The notes under the pieces are model-generated. The model was not told the origin of the DNA. It did no database searches and saw nothing but the letters and a program-made list of their open reading frames with translations. From NCBI RefSeq assembly GCF_003369835.1, contig NZ_QPMJ01000003.1, positions 310,001-374,000 of the forward strand: 64,000 nt of DNA, written 5' to 3'. A program made the position numbers and the translations under genes. Origin of the DNA: Halorussus rarus. GTDB taxonomy: Archaea > Halobacteriota > Halobacteria > Halobacteriales > Haladaptataceae. How positions within the stretch are numbered: position 1 is the stretch's first letter; every line of letters starts with the position of its first letter. Positions 1-64,000 of the stretch are shown piece by piece.

Positions 1-427
1 GGCTGGTGATGCCGACGCCGTTCCGCACGATCCGGTTGATGCTGAACGCGACGTCCTCGGGCGTCAGCGCGTCGCCGTTGTGGAACGTCACGCCCTCCCG
101 AATCTGAAATCGGACGCGTCCGGCCTCGACCCTGTTCCACTCGGTCGCCAGCCGGGCCGTGACGGTCCCGTCTCGCTGCCTGGCCACGAGGTTCTCGTAC
201 GTCTGGCGCAGGATGTTGCCGTCCGGCGTGTTCACGTGGTCGTGCGGGTCGAGCCCGCCGAGCAGCTGGCCCTGCGTGACCGTCACCGAGTTCGACTGAC
301 TCCGCTTCCCATCGTCGGCCTCACTGCGCTCCGGTCGTTCGTCCGCCCGGCTCCCCCGAACGCGCCCCGAAATCGAAGCGGCCGCGAGTCCCGAGCCCGC
401 GGACGCGAGTAGCGTGCGTCGTTTCAT
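1..427 (-). CDS. Peptide/nickel-type ABC transporter solute-binding protein, N-terminal part
   Basis: The gene runs off the left edge, and only its first 142 codons are present. The N-terminus is KRRTLL followed by an Ala/Ser-rich stretch, which looks like a signal peptide, but no lipobox cysteine is visible. The segments TVTARLATEW and REGVTFHNGD followed by a PEDV motif are hallmarks of the SBP_bac_5 (DppA/OppA) family, which captures oligopeptides or similar solutes outside the membrane. The start at 427 is the only ATG in this frame close to the signal sequence. The partner permeases must lie outside the window. The substrate cannot be told from this fragment. Confidence 0.85.
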   Translation of the reverse strand, partial: MKRRTLLASAGSGLAAASISGRVRGSRADERPERSEADDGKRSQSNSVTVTQGQLLGGLDPHDHVNTPDGNILRQTYENLVARQRDGTVTARLATEWNRVEAGRVRFQIREGVTFHNGDALTPEDVAFSINRIVRNGVGITS

Positions 428-627
428 GTTCTCCCTCTGGCACCGACTCCCACGGTGCCGAACACCACACCGTATCGGTGAGCTCCGGTTTAACAGTTAC
501 GGATACCGTGGTGGCCGAAACCGAATTCTGTGTACGGCCGGCACCGTCGGCTGCCGAACCCGGTGAAAGCGTCGGACGGGGAGCGACGCCCGACCACGTT
601 TTTGGCGATGCGGAGCGAACGCCGGGC

Positions 628-1758
628 ATGGACATCGGAACCGTCGACTCCCGGCCGGGCGAGGTGTCGCGGGGGTACGTCGAGGCGACCCGGCTCCCGA
701 CCGGCGGTCCCGAGCGGTTCCCCGTCATCGTCGCCGAGGGCAACCGCGAGGGGCCGACGCTCTGGGTGACCGCCGCGATCCACGGCGACGAGGTGACGAG
801 CCTGGCGGCGGCCCAGGACTTCTCGGACCGGCTCGATCCGACCGAGCTCGCCGGTCGGGTCGTCTGCCTCCCCGTCCTGAATCCGGCCGGCCTCCGCCGG
901 AACCGCCGGACGTCGTACTACCACGGCGACGACCCGAACCGCTACTTCCCCGCGGCCGACGCCGGGTCGGCCCGGCCGCCGCGGGTCCAGGAGCTCGTCG
1001 ACGGGCGCCTCTTCGGACTCGTTGCCGACTCCGCCGACGCCTTAGTGTCGCTCCACTCGTCGTGGGCCGGGTCGGCGTCGTACGCCATCCGGCCGCGGGT
1101 GCCCTACGGAGCGGCGGACGACTCCGCGGAGACCGACGGTACCGACAACACCGACGAGCCCGCCGGCACTGACAGGCCCGGCAGGACGAGAGCCGAGGCC
1201 GAGGAGATCGCCGACCGGCTGGCGGACCTGACGGCGGCGTTCGGTCTGCCGGCGGTCAACCAGTTCGACGGGGACCGGGTCGAACGCCAGGGACTGCATC
1301 GGTCGCTCGCGGAGGCCGCGGTGCGCGAGGCCGGCGTCCCGGCGTTCACCCCGGAGCTCGGGGGCCGGTACGTCGTGGAGGAGGAGGCGCGCCGGCTGGG
1401 CGTCGAGGGGCTCCTGAACGTCCTCCGGGCGATGGAGATGGTCGACGAGCCGGTGCGGACCGACCAGCGGGTCGAACCGCCGGTCGAGCCGCCGCTGAAG
1501 CGGGCTATCCACCCGTACACCGACACCCCCGGCGTCGTCCGGTACCGGGTCGACGCGGGCGACGTGCTGGCGGAGGGGGACCCAGTCGCGGACGTCCTCA
1601 CCCCGCACGGCGACCGGAAGACCACGGTCCGGACCGACCGCGAGGGGTACGTGCTGAGCCGCCACGAGGGCGTCGCGGTCTACGAGAACGACCCGCTGCT
1701 GGACCTCGCGGTCCCCGACGACGACCCCCTGGTCGTCTCCGCGGAAGCGACCGAGTGA
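628..1758 (+). CDS. Succinylglutamate desuccinylase/aspartoacylase family protein
   Basis: A 376-aa zinc hydrolase of the AstE/AspA (M14-like) family, which cleaves N-acyl groups from amino acids or related compounds. The zinc-binding HGDE motif puts His52 and Glu55 in place, the third ligand is His143 in the LHSSW motif, and the likely general base is Glu243 in TPELGG. The C-terminal ~100 residues form the usual beta-rich lobe. Residues about 162-185 are an Asp/Thr-rich insertion that the fold does not need and may be a halophilic surface loop. I chose the ATG at 628 because the family homology begins shortly after it and a T-rich TATA-like stretch lies about 26 nt upstream. The true substrate is unknown. 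Confidence 0.85.
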   Translation: MDIGTVDSRPGEVSRGYVEATRLPTGGPERFPVIVAEGNREGPTLWVTAAIHGDEVTSLAAAQDFSDRLDPTELAGRVVCLPVLNPAGLRRNRRTSYYHGDDPNRYFPAADAGSARPPRVQELVDGRLFGLVADSADALVSLHSSWAGSASYAIRPRVPYGAADDSAETDGTDNTDEPAGTDRPGRTRAEAEEIADRLADLTAAFGLPAVNQFDGDRVERQGLHRSLAEAAVREAGVPAFTPELGGRYVVEEEARRLGVEGLLNVLRAMEMVDEPVRTDQRVEPPVEPPLKRAIHPYTDTPGVVRYRVDAGDVLAEGDPVADVLTPHGDRKTTVRTDREGYVLSRHEGVAVYENDPLLDLAVPDDDPLVVSAEATE

Positions 1759-1814
1759 CCGCGTCGGCGGATTCGACGCGCCCCGAACGGTCGCGGTCGA
1801 CGCCCCTCGACCGC

Positions 1815-3197
1815 TCAGGCGCTCTGCTTCCCGCCGGCGACGACCTCCCGAATCGCGTCCGCGATCACGTCCATCGCGGTCTCGGCGAGCTCCTCGGTGA
1901 TGACAAGCGGCGGGAGCAGCCGGAGCACGTTGCCGTGTCGGCCCGCCTTCCAGACGAGGACGCCCCGCTCGTAGCACCGCTGTTGGACCGCGTCGGCGGC
2001 GTCGGCGTCCGGGTTCCCGTCGGCGTCGACGAACGGCGCGCCGACGAACAGGCCCCGGCCCCGGACCTCGCCGATGCGCCCGGTGTCGTCGGCGACCTCA
2101 CCGAGGCGGTCCCGCACGTACTCGCCGACCTCGCGGCCGTGGGCCAGCAGGTCGTGGGCCTGGATGTACTCGATGGCCCGGGTACCCGCCCGCATCGCCA
2201 CGACGTGGCCCCGGTAGGTGCCGGCGTGGTCGCCCGACCCCCAGGTGTCGAGCTCCTCGCGGTACATCGTGGCCGACAGCGGGAAGCCGACGCCGCCCAG
2301 CGCCTTGGCCGAGGTCATTACGTCCGGGGTCACGCCGTCCCACTCGCTGGCCCACCACTGGCCCGTGCGACCCAGGCCGCTCTGTATCTCGTCGAACACC
2401 AGCGTCACGTCGTTGTCGTCGGCGAGGTCGCGCAGCCCCTGCAGGAACCCCTCCGGCGGGACGACCACGCCGCCCTCGCCCTGGATGGGCTCGACGAAGA
2501 TGCCCGCGGGGTTGGCCAACCCGCCGTAGGGGTCCTCGAGGATGGCCTGGACCTCCTCGAGCGCGCGGTCGACCGCCGCCTGCGGGTCCTTGCCCTGCTC
2601 GAACGGGTTGGGGTACGGCGCATGGACCACGTCCGAGAGCAGCGGCGTGTAGCTGTCCTTGAACCCCTTGTTGCCGGTGAGGCTCATCGCCCCGCTGGTC
2701 GCGCCGTGGTACGCCCCGCGGAACGCGATGAGGCCGTCGCCGCCCGAGTTGTACTTGGCCAGCTTGATGGCCGCCTCGACGGCGTCGCTGCCGGTCGGGC
2801 CGCCGAAGACGACCTTGTTGTTCCCGGCGAGCGCCCCGGGCGCGATCTCGTCGAGCTTCTCGATGAGCTCGAGGCGGGCCTCGGTCGGGAAGTCGACGGT
2901 GTGGACCAGCTTGTCGGCCTGCTCGTGGACCGCCTCGAGCACGTACGGGTTGGCGTGGCCCACGTTCAGCACGCCGATGCCCGCGAACATGTCGATGAAG
3001 GTGTTGCCGTCGACGTCCCGGACCGTCGCGCCCTTCCCCTCCTCGAAGGCGACGGGGATGTCCTCGGGGTAGGCGACCGCGCTGCTGTCGATCTCGCGCT
3101 GCTTCTCGAGCAGCCGCGTCGAGTTCGGCCCCGGCACGGTGTCTACGCCCGGTGCGTTCTCGTAGTGAAGTTCGTCGATATGTGGTCCGGTCGTCAT
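1815..3197 (-). CDS. Class III (PLP-dependent) aminotransferase
   Basis: A 460-aa fold-type I transaminase of the ornithine/GABA/diaminobutyrate group. Asp269 (VFDEIQSG) binds the PLP pyridine nitrogen. Lys298 (SAKALGG) is the predicted Schiff-base lysine. [11 protein letters not shown] near residues 133-142 is the phosphate-binding region. The family moves an omega-amino group from a diamino acid or GABA to 2-oxoglutarate. The sequence does not tell me which substrate is used. An alternative ATG lies 12 nt upstream at 3209. I prefer 3197 because an A/T-rich box around 3222 would place a leaderless transcript start there. It is convergent with the deacylase gene before it. Confidence 0.88.
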
Positions 3198-3434
3198 ACG
3201 AGAACGCATGGGAAATAGTCGTAAATAGTTTATCCACGGTTTCTACACACAGCGTACACAGAAACTGATTCCGTGGCCGGGTCGGTCTCGTCGCTCCGAC
3301 GTCGCTCGGTCGTCGGGGTGGAAGCCGGTGAAAGCGAGAACGCGACGAACGAACGGGAACGCGGAGACGCGAGGGAGCGAACCGGGCCGCGACGGCGAGC
3401 CGGCGGACCGCCCGCCGGCCGTCGGGAATCTTCG

Positions 3435-4574
3435 TCAGTCCCGGAGCGCCTCGACCGGGCGTTCGTTGGCGGCCTTCCACGCCGGGTAGATGCCGCTGAG
3501 GACCGCCGCGCCGACGCCGAACGCGAAGCCGACGCCGATGTACCGGATGCCGCTCGCGGTGAACGCGAACGGGTCGCCAAGCAGCTGCTGGTTGATGAGC
3601 AGGCCGAGCGCGACGCTGAGGCCGGCGCCGATGACCGCGCCGATGACCCCGAGCAGCGTCGACTCGCCCAGCATCAGCCGGAGGATGTCGAACCGGCCGT
3701 AGCCGACCGCCCGGAGCACGCCGATCTCCTCGCGGCGCTCGATGACGCTCATCAGCTGGACGTTCAGGATGGAGATGCCCGCGACCAAAAGCGAGATGCC
3801 GCCCACGCCGAGCAGGAACAGGTTGATGGTCGACATCTGCTGGTTGAACTGCTGGATGCTCGACTGGAAGTCGATGATGTTGTAGCGCTCCTCCCGGCCG
3901 AAGCCGAGGCGCTCGCGCAGCATCATCGCGGTCGCGTTGGCCTCGGTGGGCGAATCGGTCCGGATGTGGACCTGCGTGTACCCGTCGCCGCTGAACGTGG
4001 ACATCGGCACGAGGATGCCGTCGTCGATGGTCTGGAGCGCGCCCGTTCGGGGCTGGTCCTCCAGCACCGCTGCGATGCGGTAGGACCTGTTGTCGAGCCT
4101 GATGCTGTCGCCGACCCCGAGGTCGTAGTCCTCGGCGGTGGTCGCGCCGACCACCACCTGGTCGCGCCAGTTGTCGGGTATCGCCCCCTCCCGGGCCGAG
4201 ACGTACTCCGTGGCGTCCTCGATGCCGTAGAGCGACACCGTCCCGGAGTCCCGGAGGTGGCGGAACCGGGCCTGGCGCTGCTTGACGCCGTAGGCCGCGT
4301 CGTCGGCGTCGAGGTTCGCCTTCACCTGCGAGACCTGCGTCGGGCTGAGCAGGCCGCCGGCGTCCTCGCCGGGCATGACGAGCACGGTGTTGCCGATGGA
4401 CGCGCCCTGGAGGAAGGATAGCTTGAACGCCACGCCGAACACGCCCAGCGACGAGATGGCGACCACGCCGATGACGACGCCCAGCATCGCGAGCACCGAC
4501 CGGGTCTTGGCCCGCGAGAGGTTCCGTCGGGCCAGCATCGCCAGCGGGAACCGCTCGAACAGCCAGTCCATCAT
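3435..4574 (-). CDS. FtsX/MacB-type ABC transporter permease
   Basis: A 379-aa integral membrane protein with the FtsX architecture: one N-terminal transmembrane helix around residues 27-50, a MacB-type extracytoplasmic domain up to about residue 255, then three C-terminal helices. It belongs to the MacB/LolC/E class, which uses ATP to move or release substrates on the outer face rather than to import them. It is the last gene of a three-gene operon, 16 bp after the ATPase gene. The first two codons are both ATG, so the start could be 4574 or 4571. The cargo is unknown. Confidence 0.88.
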   Translation of the reverse strand: MMDWLFERFPLAMLARRNLSRAKTRSVLAMLGVVIGVVAISSLGVFGVAFKLSFLQGASIGNTVLVMPGEDAGGLLSPTQVSQVKANLDADDAAYGVKQRQARFRHLRDSGTVSLYGIEDATEYVSAREGAIPDNWRDQVVVGATTAEDYDLGVGDSIRLDNRSYRIAAVLEDQPRTGALQTIDDGILVPMSTFSGDGYTQVHIRTDSPTEANATAMMLRERLGFGREERYNIIDFQSSIQQFNQQMSTINLFLLGVGGISLLVAGISILNVQLMSVIERREEIGVLRAVGYGRFDILRLMLGESTLLGVIGAVIGAGLSVALGLLINQQLLGDPFAFTASGIRYIGVGFAFGVGAAVLSGIYPAWKAANERPVEALRD

Positions 4575-4590
4575 GCGTCGGTCCCGCCGT

Positions 4591-5460
4591 TCATGTGAGC
4601 TCTCCGTCGACCAGTTCGACCGTCCGGTCGGCGAACTCGGTCACCTGCTCGTCGTGGGTGACCGCGACCACGGCGACGCCCTCGTCGGTGATGCGGCCGA
4701 ACTCCGCCAGCACCTGCGAGCCGGTGTCCCGGTCCAAGTTCCCAGTCGGCTCGTCGGCCAGCAGGAGGTCGGGCTCGTTGATCAGCGACCGCGCGACCGC
4801 GACCCGCTGCTTCTGGCCGCCAGAGAGCTGGTTGGGCAGGTGGTCGAGCCGGTCGCCCAGCCCAACGCGCTCGAGCAGTTCGGTGGCCCGCCGGTCGGTC
4901 GCCTTGCGGTCGCCCTCCAACAGCCGGGGAACCTTGACGTTCTCGACGGCCGACAGCGTCGGGATGAGGTAGAAGTTCTGGAACACGAACCCGACGGTCC
5001 GCTTGCGGAGCCGGGTCCGCTCGGCGATGGAGAGGTCGCTGATCGAGGTCCCCTCGACCGTGACGGTGCCCTCGGTCGGGGTGTCGAGCAGCCCGAGCTG
5101 GTTCAGCAGCGTCGACTTGCCGCTCCCGCTCGGGCCGACGATGGCGACGAACTCGCCGGCGTGGACCGCGAGGTCGATGCCCTTCAGCGCCCGGAGCACG
5201 CCCTCGCCCGAGTCGTACTCCTTGACCAGGTTGCGCGCCCGGATGACCGCCTCGCCGTCGGCGCCGCCGGGCTCGGCGTCGGGGGCCGCATGTTCGTCGC
5301 CGGCCTCGGCATCGAGGGTCGCGGATTCGTCGCCGGGCTCGGTATCGGGAGTCGCGGATTCGCCGCCGGGTTCGCCGTCGGCGGCGGTGGGCCCGTCACC
5401 CGCCTCGGCGTCGGCGCGCACGGACCCGTCGTCGGCCATCGCTGACCCGTCGTCAGTCAC
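4591..5460 (-). CDS. LolD/MacB-type ABC transporter ATPase with acidic repeat N-terminus
   Basis: A 289-aa nucleotide-binding subunit. Walker A starts at Gly109 (GPSGSGKST), the signature is LSGGQKQRVAVA, Walker B is DLLLADEPTGNLD and the switch histidine is in VTHDE. The ABC domain begins only at about residue 71. Before it lies a very acidic tail made of 11-residue imperfect repeats (Glu19-Gly69). Normal LolD proteins are about 220-240 aa, so this tail is extra. The start codon overlaps the end of the upstream CARDB-like gene by 8 nt, which argues for translational coupling and for this start. It energises the FtsX permease encoded next. Confidence 0.9.
   Translation of the reverse strand: MTDDGSAMADDGSVRADAEAGDGPTAADGEPGGESATPDTEPGDESATLDAEAGDEHAAPDAEPGGADGEAVIRARNLVKEYDSGEGVLRALKGIDLAVHAGEFVAIVGPSGSGKSTLLNQLGLLDTPTEGTVTVEGTSISDLSIAERTRLRKRTVGFVFQNFYLIPTLSAVENVKVPRLLEGDRKATDRRATELLERVGLGDRLDHLPNQLSGGQKQRVAVARSLINEPDLLLADEPTGNLDRDTGSQVLAEFGRITDEGVAVVAVTHDEQVTEFADRTVELVDGELT
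5275..5406 (-). repeat. 33-bp coding tandem repeats (four units plus a partial)
   Basis: Within the ATPase gene the DNA encodes 11-residue units starting E-P/A-G: residues 19-29, 30-40, 41-51 and 52-62, with a shortened fifth unit from residue 63. The units differ by a few substitutions, and the 33-bp periodicity is also visible in the DNA. Replication slippage is the likely origin. Confidence 0.75.
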
Positions 5461-6709
5461 CGCGGAACCACCTCCAGCCGCCCGCGAGCGCGATCACGGC
5501 GACCAGGCCGACGCCGAGCAGCGCCAGCGGCGGGCCGGAGCTCGACTTCGCCGGCTGCTGCTGGTCGGTCTGGGGCACGTCGTACTCGACCGGGACGGTC
5601 CGGACCCGCCGCACGCCGTCGACGATGTACGAGACCCGGAGCGGAATCGTCACCGTCGAGGCGTTCGCGTCGAGCCGGGCCTGGACCTTGAACGAGCTGA
5701 AGTCGCTGGTGGGAATCTCGCCGACGAAGTACTCGGCGGTCGACTGGCCCGGGCTCACGTCGCCGTTCGACTCGACGCCGACGACCGCGCTCAGCACGTC
5801 GGTCGTGCCGACGTTGCTCGCGCTCCCGGTCACCTGGAGGGTCCGGCCCTGCCGGGTGACCGAGACGCCGGTGAGGTTGACCGAACCGGGGTTCGACAGC
5901 TCGGTGAACGTCGGCGTCAGCGTCCGACTGACCGACCGGTGGGTCCCGTTGGCGGTGGTGTACGACAGTGCGGCGGTCAGGTTCGCGGTCCCGACGGTGT
6001 CGCCGGTCACGTCGAAGGCGAACGTCTCGGACGTCGTCGCCGCGAGCTGGGCGAGGCTCCGTCGGTTGTCCTTGACCGTCACCCCGTCGCCGGTGAGCCG
6101 GAGCTCGACGTTCCTGATGCGCTCGTCGATGCCGTTGGTCAGCGAGACGTTGAGCGTCGTCTGGCCGCCCGAGACGGTCGGCTCGGTCGCGACGGCCATC
6201 ACCGGATGGGGGTCGTACACCGAGACGTCCACCGGATGGACGACCTGGTAGTCGTTCCCGTTCTCGTTCTTGAACTTGACGTGGACGTAGAGGGTGTGCT
6301 CGCCAACCTGGTCGAGCTCCATCGACTGGTTGTTCCGGAGGTGGCCGCCCGACCAGAGCCGCCTGTCGGGCTCGTCGGCGACGACCTTCTCGCCGCCGCG
6401 GGACTCGCGGACCGTGACGCCCTCGACGAACACGCTGCCGTCGCCCGCGGCGACGTTCTCCACGTGGGTCGTCAGGGTGAAGTTCGACCCCGCTTCGGGC
6501 TGGGTCTCGTTGAGTTCGGTCCGGACCGACACCAGCGTCGGGACCGACGCCGCGCGCACGGCCGACCCGTCGACGGCGACTGCGTCGTCGGACAGGTCGA
6601 CGCTCGCGGCGTCGGCCGTCGGGGCGGCGCCGACCGTCGCGGGGACGACGCCGGCGCTCGCGGCCGAGAGGACGACGAGTAGACAGCCGAGCAGTCGGGC
6701 CCCGCTCAT
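5453..6709 (-). CDS. Secreted CARDB/COG1361-like protein with C-terminal membrane anchor
   Basis: A 418-aa exported protein. Residues 1-30 form a Sec-type signal peptide, the middle consists of beta-rich repeats resembling CARDB or S-layer-like domains, and the end (SGPPLALLGVG onward) is one transmembrane helix followed by a short basic tail. I chose the ATG at 6709 because the signal peptide follows it directly; the frame is open further upstream to 6895, but that part is Arg-rich and not protein-like. The gene overlaps the ATPase gene, so the three genes form one operon. It probably does the extracellular work of the FtsX/MacB-type transporter, in the position that MacA holds in bacteria. 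This is inferred from context. Confidence 0.8.
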   Translation of the reverse strand: MSGARLLGCLLVVLSAASAGVVPATVGAAPTADAASVDLSDDAVAVDGSAVRAASVPTLVSVRTELNETQPEAGSNFTLTTHVENVAAGDGSVFVEGVTVRESRGGEKVVADEPDRRLWSGGHLRNNQSMELDQVGEHTLYVHVKFKNENGNDYQVVHPVDVSVYDPHPVMAVATEPTVSGGQTTLNVSLTNGIDERIRNVELRLTGDGVTVKDNRRSLAQLAATTSETFAFDVTGDTVGTANLTAALSYTTANGTHRSVSRTLTPTFTELSNPGSVNLTGVSVTRQGRTLQVTGSASNVGTTDVLSAVVGVESNGDVSPGQSTAEYFVGEIPTSDFSSFKVQARLDANASTVTIPLRVSYIVDGVRRVRTVPVEYDVPQTDQQQPAKSSSGPPLALLGVGLVAVIALAGGWRWFRGD

Positions 6710-7019
6710 CGAGAGGGCCTCCGGTCGGTCGTCAGACCGTAGTGCGCGCGGGAGGGTTCGCCTGCCGTGGGAGACTGGGCCGCAGCGGAGGATTCGAAGC
6801 GGTCGCCGACGACCGTGACCGGGCGCGAGGCTCGCCGGCCGGTTTCGGCACCGCTCCGTTCTTCGTCGATTAAAGACATGTGTCTCGAATTTCACTCTCG
6901 GTGCTACAGTTAAGAATCTTAGGATTTCGGGGTGATCGCCGCCCGTGGTCCGTCGAACGGTCGAAAACGGCCGCCCCCACGATACCGATACTCGATACGT
7001 TCCGAACGCCGACCCCGCG
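6710..7019. other. Intergenic region, no gene seen
   Basis: This 310-bp gap lies between the CARDB-like gene start and the amidohydrolase stop. I see no convincing ORF. An A/T-rich stretch around 6865-6930 is the only candidate promoter region for the exporter operon. Confidence 0.5.
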
Positions 7020-8321
7020 CTACTCGGCCTCGACCGGCAGGTCGTACTCCCGGGCGCGTCGCCGGATCGCCTCGGCGTCGCCGGTCCGCAGTTCCCCGTC
7101 CTCGTACACCGCCTCGCCGTCGACCATCGTGAACGCGACGTCGTCGCCGTGCGCCGAGAAGACCAGGTGCGAGAACACGTCGTGGAGGGGCACGGCCCGG
7201 GTCACGTCGGTCGTCAGGCCGACGATGTCGGCCTTCCACCCCTCGCGGAGCCGGCCGACGTTCTCGAAGCCGGCCGCCCTCGCGCCGTTCTCGGTGGCCA
7301 TCCGGAAGACGAGTTCGGCCGGTGCGGTCGTCGGGTCGAGGTGCTCGACCTTCTGGAGCAGGCTGGCCTGGCGCATCTCGGTGAAGGGGTCGAGGGTGTT
7401 GTTGCAGGGCGGACCGTCGTTGCCCAGCGCGACGTTGATGCCCCGGTCGAGGTAGTCGGTTATCGGTGCGATGCCCGAGGCGAGCTTCATGTTCGAGGAC
7501 GGGCAGTAGGTGACGTGGGTGCCGGTCTCGGCCAGCACCTCGCGCTCCGACTCGTCGGTCCAGATGCAGTGGGCCAGCACCACGTCCTCGCCGGTCAGCC
7601 CCACCTCGTCGAGCCAGTGGATGTTCCGCCGGCCGGTCCGGTCCTCGACGGTCTCGACCTCGTCGCGGTTCTCGCTGGCGTGAGTGTGGATGCGGACGCC
7701 GTCGTAGGCGTCGGCGAGCTCGCGCGCCCCGCGCAGGCATTCCTCGGTGCAACTCACCGCGAACCGGGGCGTGACCGCATACTGGATGCGCCCGCCGTGC
7801 GTGTCGTGGTGCTTCTGTATCAGGCGCTCGGTCTCGTCGAGGCCCTCCCGGGTGCCTTCCAGCAGGCCGTCGGGCGACTCGGTGTCCATCAGCACCTTCC
7901 CCATCCGGGCCCGGATGCCCAGGTCGCCCGCGGCCTCGAACGCCTCGTCGGCGTGGCGGACCGACAGGTGGTCGATGGCGGTCGTCACGCCGGATTCGAG
8001 CAGTTCGAGGTAGCCCAGTTCGGCCGCGATGCGCATCCCCTCGGCGTCGAGGCCGGCCTCCATCGGCAGCACGTAGTCGAACAGCCAGTCCAGCAGCGCC
8101 GTGTCGTCGGCGATGCCCCGGCCGAGCGACTGGACCGAGTGGACGTGGCCGCCCACCGCGCCCGGCGCGAGCAGGTCGTACTCCCGGCGCTCGCGGTCGG
8201 GGTAGGTCTCGACCAGTTCCTCGCGTTCGCCGACCGCGACGATCTCGTCGCCCTCGACGACGACCGCGCCGTCCTCGACGACCGTGTCGGCGTCGGCGAC
8301 GACCGTTCCCTGAAGTAACAT
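7020..8321 (-). CDS. COG0402 amidohydrolase (MTA/SAH/5'-deoxyadenosine or guanine deaminase type)
   Basis: A 433-aa metal-dependent amidohydrolase. His59 and His61 form the HxH motif, further metal and catalytic residues are in THASEN, LAHCIW and GNDGPPCNN, and small beta domains at both ends complete the fold. Archaeal members include 5'-deoxyadenosine deaminase and methylthioadenosine/S-adenosylhomocysteine deaminases, so purine nucleoside deamination in methylthio or deoxyadenosine recycling is the best guess. Guanine deaminase or chlorohydrolase activity is possible. It stands alone, with no pathway gene beside it. Confidence 0.85.
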   Translation of the reverse strand: MLLQGTVVADADTVVEDGAVVVEGDEIVAVGEREELVETYPDRERREYDLLAPGAVGGHVHSVQSLGRGIADDTALLDWLFDYVLPMEAGLDAEGMRIAAELGYLELLESGVTTAIDHLSVRHADEAFEAAGDLGIRARMGKVLMDTESPDGLLEGTREGLDETERLIQKHHDTHGGRIQYAVTPRFAVSCTEECLRGARELADAYDGVRIHTHASENRDEVETVEDRTGRRNIHWLDEVGLTGEDVVLAHCIWTDESEREVLAETGTHVTYCPSSNMKLASGIAPITDYLDRGINVALGNDGPPCNNTLDPFTEMRQASLLQKVEHLDPTTAPAELVFRMATENGARAAGFENVGRLREGWKADIVGLTTDVTRAVPLHDVFSHLVFSAHGDDVAFTMVDGEAVYEDGELRTGDAEAIRRRAREYDLPVEAE

Positions 8322-8415
8322 CCCGGCCGGACTATGGGGGAGCCCGGAAAATACCCATCGATTCGCAACCGTCTCCGTCGTGGTTACCGGCGCATCTCCG
8401 GCTTCTCCGGGGGTC

Positions 8416-9183
8416 TCAGCTGTCGTCCTCGGCCTCGTTCTCGTCGGCCAGCGACTGCACCGCGGGGTCCAGACGCTCGAACCGCTCCCGCCGACGGTCG
8501 TCGTTCGAGTCGGCGATGCGGATTTGGGGGCGCTCGTCGACCTCGAACACCTCGTCCTCGTCGATGCCGGCCTCCGCGACCGCGTCCTCGACCTTCCCCC
8601 TGTCGAAGCTCTTGACCGCCTCGGGGTCGACGCCGGCGTCGTCGAGCGCGTCGCGGACCGTCGCCTCGTCTTCGAGGCTCCGGTACTCGTAGGTCCGCCG
8701 CCGGACGCTGCCCAGTTCGGCGGTTATCTCGCAGTCCTCCCGGAGGTCCTCGAGCATGGCGTCGCGGACCTCCTTGCGGGCGGCGTCGGCCGAGTTCTTC
8801 AGGTCGGCCAAAAGCGAGTAGAGGTCGGCCAGCTGGGCGGTTCCGAGGTCGTCGAGCGACGAGAGGTCGTACTCGTCGGCGAGTTCGAGCAGGACCAGCG
8901 CCTCGCGCTCGAACCCGAACTCGAAGTCGTCGTCCCCGTCCCCGCGCTCGTCGGGGTTCGCGGCGGATCCGGGGCTGTCGACGGAGTCACCATCGCTACC
9001 GTCGCGCTGGCGGCGCTTCTCGGTCTCCACGAAGTCCCGGGCGCCCTCGTAGGCCAGCCGGTCCCACGAGTGGCCGTCGCCGTCGGTCCGGCCGACGTGG
9101 GCGGCGACCGAGCGGACCGCGTCGCGGTACGCGCAGTCGCTCACGGGGCACTCCACCGGGTCGTAGTCGGTCGCGTCACTCAT
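8416..9183 (-). CDS. Haloarchaeal hypothetical protein with N-terminal zinc-finger-like motif
   Basis: A 255-aa acidic protein that I do not recognise. Near the N-terminus it has ECPVSDC followed by histidines (AAHVGRTDGDGH), a possible C2H2 zinc site. An Asp/Gly-rich linker follows at about 66-85, then a helical region (ALVLLELADEY onward), then a charged C-terminus. The ATG at 9183 was preferred because the upstream part of the frame is Arg/Ser-rich and lacks the acidic composition. It lies convergent to nothing and divergent from the small membrane protein at 9311. A nucleic-acid-related role is conceivable but unproven. Confidence 0.7.
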   Translation of the reverse strand: MSDATDYDPVECPVSDCAYRDAVRSVAAHVGRTDGDGHSWDRLAYEGARDFVETEKRRQRDGSDGDSVDSPGSAANPDERGDGDDDFEFGFEREALVLLELADEYDLSSLDDLGTAQLADLYSLLADLKNSADAARKEVRDAMLEDLREDCEITAELGSVRRRTYEYRSLEDEATVRDALDDAGVDPEAVKSFDRGKVEDAVAEAGIDEDEVFEVDERPQIRIADSNDDRRRERFERLDPAVQSLADENEAEDDS

Positions 9184-9310
9184 CGACCGTGCGTTGGGAC
9201 GCGAGGCGGGATAATCCTTCGTCGCGCGCCGTCGCCCGCGGGAGCGTTGCGGGACGCTCGAGACCGAACCAGCCACAATCGCTATAGTCCAATAGTCCCC
9301 GTGTGATGAC

Positions 9311-9550
9311 ATGGGTGACCGACCTACCCTGCCCGTGCCGACGACCGCGTGGCCCCGCGTGTTCCTGACCGGCACGGCGCTCAGCATCGGACTCGTGGCG
9401 AGCATTCGGGGAGCGTCTTCGGGGCTCTCGCGGTCCTCGGAACTGCTGACTGCCGTCCTCGTCGTCGGTCTCTACACGGCTCTCAGCGTGTTCTACTACG
9501 CGACCGCGAGCCGCGAGCCTCCTCGCGTCCGCCCGACGGACGAGCTCTGA
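9311..9550 (+). CDS. Small two-helix membrane protein
   Basis: A 79-aa protein with two predicted transmembrane helices (VFLTGTALSIGLVASI and LLTAVLVVGLYTALSVFYYA) and a short charged tail. The context is a TATA-like CTATAG about 30 nt before the ATG, which suits a leaderless transcript. I do not recognise the family. It is convergent with the SDR gene. Confidence 0.65.
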   Translation: MGDRPTLPVPTTAWPRVFLTGTALSIGLVASIRGASSGLSRSSELLTAVLVVGLYTALSVFYYATASREPPRVRPTDEL

Positions 9551-9610
9551 GACGTCGGTTGACCGTCTCGTCCGCCGCGGACCCGCCGCTCGTTTCGCGC
9601 TCGCTCGCGC

Positions 9611-10588
9611 TCAGTCCGCGGTCGCCGGCCGCCGGAGCTCGTAGGTCACGCCGGTCAGCTCCTCGGAGACCTCCCAGAGCTGCTCGGCCCGGTGGCGGTC
9701 GTAGGAGGCGTCGCTCGACTGCTGGACCGCGGGCTCGCCGCGCATGTTCATGAACCCGCCGGGGCCGACGTACTCCCCGCCCTCGACGCTCGGGGCGGTG
9801 GCGGCGTACAGCATCGGCAGCGCGCCCCGCTCGGCCGACTGGGCGAGCACGGCGTTCGCGGCCTTCATCGCCCAGAGCCGGAGCGTCGACCCCCGCATCT
9901 CGGGGCCGCGGCGCTGGAGGTCGGTGGCGGCGTAGCCCGGGTGGCACGCCGCGCTGACGACGTCGGCGTTCGCGTCGTCGAGCCGGCGCTGGAGCTCGTA
10001 GGCGAACAGCACGTTCGCCAGCTTGCTCTGGGCGTAGGCGTCCCACTCGTCGTACGATTCCTCGTGCTGGAGGTCCTCGAAGTCGATGTCGCCGCTCTCG
10101 TGGACGCCGCTGCTCTGGGTCACGACCCGGGTCTCGCCGGCCGTCCCGCCCAGCCGGTCGAGCAGCAGGCCGGTCAGCGCGAAGTGACCGAGGTGGTTGA
10201 CGCCGAACTGCATCTCGAAGCCGTCGGCGGTCTCCCGACGGGGGATGGCCATCACGCCCGCGTTGTTGCAGAGGACGTGGAGCTCGTCGTGGGCGTCCCG
10301 GAACCCGTCGACGAACGACCGGACCGACGAGAGGTCCGCGAGGTCGAGGTGGGCGACTTCGAGCGACCCGCGGTGGGCGCCCCCGTTGTCCTCGGTCCGG
10401 ATGCGCCGCTTCGCGTCCTCGCCCCGGTCCTCGCTCCGACAGGCCATGACGACGTGGGCGCCCCGCCGGGCGAACGCGCGGGTCGCCTCGTAACCGAGGC
10501 CGCTGTTCGCGCCCGTGACGACCACGGTCCGGTCGTCCATCTCGGGCATCTGGTCTGCGGTCCAGTCGCCGCGGCGGTGTCCAGCCAT
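9611..10588 (-). CDS. Short-chain dehydrogenase/reductase (retinol dehydrogenase/WW-oxidoreductase-like)
   Basis: A 325-aa classical SDR oxidoreductase. VVTGANSGLGYE near residue 23 is the TGxxxGxG dinucleotide site, CNNAGVM is the NNAG motif, and SS with YAQSK gives the catalytic Ser-Tyr-Lys. The long C-terminal part resembles the retinol dehydrogenase/protochlorophyllide reductase branch, which prefers NADP(H). The ATG at 10588 was selected because the Rossmann fold starts about 20 residues after it. The substrate is unknown. Confidence 0.85.
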   Translation of the reverse strand: MAGHRRGDWTADQMPEMDDRTVVVTGANSGLGYEATRAFARRGAHVVMACRSEDRGEDAKRRIRTEDNGGAHRGSLEVAHLDLADLSSVRSFVDGFRDAHDELHVLCNNAGVMAIPRRETADGFEMQFGVNHLGHFALTGLLLDRLGGTAGETRVVTQSSGVHESGDIDFEDLQHEESYDEWDAYAQSKLANVLFAYELQRRLDDANADVVSAACHPGYAATDLQRRGPEMRGSTLRLWAMKAANAVLAQSAERGALPMLYAATAPSVEGGEYVGPGGFMNMRGEPAVQQSSDASYDRHRAEQLWEVSEELTGVTYELRRPATAD

Positions 10589-10751
10589 GCACCGGCGTAC
10601 GGGGGCGAGACACTGAAACCCATCGCCGCCGGCGTGACGCGCCGGCACCGCTCCCGTCGTTCGATCGCTCCTCGCTGCCCGACTACGACTCCGTTTCCGT
10701 CGTTCACCCGTCATCCTGACCGCCTCTCCGCCTCCGCCCCTCCGGCGGCGC

Positions 10752-10901
10752 CTACCCGTCGCCCCGCGCCACCACGAAGCCGCGGCACTTCGGGCACACC
10801 ACGACCGACCGCTCCTCGAACGTCGCGCCGCAGAGCGTGCAGACGTACTCCCCGTTCTCCCGCGGTCGCCGTCGCTTCGCGAGCCGACTGATGATTCTCA
10901 C
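10752..10901 (-). CDS. Small CPxCG-type zinc-ribbon protein (GTG start)
   Basis: A 49-aa protein starting with GTG at 10901. It has a basic N-terminus (SRLAKRRRPRE) and two CxxC knuckles: CTLC at residues 21-24 and CPKC at 36-39. This is the layout of the haloarchaeal zinc-finger micro-proteins, several of which affect growth, motility or biofilm in Haloferax. The same frame stays open far upstream on the complement of another gene, but that extension is not protein-like. It is divergent from the ParB/RHH-like gene at 11037. Target unknown. Confidence 0.75.
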   Translation of the reverse strand: MRIISRLAKRRRPRENGEYVCTLCGATFEERSVVVCPKCRGFVVARGDG

Positions 10902-11036
10902 GGTGGAACGACGCGACCGACGGAGAAAGGGATTTTCGACCCCGGCTGACCTGTCAGCCGGCTGGCCGCTCCCGGACGGAGGCGACCATTGTTCCGAACC
11001 GCGGATTTTTGCCCGCCGAGGACCACCCTCAGACCG

Positions 11037-11705
11037 ATGAGCGAAGAGTCGGGCGAGGAGGGACCGCCGACCGACCGCGAGTCGCCGGTCGGCCAGCCGG
11101 TCGTCCGCGGCGACGAGACCGTCACCGGGCGCGACGCCGAGCGGGCCAAGGCGTTCGACCCGTCGGACCCCGAGAGCCTCGCGGCGGCGGCCGAGACCGT
11201 CGCCAGGTTCGCCGAGAACACCGCCGGCGGCGAGGACAACGTGTACATGCTCCGGGGCGCGGCCGCCTGCGCCGCGCTGGTCCGCGGCGAGGGCTCGTAC
11301 AAGGCCGCGGCCGAGCGCGCCGGCGGCGAGGTGACCGTCGCGTTCATCCGGAAGTGGGCCCGGGTCCACGACCTGCCCCAGTCCATCCGGCGGTACGTCG
11401 CCATGGGCCACGTCGCGCCGACCGCGGCCAAGCACATCGCCCGGGTCGGCGGCGAGGACCGGTTCCGGCTGGCGTGGGCCGTGCTCGACGGCGACCTGAC
11501 GGTCCGGGAGGTCCGGTCGGTCGCCAGCGCGGTCAACGGCGGCACCCCGGTCGAGGAGGCGCTGGCCGACCACGGCGTCACGCCGGGCGAACTCACGCTG
11601 CGGCTGCCGGCCGACACCTACCGGGAGCTCCGCCGGACCGCGGCGATGGAGGGCAAGGACCCCGACGAGGTCGTCGCCGAGGCGCTCGACGAGCACCTGC
11701 CGTGA
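11037..11705 (+). CDS. ParB-HTH-like protein with C-terminal ribbon-helix-helix-like segment
   Basis: A 222-aa acidic protein, apparently haloarchaeal. Residues about 90-165 (from GSYKAAAERAGG through DLTVREVRSVAS) resemble the helix-turn-helix core of ParB/KorB proteins: a DNA-binding helix pair, a 'GHVAPTAAKHIARV' helix like the ParB GHARALL segment, and a closing VREV motif. The last ~40 residues (LTLRLPADTYRELRR onward) look like a ribbon-helix-helix dimer module. No ParB CTPase N-terminal domain is present. A DNA-binding regulator is the likely role. It is a lone gene, facing the M20 peptidase gene across a 13-bp gap. Confidence 0.75.
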   Translation: MSEESGEEGPPTDRESPVGQPVVRGDETVTGRDAERAKAFDPSDPESLAAAAETVARFAENTAGGEDNVYMLRGAAACAALVRGEGSYKAAAERAGGEVTVAFIRKWARVHDLPQSIRRYVAMGHVAPTAAKHIARVGGEDRFRLAWAVLDGDLTVREVRSVASAVNGGTPVEEALADHGVTPGELTLRLPADTYRELRRTAAMEGKDPDEVVAEALDEHLP

Positions 11706-11718
11706 GCAGCGACGGGAC

Positions 11719-13002
11719 CTATTCTGCGCGCAGGAACTCTGCCGCGGCGTCCGCGAGTACCTGTCCCGCGGTCAGCACCGCCGACCACCCCACCGTCTCG
11801 TCGGGGAAGTGGGCCTGCTCGATGCTCCCCGGCCCGAACATCACCGTCGGGACGCCGGCCTCGATGTACCACCGGGCGTCGGCGCCGTAGGTCGCGCCCC
11901 GGGGCTCGGCGTCGTCGAGGTCGTTGGCCGCCATCGCGCGCTGGACCGCCCCGACGACCGGCTCGTCGGGGTCGATTTCGGAGGGCTCGAACTGCACGGA
12001 GAAGCGCTCGAACTCCGGCGGATGGTCGGCCAGCCAGTCGTCCGCGGCGACGAGTCCGGCGAGGCGTTCCTCGAAGGCCGCCTCGACCTCGGCGACGGTC
12101 TCGCCCGGCGCGACACCGATGCGGAGCTCCGCGGCGAGTTCTGCCGGCACCGACGACGCCCAGTCGCCGGCCTCGACCCGGCCGACCACCACGGGCCACG
12201 GCACCGGGAACGCCTCGTAGAGGGGATGGGCGACGGTCTCGCAGCGCTCGGCTTCGAGGTCCCGGAAAGTCCGACGGATCTCCTCGAAGTACGGGAGGAC
12301 GTCCACCCCGCGCCATCGGGTCGCGGCGTGGGCCGACCGGCCCTCGATGCGGAGGCGCTTCATCAGGCTCCCCTCGGAGGCGACGACTGGCCGGAGGTCG
12401 GTCGGCTCGGCGATGATCGCGGCGTCGCGCTCGAACGGGTAGGGGTTCGAGAGCGCGGCCGCCGCGGCGCCGATACCGCCCTCCTCCTCGCCGGCGACGC
12501 TCTCGACGACGAGGCGGCCGTCGAGGTCGACGGGTGCCGATTCCGCGAGGTGCTTCGCCGCGAAGACGCAGGCCGCGAGGCCGCACTTCATGTCGGCGGC
12601 GCCGCGGGCGGTGAGGGTCTCGGTGCCGTCCGCTCCCTCCTCGTCGCGCCAGGTCGGCTCGAAGGGGTCGCTCGACCACGACTCGCCGGCGGCCGGGACC
12701 ACGTCGACGTGGCCGTTCAGCACCAGCGTCGGCCCGGCGTCGGGGTTCCCGAATTCGAGGACGCCGCCGACGCTGGGCCGGCCCTCGACCGGAATCGCGT
12801 CGGTGTCGTCGGGGAACGACGGGTGGGCGGCCAGTTCGGCGGCGTCGGCGGTCCACTCGTAGGTCTCGAAGCCCAGGTCGTCGAGTTTCTCTCGGACGAA
12901 TGCCTGGGCGGGGGCCTCGTTCCCGCCGGTGGTGTCGTATCGGAGGAGCGTCGCGGCGAACTCCCGGAGGTCGGGGCCGCGCTCGCTGGCGAAGTCGTCC
13001 AT
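11719..13002 (-). CDS. M20 family metallopeptidase (ArgE/DapE/Acy1 type)
   Basis: A 427-aa di-zinc amidohydrolase. GHVDVVP gives His98 and Asp100. GAADMKCG gives the bridging Asp137. AGEEEGG gives the catalytic Glu172 and metal ligand Glu173. A dimerisation lid domain follows at about residues 205-315. Members remove N-acyl groups (acetylornithine, succinyl-diaminopimelate) or act as carboxypeptidases. ArgE/DapE-like annotation is safe, but a specific substrate is not. A single gene, convergent with the ParB/RHH-like gene. Confidence 0.87.
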   Translation of the reverse strand: MDDFASERGPDLREFAATLLRYDTTGGNEAPAQAFVREKLDDLGFETYEWTADAAELAAHPSFPDDTDAIPVEGRPSVGGVLEFGNPDAGPTLVLNGHVDVVPAAGESWSSDPFEPTWRDEEGADGTETLTARGAADMKCGLAACVFAAKHLAESAPVDLDGRLVVESVAGEEEGGIGAAAAALSNPYPFERDAAIIAEPTDLRPVVASEGSLMKRLRIEGRSAHAATRWRGVDVLPYFEEIRRTFRDLEAERCETVAHPLYEAFPVPWPVVVGRVEAGDWASSVPAELAAELRIGVAPGETVAEVEAAFEERLAGLVAADDWLADHPPEFERFSVQFEPSEIDPDEPVVGAVQRAMAANDLDDAEPRGATYGADARWYIEAGVPTVMFGPGSIEQAHFPDETVGWSAVLTAGQVLADAAAEFLRAE

Positions 13003-13140
13003 AGTCGTGTCGAGTGAGGAGGCTGGGGGTAAAGGTTCCGACGCGCGTCTGTAGACTCGTTTCCTACCTCCAGCTACGAATGGAAGCGACCTCCCTGTGA
13101 ATGGTAAATGTTTAACCCTACCGGACGCAAGACCGGTTGA

Positions 13141-13214
<74 letters not shown>

Positions 13215-13277
13215 TTTCTGTGACGACCGAGGATGAGGGTACTAGTGTTCTAACAGCCTCTCTGAACTATCAGCACC

Positions 13278-13575
13278 GCTAGCTACTGCCGTCACCTGTG
13301 TACAGCACCGCACAGCCCCGCACCGCGACAGCCTCACCCCTCCCCAGCCTCCTCCTTCGCTTCGCTCAGTCGTTCCTCGCGCGATTCGGCGCGGCCACTG
13401 ACGGGCCGCCGGCAGACAATCGTGTCTGCCGGGCTGTTGCGAATCGGAGATTCGCCACATCCCGAAAATCTCCGATTTTCGGAGACGTCCGTTCGCTTCG
13501 CTCACGACGACCGCGCCAGCGCGCGCCAGTTCCCAAGTTGGAATCCCGCGAGAACGAACCTCGATTTCCCGTCTG
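13278..13575 (+). repeat. Interspersed repeat family A, copy 1
   Basis: Begins GCTAGCTACTGCCGTCACCT and shares blocks with the elements at 19357-19560 (same strand) and 59055-59290 (opposite strand): an ACCGCACCGCG-like block, CCTCAC(G/C)CCTCCCCA, GCGCGnTTnGGCGCG, and GCGCCAGCGCnCGCC. No ORF with protein-like composition is present. This copy is the most diverged and fills the gap between tRNA-Lys and the gene ending at 13605. Confidence 0.75.
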
Positions 13576-13604
13576 TCGATACACTCCGAAAGCGAACGCC
13601 TCGC

Positions 13605-14192
13605 TCAGACGTCCTCGAAGTCGCTGTTCACCTCGCCGTCGCGGTCGAGGTCGATGATGGCGTCGAACAGCCCCATGAACTTCTCGACGTGCTCCTCGTC
13701 GTGGACGCCCTTCGAGAGGTGGAAGAGGCCGACCGCGTCGTGTTCGCGCAGCAGGCCCAGAATCTGGCGGATCGCGTCGCGGACCCGCGACTCGTCGGCG
13801 TAGTAGGCCATCTCGGTGATGGAGTCGAGGCTGATGCGGCGCTTGCCCTCCGTGTTCTCCAGGAACCGCCGGGTGACCTCCAGCACGCCCTCGAGGTCGT
13901 CGGGCGAGGAGACGTAGTGGACGTTGTCGGTGCTCCGGCGGGAGTAGCCCCGCTCGATGCTCAGCGTGTCGAGGATCTCGGCCTTGCTCTCGTCGACGTC
14001 GTAGTGGTCGAGCTTCTGCTTGACCTCCCGGGCGGTGGTTCGGGTCGAGATGACGAGGAAGCGGTCTGTGTCGGTCTTGAGGAAGTCGGTGTCGATGCGG
14101 TCGGTCTCGCCGGTGCTCGGATGCAGGAGGAGGACGCCAGTGCCACCGGGAATCGCGTCGGGCGTGTTCTCGATGGCGAGTCGATAATCCAT
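13605..14192 (-). CDS. Degenerate RecA/KaiC-fold protein (haloarchaeal HTR-like)
   Basis: A 195-aa protein with the strand-helix pattern of KaiC/RadA-type ATPases, but where the P-loop should be it has PGGTGVLLLHPSTGETDR, with no GKT/S. SLDSITEMAYYAD sits where Walker B would be, without the usual acidic cluster. It is related to proteins annotated 'HTR-like' in halobacteria. ATP hydrolysis is therefore unlikely, and a structural or signalling role is more plausible. The ATG at 14192 follows a TATA-like stretch about 25 nt upstream. Acidic C-terminus. Confidence 0.72.
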   Translation of the reverse strand: MDYRLAIENTPDAIPGGTGVLLLHPSTGETDRIDTDFLKTDTDRFLVISTRTTAREVKQKLDHYDVDESKAEILDTLSIERGYSRRSTDNVHYVSSPDDLEGVLEVTRRFLENTEGKRRISLDSITEMAYYADESRVRDAIRQILGLLREHDAVGLFHLSKGVHDEEHVEKFMGLFDAIIDLDRDGEVNSDFEDV

Positions 14193-14283
14193 ACCATCTG
14201 GTATTACGTGGCGGCGACTTAAGACTGCGGGTCAGGCGGTCGCGTCCGGACGCCGCACCCGGGTCCGCCGGCGAAGGGTCGAC

Positions 14284-14724
14284 TCAGAACACGCTGTCGG
14301 CGGTGGCCGCGCCGACCACGCTGAACACCGCGCCGACGCTGATGGCCCGGAGGGTGACGGTCACGGTCTCCATCGACGCCTCGCCGGCGACGAACGTGTC
14401 GCCGAGGAACGTGCCGGGCGCGCCGAACGCCACCGCGAGTATCGCCACCGACCCGAACGAGACCAGCATCAGCGAGACGAATCGCGAGGGGACGCCGGCC
14501 ACCTCGGCCTCCCGGTCGGGGTCGCGGTCGTCGTCGGCCTTGTAGAGCGCCCCGTACCCGATGAGAAAGACGATGAGCACCGTGGCGACCGTCTGGAACC
14601 ACGTCATGTCCCGGGCCAGACTCCACACCTCCTCGGTGACGACGAACGGCCCCGCCAGCAGGAAGCCGCCGACGATCTGCTGGGCGGAGTCCGCCAGCGC
14701 GAAGCGCTTCTTCGATCCGACCAT
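14284..14724 (-). CDS. DUF2391-type integral membrane protein
   Basis: A 146-aa protein with about four hydrophobic helices separated by an acidic loop (KADDDRDPDREAE). It resembles the DUF2391/TIGR02587 membrane family, whose function is unknown. The ATG at 14724 is followed by a basic stretch (SKKRF), and a TTAAAAGG TATA-like motif lies about 25 nt upstream, supporting a leaderless start. No operon partner: the next gene is divergent. Confidence 0.75.
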   Translation of the reverse strand: MVGSKKRFALADSAQQIVGGFLLAGPFVVTEEVWSLARDMTWFQTVATVLIVFLIGYGALYKADDDRDPDREAEVAGVPSRFVSLMLVSFGSVAILAVAFGAPGTFLGDTFVAGEASMETVTVTLRAISVGAVFSVVGAATADSVF

Positions 14725-14860
14725 ACGCGACCTGATACACCGTGCCGTTAAAAGGCTCCTGCCTGACCCGGGTCCAGCCGGACCCCGACTCACACCGCCC
14801 AGCCCTCCATCTCCGACCCGTTCCGAACCCGTTTTGTCGGTGGCACGTCTTCCTTCCGGC

Positions 14861-15541
14861 ATGAGCGTCCGCGAGGAGTTCGACGAGTGGGCGGCCGACG
14901 GCCGCGACAGGGGAATGGAGGACCGCCACTGGCACACCGGGAAGTACGTGCTGGCCCGGATGCCGGTCGAGGCGGGCGACACCGTGCTGGACCTGGGGAC
15001 CGGCAGCGGCTACGCGGTCCGGGCGCTCCGGGACACCCAGCGCGCCGGCCGGGCCTACGGCCTCGACGGCTCTCCCGAGATGGCGCGCAACGCCCGGGGG
15101 TACTCCGACGACCCGCAGGTCGGCTTCCTCGTCGGCGACTTCGACCACCTGCCGTTCGCCGACGACAGCGTCGACCACGTCTTCACGATGGAGGCATTCT
15201 ACTACGCGAACGACCCTCACGAGACCCTGGCGGAGGTCGCCCGCGTCCTCCGGCCCGGCGGCACGTTCTACTGCGGCGTGAACTACTACGAGGAGAACGT
15301 CTACTCTCACGAGTGGCAGGAGTTCATCGACGTGGAGATGACCCGCTGGTCGGCCGCCGAGTACCGCGAGGCGTTCCGCGAGGCGGGCCTGCACGTCGCC
15401 GAGCAGGACAACGTCCCCGACCGCGACACCGAGATCCCCGACGAGAGCGCGTTCCCGACCGACGACTGGGAGAGCCGGGAGGCGATGGTCGAGCGCTACC
15501 GGGAGCTCGGGACGCTGCTGACGGTCGGCGTCGCGCCCTGA
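14861..15541 (+). CDS. Class I SAM-dependent methyltransferase
   Basis: A 226-aa methyltransferase. Motif I is VLDLGTGSGY around residues 41-50, motif II ends in the acidic GLDGSP, motif III is GDFDHLPFADDSVDHV, and RVLRPGG closes the core. It transfers a methyl group from S-adenosylmethionine. The UbiE/Methyltransf_11 subtype usually acts on small molecules, but the acceptor is unknown. The start ATG at 14861 begins the acidic protein segment, and the frame upstream is Arg/Pro-rich. Confidence 0.87.
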   Translation: MSVREEFDEWAADGRDRGMEDRHWHTGKYVLARMPVEAGDTVLDLGTGSGYAVRALRDTQRAGRAYGLDGSPEMARNARGYSDDPQVGFLVGDFDHLPFADDSVDHVFTMEAFYYANDPHETLAEVARVLRPGGTFYCGVNYYEENVYSHEWQEFIDVEMTRWSAAEYREAFREAGLHVAEQDNVPDRDTEIPDESAFPTDDWESREAMVERYRELGTLLTVGVAP

Positions 15542-15686
15542 GCCGCGGTCGCCGGTCCGGCTCCCGACGCGCCCCATCGCGGCGAACATGCGCGTCGCGT
15601 AGCTCCGAACATATTCGTCCGGGCCGCGCTCTCCCCTTCGCTTGCAGGCGAAATACCTATTTCACCGCGTCGCCAGGCCCAGAGTA

Positions 15687-16811
15687 ATGGGTCACTGGTC
15701 GCGTCTCGTCTCGACGCTCGGTGGGGACCGCGTCGTCGCCGGGTGGGGTGGACTGTACGTTCTTCTCGCTACCGCGCGAGCCGGCTTCATCGTCGCCACG
15801 GGTCGGCCGATAGTCGCCGCTATCGTCGACTTCGTGCTGGTCGCCGGTCCGGGAGCCGTCATGCTGTACGGGGGACTCCGACTCTCCCGGTCGGACCTCG
15901 ATCCGGAGACCTACCCCCGGGTCGTGGCCTGGTGTCTCGCCGGCTTCGTCGTGACTCTCGGCATCATCGAACTGCTCAATCTCGAACCCGGCGTCACCAT
16001 CGCCTACCCGCGATGGTCGTTCACGCTGGGCGCGGCCGTCGGGACCGCGGCCGGCTTCGGTATCGGCGTGAACGACGCCCGCGCGGTCACCCGGGCGAAG
16101 GAGATAGAGCGCCGTAACCGGGAACTGGAGCGCCAGAACGGTCGACTAGAGAGCTTCGCCCGGATGGTCGCCCACGAGCTCCGGAGCCCGTTGACCGTCG
16201 CGAAGATCTACCTCGACGGGGCCGCGAAGGGCGACGCCGACGCGGCGGCGCAGGTCGAGAGCGCCCTGGACCGCATCGAGGAGATGATCGAGGTCGTGCT
16301 GGTCACCGCCCGGGGCAGCGACGCCAACATCGACGCCGACCCCGTGTCGGTCGCCGACGTCGCGGCCGAAGCGTGGGCGCCCCTCGACTTCCCCCGCGCC
16401 GACCTCGTCGTCGAGACCGACCGGACGGTTCTGGCCGACCCGATTCACGTCCGCCACCTGCTGGAGAACCTGTTCCGCAATTCGGTGGAGCACGGCTCGA
16501 CGAGCCACCGTCCGCGCGACGGTGACGTCGACGCGTCCGACGCGGGCGTGACGGTCCGCGTCGGCTCGCTGCCCGGCGGATTCTACGTCCAGGACGACGG
16601 TCCCGGCATCCCCGAAGACGAGCGCGACGCCGTGTTCGAGGCCGGCCACACCACCGACGACGACGGGATCGGCCTGGGACTCACCTTCGTCTCGCAGCTC
16701 GTCGACGCGTACGGCTGGGACTGTGACATCACCGAGGGCGAGTCCGGCGGGGCGCGCTTCGAGTTCACGAACGTCGACACGGTTTCGGCCGAGCGGCCGA
16801 AGACGCACTGA
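15687..16811 (+). CDS. Membrane-bound sensor histidine kinase
   Basis: A 374-aa kinase. Four hydrophobic helices occupy about residues 17-127, a short coiled linker (ERRNRELERQ) follows, then a HisKA domain with His163 in VAHELRSPLT. The ATPase domain carries the N-box NLFRNSVEHG, the G1 box DDGPGIPEDE and the G2 box GIGLGL. There is no PAS, GAF or receiver domain, and no response regulator gene lies nearby, so it is an orphan kinase. AATACCTATTTCA about 35 nt upstream is a good TATA box. The signal may be sensed within the membrane. Confidence 0.9.
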   Translation: MGHWSRLVSTLGGDRVVAGWGGLYVLLATARAGFIVATGRPIVAAIVDFVLVAGPGAVMLYGGLRLSRSDLDPETYPRVVAWCLAGFVVTLGIIELLNLEPGVTIAYPRWSFTLGAAVGTAAGFGIGVNDARAVTRAKEIERRNRELERQNGRLESFARMVAHELRSPLTVAKIYLDGAAKGDADAAAQVESALDRIEEMIEVVLVTARGSDANIDADPVSVADVAAEAWAPLDFPRADLVVETDRTVLADPIHVRHLLENLFRNSVEHGSTSHRPRDGDVDASDAGVTVRVGSLPGGFYVQDDGPGIPEDERDAVFEAGHTTDDDGIGLGLTFVSQLVDAYGWDCDITEGESGGARFEFTNVDTVSAERPKTH

Positions 16812-16881
16812 CGCCGGTCGGTCTCCCGACGATTGCTGCCGCGGGGCGGACCCGCTCGCTCCGCTTCCTCACTTTCGGATT

Positions 16882-17460
16882 CTACTCCTCGGCCTGTCGC
16901 GCAAAGGTGTAGAACTCGTCGTTCGGGCGCATGTCCGCCATCGCGGCCATCCGGTTGCTCAGGTTGAAGAACGCGGTCACGCTGCCGACGTCCCAGATCT
17001 CCTCGTCGGTGAGGCCGACCTCGCGGAGCGCGCCCAAGTCGGCCCCGGTCACGCGAGCCGGCTCCTCCGTGAGCTTCACCGCGAAGTCGAGCATCGCTCG
17101 CCGGCGCTCCGAGAGGTCGGCCGCGCGGTGGTTGGTCGCGAGCTGGTCGGCCAGCTTGGGGCGCTCGCTGTAGAACCGACAGAGCGCGCCGTGGGCGACC
17201 ACGCAGTAGAGGCAGTCGTTCGCACCGCTGACCGCGACGACGATCATCTCGACCTCCTCGCGGTCGAGCGGCGTGTCCTCGACCAGCGCGTCGTGGTACC
17301 GGAAGAACGGCCGGAAGTGGCTCGGCTTGTAGCCGAACGCCCGGAAGACGTTGGGCGCGAAGCCGGCGCGCTCGGTCTCCTCCTCGATGCGCTCCCGGAG
17401 GTCGTCGGGCAGGTCCTCGGCGTCCGGGACCGGGAACTCGGTCATCGGTTCCTCGGGCAT
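16882..17460 (-). CDS. AhpD/carboxymuconolactone decarboxylase-like peroxidase-related protein
   Basis: A 192-aa all-helical protein of the alkylhydroperoxidase D-like group. The redox motif is CLYCVVAHG, a CxxC with the downstream histidine typical of AhpD. The size and the N-terminal segment (PNVFRAFGYKPSHF) fit 'uncharacterised peroxidase-related' proteins (TIGR01926-like). It probably reduces peroxides or protects against oxidants, but no partner reductase is adjacent. A second ATG at 17445 is a possible start. Confidence 0.82.
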   Translation of the reverse strand: MPEEPMTEFPVPDAEDLPDDLRERIEEETERAGFAPNVFRAFGYKPSHFRPFFRYHDALVEDTPLDREEVEMIVVAVSGANDCLYCVVAHGALCRFYSERPKLADQLATNHRAADLSERRRAMLDFAVKLTEEPARVTGADLGALREVGLTDEEIWDVGSVTAFFNLSNRMAAMADMRPNDEFYTFARQAEE

Positions 17461-17529
17461 GCGACCCCCTTCGTCAGGTTCGCCCTTGAGTCTTGACGCG
17501 GGACGGCGTCGGCGACTCGCTCGCGGCGC

Positions 17530-18537
17530 TCAGATCCCCCGGACCGTCTCGATGACGCCCGTGCTCTCGAGGGTCATCCACGCGAGGAACACGGCGTAGA
17601 GGCCGAGCAGGGCGTACGCCTCGCCGTCGGTGAGTTCGAGGTGGGTGCGGGTGACGACGACGAACACGAGCGTCGCGAACGCGAGGAATCCCATCATCGG
17701 GATGGCCGCGAGGAAGTTGACGGTGGCGGACCCGCCGAGGAGGACGCCGACCGGGATGGCGACAAGGAGGTTGAACGTGTTGCTCCCGAGAACGTTCGTG
17801 AGGCTGGTGATGCTCTCGTCGTTCTTCGCGGCGTTGATGCTGACGAACGCGTCCGGGAGGCTCGTCGCGGCCGCGATGACCGTCAGCCCCCACAGGAAGC
17901 TCGGCGTGTCGAAGATCTCGCCGAAGCCGAGCGCGGCCCGGACGATGCCCTCGACGCCGACGGCGATGAGGACGAGCGAGACCGCGAGCACCGCCCACTC
18001 GCGGCCCGGGTCGACGTCGACGTCATCGGTCGGCACGTGGTCCCGGGTGTCTTGGTACTGGAGGAAGACGTAGACGCCGTAGGTGGCCAGGGGCATGACG
18101 ACGAGCGCGGGGGTGAGAATCGCCGCCGAGTTCGTCCCGCCGGGGACGTAGGTCGCCCCGAGCGCGAACGTGATGAACAGCACGAGGACGCTGATGATGT
18201 AGAACTGGGCGTCCTTGTGGACGATGTCCCGGGTCGCCTCGAGCCGCTCGGCGGCGAGCGCGGAGAGTGCCGGGATGACGAGCAGGTTGAAGATGGCGCT
18301 CCCGACGATCGCCCCGACGCCGAGGCCGAACTCGCCGTGGACCAGCGTGCTGATGACGACCGAGCTGAGTTCGGGAAAGCTCGACCCGATGGCGATGACG
18401 ACGGCCCCGTGGACCGCGACCGGCAGCCCGTAGTGCTTGCTGAGCCGCTCGGCGGAGCGTTCGAGGAGCTCGCTACCCTTCCAGATGACGCCGGTCGCCC
18501 CGACCGCCAGCAGGAGATACAAGATGACGGGACTCAT
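17530..18537 (-). CDS. Sodium/calcium exchanger family (CaCA) antiporter
   Basis: A 335-aa membrane protein with two homologous halves. The alpha-1 repeat contains AIGSSFPELS and GSAIFNLLVIP, and the alpha-2 repeat contains AAATSLPDAF and GSNTFNLLVA. About ten helices are predicted, with a short acidic loop in the middle (DDVDVDPGRE). The family exchanges Ca2+ (sometimes K+ or H+) for Na+ across the cytoplasmic membrane. The ATG at 18537 starts the first helix directly. Confidence 0.9.
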   Translation of the reverse strand: MSPVILYLLLAVGATGVIWKGSELLERSAERLSKHYGLPVAVHGAVVIAIGSSFPELSSVVISTLVHGEFGLGVGAIVGSAIFNLLVIPALSALAAERLEATRDIVHKDAQFYIISVLVLFITFALGATYVPGGTNSAAILTPALVVMPLATYGVYVFLQYQDTRDHVPTDDVDVDPGREWAVLAVSLVLIAVGVEGIVRAALGFGEIFDTPSFLWGLTVIAAATSLPDAFVSINAAKNDESITSLTNVLGSNTFNLLVAIPVGVLLGGSATVNFLAAIPMMGFLAFATLVFVVVTRTHLELTDGEAYALLGLYAVFLAWMTLESTGVIETVRGI

Positions 18538-18638
18538 CGTGCGGACAGTAGAAAACCCTCGCTGAAGATACTGGCGGACGCCCGTCGAACGAGGTCGTCC
18601 CCAGCGTCCTGCTCTTTGGACTGTCGCGCGCGGCTTCG

Positions 18639-19199
18639 CTACGCCTTCTCGCCCGCCCGGATCTCCGCGTCCAGCCAGTTCTCCTCGGGCGGGAGCGGGC
18701 AGGCGAACGTCTCGCTGTACGCGCAGAACGGCGAGTACGCGAGGTTGAAGTCCAGGACCATCTCCGAGGCGTCGTCGAGACCGCCCTCGGTCTCGAACTC
18801 CATGTACCGGCCGCCGTCGTAGGTCTGCTGGCCGGTCGTCTTGTCGCGGAACGGGACGAACAGGCCGTCCTCGTCGGCCTCCTGGCGGTAGCCCGCGAGC
18901 TCGTCCGCCTCGCCGTCGAGCTCGAAGTGGAGCGTGGCGACCCGGAGGTACCGCTGGGGCGGGCCGGCGCTGACCTCCAGTTCCACGGGGTCGGGCTGCT
19001 CGTGGACCTCCACGGTCGCGGTCACCCGGTAGTCGGGGGCGGGGTCGAAGTAGTCGAGGCCGTCGAACGTCTCGCGCTCCTCGGGCGGAATCGGCGACTG
19101 GGGGTGCTCGGCGAAAAAGTCGTCCTTCTCGGTTCGGTGTGATTCGAGTTCTTCTCGCCACGCCTCGGCGTCGAACTCCTCGGTCGCGGTGTCGCTCAT
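18639..19199 (-). CDS. DUF1684 domain protein
   Basis: A 186-aa soluble acidic protein. Conserved DUF1684 features are the N-terminal helical segment with HRTEKDDFF, the SPIPPEER turn, the GGRYMEFE strand and the C-terminal DFNLAYSPFCAYS and CPLPPEENWL. The function of this family is unknown, although its end resembles a cofactor-like pocket. The ATG at 19199 was chosen over 19238 because the extra residues are Arg-rich. Confidence 0.8.
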   Translation of the reverse strand: MSDTATEEFDAEAWREELESHRTEKDDFFAEHPQSPIPPEERETFDGLDYFDPAPDYRVTATVEVHEQPDPVELEVSAGPPQRYLRVATLHFELDGEADELAGYRQEADEDGLFVPFRDKTTGQQTYDGGRYMEFETEGGLDDASEMVLDFNLAYSPFCAYSETFACPLPPEENWLDAEIRAGEKA

Positions 19200-19356
19200 G
19201 GGCGGTCGTAGTCGGTCGCGCCGGGTAACGCTTCTCATCGCTTCGGAAGCTGGGCAAACAGCGTTCGGGTAGACTCAAAGGGGCCGGGCGGGGGCTTTCG
19301 ACACCAACGTATTCCTGTTCGACGACCCTGCTGAACGCCTTGTCGAATACTGCAGT

Positions 19357-19560
19357 GCTAGCTACTGCCGTCACCTGTGAGTACCGCACCGCAACCGCGG
19401 ACCTCACGCCTCCCCAACCGCCTGCGCTTCTCGGTCGTTACGCTCCCTCCGATGCTCGTCCCTCGCGCGTTCGGCGCGACACGCGGTCGCGCCAGCACGC
19501 GCCGACTGCAGTTCCAATCCGAAATGCGGCATCCTCTGATTCCCGACGAGAACGCGGGCC
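19357..19560 (+). repeat. Interspersed repeat family A, copy 2
   Basis: Starts GCTAGCTACTGCCGTCACCT and runs through the ACCGCACCGCAACCGCGG and CCTCACGCCTCCCCAACCGC blocks and the GCGCCAGCACGCGCCGAC block. It ends about 30 bp before the DUF5807-like gene, so the repeat lies directly upstream of that promoter. Confidence 0.78.
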
Positions 19561-19588
19561 TTTTCCCCTCGCCTTGCCTACCGTGGGT

Positions 19589-20011
19589 ATGAGCAAACGA
19601 GAGCAGTTCCTCGCGGGCGAGCGCCCCGAGGACGTGGCGCTGTTCCTCTCGGACTCGTTCGTCGAGGGCGAGGGCGACGGCCTGGCGAAGCACGGCGAGC
19701 AGGTCGAAGACGGCGTGGTGCTGGTGGTCGAGGGCGACCAGGGCCGGAGCGTGTTCAAGACCGCGACCGGGATGGACGCGATGGGGTTCGCCAAGCGGGC
19801 GATGGGCACCGAGGGCGACATCGCCCGTGACCTCTCGGGCGGGGACTGTCCCGACTGCGACGGGGCGGCCGAGTTCGTCTTCGCCTTCGCCGAGGAGCAG
19901 AACGAGGAGGTCGGCGACCTCTACGCCGAGGGCGACGTGGTCCACGCCTACGCCTACTGCGACTGCGGGACCGCCTACTCGGACAAGTGGGTCGCCGACG
20001 AAACGGAGTAG
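19589..20011 (+). CDS. DUF5807-like haloarchaeal protein
   Basis: A 140-aa acidic protein that I match by memory to the haloarchaeal DUF5807 family, function unknown. It has a GDCPDCDG knuckle near residue 85 and a CDCG motif near residue 129, so a zinc-ribbon-like site formed by four cysteines is likely. The ATG at 19589 (MSKREQF) follows a short T-rich region. It sits between interspersed repeats of two different families. Confidence 0.72.
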   Translation: MSKREQFLAGERPEDVALFLSDSFVEGEGDGLAKHGEQVEDGVVLVVEGDQGRSVFKTATGMDAMGFAKRAMGTEGDIARDLSGGDCPDCDGAAEFVFAFAEEQNEEVGDLYAEGDVVHAYAYCDCGTAYSDKWVADETE

Positions 20012-20060
20012 TTCGCGGAGCCAGTACGAGTGCGAACCGTTGAATCGAGGCCGCTATGTC

Positions 20061-20194
20061 TTCTTCGAAAGCCCCCGGCCGGTCGCGGTCGCTGCGGGAC
20101 ATATCCTCGGCTCGCTCCGCTCGCCTCGGATAGTGGTCCCGAAGACGACCACGTCCTTCGGACGCGACCGGCCGGCCCCTTTCAGTCCACCCGG
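20061..20194 (+). repeat. Interspersed repeat family B, copy 1
   Basis: Begins TTCTTCGAAAGCCCCCGG, contains GACATATCCTCGGCTCGC and CCTCGGATAGTGGTC, and ends with CGACCGGCCGGCCCCTTTCAGTCC. The same ordered blocks occur at 34854-35136 with longer internal spacers. Both copies are non-coding. Confidence 0.78.
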
Positions 20195-20254
20195 ACCGAG
20201 GCTCGCGGACTCGGGCACTCCCGGGGTGAATGCTGCACCGAGCGCGCCTTTTGA

Positions 20255-20347
20255 TTGTCACCCAGGGACGGCCGCGTCCTGGCCGAGATGCCGCTCCACG
20301 AGTTCGAGGCCGGCGACGTCTCCTACGAGTTCCGGAAGCCGCGGTAG
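20255..20347 (+). pseudogene. 30-codon protein-like fragment or micro-ORF
   Basis: A frame open from TTG at 20255 to TAG at 20345 reads SPRDGRVLAEM and then an acidic, regular C-terminal-like segment ending SYEFRKPR. Codon use is haloarchaeal with a high GC3, unlike the surrounding non-coding DNA. There is no ATG except an internal one, and a stop lies just upstream. It is either a micro-protein with a TTG start or the surviving C-terminus of a gene lost when repeat B1 inserted next to it. Confidence 0.3.
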
Positions 20348-20436
20348 TCGTCTCTACGCTCGAAATCGACGCCACCGCGGCCGGTCGCGCGGCGGCGTCG
20401 TAAACGGTTTCGTCCCGGAGTCCATCGGTCGAGGCG

Positions 20437-21459
20437 ATGAGCGACCACGGCCCGGGAGCGAGTTCGTCGGACTCCGACGCGGACCGCCCCGACCGCGACG
20501 CTCGCCCAGTCCCGCCCGCCCTCGACGCGGTGGCGGTCGGCAGCGCGGTCGAGGACCGCGTCTACGCGCTGACCAACCTCCCGGAACCCGACGGCGGCGC
20601 GTTCGTGCGCGACGAGACCACCGCGGTCGGCGGCGTCGCCGCGAACGTCGCGGCCGCGCTGACCCGTCTCGGCCGCGAGACCGGCGTCGTCTCCCGGGTA
20701 GGCCACGACGAGGCGGCCGACCGGATTCTGGCCGACCTCCGCGAGCGCGACGTCGACGCCCGGCGCGTCAGGCGCGGCGAGACCGACGAACGGACCTCCT
20801 ACTCGCTGATCCTCAGGGACCCCGAGGGCGAGCGCATGATCGTCGCCGGCGGCGAGAGCGTGCCGAACCTCCGACTGGCCGACGACGACCGCGCGTACGT
20901 CCGGCGCGCCGACCTCGCATTCACGAGCGCGTACGCGCCCGACCCCGTGGTCGCCGACCTGGTGGACGCGGCGAACGAACGAGACGACGACTTCCCGCCG
21001 CTGGTCTTCGACCTCGCGGGTCCGCTCTCGGAACTCGAGGACCGCGCGACTCGCCCCGAGACGCTCGACGCGCTCCTGCCGGTCTGCGACTGCTTCGTCG
21101 CCAACGAAGTGTCGGCCCGGTCGTACCTCGGCGAGGACCCCCGGGAAGCTATCGACATCCTCCGCGAGCGCGGCGCCCGGCGGGCAGCGGTCACCCACGG
21201 GACCGACGGCGCGCACCTGCTCACCAAGGGCGGCGACGTTGTCGAAATCCCGGCGTTCGAGGTCGAGACCGTCGACACTACCGGCGCCGGCGACGCCTTC
21301 ACCGCGGGGCTGATCCACGCGTGGCTGCTCGGCGAGGAGTCACCCGAGGTTGCGGGCCGATTCGCGGCGGCGACCGCGGCGCTGAACTGCACCGCGGCGA
21401 ACGCGCGGGGCGGACTGCCGACCGAGAGGGAGGTCCTGGAACTCCTCGATTCCCGGTAG
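20437..21459 (+). CDS. PfkB/ribokinase-family sugar kinase
   Basis: A 340-aa kinase. The GGVAANVAAALTRLG segment forms the N-terminal substrate site, and DTTGAGDAF near residue 280 is the PfkB signature with the catalytic Asp in GAGD. The first ~25 residues are a disordered acidic tail. It phosphorylates a sugar or nucleoside with ATP, and the specificity is not evident. It is convergent with the BtpA gene, whose family often occurs beside PfkB kinases, so a shared metabolic theme is possible. Confidence 0.88.
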   Translation: MSDHGPGASSSDSDADRPDRDARPVPPALDAVAVGSAVEDRVYALTNLPEPDGGAFVRDETTAVGGVAANVAAALTRLGRETGVVSRVGHDEAADRILADLRERDVDARRVRRGETDERTSYSLILRDPEGERMIVAGGESVPNLRLADDDRAYVRRADLAFTSAYAPDPVVADLVDAANERDDDFPPLVFDLAGPLSELEDRATRPETLDALLPVCDCFVANEVSARSYLGEDPREAIDILRERGARRAAVTHGTDGAHLLTKGGDVVEIPAFEVETVDTTGAGDAFTAGLIHAWLLGEESPEVAGRFAAATAALNCTAANARGGLPTEREVLELLDSR

Positions 21460-21464
21460 CCCGC

Positions 21465-22280
21465 TCAGCGCGCCTCGTCGGCGGCCGCGACCAGTCGCTC
21501 GACGCGCTCCTCCGAGACGCGGTTCGTGGTCTCGCCGCCGTCCTTGAGTGCGGTGCCGACGACGACGCCGTCGGCGACCCCGAGCAGGTCGGCGACGTTC
21601 TCGGTCGTGGTACCGCTTCCGACGAAGATGGGAGCGTCGAGGTCGGCTTCGTCGCGGGCCGCGGCGACCGCTTCGAGGTGGTCGCCCGCGACCTCGTGGC
21701 CGGTGCCGGCGCCCGAGACGACGACCCCGTCGGCGAGACCGCGCTCGACCGGTTCGGCGACCGCCTCGGCGTCGAGCGGTCGGTCGGCCAGCGCCGCGGA
21801 GTGCTTCACCTCGAGGTCTGCGAAGATGCCGACGTCGGCACCGAGTTCCTCGCGCAGGCGGACCGTCTCGTGGGCCTGTCCCTCGACGACACCTTGGTCG
21901 GTCACGCGCGCGCCCACGTGAACGTTCACGCGAACGAACGCGGCCTCGACCGCGGCCGCGACCGAAATTGCGGCCGCGGCGTCGTTCCGGAGGACGTTGA
22001 TTCCCATCGGGAGGTCGACCTCTCTCCGGATGTCGGTGGCGACGCGGGTCATCGACGCCACCACGTGCTCGGGCACCTCGTCGGGGTAGAACGGCGCGTC
22101 GCCGAAGTTCTCGACCAGCAGCGCGTCGACGCCGCCGGCTTCGAGTCGGCGGGCGTCCCGGAGCGCGGCCTCCCGGACCCGCTCGAAGTCGCCGTCGAAC
22201 TTCGGGGCGCCCGGCAGGGGCGCGAGGTGGACCATCCCGACGACGGGCTTGTCGGCGTCGATGGCGGGAATCGGGGTCAT
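21465..22280 (-). CDS. BtpA family TIM-barrel protein
   Basis: A 271-aa (beta/alpha)8 protein of the BtpA/SgcQ family. Family segments are VGMVHLAPLPGAP near the N-terminus, the DALLVENFGDAPF strand, GINVLRND and VVVGTALKDGG at the end. BtpA stabilises photosystem I in cyanobacteria, and the archaeal role is unknown. Its ATG overlaps the stop of the DHH gene in the ATGA arrangement (22277-22280), so the two are co-translated. Confidence 0.88.
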   Translation of the reverse strand: MTPIPAIDADKPVVGMVHLAPLPGAPKFDGDFERVREAALRDARRLEAGGVDALLVENFGDAPFYPDEVPEHVVASMTRVATDIRREVDLPMGINVLRNDAAAAISVAAAVEAAFVRVNVHVGARVTDQGVVEGQAHETVRLREELGADVGIFADLEVKHSAALADRPLDAEAVAEPVERGLADGVVVSGAGTGHEVAGDHLEAVAAARDEADLDAPIFVGSGTTTENVADLLGVADGVVVGTALKDGGETTNRVSEERVERLVAAADEAR

Positions 22281-23461
22281 TCGTCGGCGCCGTCCCCGTC
22301 GCCTGTTGCCCCGTCCCCGCCGGCGCCCTCGTCTCGTTCGGACTCGTCGCCCTCGTCCGGGTCGGCTTCGGCCGCCGCCGCCGTCTCGGCCTCGACGTCC
22401 CGGGCCACGTGCCAGAACGCCTCGACGATGACCTGCTTCGCGACCGCGCCGCGGGTCGTCCAGTGGTGGGCGTAGTCGAGCATGTCGTCGTAAATGCGGG
22501 GTTTGCAGCCCGCGGCCTTGGGATGGCCGCCGCCGTTGACCTGGCCGGCGACCTCGTGAGCCCGCTCGAAGCCCTCGCTGCCGCGGATCGATGCGCTGCC
22601 GGAGGGCTTGACGATCACGGCGGCGTCGGTCCCCTGCTGGCGGAGCTCCTCGGCGACCTCGTTCTGGGAGCACCGGCCGTAGGTCACGCCGACGGTCCAC
22701 GGTCCGATCTCCTCGGTCTCGGCCCGGGCGACCGCCTTCTCGATGAGCGCGTCCTTCTCGACCCGCATCTCGGCCAGGAACTCCGTGACGTCCTCGGGCA
22801 GGTCGGCGCCGTGCTCGGCGACCGCCTCGATGTACTCCTCGGGCTCGGCCCAGTAGGAGAAGTCCGCGAGGTCGTCGCTCCGGGGGTCGTCGCGGATCCA
22901 GAGGTCGTGGTCGCGGGTGACCGCCGCGAGCTCGACGAGGTAGTCCGGGAAGTCGTGGTCGATGGCCCGGACCGCCACGTCGGCGGTGCACTCCTCCTCG
23001 CTGTCGCCGACCACGAGGTCCGCGCCCGCCTCGCGGACCGCCGCGGCCACCTCGTCGGTCCACTGGTGGTGGTCGAACCACCGGACTGCGCCGGCCTGCT
23101 CGACCAGCGTCTCCAGGGCCTCGCCCACCTCGTCGTAGCTGTCGGGGCAGAGGTCGCAGACGAAGATGCGCGCGCCGGGCTCGCTGTAGTCGGCGACGCG
23201 CTCGAGCGCGTCCTCGAGGTCGTGCGGGCCGGCGTCGATGAGCGCGCCCTCCCCGAAGGCCTCCCGCACGAGCGCGGTGCAGGCCAGCCCGTCGGCGTCG
23301 GGGTCGGCCACGACCGCGACGTCCGCGCCGGTCAGCTCCTCCTCGGCCTCGGCCTCCTCTTGGGCTTCCTCTATCGAATCGGGGACGAAGAACCCCTCGC
23401 CCGGGAGGATGGATTTGCGTTCGAAAGAGAGGTTGTCGTCGTCGATGACCCAGTCCTTCAT
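22277..23461 (-). CDS. DHH/RecJ-like phosphoesterase
   Basis: A 394-aa protein. The DHH domain has ADPDADG (motif I), CDLCPDS, FDHHQW (the DHH motif) and a later EEECTAD region. The DHHA1 domain carries the GGGHPKAAGC glycine-rich signature. Archaeal relatives include RecJ-like exonucleases and nano-RNases/cyclic dinucleotide phosphodiesterases. The last ~45 residues are a low-complexity Asp/Gly/Glu tail. It is the first gene of a two-gene unit with btpA. Confidence 0.87.
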   Translation of the reverse strand: MKDWVIDDDNLSFERKSILPGEGFFVPDSIEEAQEEAEAEEELTGADVAVVADPDADGLACTALVREAFGEGALIDAGPHDLEDALERVADYSEPGARIFVCDLCPDSYDEVGEALETLVEQAGAVRWFDHHQWTDEVAAAVREAGADLVVGDSEEECTADVAVRAIDHDFPDYLVELAAVTRDHDLWIRDDPRSDDLADFSYWAEPEEYIEAVAEHGADLPEDVTEFLAEMRVEKDALIEKAVARAETEEIGPWTVGVTYGRCSQNEVAEELRQQGTDAAVIVKPSGSASIRGSEGFERAHEVAGQVNGGGHPKAAGCKPRIYDDMLDYAHHWTTRGAVAKQVIVEAFWHVARDVEAETAAAAEADPDEGDESERDEGAGGDGATGDGDGADE

Positions 23462-23578
23462 ACCGCCTCGTTTCGGGCGGACACGAAAGAATCACCCGGT
23501 TGGCCGCCGGCCGTGCCTGCTATCCGACGGGGAACCCGCCAGTCGACCGTGCCCCCTCGACTGGACGAGCAGACGGCG

Positions 23579-24010
23579 TCACTCGTCGTTTGCGAGTTGC
23601 CGGACGGTCAGCACCGGGACGGGACACGACCGGACGACGCGCTCGGCCACGCTGCCGATGAGGAACCGGTTCTCGCCGTGGCGGCCCCGGGTCCCGGTCG
23701 CCACCACGTCGGCGCCGCACTCGCGGGCGTACTCGGGGATCTCGGACTCCGGGCGCCCCTCACGGATCGCGGTCACCACCTCGCGGTCGGCATGCTCGCG
23801 CACGGCGTCGAGCGCCTCCTCGCCCTGGGACTCCAGCGCGTCGCGGAGCTGGTCGCGGAGCGCCTCGGGCGAGGACTCGACCTCGCCGGTGTCCACGACG
23901 TAGAGGGCGTGGACCGCGGCGTCGAACCGCTCGGCGAGGTCGAGCGCGACCCGGACGGCCCGGGCGACGCTCTCCGAGCCGTCCGTTGCGATGACGACGG
24001 TGTCTATCAT
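23579..24010 (-). CDS. Universal stress protein (UspA family)
   Basis: A 143-aa single-domain USP. It starts with the typical VVIATDGSESVARA strand-turn and ends with the ATP-binding motif ATGTRGRHGENRFLIGSVAERV (G-2x-G-9x-G-S). ATP-binding USPs act in stress signalling. Its own promoter has a TTTAAGAGG-like box about 30 nt upstream of the ATG at 24010. A monocistronic gene. Confidence 0.92.
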   Translation of the reverse strand: MIDTVVIATDGSESVARAVRVALDLAERFDAAVHALYVVDTGEVESSPEALRDQLRDALESQGEEALDAVREHADREVVTAIREGRPESEIPEYARECGADVVATGTRGRHGENRFLIGSVAERVVRSCPVPVLTVRQLANDE

Positions 24011-24269
24011 GGCAGGGTCTACCGCCGGACGCCTCTTAAACTTCGGTGGGTCGGCCAGGTGGCTCTCGCGGAGCCGGTCGGTCGGCGACTCGCGAGCGCA
24101 GTTGGCTGTACTGAATCGGGTAATACCTGCGACTCGCCGGTCGTACGACGGGGCCGTCCCGTCGGGTTTCTTTCGCGGGCGCGAACGCCGACGTCACGTC
24201 TCACGGGCCTCGATTTCGGTCGAAAAGTCGAAGGGTATTTGACCGCGGGCCGTCCACTTCCAACCAATT

Positions 24270-26774
<2,505 letters not shown>

Positions 26775-26965
26775 TCGCGTACCGGTAGTCGGCGCAGCGT
26801 CTCGGTTCTCGCGGTGCCGTCCCGACGCCGAGGAACTGTCGGTCCGGACCCGACCTGTCAGCCGGCGGGCGGAATGTTGCGTCCGTTCGGAAATTGAACC
26901 AATGAGACCGCGGTTCAATGCGCTCCCGTAGCCTTATACTCCGAATGATTGATTGGTATCGGTGT

Positions 26966-28636
26966 ATGTCTTCAAACGACACATCGGTTTCGAGGCGGAG
27001 CGTGCTGAAGGCGGCAGGTGGGGCGGCGGCCTCCGCCTCGGTCGCGGGGTACGTCGATACCGGGAGTTCGGACGCGACCCAGCAACAGGGGGGTGGCGGG
27101 ACGCTCACGTACGCCCGGGGGAACGACTCGGGTACGCTCGACCCGCAGAACACGACCAGCGGGGAGGACGTGAAGGTCACCAACCAGATCTACGACCGGC
27201 TCATCGAGTTCGAGCCGGGCGAGTCATCGCTGATCGCCGGACTCGCGACCGAGTGGAACCTCGAGGGACAGCAGGCGACGGTGACGCTCCGAGAGGGGGT
27301 CACCTTCCACAACGGCAACGAGTTCACCGCCGACGACTTCATCGCGACGTACCGGCGGTTCACCGACTCGGACTACGAGTACTATCCGGGCGACGAGTAC
27401 GTCTCCTCGTACGGGCCGTTCACGCTCGGCAACTGGGTCCAGAGCGTCGAGAAGAACGGCGACTACGAGATGACCATCCAGTTGCAGCAGCGGTACGCGC
27501 CGTTCCTCCGGAACCTCGCGATGTTCGCCTCCAGCGTGCTGTCCGAGCAGGCGATACAGGAGCGGGGGACCGACCTCAGCCAGAACCCGATGGGTACCGG
27601 ACCGTTCGTGTTCGAGAACTGGGACCAGGGCAACCAGCGCATCCGACTGTCGGCCTCCGACGACTACTGGGGCGACGGGCCGTTCGTCGACGAGGTGGTG
27701 TTCACCGCCGTCAGTGAGAACACGACTCGGGCCCAGACGCTCATCTCCGGCGGGGCGAACATCATCGACGGGCTCGGCGCGCAGGCCGCCCAGATCGTCG
27801 AGAACTCCCAGAACGCCCGGCTGATGGAGACGCAGGGCATCAACATCGGGTACATGGCGTTCAACATGGCCCGGGTCGAGGCGTTCCGTGACAGGCGGGT
27901 CCGGCGGGCCATCAGCCTCGCCATCAACACCGGCGCGCTCGTCAACACCATCTACCGGGGGATCGCGGTCCAGGCCAACCAGCCGATTCCGTCGAACGTC
28001 TTGGGATACAACGAGGACATCGAGCCGTACCCCCACGACCCGGAACGCGCCCAGCAGCTCCTGAACGAGGCGGGGTACGGCGACGGGTTCAGCTTCGAGC
28101 TCGCGACGTTCCAGAACCCGCGGACGTACAATCCGTCGCCGATCCAGGCGGCCCAGACGGTCAAGTCGAACCTCAACGAGGTCGGCATCACGGTCAACAT
28201 CAACCAGCAGCCGTTCAACCCCTTCCTGACCTATACGAGCTCCGGGAGGCACGACGCCTGCTTCCTGGGCTGGATGACCGACAACGCCGACCCGGACAAC
28301 TTCTACTACGCCCTGCTTCACCCCGGCATCTCGCAGGACCAGGTGCCGGACGGCCAGGACTGGGTCGGCTGGGACACCGAGGGGTTCAACACCCTCGACG
28401 TGGCGGCGTGGGCGAACACCGAGTTCATGGACCTCACCGAACGGGCCCAGCGGACGTACGACCAGCAGGAGCGGGGCGACCTGTACCGACAGGCCGCCCA
28501 GATCGCCCACGACGAGGCGCCGTGGGTGTTCATCGACCACGCCAAGGAGCTCCGGGGCATCGGGCCGAACGTCCAGAACTTCGTGGTCGCGCCCATCGGC
28601 GGCCCGTTCCTCAAGCAGGTCCGACTCCAGGGGTAG
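26966..28636 (+). CDS. Peptide/nickel-type solute-binding protein 1, Tat-exported, lacking the lipobox Cys
   Basis: A 556-aa SBP_bac_5 protein. The N-terminus has the twin-arginine motif SRRSVLK and an Ala-rich h-region, but where the lipobox AGC is expected it reads AGY. LDPQNTTSGEDVKVTNQIYDRL, REGVTFHNGNEFTADDF and the AFNMARVEAF segment are family hallmarks. Its downstream neighbour is a close paralogue with an intact lipobox. Either it is released into the medium or the Cys has been lost. The ATG at 26966 starts the Tat signal directly. A TTATACTCC box lies upstream. Confidence 0.9.
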   Translation: MSSNDTSVSRRSVLKAAGGAAASASVAGYVDTGSSDATQQQGGGGTLTYARGNDSGTLDPQNTTSGEDVKVTNQIYDRLIEFEPGESSLIAGLATEWNLEGQQATVTLREGVTFHNGNEFTADDFIATYRRFTDSDYEYYPGDEYVSSYGPFTLGNWVQSVEKNGDYEMTIQLQQRYAPFLRNLAMFASSVLSEQAIQERGTDLSQNPMGTGPFVFENWDQGNQRIRLSASDDYWGDGPFVDEVVFTAVSENTTRAQTLISGGANIIDGLGAQAAQIVENSQNARLMETQGINIGYMAFNMARVEAFRDRRVRRAISLAINTGALVNTIYRGIAVQANQPIPSNVLGYNEDIEPYPHDPERAQQLLNEAGYGDGFSFELATFQNPRTYNPSPIQAAQTVKSNLNEVGITVNINQQPFNPFLTYTSSGRHDACFLGWMTDNADPDNFYYALLHPGISQDQVPDGQDWVGWDTEGFNTLDVAAWANTEFMDLTERAQRTYDQQERGDLYRQAAQIAHDEAPWVFIDHAKELRGIGPNVQNFVVAPIGGPFLKQVRLQG

Positions 28637-28745
28637 CCCGCCCCGTTTCCGGCCGGTTAAGCGCCCTATTGTGGTAATCATTGCCACACGTTCGCCCTGT
28701 TTTAACTCCGGTATACTTATGTGCCAAGTGTGGGCATGATGCGCT

Positions 28746-30461
28746 ATGGCGTCAGATGACAGTCTGAAGCGGCGCAGTTTCCTGAAGGCGGCCGGCGGTG
28801 CGGCGGCCGCGGCCACGCTGGCAGGATGTACCGGCGGCGACTCGGAAGGCCAGGAGACGACCACGTCCGGCGACACCACCGACGACGGTGGTGACACCAC
28901 GACCGAATCGAGCGACGACGGACAGAACACCCTGCTCACCTACGGCCGGGGTTCGGGGTCGACGACGCTCGACCCGCAGGCCACGACCACCGGCGAGGAC
29001 GCGAAGGTCCTCAACCAGGTGTACGACCGGCTCGTCGGGTTCAAGCCCGGCGGCTCCTCGCTGGTCGCGGCGCTGGCGAAGGACTGGAACCAGAGCGGCA
29101 AGACCGCGACGCTCACGCTCCGGCAGGGCGCGACGTTCCACAACGGCGAGGAGTTCACTGCCGACGACTTCATCGCGACGTACCGGCGGTTCCTCGACTC
29201 GGAGTACGAGTACTTCGTCGGCGACTCGAACCAGTCGATCTACGGCCCGTACCTGCTCGGCAACGTCGAGGACGTGGAGGCGACCGGCGACTACGAACTG
29301 AAGTTCACGCTCTCGAAGAAGTACGCGCCGTTCGTGGCCAACCTCGCGGTGTTCGCGCTCGCGGTCATGCCGCGGTCGGCCATCGAGGGCGACCGGGACC
29401 TCTCGAAGAACCCGGTCGGCACCGGGCCGTTCTCGTTCGAGAAGTGGAACAACTCGAACCAGACCATCCGCCTGATGGCCAACGGCGAGTACTGGGGCGA
29501 GGGCCCCCACGTCGACGAGGTCGTGTTCACCGCCATCGGCCAGAACACCACCCGCGCCCAGTCGCTCGACACCGGCGAGGTCGACATCATCGACGGCATC
29601 GGCGCGCAGGCCGCCAGCGTCGTCAAGGGGTCGAGCTCGGCCTCGCTCAAGAAGAAGCCCGGGATGACCATCGGGTACATGGCGTTCAACATGGCCCGGG
29701 TCGAGGCGTTCCGTAACAAGAAGGTCCGCAAGGCCATCAGCCACGCCATCAACACGAAGGCCATCGTCGAGAACATCTACCGGGGTCAGGCCGTCAACGC
29801 GACCCAGCCGCTCCCGCCGAACGTGATGGGCCACAATAGCGAGGTCAGCGCGTACGAGTACGACCCCGAGAAGGCACAGTCGCTGCTCGAGGAGGCCGGC
29901 TACGGCGACGGGTTCTCGTTCGAGCTCGCGACGATGACGAACCCGCGGCCGTACTTCGCCTCTCCGGTCCAGACGGCCCAGACGGTCAAGTCGAACCTCG
30001 GCGAGGTCGGCATCGATGTCTCCATCAACAAGCAGTCGTGGAACCCCTACCTCACGTACACCGCAGAGGGCAAGCACGACGCGTGTTTCCTGGGCTGGAT
30101 CTCGGACAACGCCGACCCGGACAACTTCTTCTCGCCGCTGCTGGGCCACTCCGGGATGAGTCTCGACAAGATCCCCGAGGGCCAGGACTGGGTCAGCTCG
30201 GACGTCGAGGGCATCAACACCGGCAACCGCGCCCGGTGGGCCAACCGGGAGTTCCTCGAACTCATCCGGGAGGGTCAGTCGACCTACGAGCAGTCCGCGC
30301 GCAAGGAGACCTACGAGCAGGCCAGCAAGCTCACCCACGACGAGGCGCCGTGGGTGTTCATGACCCACACCGAGGTGCTGCGCGGCGTCAACAACCGCGT
30401 CAAGAACTACACGGTCGCGCCCATCAGCGGGCCGTTCCTCAACCTGGTCTCGGTCGAGTGA
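28746..30461 (+). CDS. Peptide/nickel-type solute-binding lipoprotein 2
   Basis: A 571-aa SBP_bac_5 protein with the Tat signal KRRSFLKAAGG and lipobox LAGCTGG, then a Thr/Asp/Gly-rich linker (residues about 38-65) typical of haloarchaeal surface lipoproteins. The mature domain aligns throughout with the preceding gene (shared AFNMARVEAFRnKnVRnAISxAINT), so the pair arose by tandem duplication. It should deliver solute to the DppB/DppC-type permeases encoded next. A TATACTTATG box precedes it, giving it its own promoter. Confidence 0.93.
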   Translation: MASDDSLKRRSFLKAAGGAAAAATLAGCTGGDSEGQETTTSGDTTDDGGDTTTESSDDGQNTLLTYGRGSGSTTLDPQATTTGEDAKVLNQVYDRLVGFKPGGSSLVAALAKDWNQSGKTATLTLRQGATFHNGEEFTADDFIATYRRFLDSEYEYFVGDSNQSIYGPYLLGNVEDVEATGDYELKFTLSKKYAPFVANLAVFALAVMPRSAIEGDRDLSKNPVGTGPFSFEKWNNSNQTIRLMANGEYWGEGPHVDEVVFTAIGQNTTRAQSLDTGEVDIIDGIGAQAASVVKGSSSASLKKKPGMTIGYMAFNMARVEAFRNKKVRKAISHAINTKAIVENIYRGQAVNATQPLPPNVMGHNSEVSAYEYDPEKAQSLLEEAGYGDGFSFELATMTNPRPYFASPVQTAQTVKSNLGEVGIDVSINKQSWNPYLTYTAEGKHDACFLGWISDNADPDNFFSPLLGHSGMSLDKIPEGQDWVSSDVEGINTGNRARWANREFLELIREGQSTYEQSARKETYEQASKLTHDEAPWVFMTHTEVLRGVNNRVKNYTVAPISGPFLNLVSVE

Positions 30462-30490
30462 CCGGCGCCGCCCGAGGGCGGTAACGAGTC

Positions 30491-30513
30491 TTTTTTCACG
30501 CACGCGGTTTTTT
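30491..30513 (+). terminator. Double poly-T tract, candidate partial terminator
   Basis: T6 at 30491-30496 and T6 at 30508-30513, separated by CACGCACGCGG, lie between the binding-protein gene and the permease genes. Archaeal RNA polymerase terminates on T-rich tracts. This could reduce transcription into the permease genes and keep the binding protein in excess. Confidence 0.45.
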
Positions 30514-30523
30514 CTCCGGGTGA

Positions 30524-31537
30524 ATGATTTCCAAGCGGTTCGTTGTCAAACGACTCCTGCTGCTGGTCCCGGTGCTGTTCGGGGTGGCGACGTTCGTGTT
30601 CGCCATCCTCCACCTGGCGCCGGGCGACCCGGCGCGGGTCATCGCCGGCCAGCGGGCGTCCGAGGAGTTCGTCCGACAGATCCGGACCGAACTCGGGTTG
30701 AACGACCCCATCTGGGTGCAGTACGGTCGGTTCCTGTTCGAGGCCGTCCAGCTCGACTTCGGCGAGTCGTACCAGATCCGGCGCGGCACGCCGATCAAGC
30801 AGGTGCTGGCCGCCCGGCTCCCGGTCACGCTGGAGATGGCCCTCTACGGCCAGATACTGGGCATCTTCTTCGGCATCCCGATCGGGGTGCTGGGTGCCAT
30901 CAAGCAGGACTCCATCAGCGACCACGTCACCCGGATCGGTGCGCTGTCGGGCATCAGCATCCCGATCTACTGGAGCGGTCCGCTGCTCATCCTCCTGTTC
31001 GCCCAGGTGCTGAACGTGTTCCCGGCGAGCGGCCGCATCGGGACCCGGTACAGCGTGGAAGCGATCACGGGCGTGCTGACCATCGACACGCTGTTGCACG
31101 GCAACTTCGCCGCCTTCCAGTCGGCGGTGATGCACCTCTTCCTGCCGTCGCTGGTCATCGGCATCTACTCGATGGCGCTCATCTCCCGGATGATGCGGTC
31201 GTCGATGCTCGAGACCATCCGCCAGGACTACATGCGGACCGCCCGCGCGAAGGGCCAGGGCTCGAAGATAACCGTGCTGAAACACGGCCTCCGGAACGCG
31301 CTCATCCCGGTGGTGACGGTCATCGGCATCCAGTTCGGCAGCCTGCTCGGCGGCGCGGTGCTGACCGAGACGATATTCGGCATCGGCGGCATCGGCACGC
31401 TGCTGGTGCAGGCCATCCGGGTCGGCGACTACCCCGTCGTCCAGGGGACCGTGCTGACGTTCGCGTTCCTGTTCACGCTCGTGAACCTGCTCGTCGACGT
31501 GACCTACTCGTACCTCGACCCGAGGATCGAACAATGA
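30524..31537 (+). CDS. DppB-type ABC transporter permease
   Basis: A 337-aa inner-membrane permease with about six helices. It starts with the classic DppB segment (LLLLVPVLFGVATFVFAILHLAPGDPA). The EAA-loop coupling region is MLETIRQDYMRTARAKGQG followed by LRNALIPVVTVIG, and the end carries ETIFGIGGIGTLLVQAI. It forms the channel with the DppC-type protein encoded 49 bp downstream. The ATG at 30524 directly precedes a basic segment (ISKRFVVKRL). Confidence 0.94.
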   Translation: MISKRFVVKRLLLLVPVLFGVATFVFAILHLAPGDPARVIAGQRASEEFVRQIRTELGLNDPIWVQYGRFLFEAVQLDFGESYQIRRGTPIKQVLAARLPVTLEMALYGQILGIFFGIPIGVLGAIKQDSISDHVTRIGALSGISIPIYWSGPLLILLFAQVLNVFPASGRIGTRYSVEAITGVLTIDTLLHGNFAAFQSAVMHLFLPSLVIGIYSMALISRMMRSSMLETIRQDYMRTARAKGQGSKITVLKHGLRNALIPVVTVIGIQFGSLLGGAVLTETIFGIGGIGTLLVQAIRVGDYPVVQGTVLTFAFLFTLVNLLVDVTYSYLDPRIEQ

Positions 31538-31586
31538 GCGCGCTCGCACCACACTCGATCGCGACGACTTCCCGGGAGCAATCTGC

Positions 31587-32552
31587 ATGAGTACCCAGAC
31601 CGACGTCGAAACCGAGGACGTGGGCCAGCGCGGCGCCGTCGAGCGGCTCCGCGCCTCCCCGTTCCTCTCCGAACTGCTGTCGAACCGCCTCGCCCTCGCG
31701 GGCCTCAGCATGATCTTCGCCATGGTGGCCATCGGGCTCTACGCCAGGCTGTTCATCGACCTCGCGACGGTCAGCCAGAGCCAGATCGGCACCAACCCCA
31801 ACCTGGCGCCGCCGAGCTGGCTCGGCCAGAAGCCGACCCAGATGGTCACCGACTACGGCGCGTGGGCCTACCCGTTCGGGACCGACATCCAGTCGCGGGA
31901 CATCTTCAGCCGGGTGCTCTACGGCGCGTGGCTCGCGCTGATGTACGGCACCATCACGGTCGGCGCCTCGACGGTGCTGGGCGTGGGGCTGGGCATCCTC
32001 GCGGCGTACTACGGCGACCTCACCGACAACGTCATCATGCGCACCATGGACGTGCTGCTAGCGTTCCCGAGCTTGCTGCTCGCGCTGGCGCTGGTCGCCA
32101 TCTTCGGCGCCGGGCTCTGGAAGGCCGTCATCGCGCTGACGCTGGTCTACACTCCGCGGTTCGCCCGCGTCGTCCGCGGCGCCGCGCTGAAGGTGCTCGA
32201 GGACGAGTACATCGAGGCCACCGAGGCGCTCGGCGCCAAGGACCCCCGGGTCATCGTCCGGCACATCCTTCCGAACTGCCTCGCGCCCATCACCGTCCAG
32301 TCGACGCTCAACTTCGGGCTGGCCATCATCGACCTGGCGGCGCTGTCGTTCCTCGGCTTCGGCGCCGAGGCCGGCACCCCGTCGTGGGGGCTGATGCTGT
32401 CGAACGGCGTGAACCAGGGGCTGCTCACCGGCGACTGGTGGTGGTCGTTCTTCCCCGGCCTGTTCCTGGCCATCACGGTCCTGGGGTTCAACCTGCTCGG
32501 CGACGGGATGCGCGACGCGCTCGACCCCCGGATGCGCGAGACCGTCGACTGA
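31587..32552 (+). CDS. DppC-type ABC transporter permease
   Basis: A 321-aa permease. Residues 1-25 are an acidic cytoplasmic tail. An OppC_N-like helix follows (LALAGLSMIFAMVAIGLYARLF), then an extracytoplasmic loop with FGTDIQSRDIFSRVLYG, which is diagnostic of the DppC branch. The EAA motif is YIEATEALGAKDPRVIVRHI. It pairs with the DppB-type protein upstream, the fused ATPase and the two solute-binding proteins. Its stop codon is 3 bp before the next gene, so transcription almost certainly continues. Confidence 0.94.
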   Translation: MSTQTDVETEDVGQRGAVERLRASPFLSELLSNRLALAGLSMIFAMVAIGLYARLFIDLATVSQSQIGTNPNLAPPSWLGQKPTQMVTDYGAWAYPFGTDIQSRDIFSRVLYGAWLALMYGTITVGASTVLGVGLGILAAYYGDLTDNVIMRTMDVLLAFPSLLLALALVAIFGAGLWKAVIALTLVYTPRFARVVRGAALKVLEDEYIEATEALGAKDPRVIVRHILPNCLAPITVQSTLNFGLAIIDLAALSFLGFGAEAGTPSWGLMLSNGVNQGLLTGDWWWSFFPGLFLAITVLGFNLLGDGMRDALDPRMRETVD

Positions 32553-32555
32553 CCG

Positions 32556-32933
32556 ATGGTCTCCGGCGACTCGGCGAACGGCGACGCCTCGGTCCTCCGC
32601 CAGCGCGCCCGCGAGGTCGGTCGCGCGACGCTGCTGGGCGCCGGCCTCGGCGCGTTCGGACTGGTGGTCCTGGTCGCCACGGGGGAACCGGTCGACGTCG
32701 CCAGCGAGACGGTGTTCGCGGTCGGGGCCCTGGTCTTCGGCTTCTCGCTGCTGGGCTGGTCGGGGACGGTGTTCGCCGGCCGCGGCATCGAGCACTTCCA
32801 GCGCCACGTCGGCGGCCGGTCGGACTGGTCGGCGGCCGACTCCCGGCAGGCCATGGCGGTTCTGGGCGGCGTGGGCGTCGGCGGGATGGTCGGCGCGAGC
32901 CTGGCGACGGTGGTCGTCGGCAGCCTGGCCTGA
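32556..32933 (+). CDS. Small three-helix membrane protein
   Basis: A 125-aa haloarchaeal protein that I cannot name. Three hydrophobic segments are visible (LLGAGLGAFGLVVLVA, TVFAVGALVFGFSLLGW and AVLGGVGVGGMVGASLATVVVG), separated by an acidic loop and the HFQRHVGGRSDW segment. It starts 3 bp after the permease and so is probably in the same operon, but this may only be read-through. Any role in peptide import is conjecture. Confidence 0.6.
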   Translation: MVSGDSANGDASVLRQRAREVGRATLLGAGLGAFGLVVLVATGEPVDVASETVFAVGALVFGFSLLGWSGTVFAGRGIEHFQRHVGGRSDWSAADSRQAMAVLGGVGVGGMVGASLATVVVGSLA

Positions 32934-33407
32934 CCCGGGCGGACGGTACGGACTCGTCCCGTCGGCCGTGACTTCTCCGCGCGCCACGTCGTCTGTCGGT
33001 GCTTCGCCGGCGGCGTCTCGACGTCACCACGCACAGCTACGCGGTCGTCCGTCGCGGTACGTCTCGCGCCGACGCGGTCCCGCAGGTCGGCGGTCGGTCG
33101 CTCGAAAAGTGACGACGGGAGAGGCCGAGCAAGCGTCCCCGTCGCAGGTTCCGTTGGCGGACGAGTACCCTTCTGGTTGGTAGTCGTTCGAGTGGCGGTG
33201 CGTCAGTCGGCGGGGGTTCGCCGACACACCTTGCTATGTCGGTTGTACACATAATGGAATCCTTACGGGCAACTATTTCCATTCCTGGTCTCGGAACAAG
33301 ACGTTCGTACTGAAATACGTGCAAATAGGTGTTATTTCGAATAATCGCTTCCGCGATCGGCCGGCGGTTGTCATTCGTCGGCTTCCGCCGCGCGCCGTCG
33401 GTCGTCC
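32934..33407. other. Long intergenic region without a recognised gene
   Basis: These 474 bp hold no protein-like frame on either strand. The first half is GC-rich and carries no repeat that I can match elsewhere in the window. The part around 33230-33360 is A/T-rich (TGTACACATAATGG, GGTGTTATTTCGAATAATCG) and may contain promoters or a decayed sequence. Confidence 0.4.
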
Positions 33408-34715
33408 TCACCCCCGGACGTTCGTCCCGACCGGGTCGCCGAACTCGCCGTCCGCGACTTCGCCGCCGTCCGTGCCCTCGCGCTCCCAGACCACGGTGCC
33501 CCGGACCATCGTCAGTTCGGGGAAGACCCCGCGCATCCCCTCGAACGGGGTCCACCCGCACTTCGAGTGGAGGTCCTCTCCGCGGATCTCCCGGGAGTCG
33601 TCGGGGTCGACCAGCACGAGGTCGGCCATCAGCCCCTCCTCGACCTTCCCGCGCCGAGTGAGGCCGAAGACGTCCGCCGGGTTGGCCGCGGTCAGGTCCC
33701 GGACGCGCTCGTAGCTCAGGTTGTCCTTCCGGGCCTCTTCGAGCAGCAGCGGGAGGGCGGTCTCGACGCCCGGCACGCCGCTCGGGGCGTCCCAGACGCT
33801 CGCGTCCTTCTCCTCGCGGGTGTGAGGCGCGTGGTCGGTCGCGACCACGTCGACGGTGCCGTCGGCGACGCGCTCGAAGAGGGCCGCCCGGCGCTCCTCG
33901 CTCCGGAGCGGCGGGTTCATCCGGCCGAAGGTGCCCAGCTCGTCGTAGTCCTCCCGCGAGAGGAAGAGGTGGTGGGGCGTGACCTCGCAGGTCGCGCCGC
34001 CATCTCCCGCGGCGTCGACGCCCTCGGGCGTGCTGGTGTGGGCGACGTGGACTCGCGCACCGGCCTCCTCGCCGATCTCGACCGCGCGCTCGACGGCGGC
34101 GACCTCGGCCTCGGCGGTCCGGTAGGCGCTCCAGGCGTCGTAGTCGTCGCCCGCTCGGTCCAGAGCGTCCTCGGAGAACAGGTCGGCGTCCTCGGCGTGG
34201 ACCGTCACGACCCGGTAGGCGTCGGTCGCGCGCTCGACCGCCTCGCGGAACAGCTCCTCGTCGATGCCCATGTCGCCGGTCGAGTCCGCGAGGAACACCT
34301 CGCCGAGCGCGAGCACCGGCCGGTCGAACAGCTCGTCGGGGTCCCACTCCTCGGTCACGCCGCCGTTGATGCCGTAGTCGACGTACGAGTCGGCGGCCAG
34401 CTCGGCCTTCCGGTCGAACGATTCGCCGTCGACGGTCGGCGGCTCGGTGTTGGGCTGGTCGACGACCGTGGTCACGCCGCCGGCCGCGGCCGACCGGCTC
34501 CCGGTCTCCCAGGTCTCCTTGTGGTCGAAGCCGGGCTGGCGGAAGTGGACGTGGGCGTCGATCATCCCGGGCAGCAGGAGCTTGCCGGCGGCGTCGATGG
34601 TGTCGCCCGAGTGGGTCAGCGTCGACCCGACGCCCGAGATGCGGCCCGCGTCGGTGTCGACGCGCACGTCGACCTCGCGGCCGTCGGCGAGCGTCGCGTT
34701 CTGGATGGTGAGCAT
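33408..34715 (-). CDS. pyrC: Dihydroorotase
   Basis: A 435-aa cyclic amidohydrolase catalysing the ring closure of carbamoyl-aspartate to dihydroorotate in pyrimidine synthesis. Metal-site motifs are DAHVHFRQPG, VAHTSTPEG, CEVTPHHLF and VATDHAPHT with the catalytic Asp. The sequence LGEVFLADSTG lies where many amidohydrolases carry a carboxylated lysine. No lysine is present, and the same variant is common in this dihydroorotase branch. The ATG at 34715 starts the small beta domain directly. Allantoinase is the alternative, but NPPLRS and the motif set favour dihydroorotase. Confidence 0.88.
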   Translation of the reverse strand: MLTIQNATLADGREVDVRVDTDAGRISGVGSTLTHSGDTIDAAGKLLLPGMIDAHVHFRQPGFDHKETWETGSRSAAAGGVTTVVDQPNTEPPTVDGESFDRKAELAADSYVDYGINGGVTEEWDPDELFDRPVLALGEVFLADSTGDMGIDEELFREAVERATDAYRVVTVHAEDADLFSEDALDRAGDDYDAWSAYRTAEAEVAAVERAVEIGEEAGARVHVAHTSTPEGVDAAGDGGATCEVTPHHLFLSREDYDELGTFGRMNPPLRSEERRAALFERVADGTVDVVATDHAPHTREEKDASVWDAPSGVPGVETALPLLLEEARKDNLSYERVRDLTAANPADVFGLTRRGKVEEGLMADLVLVDPDDSREIRGEDLHSKCGWTPFEGMRGVFPELTMVRGTVVWEREGTDGGEVADGEFGDPVGTNVRG

Positions 34716-34853
34716 TCGTGGGCGGGTGGTTCGGGGGTGGGCGTCCTAAGGGTCCCGATTCGCCGACTAGGAGGTGTTGGATTGGTCGTGGTTCCCGAAG
34801 TCAACGGCGTCGTCGGCGTGAGAATCGGCAGACCCAGAACAGCCACCGGTGAC

Positions 34854-35136
34854 GCTTCCTCGAAAGCCCCCGGTCGCTCGCCACCGGAAGACGGTCCTCG
34901 TCGCTGCGCTCCTCGGCTGCGACTTCCGAGGTCTCGTTCGCTACGCTCACGAGACGGTCGCTCAGCGACATATCCTCGGCTCGCTTCGCTCGCCGGAAGA
35001 CGTTCCTGCTCACTCCGTTGCGCGGGCTGCGACTTCCGAGGTCACGCTCGCTCCGCTCGCGTGACCGCCTCGGATAGTGGTCGCTGAGGCGACTGAAGTG
35101 CACGCGAGCGACCGGCCCCTTTCAGTCCTGCCCGAC
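34854..35136 (+). repeat. Interspersed repeat family B, copy 2
   Basis: Begins CTTCCTCGAAAGCCCCCGG and ends CGACCGGCCCCTTTCAGTCC, with GACATATCCTCGGCTCGC and GCCTCGGATAGTGGTCGC in the same order as the copy at 20061-20194. Between these blocks are extra short inverted segments such as CTCGTTCGCTACGCTCACGAG, so this copy is about twice as long. The rest of the 34716-35279 gap shows no gene. Confidence 0.75.
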
Positions 35137-35279
35137 GGTGGCTGTGAGGCCGAGCGCGTTCCGGTGGTTCGTGTCACCGGGCGCTTCCCTGTGGATTGTG
35201 TCGCCTGTCGCTTCCCGTGGTCTACGTCGTCGAGCGCGAGAATCGAGGTCGGCGGCCGGCAGTTGTCTCTGGAAAGTCG

Positions 35280-35984
35280 TCAGTCGGCGGCCTCGGGGTC
35301 AGGAAGGTCCGGAACCGAGACGACCTCGGGGTCGGCGTCGCCGACCAGCAGTTCCTCGACGGTCCGGGCGACCGTCTCGGGGTCGGTCTCGCCGCCCGCC
35401 GCGGCGAGGCTGCCGACCGACGCCGGATCGAAGGGGAGCTCGAGCGCGGTGTACACAGGGTCGAGAACGTCCGCGATCTCCTCGCGGTCGCGCACGACGA
35501 CCACGCCCGAGACCAGCGCCGCGTTCTTCCGGACGCGCTGGGCGACCCCGACCAGCTTGCCCCCGCTCCGGAGCGAGTAGTCGCCCGGGCAGAAGCTCGC
35601 CTCGGGCTCGCCGCGCGAGGCCGGCACGCCGAGCCGCCAGAGCGCGCGCTGGACCGCCCGGGTCACCGACTCGTAGCGCTCGTCCATCCCGACGCGCATG
35701 TCCTCCAGGGGGACCACCTTCGCGAACGCGACCGTGTCGCCGGTGTAGGCGACCGCCCGGCCGCCGACCGACCGCTCGACCGGGGGAAAGTCGCAGGCTG
35801 CGGCGACCTTCTTCGCCACGTCGAAGTCGTCGGCCCGGGAGTCGCGCCGGCCGAACGCGAGCTGGCGGTGGGGCCGCCACGCCCGGACCGCCGCCTCCCC
35901 GTCCTCGGCCCCTCGTTCCAGCATTCCGGCGACGACGTCGCGGTCGGCCGCCCGACTCGCCGCCCGGCCCCGGAGTACGCGCAT
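35280..35984 (-). CDS. Lipoate/biotin protein ligase family protein
   Basis: A 234-aa protein of the LplA/LipB/BPL fold. LAFGRRDSRADDFDVA, VERSVGGRAVAYTGDT (the RRxxGGxxVxHxxGxxx-like motif of lipoate ligases), YSLRSGGKLVGVAQRV and the downstream VVVRDREEI are the conserved core. It should attach or transfer lipoyl or octanoyl groups to 2-oxoacid dehydrogenases or the glycine cleavage H protein, but the target is not certain. The start ATG at 35984 gives MRVLRGR, and upstream sequence is not protein-like. Divergent from the M23-like gene, 55 bp apart. Confidence 0.83.
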   Translation of the reverse strand: MRVLRGRAASRAADRDVVAGMLERGAEDGEAAVRAWRPHRQLAFGRRDSRADDFDVAKKVAAACDFPPVERSVGGRAVAYTGDTVAFAKVVPLEDMRVGMDERYESVTRAVQRALWRLGVPASRGEPEASFCPGDYSLRSGGKLVGVAQRVRKNAALVSGVVVVRDREEIADVLDPVYTALELPFDPASVGSLAAAGGETDPETVARTVEELLVGDADPEVVSVPDLPDPEAAD

Positions 35985-36039
35985 GGCGGGGCTTTCGCAT
36001 CCGGAGTACCTAAACCCTCGCGTCTCCGAGACGCGGACG

Positions 36040-36912
36040 ATGGTCACGGTCGGTGCCGAGGCGCTTTCGCGCTTCCCGCGGTTCTCGCTGTACAACTCGC
36101 CGTACCCCGCCCACGACGAGGGGTGTGCCGTGGACCTGTATCCTCACCGCGGGGACTGGCGAGAAGTCGGGGACGGGCCAGAAGCGAGGGAAACGGCCGC
36201 GCCCAGTCCCGTCGCCGGCGAGGTCGTCGCCACCCGGACCGTCTCGGCGCCGCCGAAGGACTACGCCGTCGAGCACGACCACCTCATCGTGGTCGACACG
36301 GGCGACCACCTCGCCCGTATCCTCCACGTCGACCCCGCCGTCGAATCCGGCGACGCGGTGGCGGTCGGCGACTCGCTCGGCGAGATGGTCCGGTCGGGCT
36401 TCTTCGCGCCGTGGGTCGACAACCATCTCCACCTCGGCTTCCGGCCGCGCGACGCGAACCCCTATCGGGCCTCGGGGTCGCTCCCCCTCGAACTCGACCC
36501 GACGCTCGACCTCGCGGGGGTCCCCTGGAACGGCCGGGGGACGGTCGTCTCGACCGGCGACACCTACGCGGTTCTCGACGCGCCCGACCACCCCGCGCCG
36601 GGCGAGCGGTTCGCGGGCATCGCTGCCGACACGGGGAGCAGCGGGATACTCGACGGCGGCCTGCCCCACTACGACGGCGGCGGGGTGCTCCGTGGAGACG
36701 ACGGAGCGAAGACGGTCTCGCTCGCCGGACGACGAGTCGGCCTCGCCGACGGCCGGACCGTGACGTGGGACGACGTGACGGTGCGAGCCCATGGGACGCC
36801 GATTACCGGCCTCTCGCTGTTCTTCGCCCGCGAGGCGTTCGGCGCCAAACTCGTCTGTCCGGACGCGACGTTCGAGGTGGGCGAGCGCGTCGACGTGACA
36901 GTCACCCGGTGA
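36040..36912 (+). CDS. M23/LytM peptidase-fold-like protein
   Basis: A 290-aa soluble protein. HDEGCAVDLYP near residue 25, the SPVAGEVVATRTV strand, LHVDPAVESGDAVAVGDSLG and NHLHLGFR resemble the HxxxD and HxH zinc ligands and the surrounding beta sheet of the M23 fold. Haloarchaea have no peptidoglycan, so classical lysis is not expected. No signal peptide is present. CCTAAACC about 27 nt before the ATG is a TATA box for a leaderless mRNA. The second half (residues 170-290) is beta-rich and not recognised. Confidence 0.7.
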   Translation: MVTVGAEALSRFPRFSLYNSPYPAHDEGCAVDLYPHRGDWREVGDGPEARETAAPSPVAGEVVATRTVSAPPKDYAVEHDHLIVVDTGDHLARILHVDPAVESGDAVAVGDSLGEMVRSGFFAPWVDNHLHLGFRPRDANPYRASGSLPLELDPTLDLAGVPWNGRGTVVSTGDTYAVLDAPDHPAPGERFAGIAADTGSSGILDGGLPHYDGGGVLRGDDGAKTVSLAGRRVGLADGRTVTWDDVTVRAHGTPITGLSLFFAREAFGAKLVCPDATFEVGERVDVTVTR

Positions 36913-36927
36913 GGGGTCTCCGCGACC

Positions 36928-37500
36928 CTACTCGAACGCGATTTCCTCCTTCGTCGTTAGTTCGCCGAACAGGAAGTCGGAGTGCTCGACCGCGTAGTCG
37001 CGGTGGTCCTCCTCGATGTAGCCCAGCGCGTCCTCCACGACGACCGGTCGGTAGTCCCGGAGCCCTGCGCTCCCTGCGGTGTGGAGCACGCAGACGTTCG
37101 CCAGCGTCCCGCAGAGCAACAGGTCGTCGACGCCGTGGGTGTCGAGGTACCCCTCCAGGTCGGTCCGGTAGAACGCGTCGTAGGTGTGCTTCTCGACCAC
37201 GTGGTCGGTCTCGCGCACGTCGAGGTCCTCGTGAAGTTCGGCGTCCCACGACCCCTCGAGGACGTGCTCGCCCCACCGGTCGAACTCGTCGTAGTAGTGG
37301 CTGTCCTCGAACTGTCCCGGCGGGTGGACGTCGCGGGTGTAGACGACCGACGCGCCCGCCTCGCGCGCCCCGGCGACGACGTCTGTCACGTCGTCGATAG
37401 CGTCCTCGCTCGCGGGCGCGTAGAGGCTGCCGTCGGGGTGGCAGAAGCCGTTCTGCATGTCCACGACCACGACCGCCGTCGACTCCGGGTCGAAGCTCAT
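36928..37500 (-). CDS. Cysteine hydrolase, nicotinamidase-like (isochorismatase family)
   Basis: A 190-aa hydrolase. The catalytic triad is Asp14 (VVVDMQNGF), Lys104 (VVEKHTYD) and Cys137 (GTLANVCVLHTA). Asp57 and His59 (TRDVHPP), with further histidines, form the nicotinamidase-type metal site. It probably converts nicotinamide to nicotinate. The nicotinate phosphoribosyltransferase gene 1.7 kb away on the other strand supports this. A generic isochorismatase-family hydrolase is the alternative. The ATG at 37500 gives MSFDPES; the upstream frame is Arg-rich. Confidence 0.85.
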   Translation of the reverse strand: MSFDPESTAVVVVDMQNGFCHPDGSLYAPASEDAIDDVTDVVAGAREAGASVVYTRDVHPPGQFEDSHYYDEFDRWGEHVLEGSWDAELHEDLDVRETDHVVEKHTYDAFYRTDLEGYLDTHGVDDLLLCGTLANVCVLHTAGSAGLRDYRPVVVEDALGYIEEDHRDYAVEHSDFLFGELTTKEEIAFE

Positions 37501-37688
37501 GCGCGCCAGTAGTGGCTCCCGGCCGAAAACGCTTTCCGAGGCCCGGCGCGGGTCCGTGTCGCCGGGTCGGCCGGGACGCTGGATCAGTCCGAGGCTCCGG
37601 CGGCGTCGCGCCATCGGGACCGATGGATGTTTTCACCGGTCCATCAGGAGGTTTTTGTCGGCGCGGCCCCACGTTACGGCCACAGTAA

Positions 37689-39137
37689 ATGCGCAGGTCA
37701 ATCGCGATCGCGGTCGTTCTGATGCTCGTCGTCGCGGGCTGCTCGCAGGCCCCCGGCACGGGGACGGACGGTACGGCTGACGGGTCGGTCGAGCCCGCGG
37801 ACCCCGCGTCCGACCGCCTCGGCTGGGAGGCGGGCTACTGGTACAACGAGTCCATCGACGTGAACCCCGCCGACGGGCTGAACGAGACCGAACTGAACGA
37901 GACGGTCTCGCGGGCGATGGCCCGGGTCGAGCGGGTCCGGAAGCTCGAGTTCGAGTCGCGGGTCCCGGTCGAGATCATGACCCGCGAGGAGTTCCGGGCC
38001 GAGCAGGCCAACGGGTCGGTGCCCGAGAAGCGGCGCCTGCTGGACAACGTGAAGTACGAGTCGCTGTTCATGATCAACGAGTCGACCGACTCCATCGCGG
38101 TCCAGAACAGCAACTCCGGGTCGTCGGTCGGCGGCTACTACAGCCCCCGCGAGGAGCGGATCGTCGTCATCTCGGAGAACACCTCCACCCCGCAGCTCGA
38201 CGAGATCACCCTCTCCCAGGAGCTGTTCCACGCCCTCCAGGACCAGAAGTTCAACATCTCCGGCTACGACCAGTCGACGCGCGAGCTCCACAACGCCAAG
38301 GACGGCATCATCGAGGGCGACGGCAACTACGTCGACCACCTCTACTCCAAGCGGTGTCGCAACCGGTGGAACGGCGACTGCCTGACCCCCAGCGGCTCCG
38401 GCGGGGCGGGCGGCGGGCTGGCGAACATCGGCCCGTACCTCATCAAGTACCAGCCGTACAGCGACGGGCCGGCGTTCGTCCGCGGCGTCCGCAATCGGAG
38501 CGGCTGGACCGGGGTCAACGACGTGTACGCGAACCCGCCGGCCAGCACCGAGCAGGTCATCCACCCCGAGAAGTACGGCGAGGATGCCCCGGCCGAGTTC
38601 CGCGTCCGCGACCGGACCGGCGAGGGCTGGAGTCGACTCGAGCCGAAGGGACGGCCGAACTACGCGAGCGTCGGCGAGGCCGGCATCTTCGCGATGTTCA
38701 TCTACCCGTACTACGACAGCCAGGGGCGGACCCAAATCGTTCCGGCCCAGCAGTTCTTCAACCGGAAGCCGGGCTCGGACCAGCTCCGGAGCTTCGACCC
38801 GCTGAACTACAACAGCACCTACTCGACCGGGTGGGACGGCGATAAGCTCGCGGTCTACACCAACGAGTCGGCCGGCGCCAACGAGACCGGCTACGTCTGG
38901 AAGACCGTCTGGGACTCCCGGCAGGACGCCCGGGAGTTCGTCGACGGCTACCGCCAGGTCCTCCGGTACAACGGCGCTCAGAAGGTCGACGGCCGCACCG
39001 GCACCTGGCGCATCGAGGGCAACGGATTCGCCGACGCCTTCTACGTCCAGCAGCGGGGCGACACGGTCGTGGTCGTGAACGCCCCCAGCGTCGCGGAGCT
39101 CTCGAACGTCCGGACGGGCGCTGCGCCCACCGAGTAA
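37689..39137 (+). CDS. Hvo_1808-like surface lipoprotein with degenerate zincin motif
   Basis: A 482-aa exported protein. Residues 1-20 are a Sec-type lipoprotein signal (MLVVAGCSQ), followed by a Gly/Thr-rich linker. Around residue 175 is LSQELFHALQDQKF, the position where zincin peptidases carry HExxH, but the first His is Gln. YYSPREERIVVIS precedes it. There are several NxT/S N-glycosylation sequons. The protein resembles the Hvo_1808 surface family, whose function is unknown. Because the metal site is incomplete, peptidase activity is doubtful. Confidence 0.82.
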   Translation: MRRSIAIAVVLMLVVAGCSQAPGTGTDGTADGSVEPADPASDRLGWEAGYWYNESIDVNPADGLNETELNETVSRAMARVERVRKLEFESRVPVEIMTREEFRAEQANGSVPEKRRLLDNVKYESLFMINESTDSIAVQNSNSGSSVGGYYSPREERIVVISENTSTPQLDEITLSQELFHALQDQKFNISGYDQSTRELHNAKDGIIEGDGNYVDHLYSKRCRNRWNGDCLTPSGSGGAGGGLANIGPYLIKYQPYSDGPAFVRGVRNRSGWTGVNDVYANPPASTEQVIHPEKYGEDAPAEFRVRDRTGEGWSRLEPKGRPNYASVGEAGIFAMFIYPYYDSQGRTQIVPAQQFFNRKPGSDQLRSFDPLNYNSTYSTGWDGDKLAVYTNESAGANETGYVWKTVWDSRQDAREFVDGYRQVLRYNGAQKVDGRTGTWRIEGNGFADAFYVQQRGDTVVVVNAPSVAELSNVRTGAAPTE

Positions 39138-39237
39138 CCGATTCAGCCGCGAGCAACCGCTCGCGGCGGCCGCCAAGCGGGACCTTTTTCGCCCGCGCGA
39201 CGGTACGTCCGGCCATGAACGTCCAGAGGTGGAGGCG

Positions 39238-40389
39238 ATGAGCGACGGGTTCGACGTGGTGTCCGAAGCGGCCATCCGCGACGGCACCGCGACCGACGCC
39301 TACTTCCTGCGGACCGAGGAGACGCTGGAGGCCGCCGACCGCAACCCCCGCGTCGTCGCCGAGGTGACCCGGGACCAGTTCCCGACCGGCGAGTTCGACC
39401 TGCTGGCCGGCGTGAAGGACGCCGCCCGTCTGCTGGAGGGGCTCCCCGTGGACGTCGACGCGATGCGCGAGGGCCAACTGTTCGACGGCGGGCCCGTCAT
39501 GCGCATCGAGGGCGACTACCTCGACTTCGCGCGGTACGAGACCTCGCTGCTCGGCTTTCTCTCCCACCAGAGCGGCGTCGCCACCGCGGCGCTCGAAGCG
39601 CGGCGGGCCGCCCCGGAGTCGTCGGTTCTCAGCTTCGGCGCGCGCCACGTCCACCCCGCCATCGCGCCGATCATCGAGCGGGGCGCGCTGGTGGGCGGCC
39701 TCGACGGCTTCTCGCACGTCGCGGCCGGCGAGGTGCTGGGTCGGGAGGCCAGCGGGACGATGCCCCACGCGCTGGTCATCGCGTTCGGAGACCAGGAGAC
39801 CGCGTGGGAGGCGTTCGACGACGCCGTGGACCCCGACGTCCCCCGCATCGCCATCTGTGACACCTACTCCGACGAGAAAGACGAGAGCATCCGGGCCGCC
39901 GAGGCGCTGGGCGACGCCCTCGACGGGGTCCGGCTCGACACCACCAGCTCCCGCCGGGGGAACTTCCGCCACATCGTCCGGGAGGTCCGGTGGGAGCTCG
40001 ACGCCCGGGGGTACGAGGACGTCGACATCTTCGTCTCCGGCGGGCTCGGCCCCGCCGACCTCCGGGAGCTCCGGGACGTCGTCGACGGCTTCGGCGTCGG
40101 CGGGCACGTCAGCAACGCCGACCCGCTGGACTTCGCGCTCGACATCGTGGAGCTCGACGGCGACCCGGTCGCCAAGCGAGGCAAGCTCTCGGGCGAGAAG
40201 CAGGCGTTCCGGACGCCCGACGGCGGCCACCACGTCGGGCTCGCGGACCGCGCGGACCCCGAGGACGGCGAGCCGCTGCTGGAACCGTTAATCCGGGACG
40301 GCGAGATCGTCCGGGAGTTCGACGTCGACGAGGCGGCCGAGCGCGCGCTCGAAGACGCCGAGCTGGTCGGGTTCAGAGAGGAAGCGTAA
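39238..40389 (+). CDS. Nicotinate phosphoribosyltransferase
   Basis: A 383-aa enzyme joining nicotinate to PRPP to give nicotinate mononucleotide in NAD salvage. The family core is visible: QFPTGEFDLLAG, YETSLLGFLSHQSGVAT, LSFGARHVHP with a catalytic His, RLDTTSSRRGN (phosphate site) and FVSGGLGPADLRE, then the C-terminal beta domain. It fits the archaeal short form. The ATG at 39238 is preferred over the GTG at 39229, which adds only three residues. With the nicotinamidase-like gene at 36928-37500 it would make a two-step salvage path. Confidence 0.9.
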   Translation: MSDGFDVVSEAAIRDGTATDAYFLRTEETLEAADRNPRVVAEVTRDQFPTGEFDLLAGVKDAARLLEGLPVDVDAMREGQLFDGGPVMRIEGDYLDFARYETSLLGFLSHQSGVATAALEARRAAPESSVLSFGARHVHPAIAPIIERGALVGGLDGFSHVAAGEVLGREASGTMPHALVIAFGDQETAWEAFDDAVDPDVPRIAICDTYSDEKDESIRAAEALGDALDGVRLDTTSSRRGNFRHIVREVRWELDARGYEDVDIFVSGGLGPADLRELRDVVDGFGVGGHVSNADPLDFALDIVELDGDPVAKRGKLSGEKQAFRTPDGGHHVGLADRADPEDGEPLLEPLIRDGEIVREFDVDEAAERALEDAELVGFREEA

Positions 40390-40432
40390 CAGGCGGGGTC
40401 GTCGGTCGCTCGAAGTACGGAAAATACGGCCG

Positions 40433-41035
40433 CTACAGTTCTTCGACGGTCCCTTCGGGTTCGCGCTCGCAGAAGACCTGGCCGTCGAACAGCGTCACCA
40501 TCACGTCGTCGTCCTCCCAGGCGCCCTTCGGGAGGCCGGCCTTCCGGCAGGTCCGGTCGAGGTACTCGAAGACGCTCCACTCGTTCTCGATGGGGAGGGT
40601 CGGGTACATCCACGCGTGCGAGCCCCGGCCCTCGATGGCGACGCCGTGGGTGCCGAGCTCGATGTCCTCGACGGGGTCCTCGGAGAACTGGGTGTCGCGC
40701 ACGACGCAGACCGAGATCTTCAGGTTCGGGAGCTCCGCCTCCTCCACCTCGGAGCCACACGAGGTGTCGCTGGCGGCGGTGATCGCCGAATCCACGATGA
40801 GGTGGCCGAGCTGGTCGGTGCCCTCGTAGGCACCGTCGCATCCCCGGAGGCGGCCGCGGCCGCGCGTCGACGAGAGCCGGACGAACACCCCGGTCCGGTT
40901 GTAGAACGCCTCGCGCATGCTGCCGGGCTGTTCGCGCTGCCCGTTGATGACGTAGGATTCGACGGACTCGCGTGCGAGTTCGACGGCCCGCGTGCCGTCC
41001 TCGTAGGAGAGAGTTACTGCCTGAGCCTGTGCCAT
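40433..41035 (-). CDS. AMMECR1 domain protein (TIGR00296)
   Basis: A 200-aa protein of the universally conserved AMMECR1 family. The signature LRGCDG lies near residue 69, followed by DSAITAASDT, ISVCVV and the IELGTHGVAIEG segment that is invariant in the family. The biochemical activity is unknown, and a redox or RNA-related role has been proposed. The start ATG at 41035 (MAQAQAV) is well placed. It is divergent from the RNase P RNA gene. Confidence 0.9.
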   Translation of the reverse strand: MAQAQAVTLSYEDGTRAVELARESVESYVINGQREQPGSMREAFYNRTGVFVRLSSTRGRGRLRGCDGAYEGTDQLGHLIVDSAITAASDTSCGSEVEEAELPNLKISVCVVRDTQFSEDPVEDIELGTHGVAIEGRGSHAWMYPTLPIENEWSVFEYLDRTCRKAGLPKGAWEDDDVMVTLFDGQVFCEREPEGTVEEL

Positions 41036-41210
41036 ACAGGAACCCCTTGGACCGGTAGCACCTTCAAGTCTTCCCTTCAATACTAAACGTAGAAACGTCC
41101 CACTACGTTTCATGTGGGGGAAATTGTCAAGGGGTAACGCCGGCCTGCAACCCGGGTAACGTCGGGGTAACGCCGCGTTTCCGGGGGTTCCCGACCGTTT
41201 CACCGAACTC

Positions 41211-41217
41211 CTTAAAC
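41211..41217 (+). promoter_or_regulatory. TATA-like box of rnpB
   Basis: CTTAAAC lies 23-29 nt before the inferred 5' end of the RNase P RNA, the usual spacing of an archaeal TATA box. Confidence 0.6.
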
Positions 41218-41239
41218 CTGACCGGCCGCTAGTCACGGA

Positions 41240-41657
41240 CGGCAGAGGGAGCCGAGTTCCCGCGAGGGCGCCGGCGCTCGCCGGCGTCCGCGTGAGGAAA
41301 GTCCCCCCACCGTCCAGGCGGGCGACCGGACGCAAGTCCGGAGCGGGAGACCGCTGGCTCTGGAACAGAAACGAGACCCCTCTCCCCGACCGATGAGGTG
41401 CGCGAACCCCGACCCAAGAAGGCTCACGCCGAGCAAAGGAACGGGGAGCTAACCCACCGAGGGATGCGTTCCGGCCTCGCCGGGACGCGACTCGACGGGA
41501 GAGAACGGATGGAACGGCGAAACCTCGCCGGTGCAAGTCCGCGCCGCGGCGCGCGGCGTCACGACGACGCCGCGGGCCGTCAAGGTAGCCCGGACGACGG
41601 CGCGGACGCTCAGCCGAATACTCGGACGAACAGAAGGGGGCTTACTCCCCTCAGCCG
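41240..41657 (+). ncRNA. rnpB: RNase P RNA
   Basis: The catalytic RNA of RNase P, which trims tRNA 5' leaders. The P4 helix halves are unmistakable: GAGGAAAGTCCCCCC at 41292-41306 and GAACAGAAGGGGGCTTAC at 41628-41645. The 5' end CGGCAGAGGGAG pairs with the 3' end CTCCCCTCAGCCG as helix P1, which defines the boundaries. The GGTGCAAGTCCGCGCC-like region fits the specificity domain. About 418 nt, normal for a haloarchaeal type A RNA. The exact ends are inferred from P1. Confidence 0.93.
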
Positions 41658-41701
41658 CTTTCCGTACGGCCAGCCGCCGGTGTCCTCTCAGTTCTCGTGC
41701 G

Positions 41702-41818
41702 CTACCCCAACGCGACGACCAGGAGCGCGAGCGCGGCGAGCACTTCCACGGCCAGAACCGTGACCGCGGCCCCGATCTTGAGGGCGCTCATCCCCAACCC
41801 CGATTCGATGGCGCTCAT
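41702..41818 (-). CDS. 38-aa single-helix membrane micro-protein
   Basis: An ATG at 41818 opens a 39-codon frame ending at 41702. The first 14 residues are polar (MSAIESGLGMSALK), followed by one continuous hydrophobic helix (residues about 16-37: IGAAVTVLAVEV, then LAALALLVVALG). A CTTATTGTG-like box about 25-30 nt upstream would give a leaderless mRNA. The opposite strand holds a 68-aa frame, but its composition is not protein-like. Its stop is 45 bp from the end of rnpB. Function unknown. Confidence 0.6.
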   Translation of the reverse strand: MSAIESGLGMSALKIGAAVTVLAVEVLAALALLVVALG

Positions 41819-41820
41819 CA

Positions 41821-41836
41821 CCTCCCATTTGGGAGG
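41821..41836. promoter_or_regulatory. Palindrome between TATA box and start of the 38-aa gene
   Basis: CCTCCCA-TT-TGGGAGG, 7-bp perfect arms with 2-bp spacer, lies 2 bp upstream of the ATG at 41818 and downstream of the CTTATTGTG box. A dimeric repressor bound here would block transcription. Confidence 0.45.
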
Positions 41837-42071
41837 CTTTCACAATAAGTCGGACACACAGTTCGTCATTGTTCGCGCTTCCGACCGATGCGTAACGCAA
41901 TGAACGCTCCTGAACTGTTCCGCGCTGGCGGAAATATGCGCTTAAATCGAGCTAAACGCGGAATTACGCGCCGGATTAACAATTCAGTGCCACTAGTTTG
42001 TTAATGAATCCTACTCGACCCCGGGTTCTTGACAGTGCAATTAATAACTCCTCGGTGACTATCGACGACTA

Positions 42072-44609
42072 ATGACGAACGACGAGCGCGAGCGGACCGT
42101 CCGGCTCTCGGTGCCCGAGATGGACTGTCCGTCCTGCGCGGGGAAGGTGACCGCGAGCGTCGAGCGACTCGACGGCGTGCGCGACGTCGACCCGGCCCCG
42201 ACGACCGGCACCCTCACCGTCACCTACGACGATGGGGCCGCCGACGCCGCGGCCGTCCGCGAGCGCGTGGAGGCCGCAGGCTACGCGGTCGAGGACGACG
42301 CGGGCGGCGCCGCCGAGCGCCGGCTCTCGGTGCCCGAGATGGACTGCCCCTCCTGCGCCGGCAAGGTCGAGAAGGCGCTCGACGGCGTCGAAGGCGTCGA
42401 GCGCGTCGAGACCCGCCCGGCGACCGGCGAGGTGCTGGTGTCCGGCGGCGCCGACGGCGAGCGCGTCGCGGCCGCCGTCGAAGGGGCGGGCTACGAGGTC
42501 GCGGACGCCGGCGACGACGCGAGCGACGCCGGACCGGGCGTGGCCGAGTCGAGCGAGGTCTGGACGAGTCCGCGCGCGCTCAAGACCTGGGCCGGGGGCG
42601 CGCTCATGGTGGTAGGGCTGGTGCTGGAGTTCCTGCTGACGAGCGCCGACGCGCTGCTGTTCTCGGCGCTCGGTCGGGAGTTCCACGCCTCGTCGGTCCT
42701 GCTCCTGCTGGCGGCCGGGATCGCCGGCCAGGAGATACTCCGGAACGGCTACTACTCGGCGAAGAACCTGAGCCTCGACATCGACCTGCTGATGGGCGCC
42801 GGAGTGGTCGCCGCGGTGGCGGTCGGCCTCTACTTCGAGGCCGCGACCCTCGCGGTGCTGTACAGCGTCGCGGAGCTGCTCGAACAGTTCTCGATGGACC
42901 GCGCCCGCGACTCGGTCCGGGAGCTGATGGACCTCTCGCCCGACACCGCGACGGTCAAGCGCGCCGACGGCGAGGGCGGGACGACCGAACAGACCGTCCC
43001 GGTCGAGGAGGTCGCGGTCGGCGAGACCGTCGCGGTCCGGCCCGGCGAGAAGATCCCGGTCGACGGCGAGGTGCTGACCGGGACGAGCGCGGTGAACCAG
43101 GCGCCCATCACGGGCGAGAGCGTCCCCGTCGACAAGTCGGCCGGCGACGAGGTGTACGCCGGCACCGTCAACGAGGAGGGGTACCTTGAGGTCGAGGCGA
43201 CCGCCGAGGCCGACGAGACCACCCTCTCGCAGGTCGTCGAACTGGTCGGCGACGCCCAGCGCGACCGGACCGACAGCGAGCAGTTCATCGAGACGTTCGC
43301 GGCCTACTACACGCCGGTCATCGTGGTCGGCGCGCTGCTGACCGCCTTCGGACCGCCCCTGGTGCTCGACGCCCCCTTCCGGGAGTGGTTCGTCCGCGGG
43401 CTGACCCTGCTGGTGGTGGCCTGCCCCTGCGCGTTCGTCATCTCGACGCCCGTCTCGGTGGTCTCGGGCGTCACGAGCGCGGCCCGCAACGGCGTGCTCG
43501 TGAAGGGCGGGCCCCACCTCGAATCGATGGGCGGGGTCGAGGCCGTGGCGTTCGACAAGACCGGGACGCTGACCGCGGGCGAACTGGCCGTGACCGACGC
43601 GGTCCCGCTCAACGGCAACGACGAGGCCGACCTGCTGCGGTGCGCCCACGACCTCGAGCGCCGGAGCGAGCACCCCCTCGCCAAGGCCATCGTCGAGCAC
43701 GCCCACGAGACGGGCGCGGCCCACCCCGACGACGATGACCACGACGACCGGCCCATCGAGAACTTCGAGAGCCTGACCGGCAAGGGCGTTCGCGCGGACC
43801 TCGGCGGCGTGACCCACTACGCCGGTAAACCCGCGCTGTTCGAGGAACTGGGCTTCGACCTGGACCACGTCCACCTCTCGACCGACGGAGGTAGATTCGT
43901 CGAGGGCACAGAATCCGTCTCGGAGGTCGCCGACAGCCGGTGCGAGGGCCGCGAGGACTGCCTCGACCTGCTCGCGGACGTGGTGCCCCGGTTCCAGCGC
44001 GAGGGCAAGACGGTTGTCCTGGTCGGCACCGAGGACGAACTGGAGGGCGTTCTGGCGGTCGCCGACGAGGTCCGCCCCGACGCGAAGAAGACGGTTGCCC
44101 GCCTGCGGGAGTTCGGTCTGGAGACGGTGATGCTCACCGGCGACAACGAGGGCACCGCCCGCGCGGTGGCCGAGGAGGTCGGCGTCGACGAGTTCCGGGC
44201 GGAACTCCTCCCCGAGGAGAAGGTCGAGGCGGTCGAGGAGCTGGCCGACCGCCACGGCTCGGTCGCGATGGTCGGCGACGGCGTCAACGACGCCCCCGCG
44301 CTGGCGGCCGCGACGGTCGGCGTGGCGATGGGCGCGGCCGGCACCGACACCGCCATCGAGACCGCCGACATCGCGCTACTGGGCGACGACCTCTCGAAGG
44401 TGCCGTACCTCTACCGGCTCTCCCGGAAGGCCAACGCGGTCATCCGCCAGAACATCTGGTCGAGCCTCGCCGTCAAGGCGGTGCTGGCGGTGGGCGCACC
44501 CCTCGGCCTCGTGTCGGTGGCGGTGGCCATCGTCGTCGGCGACATGGGGATGAGCCTCGGCGTGACCAGCAACGCGATGCGACTGGCGCGGGTCGAGCCC
44601 GAGGAGTAG
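42072..44609 (+). CDS. Heavy-metal P-type ATPase (Zn/Cd/Pb export type, P1B)
   Basis: An 845-aa metal pump. Two N-terminal HMA domains carry MDCPSC motifs (Cys19/Cys22 and Cys92/Cys95). Helices follow from residue 170. The translocation CPC motif is Cys451-Pro-Cys453, Asp495 in DKTGT is phosphorylated, SEHPL is the nucleotide-domain motif, and GDGVNDAPAL closes it. A His/Asp-rich insertion (HPDDDDHDD) and a CEGREDC loop sit in the nucleotide domain. CPCAFVISTPVSVVSG favours the ZntA/CadA branch over copper. A monocistronic gene with a long A/T-rich upstream region. Confidence 0.93.
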   Translation: MTNDERERTVRLSVPEMDCPSCAGKVTASVERLDGVRDVDPAPTTGTLTVTYDDGAADAAAVRERVEAAGYAVEDDAGGAAERRLSVPEMDCPSCAGKVEKALDGVEGVERVETRPATGEVLVSGGADGERVAAAVEGAGYEVADAGDDASDAGPGVAESSEVWTSPRALKTWAGGALMVVGLVLEFLLTSADALLFSALGREFHASSVLLLLAAGIAGQEILRNGYYSAKNLSLDIDLLMGAGVVAAVAVGLYFEAATLAVLYSVAELLEQFSMDRARDSVRELMDLSPDTATVKRADGEGGTTEQTVPVEEVAVGETVAVRPGEKIPVDGEVLTGTSAVNQAPITGESVPVDKSAGDEVYAGTVNEEGYLEVEATAEADETTLSQVVELVGDAQRDRTDSEQFIETFAAYYTPVIVVGALLTAFGPPLVLDAPFREWFVRGLTLLVVACPCAFVISTPVSVVSGVTSAARNGVLVKGGPHLESMGGVEAVAFDKTGTLTAGELAVTDAVPLNGNDEADLLRCAHDLERRSEHPLAKAIVEHAHETGAAHPDDDDHDDRPIENFESLTGKGVRADLGGVTHYAGKPALFEELGFDLDHVHLSTDGGRFVEGTESVSEVADSRCEGREDCLDLLADVVPRFQREGKTVVLVGTEDELEGVLAVADEVRPDAKKTVARLREFGLETVMLTGDNEGTARAVAEEVGVDEFRAELLPEEKVEAVEELADRHGSVAMVGDGVNDAPALAAATVGVAMGAAGTDTAIETADIALLGDDLSKVPYLYRLSRKANAVIRQNIWSSLAVKAVLAVGAPLGLVSVAVAIVVGDMGMSLGVTSNAMRLARVEPEE

Positions 44610-44647
44610 GGCGCTCGCGAGGACCGGCTTTCTTCTGCGCGACGAGT

Positions 44648-45667
44648 CTATCCGTCGAGAATCGGGTGCGACTGGCGGAGCTCATCGATGAGCTCCCGGA
44701 CGTCCTCGTCGGCCTCCTCGTCGGGCGTCAGCGGCCGCTTGCCGTCGAACGTCTCGTGGACCTCGGCCACGCTCTCGGCCAGCGTGTCGAGGCCGTAGCC
44801 GCCTTCGAGGACGAACCCGAGCGCCGCGTCGGTCTCGTCGGCGACGTCGCGGACCCGGTCGGCCAGCATGCCGTACCCCTCGGTCGAGACCCGCATCCGG
44901 GAGATGGGGTCGTGGCGGTGGGCGTCGAAGCCCGCGCTCACCAGCACCAGGTCGGGGTCGAACGCGCGGAACGCCGGCGCGACCAGGTCGTCGACGGCGT
45001 CGCGGTACTCGGGGTCGCCCGCGCCCGCGGGCAGCGGGAGGTTGAGGGTCGCGCCCTCGCCCTCCCCTTCGCCGGTCTCGTCGCTCTCGCCCGTCCCGGG
45101 GTAGAGGCCGTCTTCGTGGAACGAGGCGTAGAAGACGTCGCCGGCGTCGAAGAAGATGTCCTGGGTGCCGTTGCCGTGGTGGACGTCCCAGTCGAAGATG
45201 GCGACCCGGTCGGCGTCGACGTCGTCGGCCTCGACGACGCGGCGGGCCGCGACCGCGGCGTTGTTGAAGAAGCAGAAGCCCATCGCGTCGTCCTCGACCG
45301 CGTGGTGGCCCGGCGGTCGCCCGATGGCGAACGGCGTGTCGCGGCCGTCGTCGCCGTCGAGCGCGGCGCGGGCCGCCCACCGGGCCAGTCCGGCCGACCG
45401 GAGCGCGGCCTCCCACGTGGCTCGGACCGCCACGGTGTCGGGGTCCCAGTTGCCGCCGCCCGACTCGCAGAACTCCCGGAACTCCGCGACGTAGTCGGGG
45501 TCGTGGACCGCCTCCACGCTGGCCCGGTCGGCGGGCTCGGCGCCCACGTACTCGACGCCGTGCTTGCGCGCCAGCCCCTCCCTGATGGCCCGGAGCCGGT
45601 CGGGGTTCTCGGGGTGGCGCTCGCCCGTGTCGTGTGAGAGACAGTCCTCGCTGTAGCCGAAGTTCAT
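44648..45667 (-). CDS. Histone deacetylase family protein (AcuC/HDAC-like)
   Basis: A 339-aa arginase-fold deacetylase. Motifs: SHDTGERHPENPDRL near the N-terminus, RPPGHHAV, DWDVHHGNGTQ (zinc ligands Asp and His), SAGFDAHRHDP with the further Asp ligand, and EGGYGLD at the end. The family removes acetyl groups from lysines or polyamines. A GGTTAAATTCC-like box in its upstream region indicates its own promoter. It lies downstream of the histone gene on the same strand, separated by 280 bp. Confidence 0.92.
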   Translation of the reverse strand: MNFGYSEDCLSHDTGERHPENPDRLRAIREGLARKHGVEYVGAEPADRASVEAVHDPDYVAEFREFCESGGGNWDPDTVAVRATWEAALRSAGLARWAARAALDGDDGRDTPFAIGRPPGHHAVEDDAMGFCFFNNAAVAARRVVEADDVDADRVAIFDWDVHHGNGTQDIFFDAGDVFYASFHEDGLYPGTGESDETGEGEGEGATLNLPLPAGAGDPEYRDAVDDLVAPAFRAFDPDLVLVSAGFDAHRHDPISRMRVSTEGYGMLADRVRDVADETDAALGFVLEGGYGLDTLAESVAEVHETFDGKRPLTPDEEADEDVRELIDELRQSHPILDG

Positions 45668-45838
45668 AGTTAGGCGTCGGCCGTCCCCGACCACTCGGTA
45701 GTTGGTAGCACGTGTTCCATTCAAACGCAGCGGAATTTAACCGCTTCGCTCCGCCCGACCGTTCCGCCCGCGTCCGGACCGGACGCGTCCCGTCGGCGAC
45801 GGGGCGGCGCCCTCGCGCGGACGGCCCGACCGACCTCA

Positions 45839-45947
45839 TAGGGTCTGTCGTGATTCGTTACCGCCACGGCGATGCATATCGGCAGTGTCTGGCCGCGAAC
45901 CGCCCGCAACTCGCAGTCGCTGCCGAAAATAGTCACGACAGTCCCTA
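45839..45947. mobile_element. Possible MITE with 17-bp terminal inverted repeats
   Basis: The left end TAGGGTCTGTCGTGATT (45839-45855) and right end AGTCACGACAGTCCCTA (45931-45947) are inverted repeats matching at 15 of 17 positions. Both ends are flanked by TCA (45836-45838 and 45948-45950), consistent with a 3-bp target duplication, and the right TCA is the complement of the histone TGA stop. The 109-bp interior has no ORF. The likely parent is an IS5-like transposon, but I cannot name it. Confidence 0.6.
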
Positions 45948-46379
45948 TCACCCGAACAGCTCGAAGTACGTCTCGATGTCCTCGGCCTTGACCGTCCGGC
46001 GGTCGGCGTGGCGCGCGAGGACGGCGGCCGCCTTCGCGACGTTGTCGGCGTAGTCCTCGAGGATGTCCGCCAGCGCGATGCGGGCGTCCATCGCCACCCG
46101 GTAGCTGTCGTCGATGTCGAGCCGCGCGATGCGGTCGACCGGCGCGACCGGGAGCTCGAGGCTGTCCTTGTCGACCACCTGCTCGACGCCGAAGTCCTGG
46201 CTCATCAGCGTCTTCCGGCCGTCCCGGGTGGCGCGCTCGGCGGCGTCGACCGCGAGTTCGGCCCCGTGGCGCTGGATGCGCCGGGCCAGCTCCTCGGCGG
46301 CGTCCGCGCTGACCCGGAGGTCTCCCGCGTTCCGTCTGATGATCGTGTCGACCGGAGCGAACGGCAGCTCGACGCTCAT
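45948..46379 (-). CDS. Archaeal histone, two-fold fusion (haloarchaeal type)
   Basis: A 143-aa protein with two histone folds in one chain: residues about 1-68 (ELPFAPVDTIIRRN onward) and 72-143 (ELPVAPVDRIARLD onward), each with the PF/PV-APV-I-R start and the helix-loop-helix pattern. Such head-to-tail doublets are typical of haloarchaea and fold like an H3/H4-like dimer. It binds DNA and may act more as a regulator than a packer in halophiles. The ATG at 46379 starts at the fold. A MITE-like element touches its stop codon. Confidence 0.95.
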   Translation of the reverse strand: MSVELPFAPVDTIIRRNAGDLRVSADAAEELARRIQRHGAELAVDAAERATRDGRKTLMSQDFGVEQVVDKDSLELPVAPVDRIARLDIDDSYRVAMDARIALADILEDYADNVAKAAAVLARHADRRTVKAEDIETYFELFG

Positions 46380-46540
46380 ACCCAATTCCGGGAATCTCGC
46401 CTCCTTAGTTCTTTCCAAAGCTCGTTTCGGGCGGCCTGCGTCCGTTTCGGCGGGGTCGAGCGCGAGCGAGGTTCCGGCGGCACCGTTCCGTCCTCTGCTC
46501 GCCATCAGTCTGAAGAACCTCGCCGTGGTACGATGGTGGC

Positions 46541-46768
46541 GTGTCCGAAGACAATCCCCACGAGCGCGAGCGAGAGATGGCCGAGGAGAAGCGAGCGCCC
46601 GGCGAGGACCCCCAGGAGGCCGACGAGGATGCCGCCGAGGCCGAGCGGGCCCGCGAGGAGGAACTGGAGGACGAGACCCGCGTCGACGCCGACGAGGCCC
46701 GCGAGGACGCCGCGGGCGACCAGGAGAACGTCGACAACCACCGCGACGAGGAGCCCTTCGAGAGCTGA
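46541..46768 (+). CDS. Small, very acidic haloarchaeal protein (GTG start)
   Basis: A 75-aa protein beginning with GTG at 46541 (MSEDNPHERERE), about half Glu and Asp. A central run of EDE/EAD segments with few hydrophobic residues suggests an intrinsically disordered or coiled chain. No domain is recognised. It is divergent from the histone gene and convergent with rpa. It is probably real, because haloarchaeal codon use is maintained over the whole frame. Confidence 0.6.
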   Translation: MSEDNPHEREREMAEEKRAPGEDPQEADEDAAEAERAREEELEDETRVDADEAREDAAGDQENVDNHRDEEPFES

Positions 46769-46789
46769 ACTGCGTTCTCGAGTCGAGCG

Positions 46790-48256
46790 TCAGAACACGT
46801 CCTCGGCGTCGAGGGTGCCGTCGCTGAGTTCGCCCCGGGCGGTCACCTTCTGACCCAGGGTCACGTCGGCGCTCGACTCGACGCTGACCGTCTGCTCGCC
46901 GTCGTCGAGGATGATGGGGTCGCCGGCCTGCACGACGGTCCCCGTGAACTCGACGTGCTCGCCCTCACCGCCGCCTCCGTCACCGCCGGCGTCGCCACCG
47001 GCGTTCGCGGAGTCGGCGGTAGCGCCGGCCGAACCGGTACTTCCGGCCGTATCGCCGTCGCCGCCGAAGGCGTCGAGGCCCGTCTCGCCGCTGTCGCTCG
47101 CGGCGCTTCCGCCGTCGGCGTCGCCGCCGGCCGCGCCGGGCCCGGCCTCGCCGAGCACGGTCACGGTCGACTGCCAGCCCGCCGATCCCTCGATGTCGTC
47201 CTCCCAGCCGTCCTGGATCTCGATGTCGGCCAACTGGACCTCGTCGCCCGGAGCGATGTCCTTGTCCGCCTTCTCGCCCCAGAGCGCGACCCGGAGATCG
47301 CCGGTCTCGTCCTGCACGCGGATGTTGCGGACCTGGCCCTCCGAGCCGTCGTCGCGGTCGAAGGTGCGCTTGGGGTCAGCCGAGCGCACGACGCCGCCGA
47401 CGTCGACCTCGTCGCCGATCTCCAGGTCGGCGATGTCGGCGGTCTCGGGCACGTATTCGACGTCCTCCTCGATCTCCTCGACGGCGCCGCGGTTGCCGAC
47501 GTGGAGCTCCAGGCTGCCGTCGCGCTCCCGGACGTAGCCGTCGACCACCTCGACCGAGACGCCGGGGTCGAGTTCCTCGGCGCGGTCGGTGCGCTCGTCC
47601 CAGAGCGTGACGCGGATGCGGCCGGTCGGGTCGCCCAGCTTGAGGTTGGCGACCTTCCCCTCCGAGCCGTCGTCCCGGGAGAACGTCCGGACCGCGTCGG
47701 TGTCGAGCACCTTCCCGCGGAGGTTCACGTCCGAGAGGCCCAGCGAGAGGTCCTCGACCCGGTAGGTGTCCTGGACCTGCACGTCGATGTCGGTCTCGTC
47801 GTCGGGTTGGGCCTGGTCGACGTTGACCTCCACGCCGTTGTACCCCTCCTTGGGGCGGCCCGCGATGCGGAGGGTGTCGCCGACCTCGAGTTCGTCCTCG
47901 CCGGCGTCGGCCTGCTTGTCCCAGAACGTGATGCGTATCGAGCCGGTCTCGTCGGCCACCTCGACGTTGAGCACGCGGCCGTCCTCGCGGTCCTCGTCGT
48001 CGCGCTCGAACGTGCGCACGTCGCCGACGCCGACGACCTTCGCCACGAACTTGACCTCCTCCATGCCCGGTTCGATGTCCGCGACGCTCTCGACCTCGCC
48101 GCCCTCCTCGTCCAGCTCGTGGGCGATGAGCATCGCGGCCGTCTCCTCGTCGGCCAGCCCGCCCATCTGCTCGACCTTCTCCTCGACCGCCTCGCGGAAC
48201 TCCTCCAGCGAGACGTCGGCGTCGAGGTCGGCGTAAACGTCCTCTATCGCGCCCAT
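46790..48256 (-). CDS. rpa: Replication protein A-type single-stranded DNA-binding protein
   Basis: A 488-aa protein with repeated OB folds. An N-terminal helical segment (residues 1-60) is followed by three related OB domains. Each shows a GxVxxxxxxRTFxRDDGSEGxVxNxxxxDxTGxIRxxLWxE pattern (for example TFERDDEDREDGR, TFSRDDGSEGK, TFDRDDGSEGQ). A Gly/Ala/Ser-rich linker (about 375-425) leads to a shorter C-terminal OB-like domain. It coats single-stranded DNA in replication and repair. The architecture resembles haloarchaeal Rpa2. The ATG at 48256 removes a non-protein-like upstream extension. Confidence 0.9.
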   Translation of the reverse strand: MGAIEDVYADLDADVSLEEFREAVEEKVEQMGGLADEETAAMLIAHELDEEGGEVESVADIEPGMEEVKFVAKVVGVGDVRTFERDDEDREDGRVLNVEVADETGSIRITFWDKQADAGEDELEVGDTLRIAGRPKEGYNGVEVNVDQAQPDDETDIDVQVQDTYRVEDLSLGLSDVNLRGKVLDTDAVRTFSRDDGSEGKVANLKLGDPTGRIRVTLWDERTDRAEELDPGVSVEVVDGYVRERDGSLELHVGNRGAVEEIEEDVEYVPETADIADLEIGDEVDVGGVVRSADPKRTFDRDDGSEGQVRNIRVQDETGDLRVALWGEKADKDIAPGDEVQLADIEIQDGWEDDIEGSAGWQSTVTVLGEAGPGAAGGDADGGSAASDSGETGLDAFGGDGDTAGSTGSAGATADSANAGGDAGGDGGGGEGEHVEFTGTVVQAGDPIILDDGEQTVSVESSADVTLGQKVTARGELSDGTLDAEDVF

Positions 48257-48624
48257 GGTGTTTCTCGACGACTGGTTGTGGTTGCTGGTGTATGTCTGTG
48301 TCGGTACGCCACGATGACCGGTTCTCGTCGCTCCATCCGGGATAAATGCTCGCGGCGTCGCGCCGGGCCGGCGGTCGTTCGTCCCGCCGGTTCCCGGCGA
48401 CGACCCCTTACACGTTGGCGATGGACTCGCACCGACCGCGGACCTCGACCCCCGACGCTCCGCCTGCTCCAAACTGAGAACGCGGTACACGTTGGTCGCG
48501 AACGGACTCTCCGCGTCCACGGCGCCACAGGGACCCCGGACCTCGTCGTCGGTTGCGAAGTGATACGACCCGGATATCGCTTCCCGTGCTTGAATAGTAA
48601 TCACCGCGTGCCTGCGTCGTGCCC
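48257..48624. other. Region upstream of rpa, no gene
   Basis: These 368 bp carry no convincing ORF. A minus-strand frame around 48450-48600 has some protein-like residues but no start codon and is not supported. The rpa promoter should lie around 48285-48300. Confidence 0.5.
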
Positions 48625-48849
48625 CTATCGCTCCGCCAGGAACTGGACGAGGGTCTCCACTCGCTCGTCGGGACGGTACCGAACCGACCCCGACTGGGCG
48701 TCGTACCCGACCAGATCGTGGTCCGCCAGCTTCGGGAGGTGGACGTGGTGCAGCTCCGCTCTGGCCGTCTCCGTCGACGGCGCTTCCCCGGTCGCGTCTT
48801 CGACCTTCGCGCGGGCGAGCTTGCGGCTCAGTGCCTCGACCGACGCCAC
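48625..48849 (-). pseudogene. DUF7344/winged-helix-like fragment, probably N-terminally truncated
   Basis: A 74-codon frame from GTG at 48849 reads as the C-terminal two-thirds of a haloarchaeal winged helix: SVEALSRKLARA, ETARAELHHVHLPKLADHDLVGYD and the wing SGSVRYRPDERVETLVQFL. Upstream the frame continues with HYRISCVLTADTEVA, which matches the usual RRRxIxxxL recognition segment. It is ended by TAA at about 48895 with no ATG, so the first ~25 residues of the domain are missing. A related intact protein is encoded at 53102-53458. Confidence 0.5.
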
Positions 48850-49293
48850 CTCCGTGTCGGCGGTGAGAACGCACGAAATTCGGTAATGCAGTTACTAAGC
48901 CGTATCGGTACCCCGACGAACACTCGTTGCGTACCAACTCTCCGCTCTCAGTCCGACCCGTGAGAAAAACTCCGTCCGCATCCTGCCCCCGAACGTGCCG
49001 CCGTTCGTAGTAGGAACCTGCCGCGGGGGGCAGGTTCGGCGCGCAGCGAGCGGTGGTTGGGACACGTTCTGCTGCGCGCCAGTTCAAGGTTTGGGGGGCC
49101 CCGCCTTTGTAGTTTGTGTGATAAAGTGAGTAAATGAACCGACATCGGTGACGGCGTATCGACGGCGACCCAGCCCCGGCCTCCTCGCCGGAGCTTCCGG
49201 CCGAGAATCCCGTATCGCGGAACAAGACAACGACTAAACGCCGCGAGGCCCTACCTCCGGTATCTCCGGGTCAGCCCCGGTGGTTGGGACACT
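48850..49293. other. Region upstream of the TrmB-type gene, with a 15-bp direct repeat
   Basis: No gene is visible in these 444 bp. CGGTGGTTGGGACAC occurs at 49051-49065 and again at 49278-49292, the second copy one base before the ATG of the TrmB-type gene. Moderately A/T-rich around 49110-49140. Confidence 0.5.
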
Positions 49294-50094
49294 ATGGCTG
49301 AGACCGACAAACAAGCGGAGGCCGCTGGATTGCTCCAGCAACTCGGCCTCAAAGAATACGAAGCGAAGTGTTTCGTCGCACTGACGCAGGTACAGACGGC
49401 GACGGCCAAAGAGATCAGCGAGATCGCCGACGTTCCCCGGACGCGGGTGTACGACGCGATTCGCGTGCTGGAGGCGCAGGGGCTGGTCGAGATCCAGCAC
49501 ACCAACCCCCGCCAGTACCGGGGCGTCCCGCTCGAGGAGGCCGCCCAGACGCTCCGGCGCCAGTACGAATCGCGCATCGACGAACTTCAGGAGACGCTCG
49601 ACGCCATCGAACCGGCCGAGACCGCCGACGAACCGGTGACCCACGAGGTGTGGTCGCTCTCGGGCAGCGACGGGATCACGAGTCGGACGCTCCAGTTGCT
49701 CGAGGACGCCGAGAACGAAGTCGTGTTCATCATCAGCGAGGAGTCGCTGATGACCGACGAGTTGGTCGAGGCGCTGTCCGGGTGCGCCGCCCGCGGCGTC
49801 GACATCCTCGTCGGCACGGTGACGCCGGGCCTTCAGGACGAACTGCGCGAACGTGTCCCCGACGCGGAGGTGTTCGTATCGGAACTCGAATGGCTCCACG
49901 CGAACGGCGAGGACCAGGTGGCCATCGGTCGGATGCTGCTGGTCGACCAGAACACGATCCTCCTGAGCTCGGTCGAGGAGTCGGGCGGCGGGGAGAAGGC
50001 CATCTTCGGCCGCGGCTTCCAGAACGGTCTCGTCGTCATCACGCGCCGACTGATGGCGACCGGGCTGCTGCCGCTCCGGGACCCCCGTCAGTGA
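49294..50094 (+). CDS. TrmB-family transcriptional regulator
   Basis: A 266-aa regulator. Residues about 15-80 form a winged HTH (LGLKEYEAKCFVAL, ISEIADVPRTRVYDAIRVLE, ALV-like wing), a helical linker follows (YESRIDELQETLDAI), then a phospholipase-D-like/TrmB C-terminal domain with repeated VVFIIS strands. TrmB proteins control sugar or central-metabolism genes, with ligand binding in the C-terminus. The ligand is unknown here. A 15-bp direct repeat at the start codon may be the operator for autoregulation. The downstream 40-aa ORF overlaps its stop. Confidence 0.9.
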   Translation: MAETDKQAEAAGLLQQLGLKEYEAKCFVALTQVQTATAKEISEIADVPRTRVYDAIRVLEAQGLVEIQHTNPRQYRGVPLEEAAQTLRRQYESRIDELQETLDAIEPAETADEPVTHEVWSLSGSDGITSRTLQLLEDAENEVVFIISEESLMTDELVEALSGCAARGVDILVGTVTPGLQDELRERVPDAEVFVSELEWLHANGEDQVAIGRMLLVDQNTILLSSVEESGGGEKAIFGRGFQNGLVVITRRLMATGLLPLRDPRQ

Positions 50095-50213
50095 CGACGG
50101 ACGGACCGTTCGAGCGTCCCCGCGGTGGCGGCCGGGTGGCCTTCACCGACGAGGACCGCCGCGTCACCGTGCTCAGCGGCTCGCAACTTCTGATTCGGAC
50201 CGCGGAGAACTGA
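50091..50213 (+). CDS. 40-aa ORF overlapping the TrmB-type gene stop
   Basis: GTG at 50091 overlaps the TGA of the regulator gene (GTGA). The frame gives TTDGPFERPRGGGRVAFTDE and ends with a hydrophobic/polar alternation LLIRTAEN. Codon use is haloarchaeal, and the overlap suggests translational coupling. It could be a micro-protein partner of the regulator. The other reading, a read-through frame of the regulator's other strand, is less likely. Confidence 0.45.
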   Translation: MTTDGPFERPRGGGRVAFTDEDRRVTVLSGSQLLIRTAEN

Positions 50214-50291
50214 CGCTTGCCCGTCGAAGCGCGCCGGCGGTCGACGACCGCGGTCGCCCGTGCGAACCGGGACCCGGCGGCTCCGGCCGCC

Positions 50292-50447
50292 CTACCGGTC
50301 GGCGGTCACCCCCGGATCGTCCTCGCCGTCCAGTTCGAGGTACTGGAGGGCCTGGCGGATGTGGAAGTTCTTCTCGTCGCCGTCCTCTGTCTCCAGCGCG
50401 GCCTCCAGTTCGCGTATCGCCGTCTCCTGGTCCCGGCGCTCTGCCAT
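50292..50447 (-). CDS. Small haloarchaeal protein, 51 aa
   Basis: A 51-aa helical protein (MAERRDQETAIRELEAALE then FHIRQALQYLEL), acidic at its C-terminus. The start ATG at 50447 is supported by a CTATTAATAC box about 25 nt upstream. It looks like a haloarchaeal 'hypothetical' with two short helices. Not recognised further. Confidence 0.65.
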   Translation of the reverse strand: MAERRDQETAIRELEAALETEDGDEKNFHIRQALQYLELDGEDDPGVTADR

Positions 50448-50547
50448 ATTCGAGACAATCTGCTCCCGTATTAATAGGTTTAACTCATCTCCGGGTGACG
50501 ACACGTCGCCGCGAACGGCGCGCGTACGGCCGACTCGCCGGTCTCCG

Positions 50548-51054
50548 TCAGGACTCCGCGGTCGCGACCGTCGTCGACTCGTCCATCGCGTCGTGGACGA
50601 CCGTCACGGTCGCGGGCAGTCCGCCGTCGAACGCGAACGTGGCTTCGTAGGCTATCCGGGCGATGCACTCGGCGCACGCGTTGGCTCCGTCCGACTGCAC
50701 CGCCGCGACTGTCACCTCGAGCGTACCGGTCTCGGGGTCGTAGCTCGCGTCGGCCAGCTCCGCGGTGTGGCACGGGTCCGACGCGCGGAGCGTCCCGGTG
50801 ACGACGACCGAGTCGCTCCCGGCGGCGAACTCCACGCTGGCGTCGTTGCCCGGCGTCCCGCACCCCGCGTCGGTGACCTCCAGCCCGGTGTCGGTCAGCG
50901 TCGACTCCCCGTCTCCGGTCGTCGTTCCGCCGTCGGTCGTTCCGTCTTCGGGTTGCCCGGTTCCCCCGCCGGGCCGGTTCCCGCCGAGGCAGCCGCCGAG
51001 CGAAGCGCCGGCGAGGACCGCTCCGAACCGGGCGAGCAGTTCGCGTCGTTCCAT
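50548..51054 (-). CDS. Tat-exported lipoprotein, unknown function
   Basis: A 168-aa protein. The N-terminus MERRELLARFG has an RR motif, followed by a hydrophobic stretch and the lipobox LGGCLGG. A Gly/Thr-rich linker leads to a small beta-rich domain containing four Cys (AGCGTPG, PCHTAE, CAECIA), which may form two disulphides. There is no known domain. A single gene next to tRNA-Arg. Confidence 0.75.
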   Translation of the reverse strand: MERRELLARFGAVLAGASLGGCLGGNRPGGGTGQPEDGTTDGGTTTGDGESTLTDTGLEVTDAGCGTPGNDASVEFAAGSDSVVVTGTLRASDPCHTAELADASYDPETGTLEVTVAAVQSDGANACAECIARIAYEATFAFDGGLPATVTVVHDAMDESTTVATAES

Positions 51055-51183
51055 GCGACGAGCCACGGACTCCTATTTCAAAGTACCTGCGGATGGAAAA
51101 ATATCTGTTTGAGTCTGCGCACCACTGCCACCCCGCCGCCAGACCGTAACCCCTATTAGTAGAACCGGCCAACGTAGAGTCGA

Positions 51184-51256
51184 GTCCTGGTAGGGTAGTG
51201 GACTATCCTCTTGGCTTGCGGAGCCAGGGACCGGAGTTCAAATCTCCGTCAGGACG
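51184..51256 (+). tRNA. tRNA-Arg (anticodon GCG)
   Basis: A 73-nt cloverleaf: acceptor GTCCTGG/TCAGGAC with one G-T pair, discriminator G, anticodon stem TTGGC/GCCAG around TTGCGGA (anticodon GCG), and T-stem CGGAG/CTCCG with loop TTCAAAT. CCTATTAG at 51152-51159 is a TATA box about 25 nt upstream. CCA is not encoded. The 3' end is repeated downstream. Confidence 0.9.
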
Positions 51257-51360
51257 CTCATTCCTCGCGACCGCTTCGCTTCGCTCAGCAGTCGCATCGT
51301 CATTCGCGTCCTGGCGTGCTTCACGCTCGCTTCGCTCGCGTGAAACTCCGTCAGGACGCT
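51244..51360. repeat. tRNA 3'-end direct duplication (att-like)
   Basis: CTCCGTCAGGACGCT, the 3' part of tRNA-Arg, is at 51244-51258 and again at 51346-51360. Between them are short inverted segments (TTCACGCTCGCTTCGCTCGCGTGAA), and GCGTCCTGG faces the second TCAGGACGC. This is the arrangement left by integration at a tRNA 3' end, but no element remains between the copies. Confidence 0.55.
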
Positions 51361-51463
51361 TCTACCCAGCCCAACGACGACGAGCGAAGCGAGGAGTCCA
51401 TGTGCACCTTGCTCTCTCGACCGGGAGACGAGCAGACGAATCGCGCGCGGACCGACAGCCCCG

Positions 51464-52375
51464 TCACCCGGCCGCGCCCCGTATCCGGGCCAGCTCCTGC
51501 CGGACCGCCCGGCGGTTCACCAGCAGGAATCCCGCCAGGATGCAGCCGAACCCCAGGAGCGACAGCGCGGCCAGCCGCTCGTCGAGGTACCACCAGCCGA
51601 CGACCGCGGCCACGGGCGGGACGCCGTAGTTGACGAGGTTGACCGCGAACGGGCCGCTGCGCTCCAGCAGCGTGAAGTAGATGCCGTAGCCGAGCGCGCT
51701 CCCGCCGACCCCGAGGTACGCGACGGCGACCAGCGTCGGTACCGCCCTCGGGAGCGCGACGGGCTCGCCGGCGACGAGGCTCGCCGCGTGGAGCAGCACC
51801 GCCCCGAGCGCCATCGACCAGCCGGTCAGCGAGAGGCTGTCGACGTTCCCGTCGAAGCGCCGGACCAGGACGCTGCCCGAGGAGAGGGCCAGCACCGCGC
51901 AGAAGACGAGCGCCGCGCCGAGGGCGTCGCCGCCGGCGTTCGACGGACTCGGACGGGCGACCAGACCGACGCCGAGCAGGCCCAGCCCCACGCCCGCGAC
52001 GCTGCGGGCGTCGAGTCCGTCCGTGTCGAGCAGGAGCGCGGCGAACACCGCCGTCATCACCGGGTTCAGGCTGTAGACGACCGCCGCGACCGCCCCGGAG
52101 GTGTAGACCTGCCCGACGAACAGGAAGAAGACGTTCGCGAACACCAGCAGCGTGCCGCCAGCGAGAACGCCGAGCGCCGCCGGACGGCCGCGCGGGAGCG
52201 AGAGCCGACCCAGCGCGGCCAGCCCGCCCAGCGCGACCGCCGCGCCCAGGTCGAAGCGGTAGGCCGCGAACAGCAGCGGGTCGAGCGTCTCGAGGCCGAC
52301 CTCGATGGCGGTGAAACCGCCGCCCCACAGCAGGGCCAGCGCGGCGAACAGCGCGGCGTCGCGGTACCTGGTCAC
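51464..52375 (-). CDS. EamA/DMT-family transporter
   Basis: A 303-aa permease with ten helices and the DMT inner duplication: LFAALALLWGGGFTAIEVGL at the start and the second EamA repeat from SGSVLVRRFDG onward, ending GFLLVNRRAV. It exports or takes up small metabolites such as amino acids. The substrate is not predictable. The start is GTG at 52375 (MTRYRDAAL); the longer frame upstream has no membrane-protein character. Next to tRNA-Arg. Confidence 0.85.
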   Translation of the reverse strand: MTRYRDAALFAALALLWGGGFTAIEVGLETLDPLLFAAYRFDLGAAVALGGLAALGRLSLPRGRPAALGVLAGGTLLVFANVFFLFVGQVYTSGAVAAVVYSLNPVMTAVFAALLLDTDGLDARSVAGVGLGLLGVGLVARPSPSNAGGDALGAALVFCAVLALSSGSVLVRRFDGNVDSLSLTGWSMALGAVLLHAASLVAGEPVALPRAVPTLVAVAYLGVGGSALGYGIYFTLLERSGPFAVNLVNYGVPPVAAVVGWWYLDERLAALSLLGFGCILAGFLLVNRRAVRQELARIRGAAG

Positions 52376-52465
52376 AGGTGGAGTTGCGTCGGCGACGGCT
52401 TGAGGCTGTCCGTCCGCGGGCGGAGCCCGAAACCCCCTTGCCGGCGAGCCCCGTACCACTCGCCG

Positions 52466-53083
52466 ATGGACAACCACCTCCGGGCCGGCGTCGCCGTCTA
52501 CAACGACGGCGAGTACCACGCGGCCCACGACGCGTGGGAGGACCACTGGCTCGACCTGGACGCGGGGACCGACGACGAGCGGTTCCTCCACGGGCTCATC
52601 CAGTTCACGGCCGCGGTCCACCACGCCAGCGGCGCGAACTGGCCGGGGGTCCGGGGGCTCGCCGAGAGCGCAGCCGAGTACCTCGACGACGTGCCGGCCG
52701 ACTACCGCGGCGTGAACGTCGGCGAGGTCCGTGCGTACCTCCGGGCCGTCGCTGCCGACCCCGAGCACGTCGAACGGGTCGCGCCGCCCGACCTGACCCA
52801 CGAGGGCGTCGCGCTCCGCCCCGAGGACCTGCGCTTCGAGGCGGCCGCCGGCGCGGCGGAAGTACTGGCCGAGGAGCACGGCTACGACGAGGAGATCCTC
52901 GAGAAGGCGGTCGCGTACGCCCGCGACGATCTCGACGCCGACCGCGCCACCAGCCAGTTCGTCACGTTCGTGATGGACTTCGCGCGCGACGAGGCGAACC
53001 GGGCCATCGTCTTCCGGCGACTCCGGGACGCGGTCGGCAAGCGCGACCACGAGGAGGAGGACGTGGCCGGGCTGTTCGACTGA
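52466..53083 (+). CDS. DUF309 domain protein
   Basis: A 205-aa helical protein. The DUF309 core motif lies near the N-terminus (YNDGEYHAAHDAWEDHW, like the EaHe-WE pattern), followed by FLHGLIQFTAAVHHA. The C-terminal half is acidic and less conserved. Function unknown; the His/Glu pattern could bind a metal. ATG at 52466 (MDNHLRAGV). It lies between the divergent DMT gene and a regulator gene on the opposite strand. Confidence 0.82.
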   Translation: MDNHLRAGVAVYNDGEYHAAHDAWEDHWLDLDAGTDDERFLHGLIQFTAAVHHASGANWPGVRGLAESAAEYLDDVPADYRGVNVGEVRAYLRAVAADPEHVERVAPPDLTHEGVALRPEDLRFEAAAGAAEVLAEEHGYDEEILEKAVAYARDDLDADRATSQFVTFVMDFARDEANRAIVFRRLRDAVGKRDHEEEDVAGLFD

Positions 53084-53101
53084 CCTTCGCCGGACCGCCG
53101 A

Positions 53102-53458
53102 TCAGTCCTCGACGAACCGGCAGACCTGCAGGAGCATCTGGAGCACCTGCGAGCGGTCGACGAGGCGGACGTCCTGGCTCCGCTCGTCGTAGTCGACGAT
53201 GCCGTAGTCGCGCAACCGGGGCAGGTGCTCGTGGTGGAGCGTCGCGCGCATCCGGTCGCACTCCTCCTCGGAAACCTCCGACGGCTCGCGGTCGGCGGTC
53301 TGCGCGGCCACCTGTCGGGCGAGCTCGTCGACGGTGGTCACCGGATCGTCGCTCAGGCGGTACAGCAGGTACCGGCGACGCTCGTCGCCCAGGGTGCGAA
53401 GGTAGCGGTCGAGTCGCGAAACGCCTCCGTCCTCCCGCAGTCGGTCACCCCCTTTCAT
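53102..53458 (-). CDS. DUF7344-type winged-helix regulator
   Basis: A 118-aa ArsR-like winged helix common in haloarchaea. RLDRYLRTLGDERRRYLLYRL is the recognition segment, followed by VDELARQVAAQ, the ECDRMRATLHHEHLPRLRDYGIVDYD helix pair and the wing SQDVRLVDR. It probably acts as a small transcription factor. The ATG at 53458 is close to a TATA-rich stretch. It is divergent from the HalOD1 gene, and the two share an A/T-rich spacer. Confidence 0.82.
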   Translation of the reverse strand: MKGGDRLREDGGVSRLDRYLRTLGDERRRYLLYRLSDDPVTTVDELARQVAAQTADREPSEVSEEECDRMRATLHHEHLPRLRDYGIVDYDERSQDVRLVDRSQVLQMLLQVCRFVED

Positions 53459-53499
53459 TATCTCTGTCCTCGAGCTCACTAAGCGTCAGACAACTCTGT

Positions 53500-53660
53500 G
53501 TATTATAACACGACGGCCCTACCTAAGTATGGCGATATGTTTCAAAATTTTCAAGATACAACGAGCGGTGTTGAATTATTATATAAAACATATTTGAGCG
53601 TTCATTTTTATCGTTCGTCGGATGTTGTTCGGCGCTACGTATTTTATACCCCCCTCGGTA
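53500..53660. promoter_or_regulatory. A/T-rich island between divergent regulator genes
   Basis: About 160 bp far richer in A/T than the rest of the window (TTCAAAATTTTCAAGATAC, TTGAATTATTATATAAAAC, ATTTTATACC). It contains several TATA-like boxes, including GTATTTTATACC about 25-40 nt before the ATG at 53678. It could act as a divergent promoter or a bent-DNA regulatory site. Confidence 0.5.
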
Positions 53661-53677
53661 GCTTCACGGAGACGAAG

Positions 53678-53956
53678 ATGATATCGGCACAACGACGGCC
53701 GCTCGGGCCATCGCTGACGTCGCTGCTCGTCGAGGAGATCGCGAACCACAAGGGCGTCGATCCGGACGACCCCGGGTTCTGCCTCTACGAGGACACCGAC
53801 CCCGAGGCGCTCGAACTCCTGCTGGAGGGGACCGAGGGCCCGATGACCACGCGATTCCGGATCGCCGGTGTCGACGTGACCGTCGAGAAGACCGACGCGG
53901 GGGACATCAGCGTCGACGTCGAGTCCGCGGTCCAGCAGCGACCGACCTCGGACTGA
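53678..53956 (+). CDS. HalOD1-type output domain protein
   Basis: A 92-aa protein consisting of one HalOD1 domain: the LTSLLVEEIANHKGVDPDD helix, FCLYEDTDPEALELLL and FRIAGVDVTVEKTDAGDISV. HalOD1 domains are found as output parts of haloarchaeal response regulators or alone. I chose the ATG at 53678, because the longer frame to 53498 runs through the A/T-rich island and is not haloarchaeal in codon use. A function in transcription or signalling is inferred. Confidence 0.8.
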   Translation: MISAQRRPLGPSLTSLLVEEIANHKGVDPDDPGFCLYEDTDPEALELLLEGTEGPMTTRFRIAGVDVTVEKTDAGDISVDVESAVQQRPTSD

Positions 53957-54141
53957 GGTCGTCGCCGCTCCGACGGGGGTATCGAAGCGGGACTCGGCGG
54001 GAAAGAGGCGGAAGCGGGTGGACGGACGGCAGAGGGCTCAACAGGGGAACGGAGCGCGAACCGCCGCCGCCGGCAACTCGTCACGTCGGCGATATATGCT
54101 TTCTGTTCCGGTCGATTCGGTCAGTCGCGCGTCCGACGCCG

Positions 54142-54909
54142 TCAGTTCCCCGCGGGGCACTCGGCGTCCGCGAACTCCGCGGAGTTGTCCTGGGGGTCGT
54201 AGCCCAGCACCTCCTTCGCGCGCTCGATGGAGTAGTACTTCCGGTCGTTGTCCGAGATGCCGTAGACGACCTCGAAGCCGTAGTCGGCCCGGATACACCT
54301 GTCGAAGAGGTGGGCGCAGTCGCGGTGGGAGAGCCACATCGCCTGGCCGCGCTCGTAGTCGCGCGGCGGGTGGTTCCGGGTGAGGTTGCCGATGCGGACG
54401 CAGACGACGCTCAGGCCGTACTCGTCGTGGTAGTACCGCCCCAGGATCTCGCCGGTCGCCTTGCTGACGCCGTAGAGGTTGCCCGGCCGGGGGAACTCGT
54501 CGCCGTCGAGCCGGAACTCGTCGTCGGTCCGGTACATGTCGGGCGTGCGCTCGTCGGTCTCGTAGGCGCCGACCGCGTGGTTCGACGAGGCGAACGCGAC
54601 CTTCTCGACGCCCTCGTCGACCGCCGCCTCCAGCACGTTCCGGGTGCCGTCGATGTTGTTGGTCAGGACGCTGTTCCACGGGGCCTCCGGCCGGGGATCG
54701 CCCGCGAGGTGCACGACCGCGCCGACGTCCGCCATCGCGTCCCGGACCGCCTCCTCGTCGGTGATGTCGGCGACGACGAACTCGTGGTCGGTGTCGCGGG
54801 TCGGCGGGTCCCGGTCGAGCAGCCGCCACTCGTACTCCCCCGACAGCTCCGAGAGGATGGCCTGCCCGACGCGGCCCTCCGCGCCCGTAAGCAGGACTGG
54901 GTCGTCCAT
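54142..54909 (-). CDS. azf: NAD+-dependent glucose-6-phosphate dehydrogenase (Azf)
   Basis: A 255-aa extended SDR protein, closely similar to Haloferax volcanii Azf, the haloarchaeal glucose-6-phosphate dehydrogenase of the oxidative pentose phosphate pathway. GAEGRVGQ at residues 10-16 binds NAD+. HLAGDPRPEAPW, FASSNHAVGAY (Ser) and NLYGVSK (Tyr146, Lys150) make up the active site. The C-terminal SDNDRKYYSIERA and LGYDPQDNSAE segments are shared with Azf. Annotations as UDP-glucose epimerase or uronate dehydrogenase would be over-general. A single gene, ATG at 54909. Confidence 0.88.
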   Translation of the reverse strand: MDDPVLLTGAEGRVGQAILSELSGEYEWRLLDRDPPTRDTDHEFVVADITDEEAVRDAMADVGAVVHLAGDPRPEAPWNSVLTNNIDGTRNVLEAAVDEGVEKVAFASSNHAVGAYETDERTPDMYRTDDEFRLDGDEFPRPGNLYGVSKATGEILGRYYHDEYGLSVVCVRIGNLTRNHPPRDYERGQAMWLSHRDCAHLFDRCIRADYGFEVVYGISDNDRKYYSIERAKEVLGYDPQDNSAEFADAECPAGN

Positions 54910-54960
54910 TCAACTGAAGGGAGGGAAGCGGGTGATAAGTAAGGTGCGATTCGGACGGGC

Positions 54961-55197
54961 CTACTCGTCGCTCGCGACCAGCGGGACCAGTTTGTCGCGT
55001 CCCAGGTTCGCGGCGAACGCGAGCGCGACGACGCCCATGACCGCGAACCAGCCGGCGAGCAGCGCGTCCCCGCCGGCCAACTGCTGGAGGCTGTTGTACT
55101 CCGCGACGAGACCGACCGCCGACAGCGCGAGCGTCCCGAGCGCGTACGCCACGAGCCCGACCGCCTCGGTCCCGAGTTCCGTCAGGAGTTCGTACAT
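54961..55197 (-). CDS. Small membrane protein, two helices
   Basis: A 78-aa protein with two hydrophobic helices (AVGLVAYALGTLALSAVGLV and LLAGWFAVMGVVALAFAANL). A perfect GATTTATATAC TATA box about 20-25 nt upstream of the ATG at 55197 supports this start. The longer frame to 55308 is not hydrophobic. No family recognised. Confidence 0.65.
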   Translation of the reverse strand: MYELLTELGTEAVGLVAYALGTLALSAVGLVAEYNSLQQLAGGDALLAGWFAVMGVVALAFAANLGRDKLVPLVASDE

Positions 55198-55285
55198 GTC
55201 CCGTCGGACGAACTCCGTATATAAATCGCTTTTGCGACTCCGCGATTGAGGAACCCTTTTGTTCCCCGGCCGCGGACCTGCGGGC

Positions 55286-55513
55286 ATGGGCCGATACGGT
55301 GACATCAACTATCAACGGGTGACGAAACTCGGCTTCCTCGCGAGCATCGCCGTCTTCGCTATCGGCGCGGGCGGCGAACTCTCCGCCGCGGCCATGCACC
55401 TCTCGCTTCCGGCGTGGGAGGACGCGCTGTTCACCGATCTGGAGATTCTCGGCACGCTCGGCGCGCTGCTCGTGCCTCTGTTCTTCGGCGTCGTCCTCCC
55501 GCTGACCGAGTAG
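55286..55513 (+). CDS. Small membrane protein, two helices
   Basis: A 75-aa protein with two helices (VTKLGFLASIAVFAIGAG and LGTLGALLVPLFFGVVLPL) after a short polar N-terminus (MGRYGDINYQR). The ATG at 55286 follows a G/C-rich spacer about 25 nt after ACCCTTTTGTTCCCC. It is divergent from the other small membrane protein gene, 88 bp away. Confidence 0.65.
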   Translation: MGRYGDINYQRVTKLGFLASIAVFAIGAGGELSAAAMHLSLPAWEDALFTDLEILGTLGALLVPLFFGVVLPLTE

Positions 55514-55549
55514 CGACCACCGGAAACGCGGATAAAAGAGGGAGACGCC

Positions 55550-56158
55550 TCAGGCGAGTCGCGCGAACGCCAGGTTGCCGCTGATGTTCTTGATGTAGAT
55601 CTGCACCACGTCGCCCTCCTGGGCGCCGGGGACGAAGATGGTGTACTTGCCCTTCTCGGCGACGCCGTCGCCCTTCCGGCCGGTGCCGGTGATCTTGACC
55701 TCGTAGGTGGCGCCCTCCTCGACCGCCTCGCGGTTCTGGTTCTGGCTCTGCGTCGAGCGCTTGGTGACCGGTCGGAACGCCCCGCAGGCGTCGCACCGCA
55801 GCATCAGGTTGCGGTTCTCGCGGACCAGCCGGGTGTCCGGCAGGCCGCACTCCGAGCAGAGCACGAACTCCTGGACGTAGCTCTCCAGGGCGGCGTCGAA
55901 GTCAGACCCGGAGAAGGTGCCGTTGTAGCGCGCCCGGCCGTCCTCGAGCTTCCCGTTGGTGCCGAGCTCGCGCTGGAGCGCGCTGTGGATGTGCTCGGGG
56001 TCGCGCCCGAGCGCGTCGGCGATGTCGCTCAGGTTCGTGAACCGCGTGAACGCCCCGTCCTTCTGCGCGTCGGCGTTCGGGTAGCTGAACCGTTCGTCCT
56101 GACCCTCGAAGTCGGGGGTCGCGTCCATCGCTCTGTCGAGATTCGATGCGTAGTCCAT
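55550..56158 (-). CDS. eif2b: Translation initiation factor aIF2-beta with C-terminal TRAM domain
   Basis: A 202-aa subunit of archaeal IF2, which delivers Met-tRNAi to the ribosome. The N-terminal part (about 1-90) carries the helical core with FTRFTNLSDIADALGRDPEHI. A zinc knuckle follows (CSECGLPDTRL and LRCDACGAF). After a short linker (residues about 135-145) a TRAM domain begins (ATYEVKITGTGRKGDGVAE onward), an extension seen in haloarchaeal aIF2-beta proteins. The start ATG at 56158 gives MDYASNLDRA. Confidence 0.93.
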   Translation of the reverse strand: MDYASNLDRAMDATPDFEGQDERFSYPNADAQKDGAFTRFTNLSDIADALGRDPEHIHSALQRELGTNGKLEDGRARYNGTFSGSDFDAALESYVQEFVLCSECGLPDTRLVRENRNLMLRCDACGAFRPVTKRSTQSQNQNREAVEEGATYEVKITGTGRKGDGVAEKGKYTIFVPGAQEGDVVQIYIKNISGNLAFARLA

Positions 56159-56251
56159 GGGGACGGAAGGTCTCGGACACGGATAGGTATTCCGTGATGA
56201 ACCGGGCCACGGACCGGGCGGCTTTTCTCTCCCGCCCGCGACACGTCGGCC

Positions 56252-56725
56252 ATGGACGACCGCGACACCGACGCCGGCGATTCAGTCGATGCCGAGCACA
56301 CCGACCGCGGGGGGTCCCCGACCGACGGCGAGGCGGCCTGCTTCGAGGCGGGCGTCAAGTTCGGCGCGCTCTACCACCAGTTCGCCGGCACGCCGGTCAG
56401 CCCCGCGAGCGCGCCCAGCCTCGAGACCGCCATCGAGGACTCCATCGAGAACCAGCCGTTCTGCGAAGCTGTGACGGTGGACATCCTGACCGAGAAACTC
56501 GAGGCTGAAATCGACCGCGTTCCCGCGAGCGACAGCGAGGGGGAACTCGAGGGAGGCGGTCTCGTCGACGGCGAGGCAGCGTCCTCCGGTGGCTATACGG
56601 AACTCACCGGCCGGTTCATGGAAGTCGAGATCGTCGTCGACCGCGCGGGCGTCGAGGTCGTCACCCGGATGGAGATGGAGGACGGCTACCCGCTGATGAG
56701 AGTCGAGTCCGTGACCGAGCGGTAG
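56252..56725 (+). CDS. mptD: Archaeal dihydroneopterin aldolase (MptD family)
   Basis: A 157-aa protein of COG2098/MptD, cleaving 7,8-dihydroneopterin to 6-hydroxymethyl-7,8-dihydropterin and glycolaldehyde in folate/methanopterin synthesis. The core EAACFEAGVKFGALYHQF, then GTPVSPASAPSLETAIEDSI and the C-terminal GRFMEVEIVVDRAGVEVVTRMEMEDGYPLMRV match the family. The first ~25 residues are a disordered acidic tail. Residues 85-110 form an extra Gly/Glu loop. Divergent from the aIF2-beta gene. Confidence 0.88.
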   Translation: MDDRDTDAGDSVDAEHTDRGGSPTDGEAACFEAGVKFGALYHQFAGTPVSPASAPSLETAIEDSIENQPFCEAVTVDILTEKLEAEIDRVPASDSEGELEGGGLVDGEAASSGGYTELTGRFMEVEIVVDRAGVEVVTRMEMEDGYPLMRVESVTER

Positions 56726-56800
56726 CTACTCACCAATCGTTCCACCGGCTTCGCCGGTCCGAACGACGCTCTCGGCCCGAAACCGTCCGACCGCGTCCGA

Positions 56801-57205
56801 TTACGCCGGGCTCGGCGTCTGGACCGTAGACATGTAGGCCGTGATGTCGGTCGTCGTGAGCATGCCGACGACGCCCTCCTCCTCGTCGACGACCGGGACG
56901 TGGTGGAACCCCTCCTCGATCATCAGGTCGGCGACGTCGCGTACCTCCGCGTTGGCGGTGGTCGTCGTCACGTCGGTCGACATGTAGGTCTCGACGGTGG
57001 CGTCGGTCGCCCACCGCTGCTCGGCCGCGATCTGGACGAAGTCCGTGGCGGTCAGGATGCCCAGCAGTTGCCCGTCCTCGTCCGTGACGACGACCGACCC
57101 GATACCCTCGTCGATCATCGTCTCGGCGGCGACGTGGGCCGCCGTATCCGGTGCGACCGTCTCGACGGGCGAGGACATGAGCCGTCCGACGAAGATGTCT
57201 TCCAT
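56801..57205 (-). CDS. Two-CBS-domain protein
   Basis: A 134-aa protein made only of two CBS domains: MSSPVETVAPDTAAHVAAETM, GSVVVTDEDGQLLGILTATDF and MSTDVTTTTANAEVRDVADLM, HVPVVDEEEGVVGMLTTTDI. A tandem pair forms a module that binds AMP/ATP or SAM. It probably regulates a partner enzyme or channel, which is not encoded beside it. The start ATG at 57205 (MEDIFVGR) begins the module. Confidence 0.9.
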   Translation of the reverse strand: MEDIFVGRLMSSPVETVAPDTAAHVAAETMIDEGIGSVVVTDEDGQLLGILTATDFVQIAAEQRWATDATVETYMSTDVTTTTANAEVRDVADLMIEEGFHHVPVVDEEEGVVGMLTTTDITAYMSTVQTPSPA

Positions 57206-57407
57206 GGGTGTCCGTTGCTCCGCTTCGCTGAAAAGTATTCGCTTCGGGGACGCGTGAGGCCGCGTAGGGTCCCGATTCGCACGGGCGACCGCGCCACCGC
57301 ATCGGGTCGTTCCTTTCGATTCGTCCCGGCGTTCCCCGGCCGAGTTACCGGATTTCACTTTCAGTTTCGGGCGTGGGTTTAAAAGGAATCGCGCCGAACG
57401 GGAACGT

Positions 57408-57908
57408 ATGAGCCAATCGACACTCGACGAGGACGAGCTGTTCGGCGAGGCGGCCAGCGAGGTCCGCGAGGACGTGGAGGCCAGCCTCAACGAGGCCACC
57501 GCGGCGCTCCCCGACGCCGACGACATCTGGACGGTCGAGGCCGACAACACCCTCGGCGCGCTCAACGCGCTCAACTCGGCGCTCGACACCGGCGACGCCG
57601 AGGACGCCCTCCGCGACGCCAAGAAGTGGTACACGATGGGCGAGCGCGCCGACGCCTTCGACGACGCCGACGACCTCGAGGCCGAGATCGAACGCGTCGG
57701 CGACGCCATCGAGGACATCGAGGACGCCCGCGAGCAGGTCGGCGACCTCACCAGCACGATCCCGGGGCTCAAGAACGCCCTGGAGGAACTCGGCGCCGAC
57801 GCTGAGGACGGGGCAGCCGAGGACGCAGACGAAACCGACGCCGAAGAGGGCGAGGAGGCCGACCCGGAGGACGCGGCCGGCGCCGAGGAAGCCGAAGCCG
57901 CGGAGTGA
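57408..57908 (+). CDS. DUF5790 family protein
   Basis: A 166-aa haloarchaeal protein. It begins SQSTLDEDELFGEAASEVREDV, has a central helical region (ADNTLGALNALNSALD, AKKWYTMGERADAF) and ends in an acidic low-complexity tail of about 40 residues. I assign DUF5790 from memory. Function unknown. GGTTTAAAAGG about 28 nt upstream is a clear TATA box. It is convergent with the DUF5789-like gene. Confidence 0.82.
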   Translation: MSQSTLDEDELFGEAASEVREDVEASLNEATAALPDADDIWTVEADNTLGALNALNSALDTGDAEDALRDAKKWYTMGERADAFDDADDLEAEIERVGDAIEDIEDAREQVGDLTSTIPGLKNALEELGADAEDGAAEDADETDAEEGEEADPEDAAGAEEAEAAE

Positions 57909-57917
57909 CGGCCTCCT

Positions 57918-58232
57918 TCAGAACGACTCGTCGGTGTTCTCGCCCTCGTTGCCGGTGCCGCGGTCGGAGTAGCCCTTCCGCCCCACGGCCTCGCCGCCGA
58001 CCCGGTTCAGCACCGTCTGTCTGACCTCGTCGGCCGACTCGAACTCCTCGTCGCCGCCGGTCACCAGCACCTCCTCGAACGACTCCGAGCCGTCTGACAT
58101 GCCGATCTCCCGGTCGCCGTACTTCTCGAGCAGTTCCTCCGCCGAGACGGGGTAGTCCTCGTTCTCGAGGTCGTCCTCGATGTTACTGAAGTCGAGCCCG
58201 AGCGTTCGGTCGTCGTCGCCGGATTCGCTCAT
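57918..58232 (-). CDS. DUF5789 family protein
   Basis: A 104-aa acidic haloarchaeal protein. DYPVSAEELLEKYGDREI, SFEEVL and ESADEVRQTVLNRVGGEAVGRKGYSDRG form the family pattern. Function unknown. It faces the DUF5790 gene tail to tail across 9 bp. Confidence 0.8.
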   Translation of the reverse strand: MSESGDDDRTLGLDFSNIEDDLENEDYPVSAEELLEKYGDREIGMSDGSESFEEVLVTGGDEEFESADEVRQTVLNRVGGEAVGRKGYSDRGTGNEGENTDESF

Positions 58233-58315
58233 ACCGGAACTACACCGCGAACTCGAATAAGGCGTGTGGCCCCGAATCCCCCGTCTACAAGTCCGCGCTC
58301 GCCCTCTACCCCGGC

Positions 58316-59053
58316 ATGAACCTCTTCGACTCGACGTGGACCGACGCCGACGCGGTCGACACCGACCTCGCGCTCCTGCCGGTCGGCAGCACCGAGCAGC
58401 ACGGCCCCCACGCGCCGCTGGGCACCGATGTTCTCACCGCCGAGGCGGTCGCCGAGGCCGGCGCCGACGCCTACGACGGCGAGGTCGTGGTCGCGCCCGC
58501 GATCCCGGTGGGCGTGGCCGCCGAGCACCGCCAGTTCACCGGGACGCTGTGGGTCGCCGAGGACACCTTCCGGGACTACGTCCGGGAGACGGTCGCCAGC
58601 CTCGCCCACCACGGCTGGGACCGGGTCGTCCTCGTCAACGGCCACGGCGGCAACGTCGGCGCACTCCGGGAGGTCGCCTCGACCATCGTCCGCGAGGACG
58701 ACACCTACGCGGTCCCGTTCACGTGGTTCGAGGCGGTCGGCGACCACGCCACCGACATGGGTCACGGCGGCCCCCTCGAAACCGCGATGCTCCGCCACGT
58801 CGACCCGGACCTGGTGGCGGAGGATCGTATCGAGGAAGCGCGCGAGGGCGCCAGCGACGGCTGGGGCGAGTGGGTCAGCTACGCCAACCTCGCAGTCGAC
58901 TCCGCGGAGTTCACCGAGAACGGCGTGGTCGGCGACCCCGCGGACGGCCCTGCCGAGCGCGGCGCGGAACTGCTGGACCTGGCCGCCGAGGCGCTCGCAC
59001 AACTGCTGGAGGCCGTCGAGTCTCGGGACGTGGAACTGCCGCCGCACAAGTGA
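58316..59053 (+). CDS. Creatininase family amidohydrolase
   Basis: A 245-aa protein of the creatininase/ArfB fold. Metal-binding Glu and His lie in VGSTEQHGPHAPLGTD, followed by EHRQFTGTLWV, VNGHGGN (His and Asn), and GHGGPLETAML (Glu). Archaeal members include ArfB, the formylase-like hydrolase of flavin/F420 and pterin precursor synthesis. Given mptD 1.6 kb away, a pterin/flavin role is possible but unproven. The start ATG at 58316. A repeat of family A begins 1 bp after its stop. Confidence 0.85.
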   Translation: MNLFDSTWTDADAVDTDLALLPVGSTEQHGPHAPLGTDVLTAEAVAEAGADAYDGEVVVAPAIPVGVAAEHRQFTGTLWVAEDTFRDYVRETVASLAHHGWDRVVLVNGHGGNVGALREVASTIVREDDTYAVPFTWFEAVGDHATDMGHGGPLETAMLRHVDPDLVAEDRIEEAREGASDGWGEWVSYANLAVDSAEFTENGVVGDPADGPAERGAELLDLAAEALAQLLEAVESRDVELPPHK

Positions 59054-59054
59054 G

Positions 59055-59290
59055 CCCGAATTTCGGAACCCCTGCGGTCGGCGTGCGCTGGCGCGACCCC
59101 CGTGTCTTGCTGAGCGGAGCGAAGCAAGGCTCGGAAGACGAACGCAGTGAGTCTTCCGGTGGTCGCGCCAAACCGCGCGAGGGCTGAGGACCACAGGGAA
59201 CGCAGTGACCGAGGACCGCAGGCGGTTGGGGAGGCGTGAGGCCCGCGGTCGCGGTGCGGTGCGGGACAGAGGTGACGGCAATAGCTTCCT
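59055..59290 (-). repeat. Interspersed repeat family A, copy 3 (inverted)
   Basis: On the minus strand this reads GCTATTGCCGTCACCTCTG, then CCGCACCGCACCGCGACCGCGGG, CCTCACGCCTCCCCAACCGC and CTCGCGCGGTTTGGCGCGAC, and ends near GCGCCAGCGCACGCCGAC. It fills the gap between the creatininase and OCD-like genes and is flanked by no duplication I can identify. Confidence 0.78.
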
Positions 59291-59375
59291 CCAGTGTGTT
59301 CTCGGGCTTTGCCGAGTAGTCACTCCGAGCAGTCCACGGGAACGCCTAACTCACAGGCCCACAAACGCACACGAC

Positions 59376-60437
59376 ATGGTCCGCGTCCTCTCCGACGCCG
59401 AGATCGCCGACTGCCTCGACCTCGGCGACCTCCTGGAGGTCGTCCGCGAGGCGTTCGTCAAGCAGGGCCGCGGCGAGGTCGAGCGCCCGGACCGCCCGCA
59501 CTTCCCGGTCGGCGCGGGACTCGACTGCGGCGATTCCGACCACCCAGCCGACCCTACCGACGCCGACGACTCCGCCGACCTTGATGACCCCTGCGGCACC
59601 GGCCTCGTGATGCCGGCGTACGTCCACGGCGCCCAGCACTACGCGACGAAACTGGTCGGGGTCCACGAGGGCAACGCCGAACGCGGCCTGCCCACGGTCA
59701 ACGCCCAGATTGCGCTCACCGAGGCCGCCACCGGGCTACCGACCGCCTACCTCGCCGGTACCAGAATCACCAACGCCCGGACGGGGTGCATCGGCGGGTT
59801 GGCGGCGGCCGAACTCGGCGTCCCGAGTTCGACTCCGGACGGCGAATCCGGTCTGGTCCTCGCGCTCGTCGGCGCGGGCACGCAGGCGCGCTGGCAGGCC
59901 CGCGCCATCGCCGCCGCAACCGACCTCGCGTCGGTGCGGGTCTACTCGCCCAGCGACTCCAGGGACGCGTGCGCCGCCGACCTCCGGGGGGAACTCGACC
60001 TCCCGAGCGATGCGATCCGGGCCGCCGACTCCCCCGAGGAAGCCGTCTCGGGCGCCGACGTGGTCGTCACGGCCACCACGGCGACCGACCCCGTGTTCCC
60101 CGGCGGGGCGCTCGACCCCGGCGCCCTGGTCGTCGCGGTCGGCGCCTACACAGCCGGGATGCGCGAACTCGACGCCGAGACGTTCGAGCGCGCGAGCCGT
60201 GTCTTCGCCGACGTACCCGAGGAGGTCGCCGAGATCGGGGACACGCTGGAGGCCGACGTCGCCGAGACCGACCTGATTCCCTTCTCGGCGGTGCTGGAGG
60301 GCCGCGCGGGTCGCGGGACCGACGACGAGATCCTAATCGTCGAGAGCGTCGGGACCGCGGTGCTCGACGCCGCAGCGGCCGGGCACGTCTTCGACCGCGC
60401 CGACGAACGCGGGGTCGGCGAGGAGATCTCGCTGTAG
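59376..60437 (+). CDS. Ornithine cyclodeaminase/mu-crystallin family protein
   Basis: A 353-aa NAD(P)-binding protein. The Rossmann motif is ALVGAGTQARWQARAI (GxGxQA). NARTGCIGGLAAAEL and YAGTRIT-like TYLAGTRITNAR give the substrate region, and the C-terminal helix pattern (VGTAVLDAAAAG) is typical. The family includes ornithine cyclodeaminase, alanine dehydrogenase and ketimine reductase. Which one is unclear. An acidic insertion with repeated Asp (about residues 50-72) lies next to the active-site loop. The start ATG at 59376 follows an ACTCACAGG spacer; the longer frame runs through a repeat. Confidence 0.85.
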   Translation: MVRVLSDAEIADCLDLGDLLEVVREAFVKQGRGEVERPDRPHFPVGAGLDCGDSDHPADPTDADDSADLDDPCGTGLVMPAYVHGAQHYATKLVGVHEGNAERGLPTVNAQIALTEAATGLPTAYLAGTRITNARTGCIGGLAAAELGVPSSTPDGESGLVLALVGAGTQARWQARAIAAATDLASVRVYSPSDSRDACAADLRGELDLPSDAIRAADSPEEAVSGADVVVTATTATDPVFPGGALDPGALVVAVGAYTAGMRELDAETFERASRVFADVPEEVAEIGDTLEADVAETDLIPFSAVLEGRAGRGTDDEILIVESVGTAVLDAAAAGHVFDRADERGVGEEISL

Positions 60438-60462
60438 TCCCGGATGGTGTCGGCGCCACGTC

Positions 60463-60514
60463 TTTTGGCTCGCCTAAAACCGAAGGTGTTTTGTCGTGTT
60501 TAGGCAGACCTAAA
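60463..60514 (+). promoter_or_regulatory. Two DtxR/Idr-type iron boxes
   Basis: TTTTGGCTCGCCTAAAA (60463-60479) and TTTAGGCAGACCTAAA (60499-60514) are two inverted-repeat sites about 36 bp apart. The second one has perfect TTTAGG/CCTAAA arms and ends 5 bp before the start codon. They match the haloarchaeal DtxR-family operator (TTTAGG-N4-CCTAAA), so iron should repress the downstream gene. Confidence 0.8.
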
Positions 60515-60518
60515 TCGT

Positions 60519-61733
60519 ATGTCGGAGCAATCCGAGACCGATGTGTCCCGGCGACGGCTGCTGACTGTCGGCGGAAGCGTGGCGGTCACGGCGGGGCTGG
60601 CCGGCTGTACCGGCGGTACCGACGGGACCGATTCGACCGCGGCCACGTCCGGTACTGAGACCACACCGACCGAGACGACGCGGTCGACTCCCACCGATGA
60701 CGGATCGTACTCCGTGACGATGGAACCGATGGGCGAGGTCGCCTTCGAGTCGGTGCCCGAGTCGTGGATGGCCTACTTCAGCACCTACGGCGACATGGGC
60801 GTCGCGCTCGGCCAACTCGACGGGCTTCAGGGCCTCATTTTCACAGACAACTGGCCGCTGCAGTTCTACGACTACCTCCCCGGCGTGGAGGTCTCGTTCG
60901 ACGACGTCACCCAGCTGTTCGGCGAGGGCAGTCTCGACAAGGAGGCCTTCTACGCGATGGATTCGGACGTCCACCTGATGGACCCGAACTTCATCCAGCG
61001 CCTCGACGACAACTGGGCGGACGAGGACTTCGAGGAGATCGCCACCAACGTCGGGCCCATCATCGGCAACTCGATTCGTCGCCGGGGCGAGGAGTGGCAC
61101 GACTACAGGTACTACTCGCTGTACGACGCCTTCGAGAAGATCGCGCAGGTCTTCCAGGAGCGGGAGCGCTACCGAGCGCTCAAGCGGGTCCACGACTCGT
61201 TCATCGCGGACGTGCAGTCCCGGCTCCCCGCCGAGGCGGACCGCCCGAAAGTCGGTCTGCTGTCGGTCAACTCCGACTTCGAGGAGGGGTCGTTCTACGC
61301 CTACCCCACCGTCGACGGCGGCAACGGGAAGAAGCAGTACCAGGACCTCGGCATCGGGGACGCCTTCGGCGAGCACATCGACGGCGGCTACGCCAAGTGG
61401 GACTACGAGCAACTGCTCGAAGCGGACCCCGACGCGCTGGTGTTCTCCTACGGCTTCTCGCACGCCACGGCCGAGCAGTTCGAGAGTCGGATGCAGGCCA
61501 TGCGCGAGGACCCGGTCGGCCGACAGCTCTCGGCGGTACAGAACGACAGGCTCTACCGCGGCGGCACCTCCTACCAGGGCCCCATCGTCAACCTGTTCCA
61601 GACCGAGATCGCGGCCAAGCAGTTCTACCCCGAGGTCTTCGGCGCGTGGAACGGGCTCGACACCCTCGCGGACGAGAGCCAACGCCTGTTCGACCACCAG
61701 CAAGTGGCCGACGTGATCACCGGCGACTTCTGA
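60519..61733 (+). CDS. Fe3+-siderophore-type ABC transporter solute-binding lipoprotein
   Basis: A 404-aa BtuF/FhuD-type (PBP II) protein. A Tat signal (SRRRLLTVGG) and lipobox (LAGCTGG) precede a Thr-rich linker (residues about 32-65). The two lobes carry the FESVPESWMAYFSTYGDM and ADPDALVFSYG motifs. It binds an iron-siderophore or a related chelate. The iron boxes at the start codon support this. No permease or ATPase gene follows (the next gene is convergent), so its partners lie elsewhere. ATG at 60519. Confidence 0.88.
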   Translation: MSEQSETDVSRRRLLTVGGSVAVTAGLAGCTGGTDGTDSTAATSGTETTPTETTRSTPTDDGSYSVTMEPMGEVAFESVPESWMAYFSTYGDMGVALGQLDGLQGLIFTDNWPLQFYDYLPGVEVSFDDVTQLFGEGSLDKEAFYAMDSDVHLMDPNFIQRLDDNWADEDFEEIATNVGPIIGNSIRRRGEEWHDYRYYSLYDAFEKIAQVFQERERYRALKRVHDSFIADVQSRLPAEADRPKVGLLSVNSDFEEGSFYAYPTVDGGNGKKQYQDLGIGDAFGEHIDGGYAKWDYEQLLEADPDALVFSYGFSHATAEQFESRMQAMREDPVGRQLSAVQNDRLYRGGTSYQGPIVNLFQTEIAAKQFYPEVFGAWNGLDTLADESQRLFDHQQVADVITGDF

Positions 61734-61760
61734 GGGGCGGCGACGCGCGCCCGCGGCGAT

Positions 61761-63236
61761 TCAGTCCTCGGGAACGCCCGGTTCGGCGTCGGTCGCCGCG
61801 CCGCCGCGCTCGGTCCCCTCGCCCTCGTCGATGACGGTCGCCTTCCAGGTCCCGCGAGTGAACCACAGCGCGGCGGCGATCGCCCCGAGGACGTTGCCCA
61901 TCGCCATGCCGACCCAGATGCCGGTCGCGCCCATGCCCGCGACGAACGAGAGGTAGTACACCGTGGGCACCCGGCCGATCCAGAGAGCGACCGCCGAGAA
62001 CGCCATCGCTGTCTTGGTGTTGCCCGCGCCGCGGTACGCGCCGAGCATCACCTGGAGCACCGCCATGAAGGTGAACTCGACCGAGCGAATCCGGAGGTAG
62101 GTCGCGCCGTGCCGGACCGTCTCGCGGGCGGCCTCGGTCCCGGTCGCCATGAACACCGCGACGATGGGCTCTGGAACAAGCGCGGCGACGATGGCGACCG
62201 CGAACATCACCGCCGCGCCCACCTTCGCGGCGATCCAGACCGCGCGCTCGGCCCGGTCGGCCTTGCCCGCTCCGAGGTTCTGGCCCACCATCGTGTTGGT
62301 CGCCCGACCCAGCCCCATCGCCGGGAGGAACACGAGCGACGCGAGGCGGTTGCCCAGGCCGTAAGCCGAGACCACCGGCGGCGCGAACTGAACCACCATC
62401 GCGGTCAGGGTGATCATCGCCAGCGCGCTCATCGACTGCTCGAGCGTCGAGGGGACGCCGATGCGGACGATGTCCCAGATGTAGCTCGCGTCGGGGACGA
62501 GGTACGCCGTCTGGACGTCCGGGCCGGCCCGCGCGACGAACAGGACGTAGAACCCCAGCGCGCTCGCGACGCCCCGGGAGATGATGGTCGCCAGCGCCGC
62601 GCCCTCGATCTCCATCGCCGGGATCACCGCCGACTCGATGCCCAGTGCCGGAACCGGGCCGACGCCGAAGATGAGCAGCGGGTCGAGCACGACGTTGAGC
62701 GCGACCGAGACGATCATCACCCGCATCGGCGTCCGGGTGTCGCCGTACCCCCGCATCAGCGACGTGAACACGAAGAAGCCGAACAGGAACGGGAGGCCGA
62801 GGAAGAACACCTTCATGTACTCGGCCGCGAGCGGGACGACCTGCTCGGTGGTCGCGCCCTGACTCGGGAGCGCCCCGAGCATCGCGTCGGTCGAGAGGAA
62901 GCCCACCAGGCTCAACACGAGCGCCAGCGCGGTGACGAACGTCAGGATCTGGCCGGCGACCTTCCCCGCCGACCCCTCGCTGGCGGCGCCGGTGTACTGG
63001 GCGACCAGGATGGAGCCGGCGGTGGTGAACCCGCCCGCGATGGAGATGAGCAGGAAGATGAGCGGAAAGGCGAGGCTCATCGCGCCCACGGCGTCGGCCG
63101 ACAGCCGCCCGAGCCAGAACGTGTCGGCGATGTTGTAGGTGACCTGCAGCAGCTGGATGACCACGATGGGCCACGCCAGCTTGAACATCGGGCCGAGGAG
63201 TCCGCCCTCGGTGATCGTGTCGTCCGCGTGATTCAT
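61761..63236 (-). CDS. MATE family efflux transporter
   Basis: A 491-aa multidrug/toxin extruder with twelve helices in two bundles: the N-lobe from LLGPMFKLAWPIVVIQLLQV with GRLSADAVGAMSLA, and the C-lobe with GVPSTLEQSMSALAMI and GLGNRLASLVFLP. MATE pumps exchange cationic or organic compounds with Na+ or H+. The start ATG at 63236 is chosen because the frame before it has no hydrophobic character. The C-terminal tail is acidic. Confidence 0.92.
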   Translation of the reverse strand: MNHADDTITEGGLLGPMFKLAWPIVVIQLLQVTYNIADTFWLGRLSADAVGAMSLAFPLIFLLISIAGGFTTAGSILVAQYTGAASEGSAGKVAGQILTFVTALALVLSLVGFLSTDAMLGALPSQGATTEQVVPLAAEYMKVFFLGLPFLFGFFVFTSLMRGYGDTRTPMRVMIVSVALNVVLDPLLIFGVGPVPALGIESAVIPAMEIEGAALATIISRGVASALGFYVLFVARAGPDVQTAYLVPDASYIWDIVRIGVPSTLEQSMSALAMITLTAMVVQFAPPVVSAYGLGNRLASLVFLPAMGLGRATNTMVGQNLGAGKADRAERAVWIAAKVGAAVMFAVAIVAALVPEPIVAVFMATGTEAARETVRHGATYLRIRSVEFTFMAVLQVMLGAYRGAGNTKTAMAFSAVALWIGRVPTVYYLSFVAGMGATGIWVGMAMGNVLGAIAAALWFTRGTWKATVIDEGEGTERGGAATDAEPGVPED

Positions 63237-63326
63237 TGAATTTCGAAACGAAAGGGTAAGATTTGAAGGTTGCGAGTCGGTCGTCGGTCCGCCGGAGCTT
63301 CGGTCTGCCGACACTACTCGCGGGGC

Positions 63327-63583
63327 TTATAAATGAATTTGCGAGAAATGATACCGATTGGCGCAGTTGCTCTGCGAAAGGCCCAGCTCCGAGAGTTGTA
63401 CTTCGTCGATCCACAGGAGTATCCCGACGAACCCGAGAACCGCCGCGTATTTGCCGATTTCGGTCGCCAACTGACCCACGCCGAGAGTTCTGAGACTGCA
63501 GCGGTGAGTGGAACCCAGATAGCAGTCACAACTGCATATGCAACTGCGAATCCGAGGACCGTCCGCCAACCGCCTTGGAACAC
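63327..63583 (-). pseudogene. Frameshifted fragment of a CPBP-type membrane protein
   Basis: Starting at GTG 63583, frame 1 gives MFQGGWRTVLGFAVAYAVVTAIWVPLT and ends the homology near SELSAWV. A second frame continues it with GQLATEIGKYAAVLGFVGILL and VQLSELGL, then stops at 63327. Together they read as the N-terminus (about 75 residues) of a CPBP-like intramembrane protease, with a 1-nt shift near 63470-63480 and loss of the C-terminal catalytic half. It begins 10 bp after the cytochrome P450 stop. Confidence 0.6.
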
Positions 63584-63593
63584 GATGCGGTTC

Positions 63594-64000
63594 TCAATTA
63601 TGACTCACGCCGTTGGATGATCCGCGTTCATCCAGCCGAATCTTGACTGGTTCCCCGGGCTTGAGGTTCGAACTGGCGATTAGATCCGGACGTGAACTCG
63701 AAACGAGGTCGAACGTGTAGTTATTGAATATCGTGGCGAGCACGGTCTTCATCTCCATGCGCGCAAATCGCATGCCGATGCAGTGACGGGGCCCGCCACC
63801 GAAGGGGAAGTACGCGTACTCGGGGCGGTCCGATTCCCCAGCGAATCGGCCCGGGCGAAACGTCTCGGGGTCATCCCACCACGCCGGGTCGCGGTGGACG
63901 ACCCACTGGGGCAGTACTAGCGTCGTTCCTTCGGGGACGTCGTACCCTGCCAGCTCGACATCCTGCGTTGCTTCGCGGAAGAACATGTAGACGGGCGGGT
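63594..64000 (-). CDS. Cytochrome P450, C-terminal part
   Basis: The gene runs off the right edge. About 135 residues of the C-terminus are seen. The PERF-like segment is FRPGRFAG, the heme-binding loop is FPFGGGPRHCIG with the axial Cys, and RFARMEMKTVLATIF is the L-helix. The part further upstream (PVYMFFREATQDVELAGYDVPEGT) also fits. It is a heme monooxygenase, electron donors unknown. The start codon lies outside the window. Confidence 0.93.
   Translation of the reverse strand, partial: PPVYMFFREATQDVELAGYDVPEGTTLVLPQWVVHRDPAWWDDPETFRPGRFAGESDRPEYAYFPFGGGPRHCIGMRFARMEMKTVLATIFNNYTFDLVSSSRPDLIASSNLKPGEPVKIRLDERGSSNGVSHN

Follow-up and report, generated by a model that had tools for sequence, protein, structure and literature searches.

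We identified the 109-bp sequence lying behind an archaeal histone gene as very probably a non-autonomous transposon, belonging to a pan-haloarchaeal family of ~108-bp elements that insert at TGA and are moved in trans. The first-pass annotation had tied this sequence to the histone stop codon; the tie stood for the histone copy and is not peculiar to it, such placement being general among the copies examined in the genus Halorussus. The features of a MITE that were found are a length of 109 bp, no transposase gene, terminal inverted repeats (97.9% of end-pair cells are paired over 16 family members), dispersed copies, and a TGA duplication with an empty site for the copy in genome G015. We use the term MITE for the anatomy, and the label "small mobile repeat" fits equally well.

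The element at the histone locus

The inverted ends, the TCA on both sides, and the identity of the right-hand TCA with the TGA stop of a minus-strand histone gene had all been noted before and were confirmed at the positions in Table 1: TAGGGTCTGTCGTGATT and the reverse-complemented TAGGGACTGTCGTGACT are identical at 15 of 17 positions, the ORF terminates in the right-hand TCA, and Pfam identified its product as an archaeal histone. Read on the histone strand, the element has its conserved ACTATTTTC end first, and no ORF is listed within the 109 bp alone. Taken by itself, this anatomy is weak evidence, because the window (the whole stretch of DNA analyzed, 64 kb) has 3 matches to inverted ends of 15/17 identity, 80-150 bp apart, with identical 3-mer flanks, namely the histone element and 2 GC-rich ones; the proof therefore has to come from other copies.

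Table 1. Features of the histone locus, in positions of the window
Feature	Position	Strand	Remarks
Mobile element, 109 bp, transposase-less	45839..45947	-	MITE/small mobile repeat; matched by both family models
Left terminal inverted repeat TAGGGTCTGTCGTGATT	45839..45855	+	
Right terminal inverted repeat TAGGGACTGTCGTGACT (reverse-complemented)	45931..45947	-	
Gene-side copy of the target duplication (histone TGA stop)	45948..45950	-	Histones of 10/10 relatives also end in TGA, without the element
Far TGA copy, without coding constraint	45836..45838	-	
Histone gene, 143 aa, PF00808	45948..46379	-	Pfam 9e-27
Histone deacetylase-family gene, PF00850, downstream of the histone	44648..45667	-	Pfam 1.7e-85

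The histone ORF probably starts at 46379, as against the listed 45948-46505, and the deacetylase probably at about 45667, as against 45724. The 2 genes adjoin on one strand, both in the window (44648-46379) and in 3 relatives (L252, L266, and L268). In at least these 3 relatives, the stop of the histone gene and the start of the deacetylase gene overlap (ATGA), which suggests translational coupling of the 2 genes; the gap is ~160-220 bp in other relatives and 280 bp, including the element, in the window. Upstream of the deacetylase, the window has a GC-flanked TTAAA motif in common with the genomes G004 and G015, which places the element between the genes and upstream of a putative deacetylase promoter, as had been proposed. 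Comparison of the histone site in related genomes, also suggested earlier, found the element absent in all 10 Halorussus relatives that were read; their flanks are too diverged past the stop for an empty-site comparison, and at the histone copy the duplication alone is visible. The reading frame terminates at the same stop with the element in place, in agreement with the earlier view that the protein is unchanged by the insertion. We thus describe the histone-locus element as an insertion in the 3' UTR, between the histone and deacetylase genes, that is nearly silent but may affect mRNA 3' ends.

Copies in the genus Halorussus

A 115-bp query covering the histone copy found no further full-length match in the genome it came from; the ends of the element recur there, and the same ends lie at another gene in a relative. 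A gapped end pattern run over 391 genomes of the class matched in 2 only, both of one genus, and a contig scan with the end pattern matched in Halorussus amylolyticus, H. aquaticus, and Halobacteriales archaeon YIM A00010. With a sequence-only family model made from 14 copies and run on 28 genomes of the family, we identified clear copies in 5 Halorussus genomes, including 7 in the histone element's own genome (G000) and others in G011, G004, G015, and G006. Weak matches to the model (E above ~0.005) were dropped, including 1 in G001 (C5:237041) at 0.0086.

We examined 34 copies from the 5 genomes, representing 32 independent loci and excluding two 48-bp copies as well as a partnerless match in G003. 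By their ends, they fall into 3 subfamilies, TAGGGTCGGTYGTAA, TAGTGATTGCTGTGA, and (T/G)AGGGTCGTGCGTAA. One end was in direct contact with a TGA in 33 of the 34 copies, and the stop of a coding ORF lay at the element in 32 (strictly, at 30 of the 32 independent loci), where a coding ORF is one with a codon-model score of at least 9 and 1 copy (L111) is included through the element's TAG. Scores at these stops were at least 27 bits in 30 cases and 9.4 and 14.4 in 2 short genes. Pfam assignments of the carriers include histone, FtsZ, cytochrome oxidase subunit III, RibD-like reductase, GNAT acetyltransferase, DUF1328 protein, TIM-barrel protein, a membrane protein, and a pyridine nucleotide-disulphide oxidoreductase. 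The earlier reading of the histone element as MITE-like is thus borne out by dispersed copies with the same ends and TGA duplications, which a search for the ends, proposed in the same place, did find.

The 2 exceptions each have a history of their own. In L113 (G011, 1531-1748), a second element lies on the far TGA of the first, and the pair forms a tandem of different subfamilies with 1 TGA common to both. At L033, the end of the gene was duplicated in tandem over 22 bp (around 470-511), which moved the stop upstream; the frame of the gene, that of the oxidoreductase named above, is shortened to the first TGA, with the element adjoining. The two 48-bp elements in G011 (L344, 1495-1542; L345, 1474-1521) consist of little beyond 2 ends, and both lie at coding-ORF stops, 1 with TGA on both sides and 1 with the far copy changed.

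Copies in other haloarchaea

YIM A00010 carries ~45 copies with the end TAGGGACTGTTGTGA, of which 43 distinct ones were examined; 3 with a damaged or missing end (L133, L136, and L137) and 1 repeating the flank of L095 (L103) were dropped. A perfect TGA duplication was identified in 36 of the 43, a TAA or TTA duplication in none, and CCG on both sides in 1. The TGA-duplicated copies lie at called stops in 18 cases, in intergenic sequence in 16, and inside called genes in 2. Copies are ~108 bp or 206-218 bp long, once 319 bp, and the longer ones enclose 1 or 2 copies of a second element of 98-107 bp with the ends TACTGTCGGACAG (also given as TACTGTCGGACAGAG) or TACTGTCGGTCAT. This second element (L350-L363 and L139-L149) has TGA duplications in most of its copies, is often nested in the first, and gave 580 end matches in YIM A00010 vs 119 in a reversed control; kin of it are present in Natrinema and Halalkalicoccus plasmids.

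An order-wide model with a 15-bp end stem, run on 214 genomes at E of at most 1e-5, matched in 28 genomes, spanning 17 of 73 genera. The family ends read TA(G/C)(G/T)G..., with the subterminal ACTATTTTC...GGTAACGAAT. TGA was present on both sides in 43 of the 49 copies that were read, which are part of all matches. One genome, the Haloquadratum-like G064, holds 14 copies of 107-108 bp (family model R2). A stop at 20 bits or more was detected in 20 of the 49, a single one among the 14 copies of G064 and 19 among the other 35, leaving 13/14 in G064 and 16/35 in the remaining groups outside Halorussus without a detectable stop; L409 was scored "no" in this count although its gene terminates at the element's TAG. 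A size class of ~80 bp with similar ends occurs in several other genera, and all 8 of its copies that were read (L422-L429) are flanked by TGA on either side.

With the histone copy as query, plasmid BLAST yielded no match above chance; with other copies, it led to elements in Halobacterium BOL4-2, Halovenus, Natrinema, and Halalkalicoccus, and with a G064 copy to a match on a Halorubrum salinarum plasmid. The end pattern matched 53 stretches of viral contigs, with 1 match per stretch. Pattern matches in 1 Chlamydiae MAG and 2 Streptomyces were rejected as chance, being without TGA flanks, and the first 50 kb of the Haloquadratum plasmid PL100 hold one 111-bp inverted-repeat element, also without TGA flanks.

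Excess of insertions at stop codons

A preference for the palindromic target G-N-C-TGA-G-N-C is visible in both TGA flanks, and insertions away from stops have it too. We calculated the expected share of stops as TGA stops/(TGA stops + intergenic TGAs), which is 15.9% in the Halorussus stretches and 6.7% in YIM A00010, with genes called by our own codon model (retrained for YIM A00010) in place of a published gene finder. Weighting by context, with weights learned from the 18 non-stop YIM A00010 sites alone, raised the expectation to 42% in Halorussus (bootstrap 5-95%: 35-49%) and 15% in YIM A00010 (12-19%). The observed Halorussus counts, 30 of 32 without L033 and 31 of 32 with it, have P values of 1e-9 and 5e-11, respectively (binomial, against 42%), and the 18 of 36 in YIM A00010 have a P of 1e-6, 3 to 7 times the expectation. 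The GNC context thus leaves part of the Halorussus stop excess unexplained. Much of the excess appears to follow from the likeness of the target to the end of a haloarchaeal gene, with the remainder due to selection, survivorship, or a further preference.

Survivorship only, with an enzyme that accepts any TGA and a subsequent loss of the copies that damage genes or promoters, is the strongest competing account of the stop excess, and we hold it to be possible yet less probable than its opposite. It agrees with the contrast between the younger-looking YIM A00010 copies, half of them at stops, and the older, more diverged Halorussus copies, nearly all of them so placed, as well as with the position of most G064 copies away from detectable stops. 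However, the YIM A00010 copies are very similar to one another and probably recent, and half of this set is already at stops, at several times the expected share, while nearly all of the others are called intergenic and 2 lie in called genes. Moreover, intergenic TGAs outnumber stop TGAs by ~5 to 1 in Halorussus, and losing all the neutral copies there would require another reason.

A second account has the elements kept for a role in RNA, as a 3'-UTR hairpin or a transcription terminator behind the gene. All 4 strands that were folded gave a strong long hairpin (z -3.85 to -5.36), and 15 end pairs covary across subfamilies, with 39 cells changed on both sides against at most 2 in slid controls. 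Matched ends are, however, a requirement of a transposase too, and RNAalifold found the end repeats alone, with no conserved inner structure. The 34 Halorussus elements lie 17 on the same strand as the gene and 17 on the opposite one, even though only one strand has the T-run, and many copies in YIM A00010 and G064 do not follow a gene. We therefore judge an RNA role to be an unlikely reason for the elements being kept, and the target preference, complemented by selection or survivorship, remains our reading of the stop-codon placement.

Target duplication and the spare stop codon

The duplication was resolved directly at 1 locus, the only one for which a close relative offers a clean empty site. 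The G015 copy behind a TIM-barrel gene is absent in G004, whose flanks are 94% identical; the empty site reads CAGTACGTC-TGA-GCGACC and the filled site CAGTACGTC-TGA-element-TGA-GCGACC. With 1 TGA in the empty site and 2 in the filled one, the target duplication is the stop codon, and the earlier proposal that insertion duplicates the TGA stop is substantiated at this locus. In relatives of other carriers, the element was absent at the stop in 6 of 6 RibD-like genes, 5 of 5 DUF1328 genes, and 4 of 4 oxidase genes, and these unfilled genes end in TGA, except for 1 RibD-like gene with TAG.

The net gain of 1 TGA would also be compatible with a TGA carried at one element end and joined beside an existing TGA without any duplication, a possibility that the published absence of duplications in Haloquadratum would suggest but that we rate as very remote. 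The TGA strand is free of the internal orientation of the element, which is evenly divided in Halorussus, 22:14 in YIM A00010, and of both kinds in G064; the TGA is thus the target and not part of the element, and the YIM A00010 copy with CCG on both sides also speaks against a carried TGA. Hardly credible at all is an IS630/mariner-type insertion at TA (TA|GGG...CCC|TA) with the TGA coincidental, which would fit the TA at the start of all main subfamilies but is refuted for the G015 copy by the single TGA without an adjoining TA in the G004 empty site, and is opposed by the recurrence of TGA flanks in unrelated surroundings, in the YIM A00010 and order-wide sets alike, and by copies that start with GA or CA and still have the TGA outside.

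With TGA duplication as the preferred reading, the fates of the 2 TGA copies can be compared. Of the 34 Halorussus copies, 33 retain the gene-side TGA, whereas the far copy is TGA in 19 and CGA in 8; the gene-side TGA is guarded as a stop codon while the far copy drifts. Because the duplication is 3 bp long and the element starts with TAG, a TAG follows in frame right after the stop. Two loci use it: in L111 (the window genome) and L409 (G176), the TGA has changed to CGA, and the gene terminates at the element's TAG, so that the protein is 1 arginine longer, with CGA-TAG in frame and a strong coding score.

Proposed mechanism and search for a parent element

We propose that a cut-and-paste transposase, presumably of the DDE type, acts in trans on the ~108-bp elements. 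Insertion at a TGA leaves a TGA on both sides, and a frame that ended at this stop codon terminates where it did without the element. The GNC-TGA-GNC target resembles the typical haloarchaeal gene end (a GNC codon and TGA), which would favor stops, and selection would remove insertions in coding sequence while those at stop codons persist. The element's initial in-frame TAG serves as a reserve stop, now in use at the 2 loci above.

A full insertion sequence with the same ends had been suggested as the parent and did not turn up in the parts searched. No autonomous parent with these ends was found, and parents with different internal ends were sought in part of each genome. Single-end scans of 18 Halorussus genomes, G419, and G011 gave pairs at ~48, 108, and 206-318 bp or degraded singles; 4 single ends in G011 (L346-L349) had no partner at 4 mismatches, and C4:49507 was a fifth single end. 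The transposase family screened was PF01609, and 30 loci of its 38 matches in G419 showed no similar TGA-flanked inverted ends. When 0.8 Mb of G419 was scanned de novo for inverted ends with TGA flanks, at most 3.5 kb apart, known small elements and chance-like pairs were all that appeared.

Comparison with known systems

IS5-like (IS1031 group) and PIF/Harbinger-like MITEs are short and have inverted ends, a 3-bp duplication, and a palindromic CTNAG-like core, and the IS1031 group duplicates a TNA target. The present family differs in duplicating TGA alone (apart from the one CCG), with no TAA or TTA, and no IS5- or PIF/Harbinger-type transposase with its ends was found in the parts searched. 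A study of Geobacter uraniireducens reportedly describes a MITE inside an operon that was left undisturbed, a likeness, by title alone, in harmless insertion between genes. We found no accounts of MITEs placed on stop codons in the literature searched. RUP, Correia, and similar bacterial MITEs include a ~107-bp class with TA ends and are non-coding (PMC2229807); they are alike in size and TA ends, and stop-codon placement is not mentioned in the accessible portion of that paper.

The closest likeness is to the SMR-A small mobile repeats of Haloquadratum walsbyi (HqIRS42, HqIRS43, and HqIRS55), described by Dyall-Smith et al. 2011 (PMC3119063). According to the sections of that description available to us, SMR-A are ~110 bp long, occur in many copies, lack a transposase, and have prominent inverted ends unlike those of the genome's transposons; palindromes of PATE/IS605 elements are their preferred targets, and their mobilization is called enigmatic. 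The present family shares with them, as so described, the size, the prominent inverted ends, the lack of a transposase, the many copies, and the strong target preference. Two differences stand out from the same sections: SMR-A are reported without target duplication, whereas all 14 related copies in G064 are flanked by TGA on either side, and the SMR-A targets are near-terminal PATE/IS605 palindromes, whereas the Halorussus copies lie at stop codons. Likened by description, not by the HqIRS sequences, the G064 copies would be SMR-A or close kin, and the missing SMR-A duplication would stem from where the element ends were set. The published SMR-A description, as regards the lack of a target duplication, may need correction.

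At about even chances, in our judgment, this family evolved to use stops as harmless docking sites, with the GNC-TGA-GNC preference, a stop that is rebuilt, and a spare TAG, and SMR-A are the same family at the TGAs of palindromes. Targets that are harmless by construction are rare among mobile elements, and duplication of a stop codon would be the simplest such solution, with the spare TAG as a way for an insertion to join in the termination of a gene. The comparison connects the enigmatic Haloquadratum repeats with a family present in many haloarchaeal genera, casts doubt on the view that these repeats insert without duplicating their target, and leads to a defined problem, the transposase that reads TGA.
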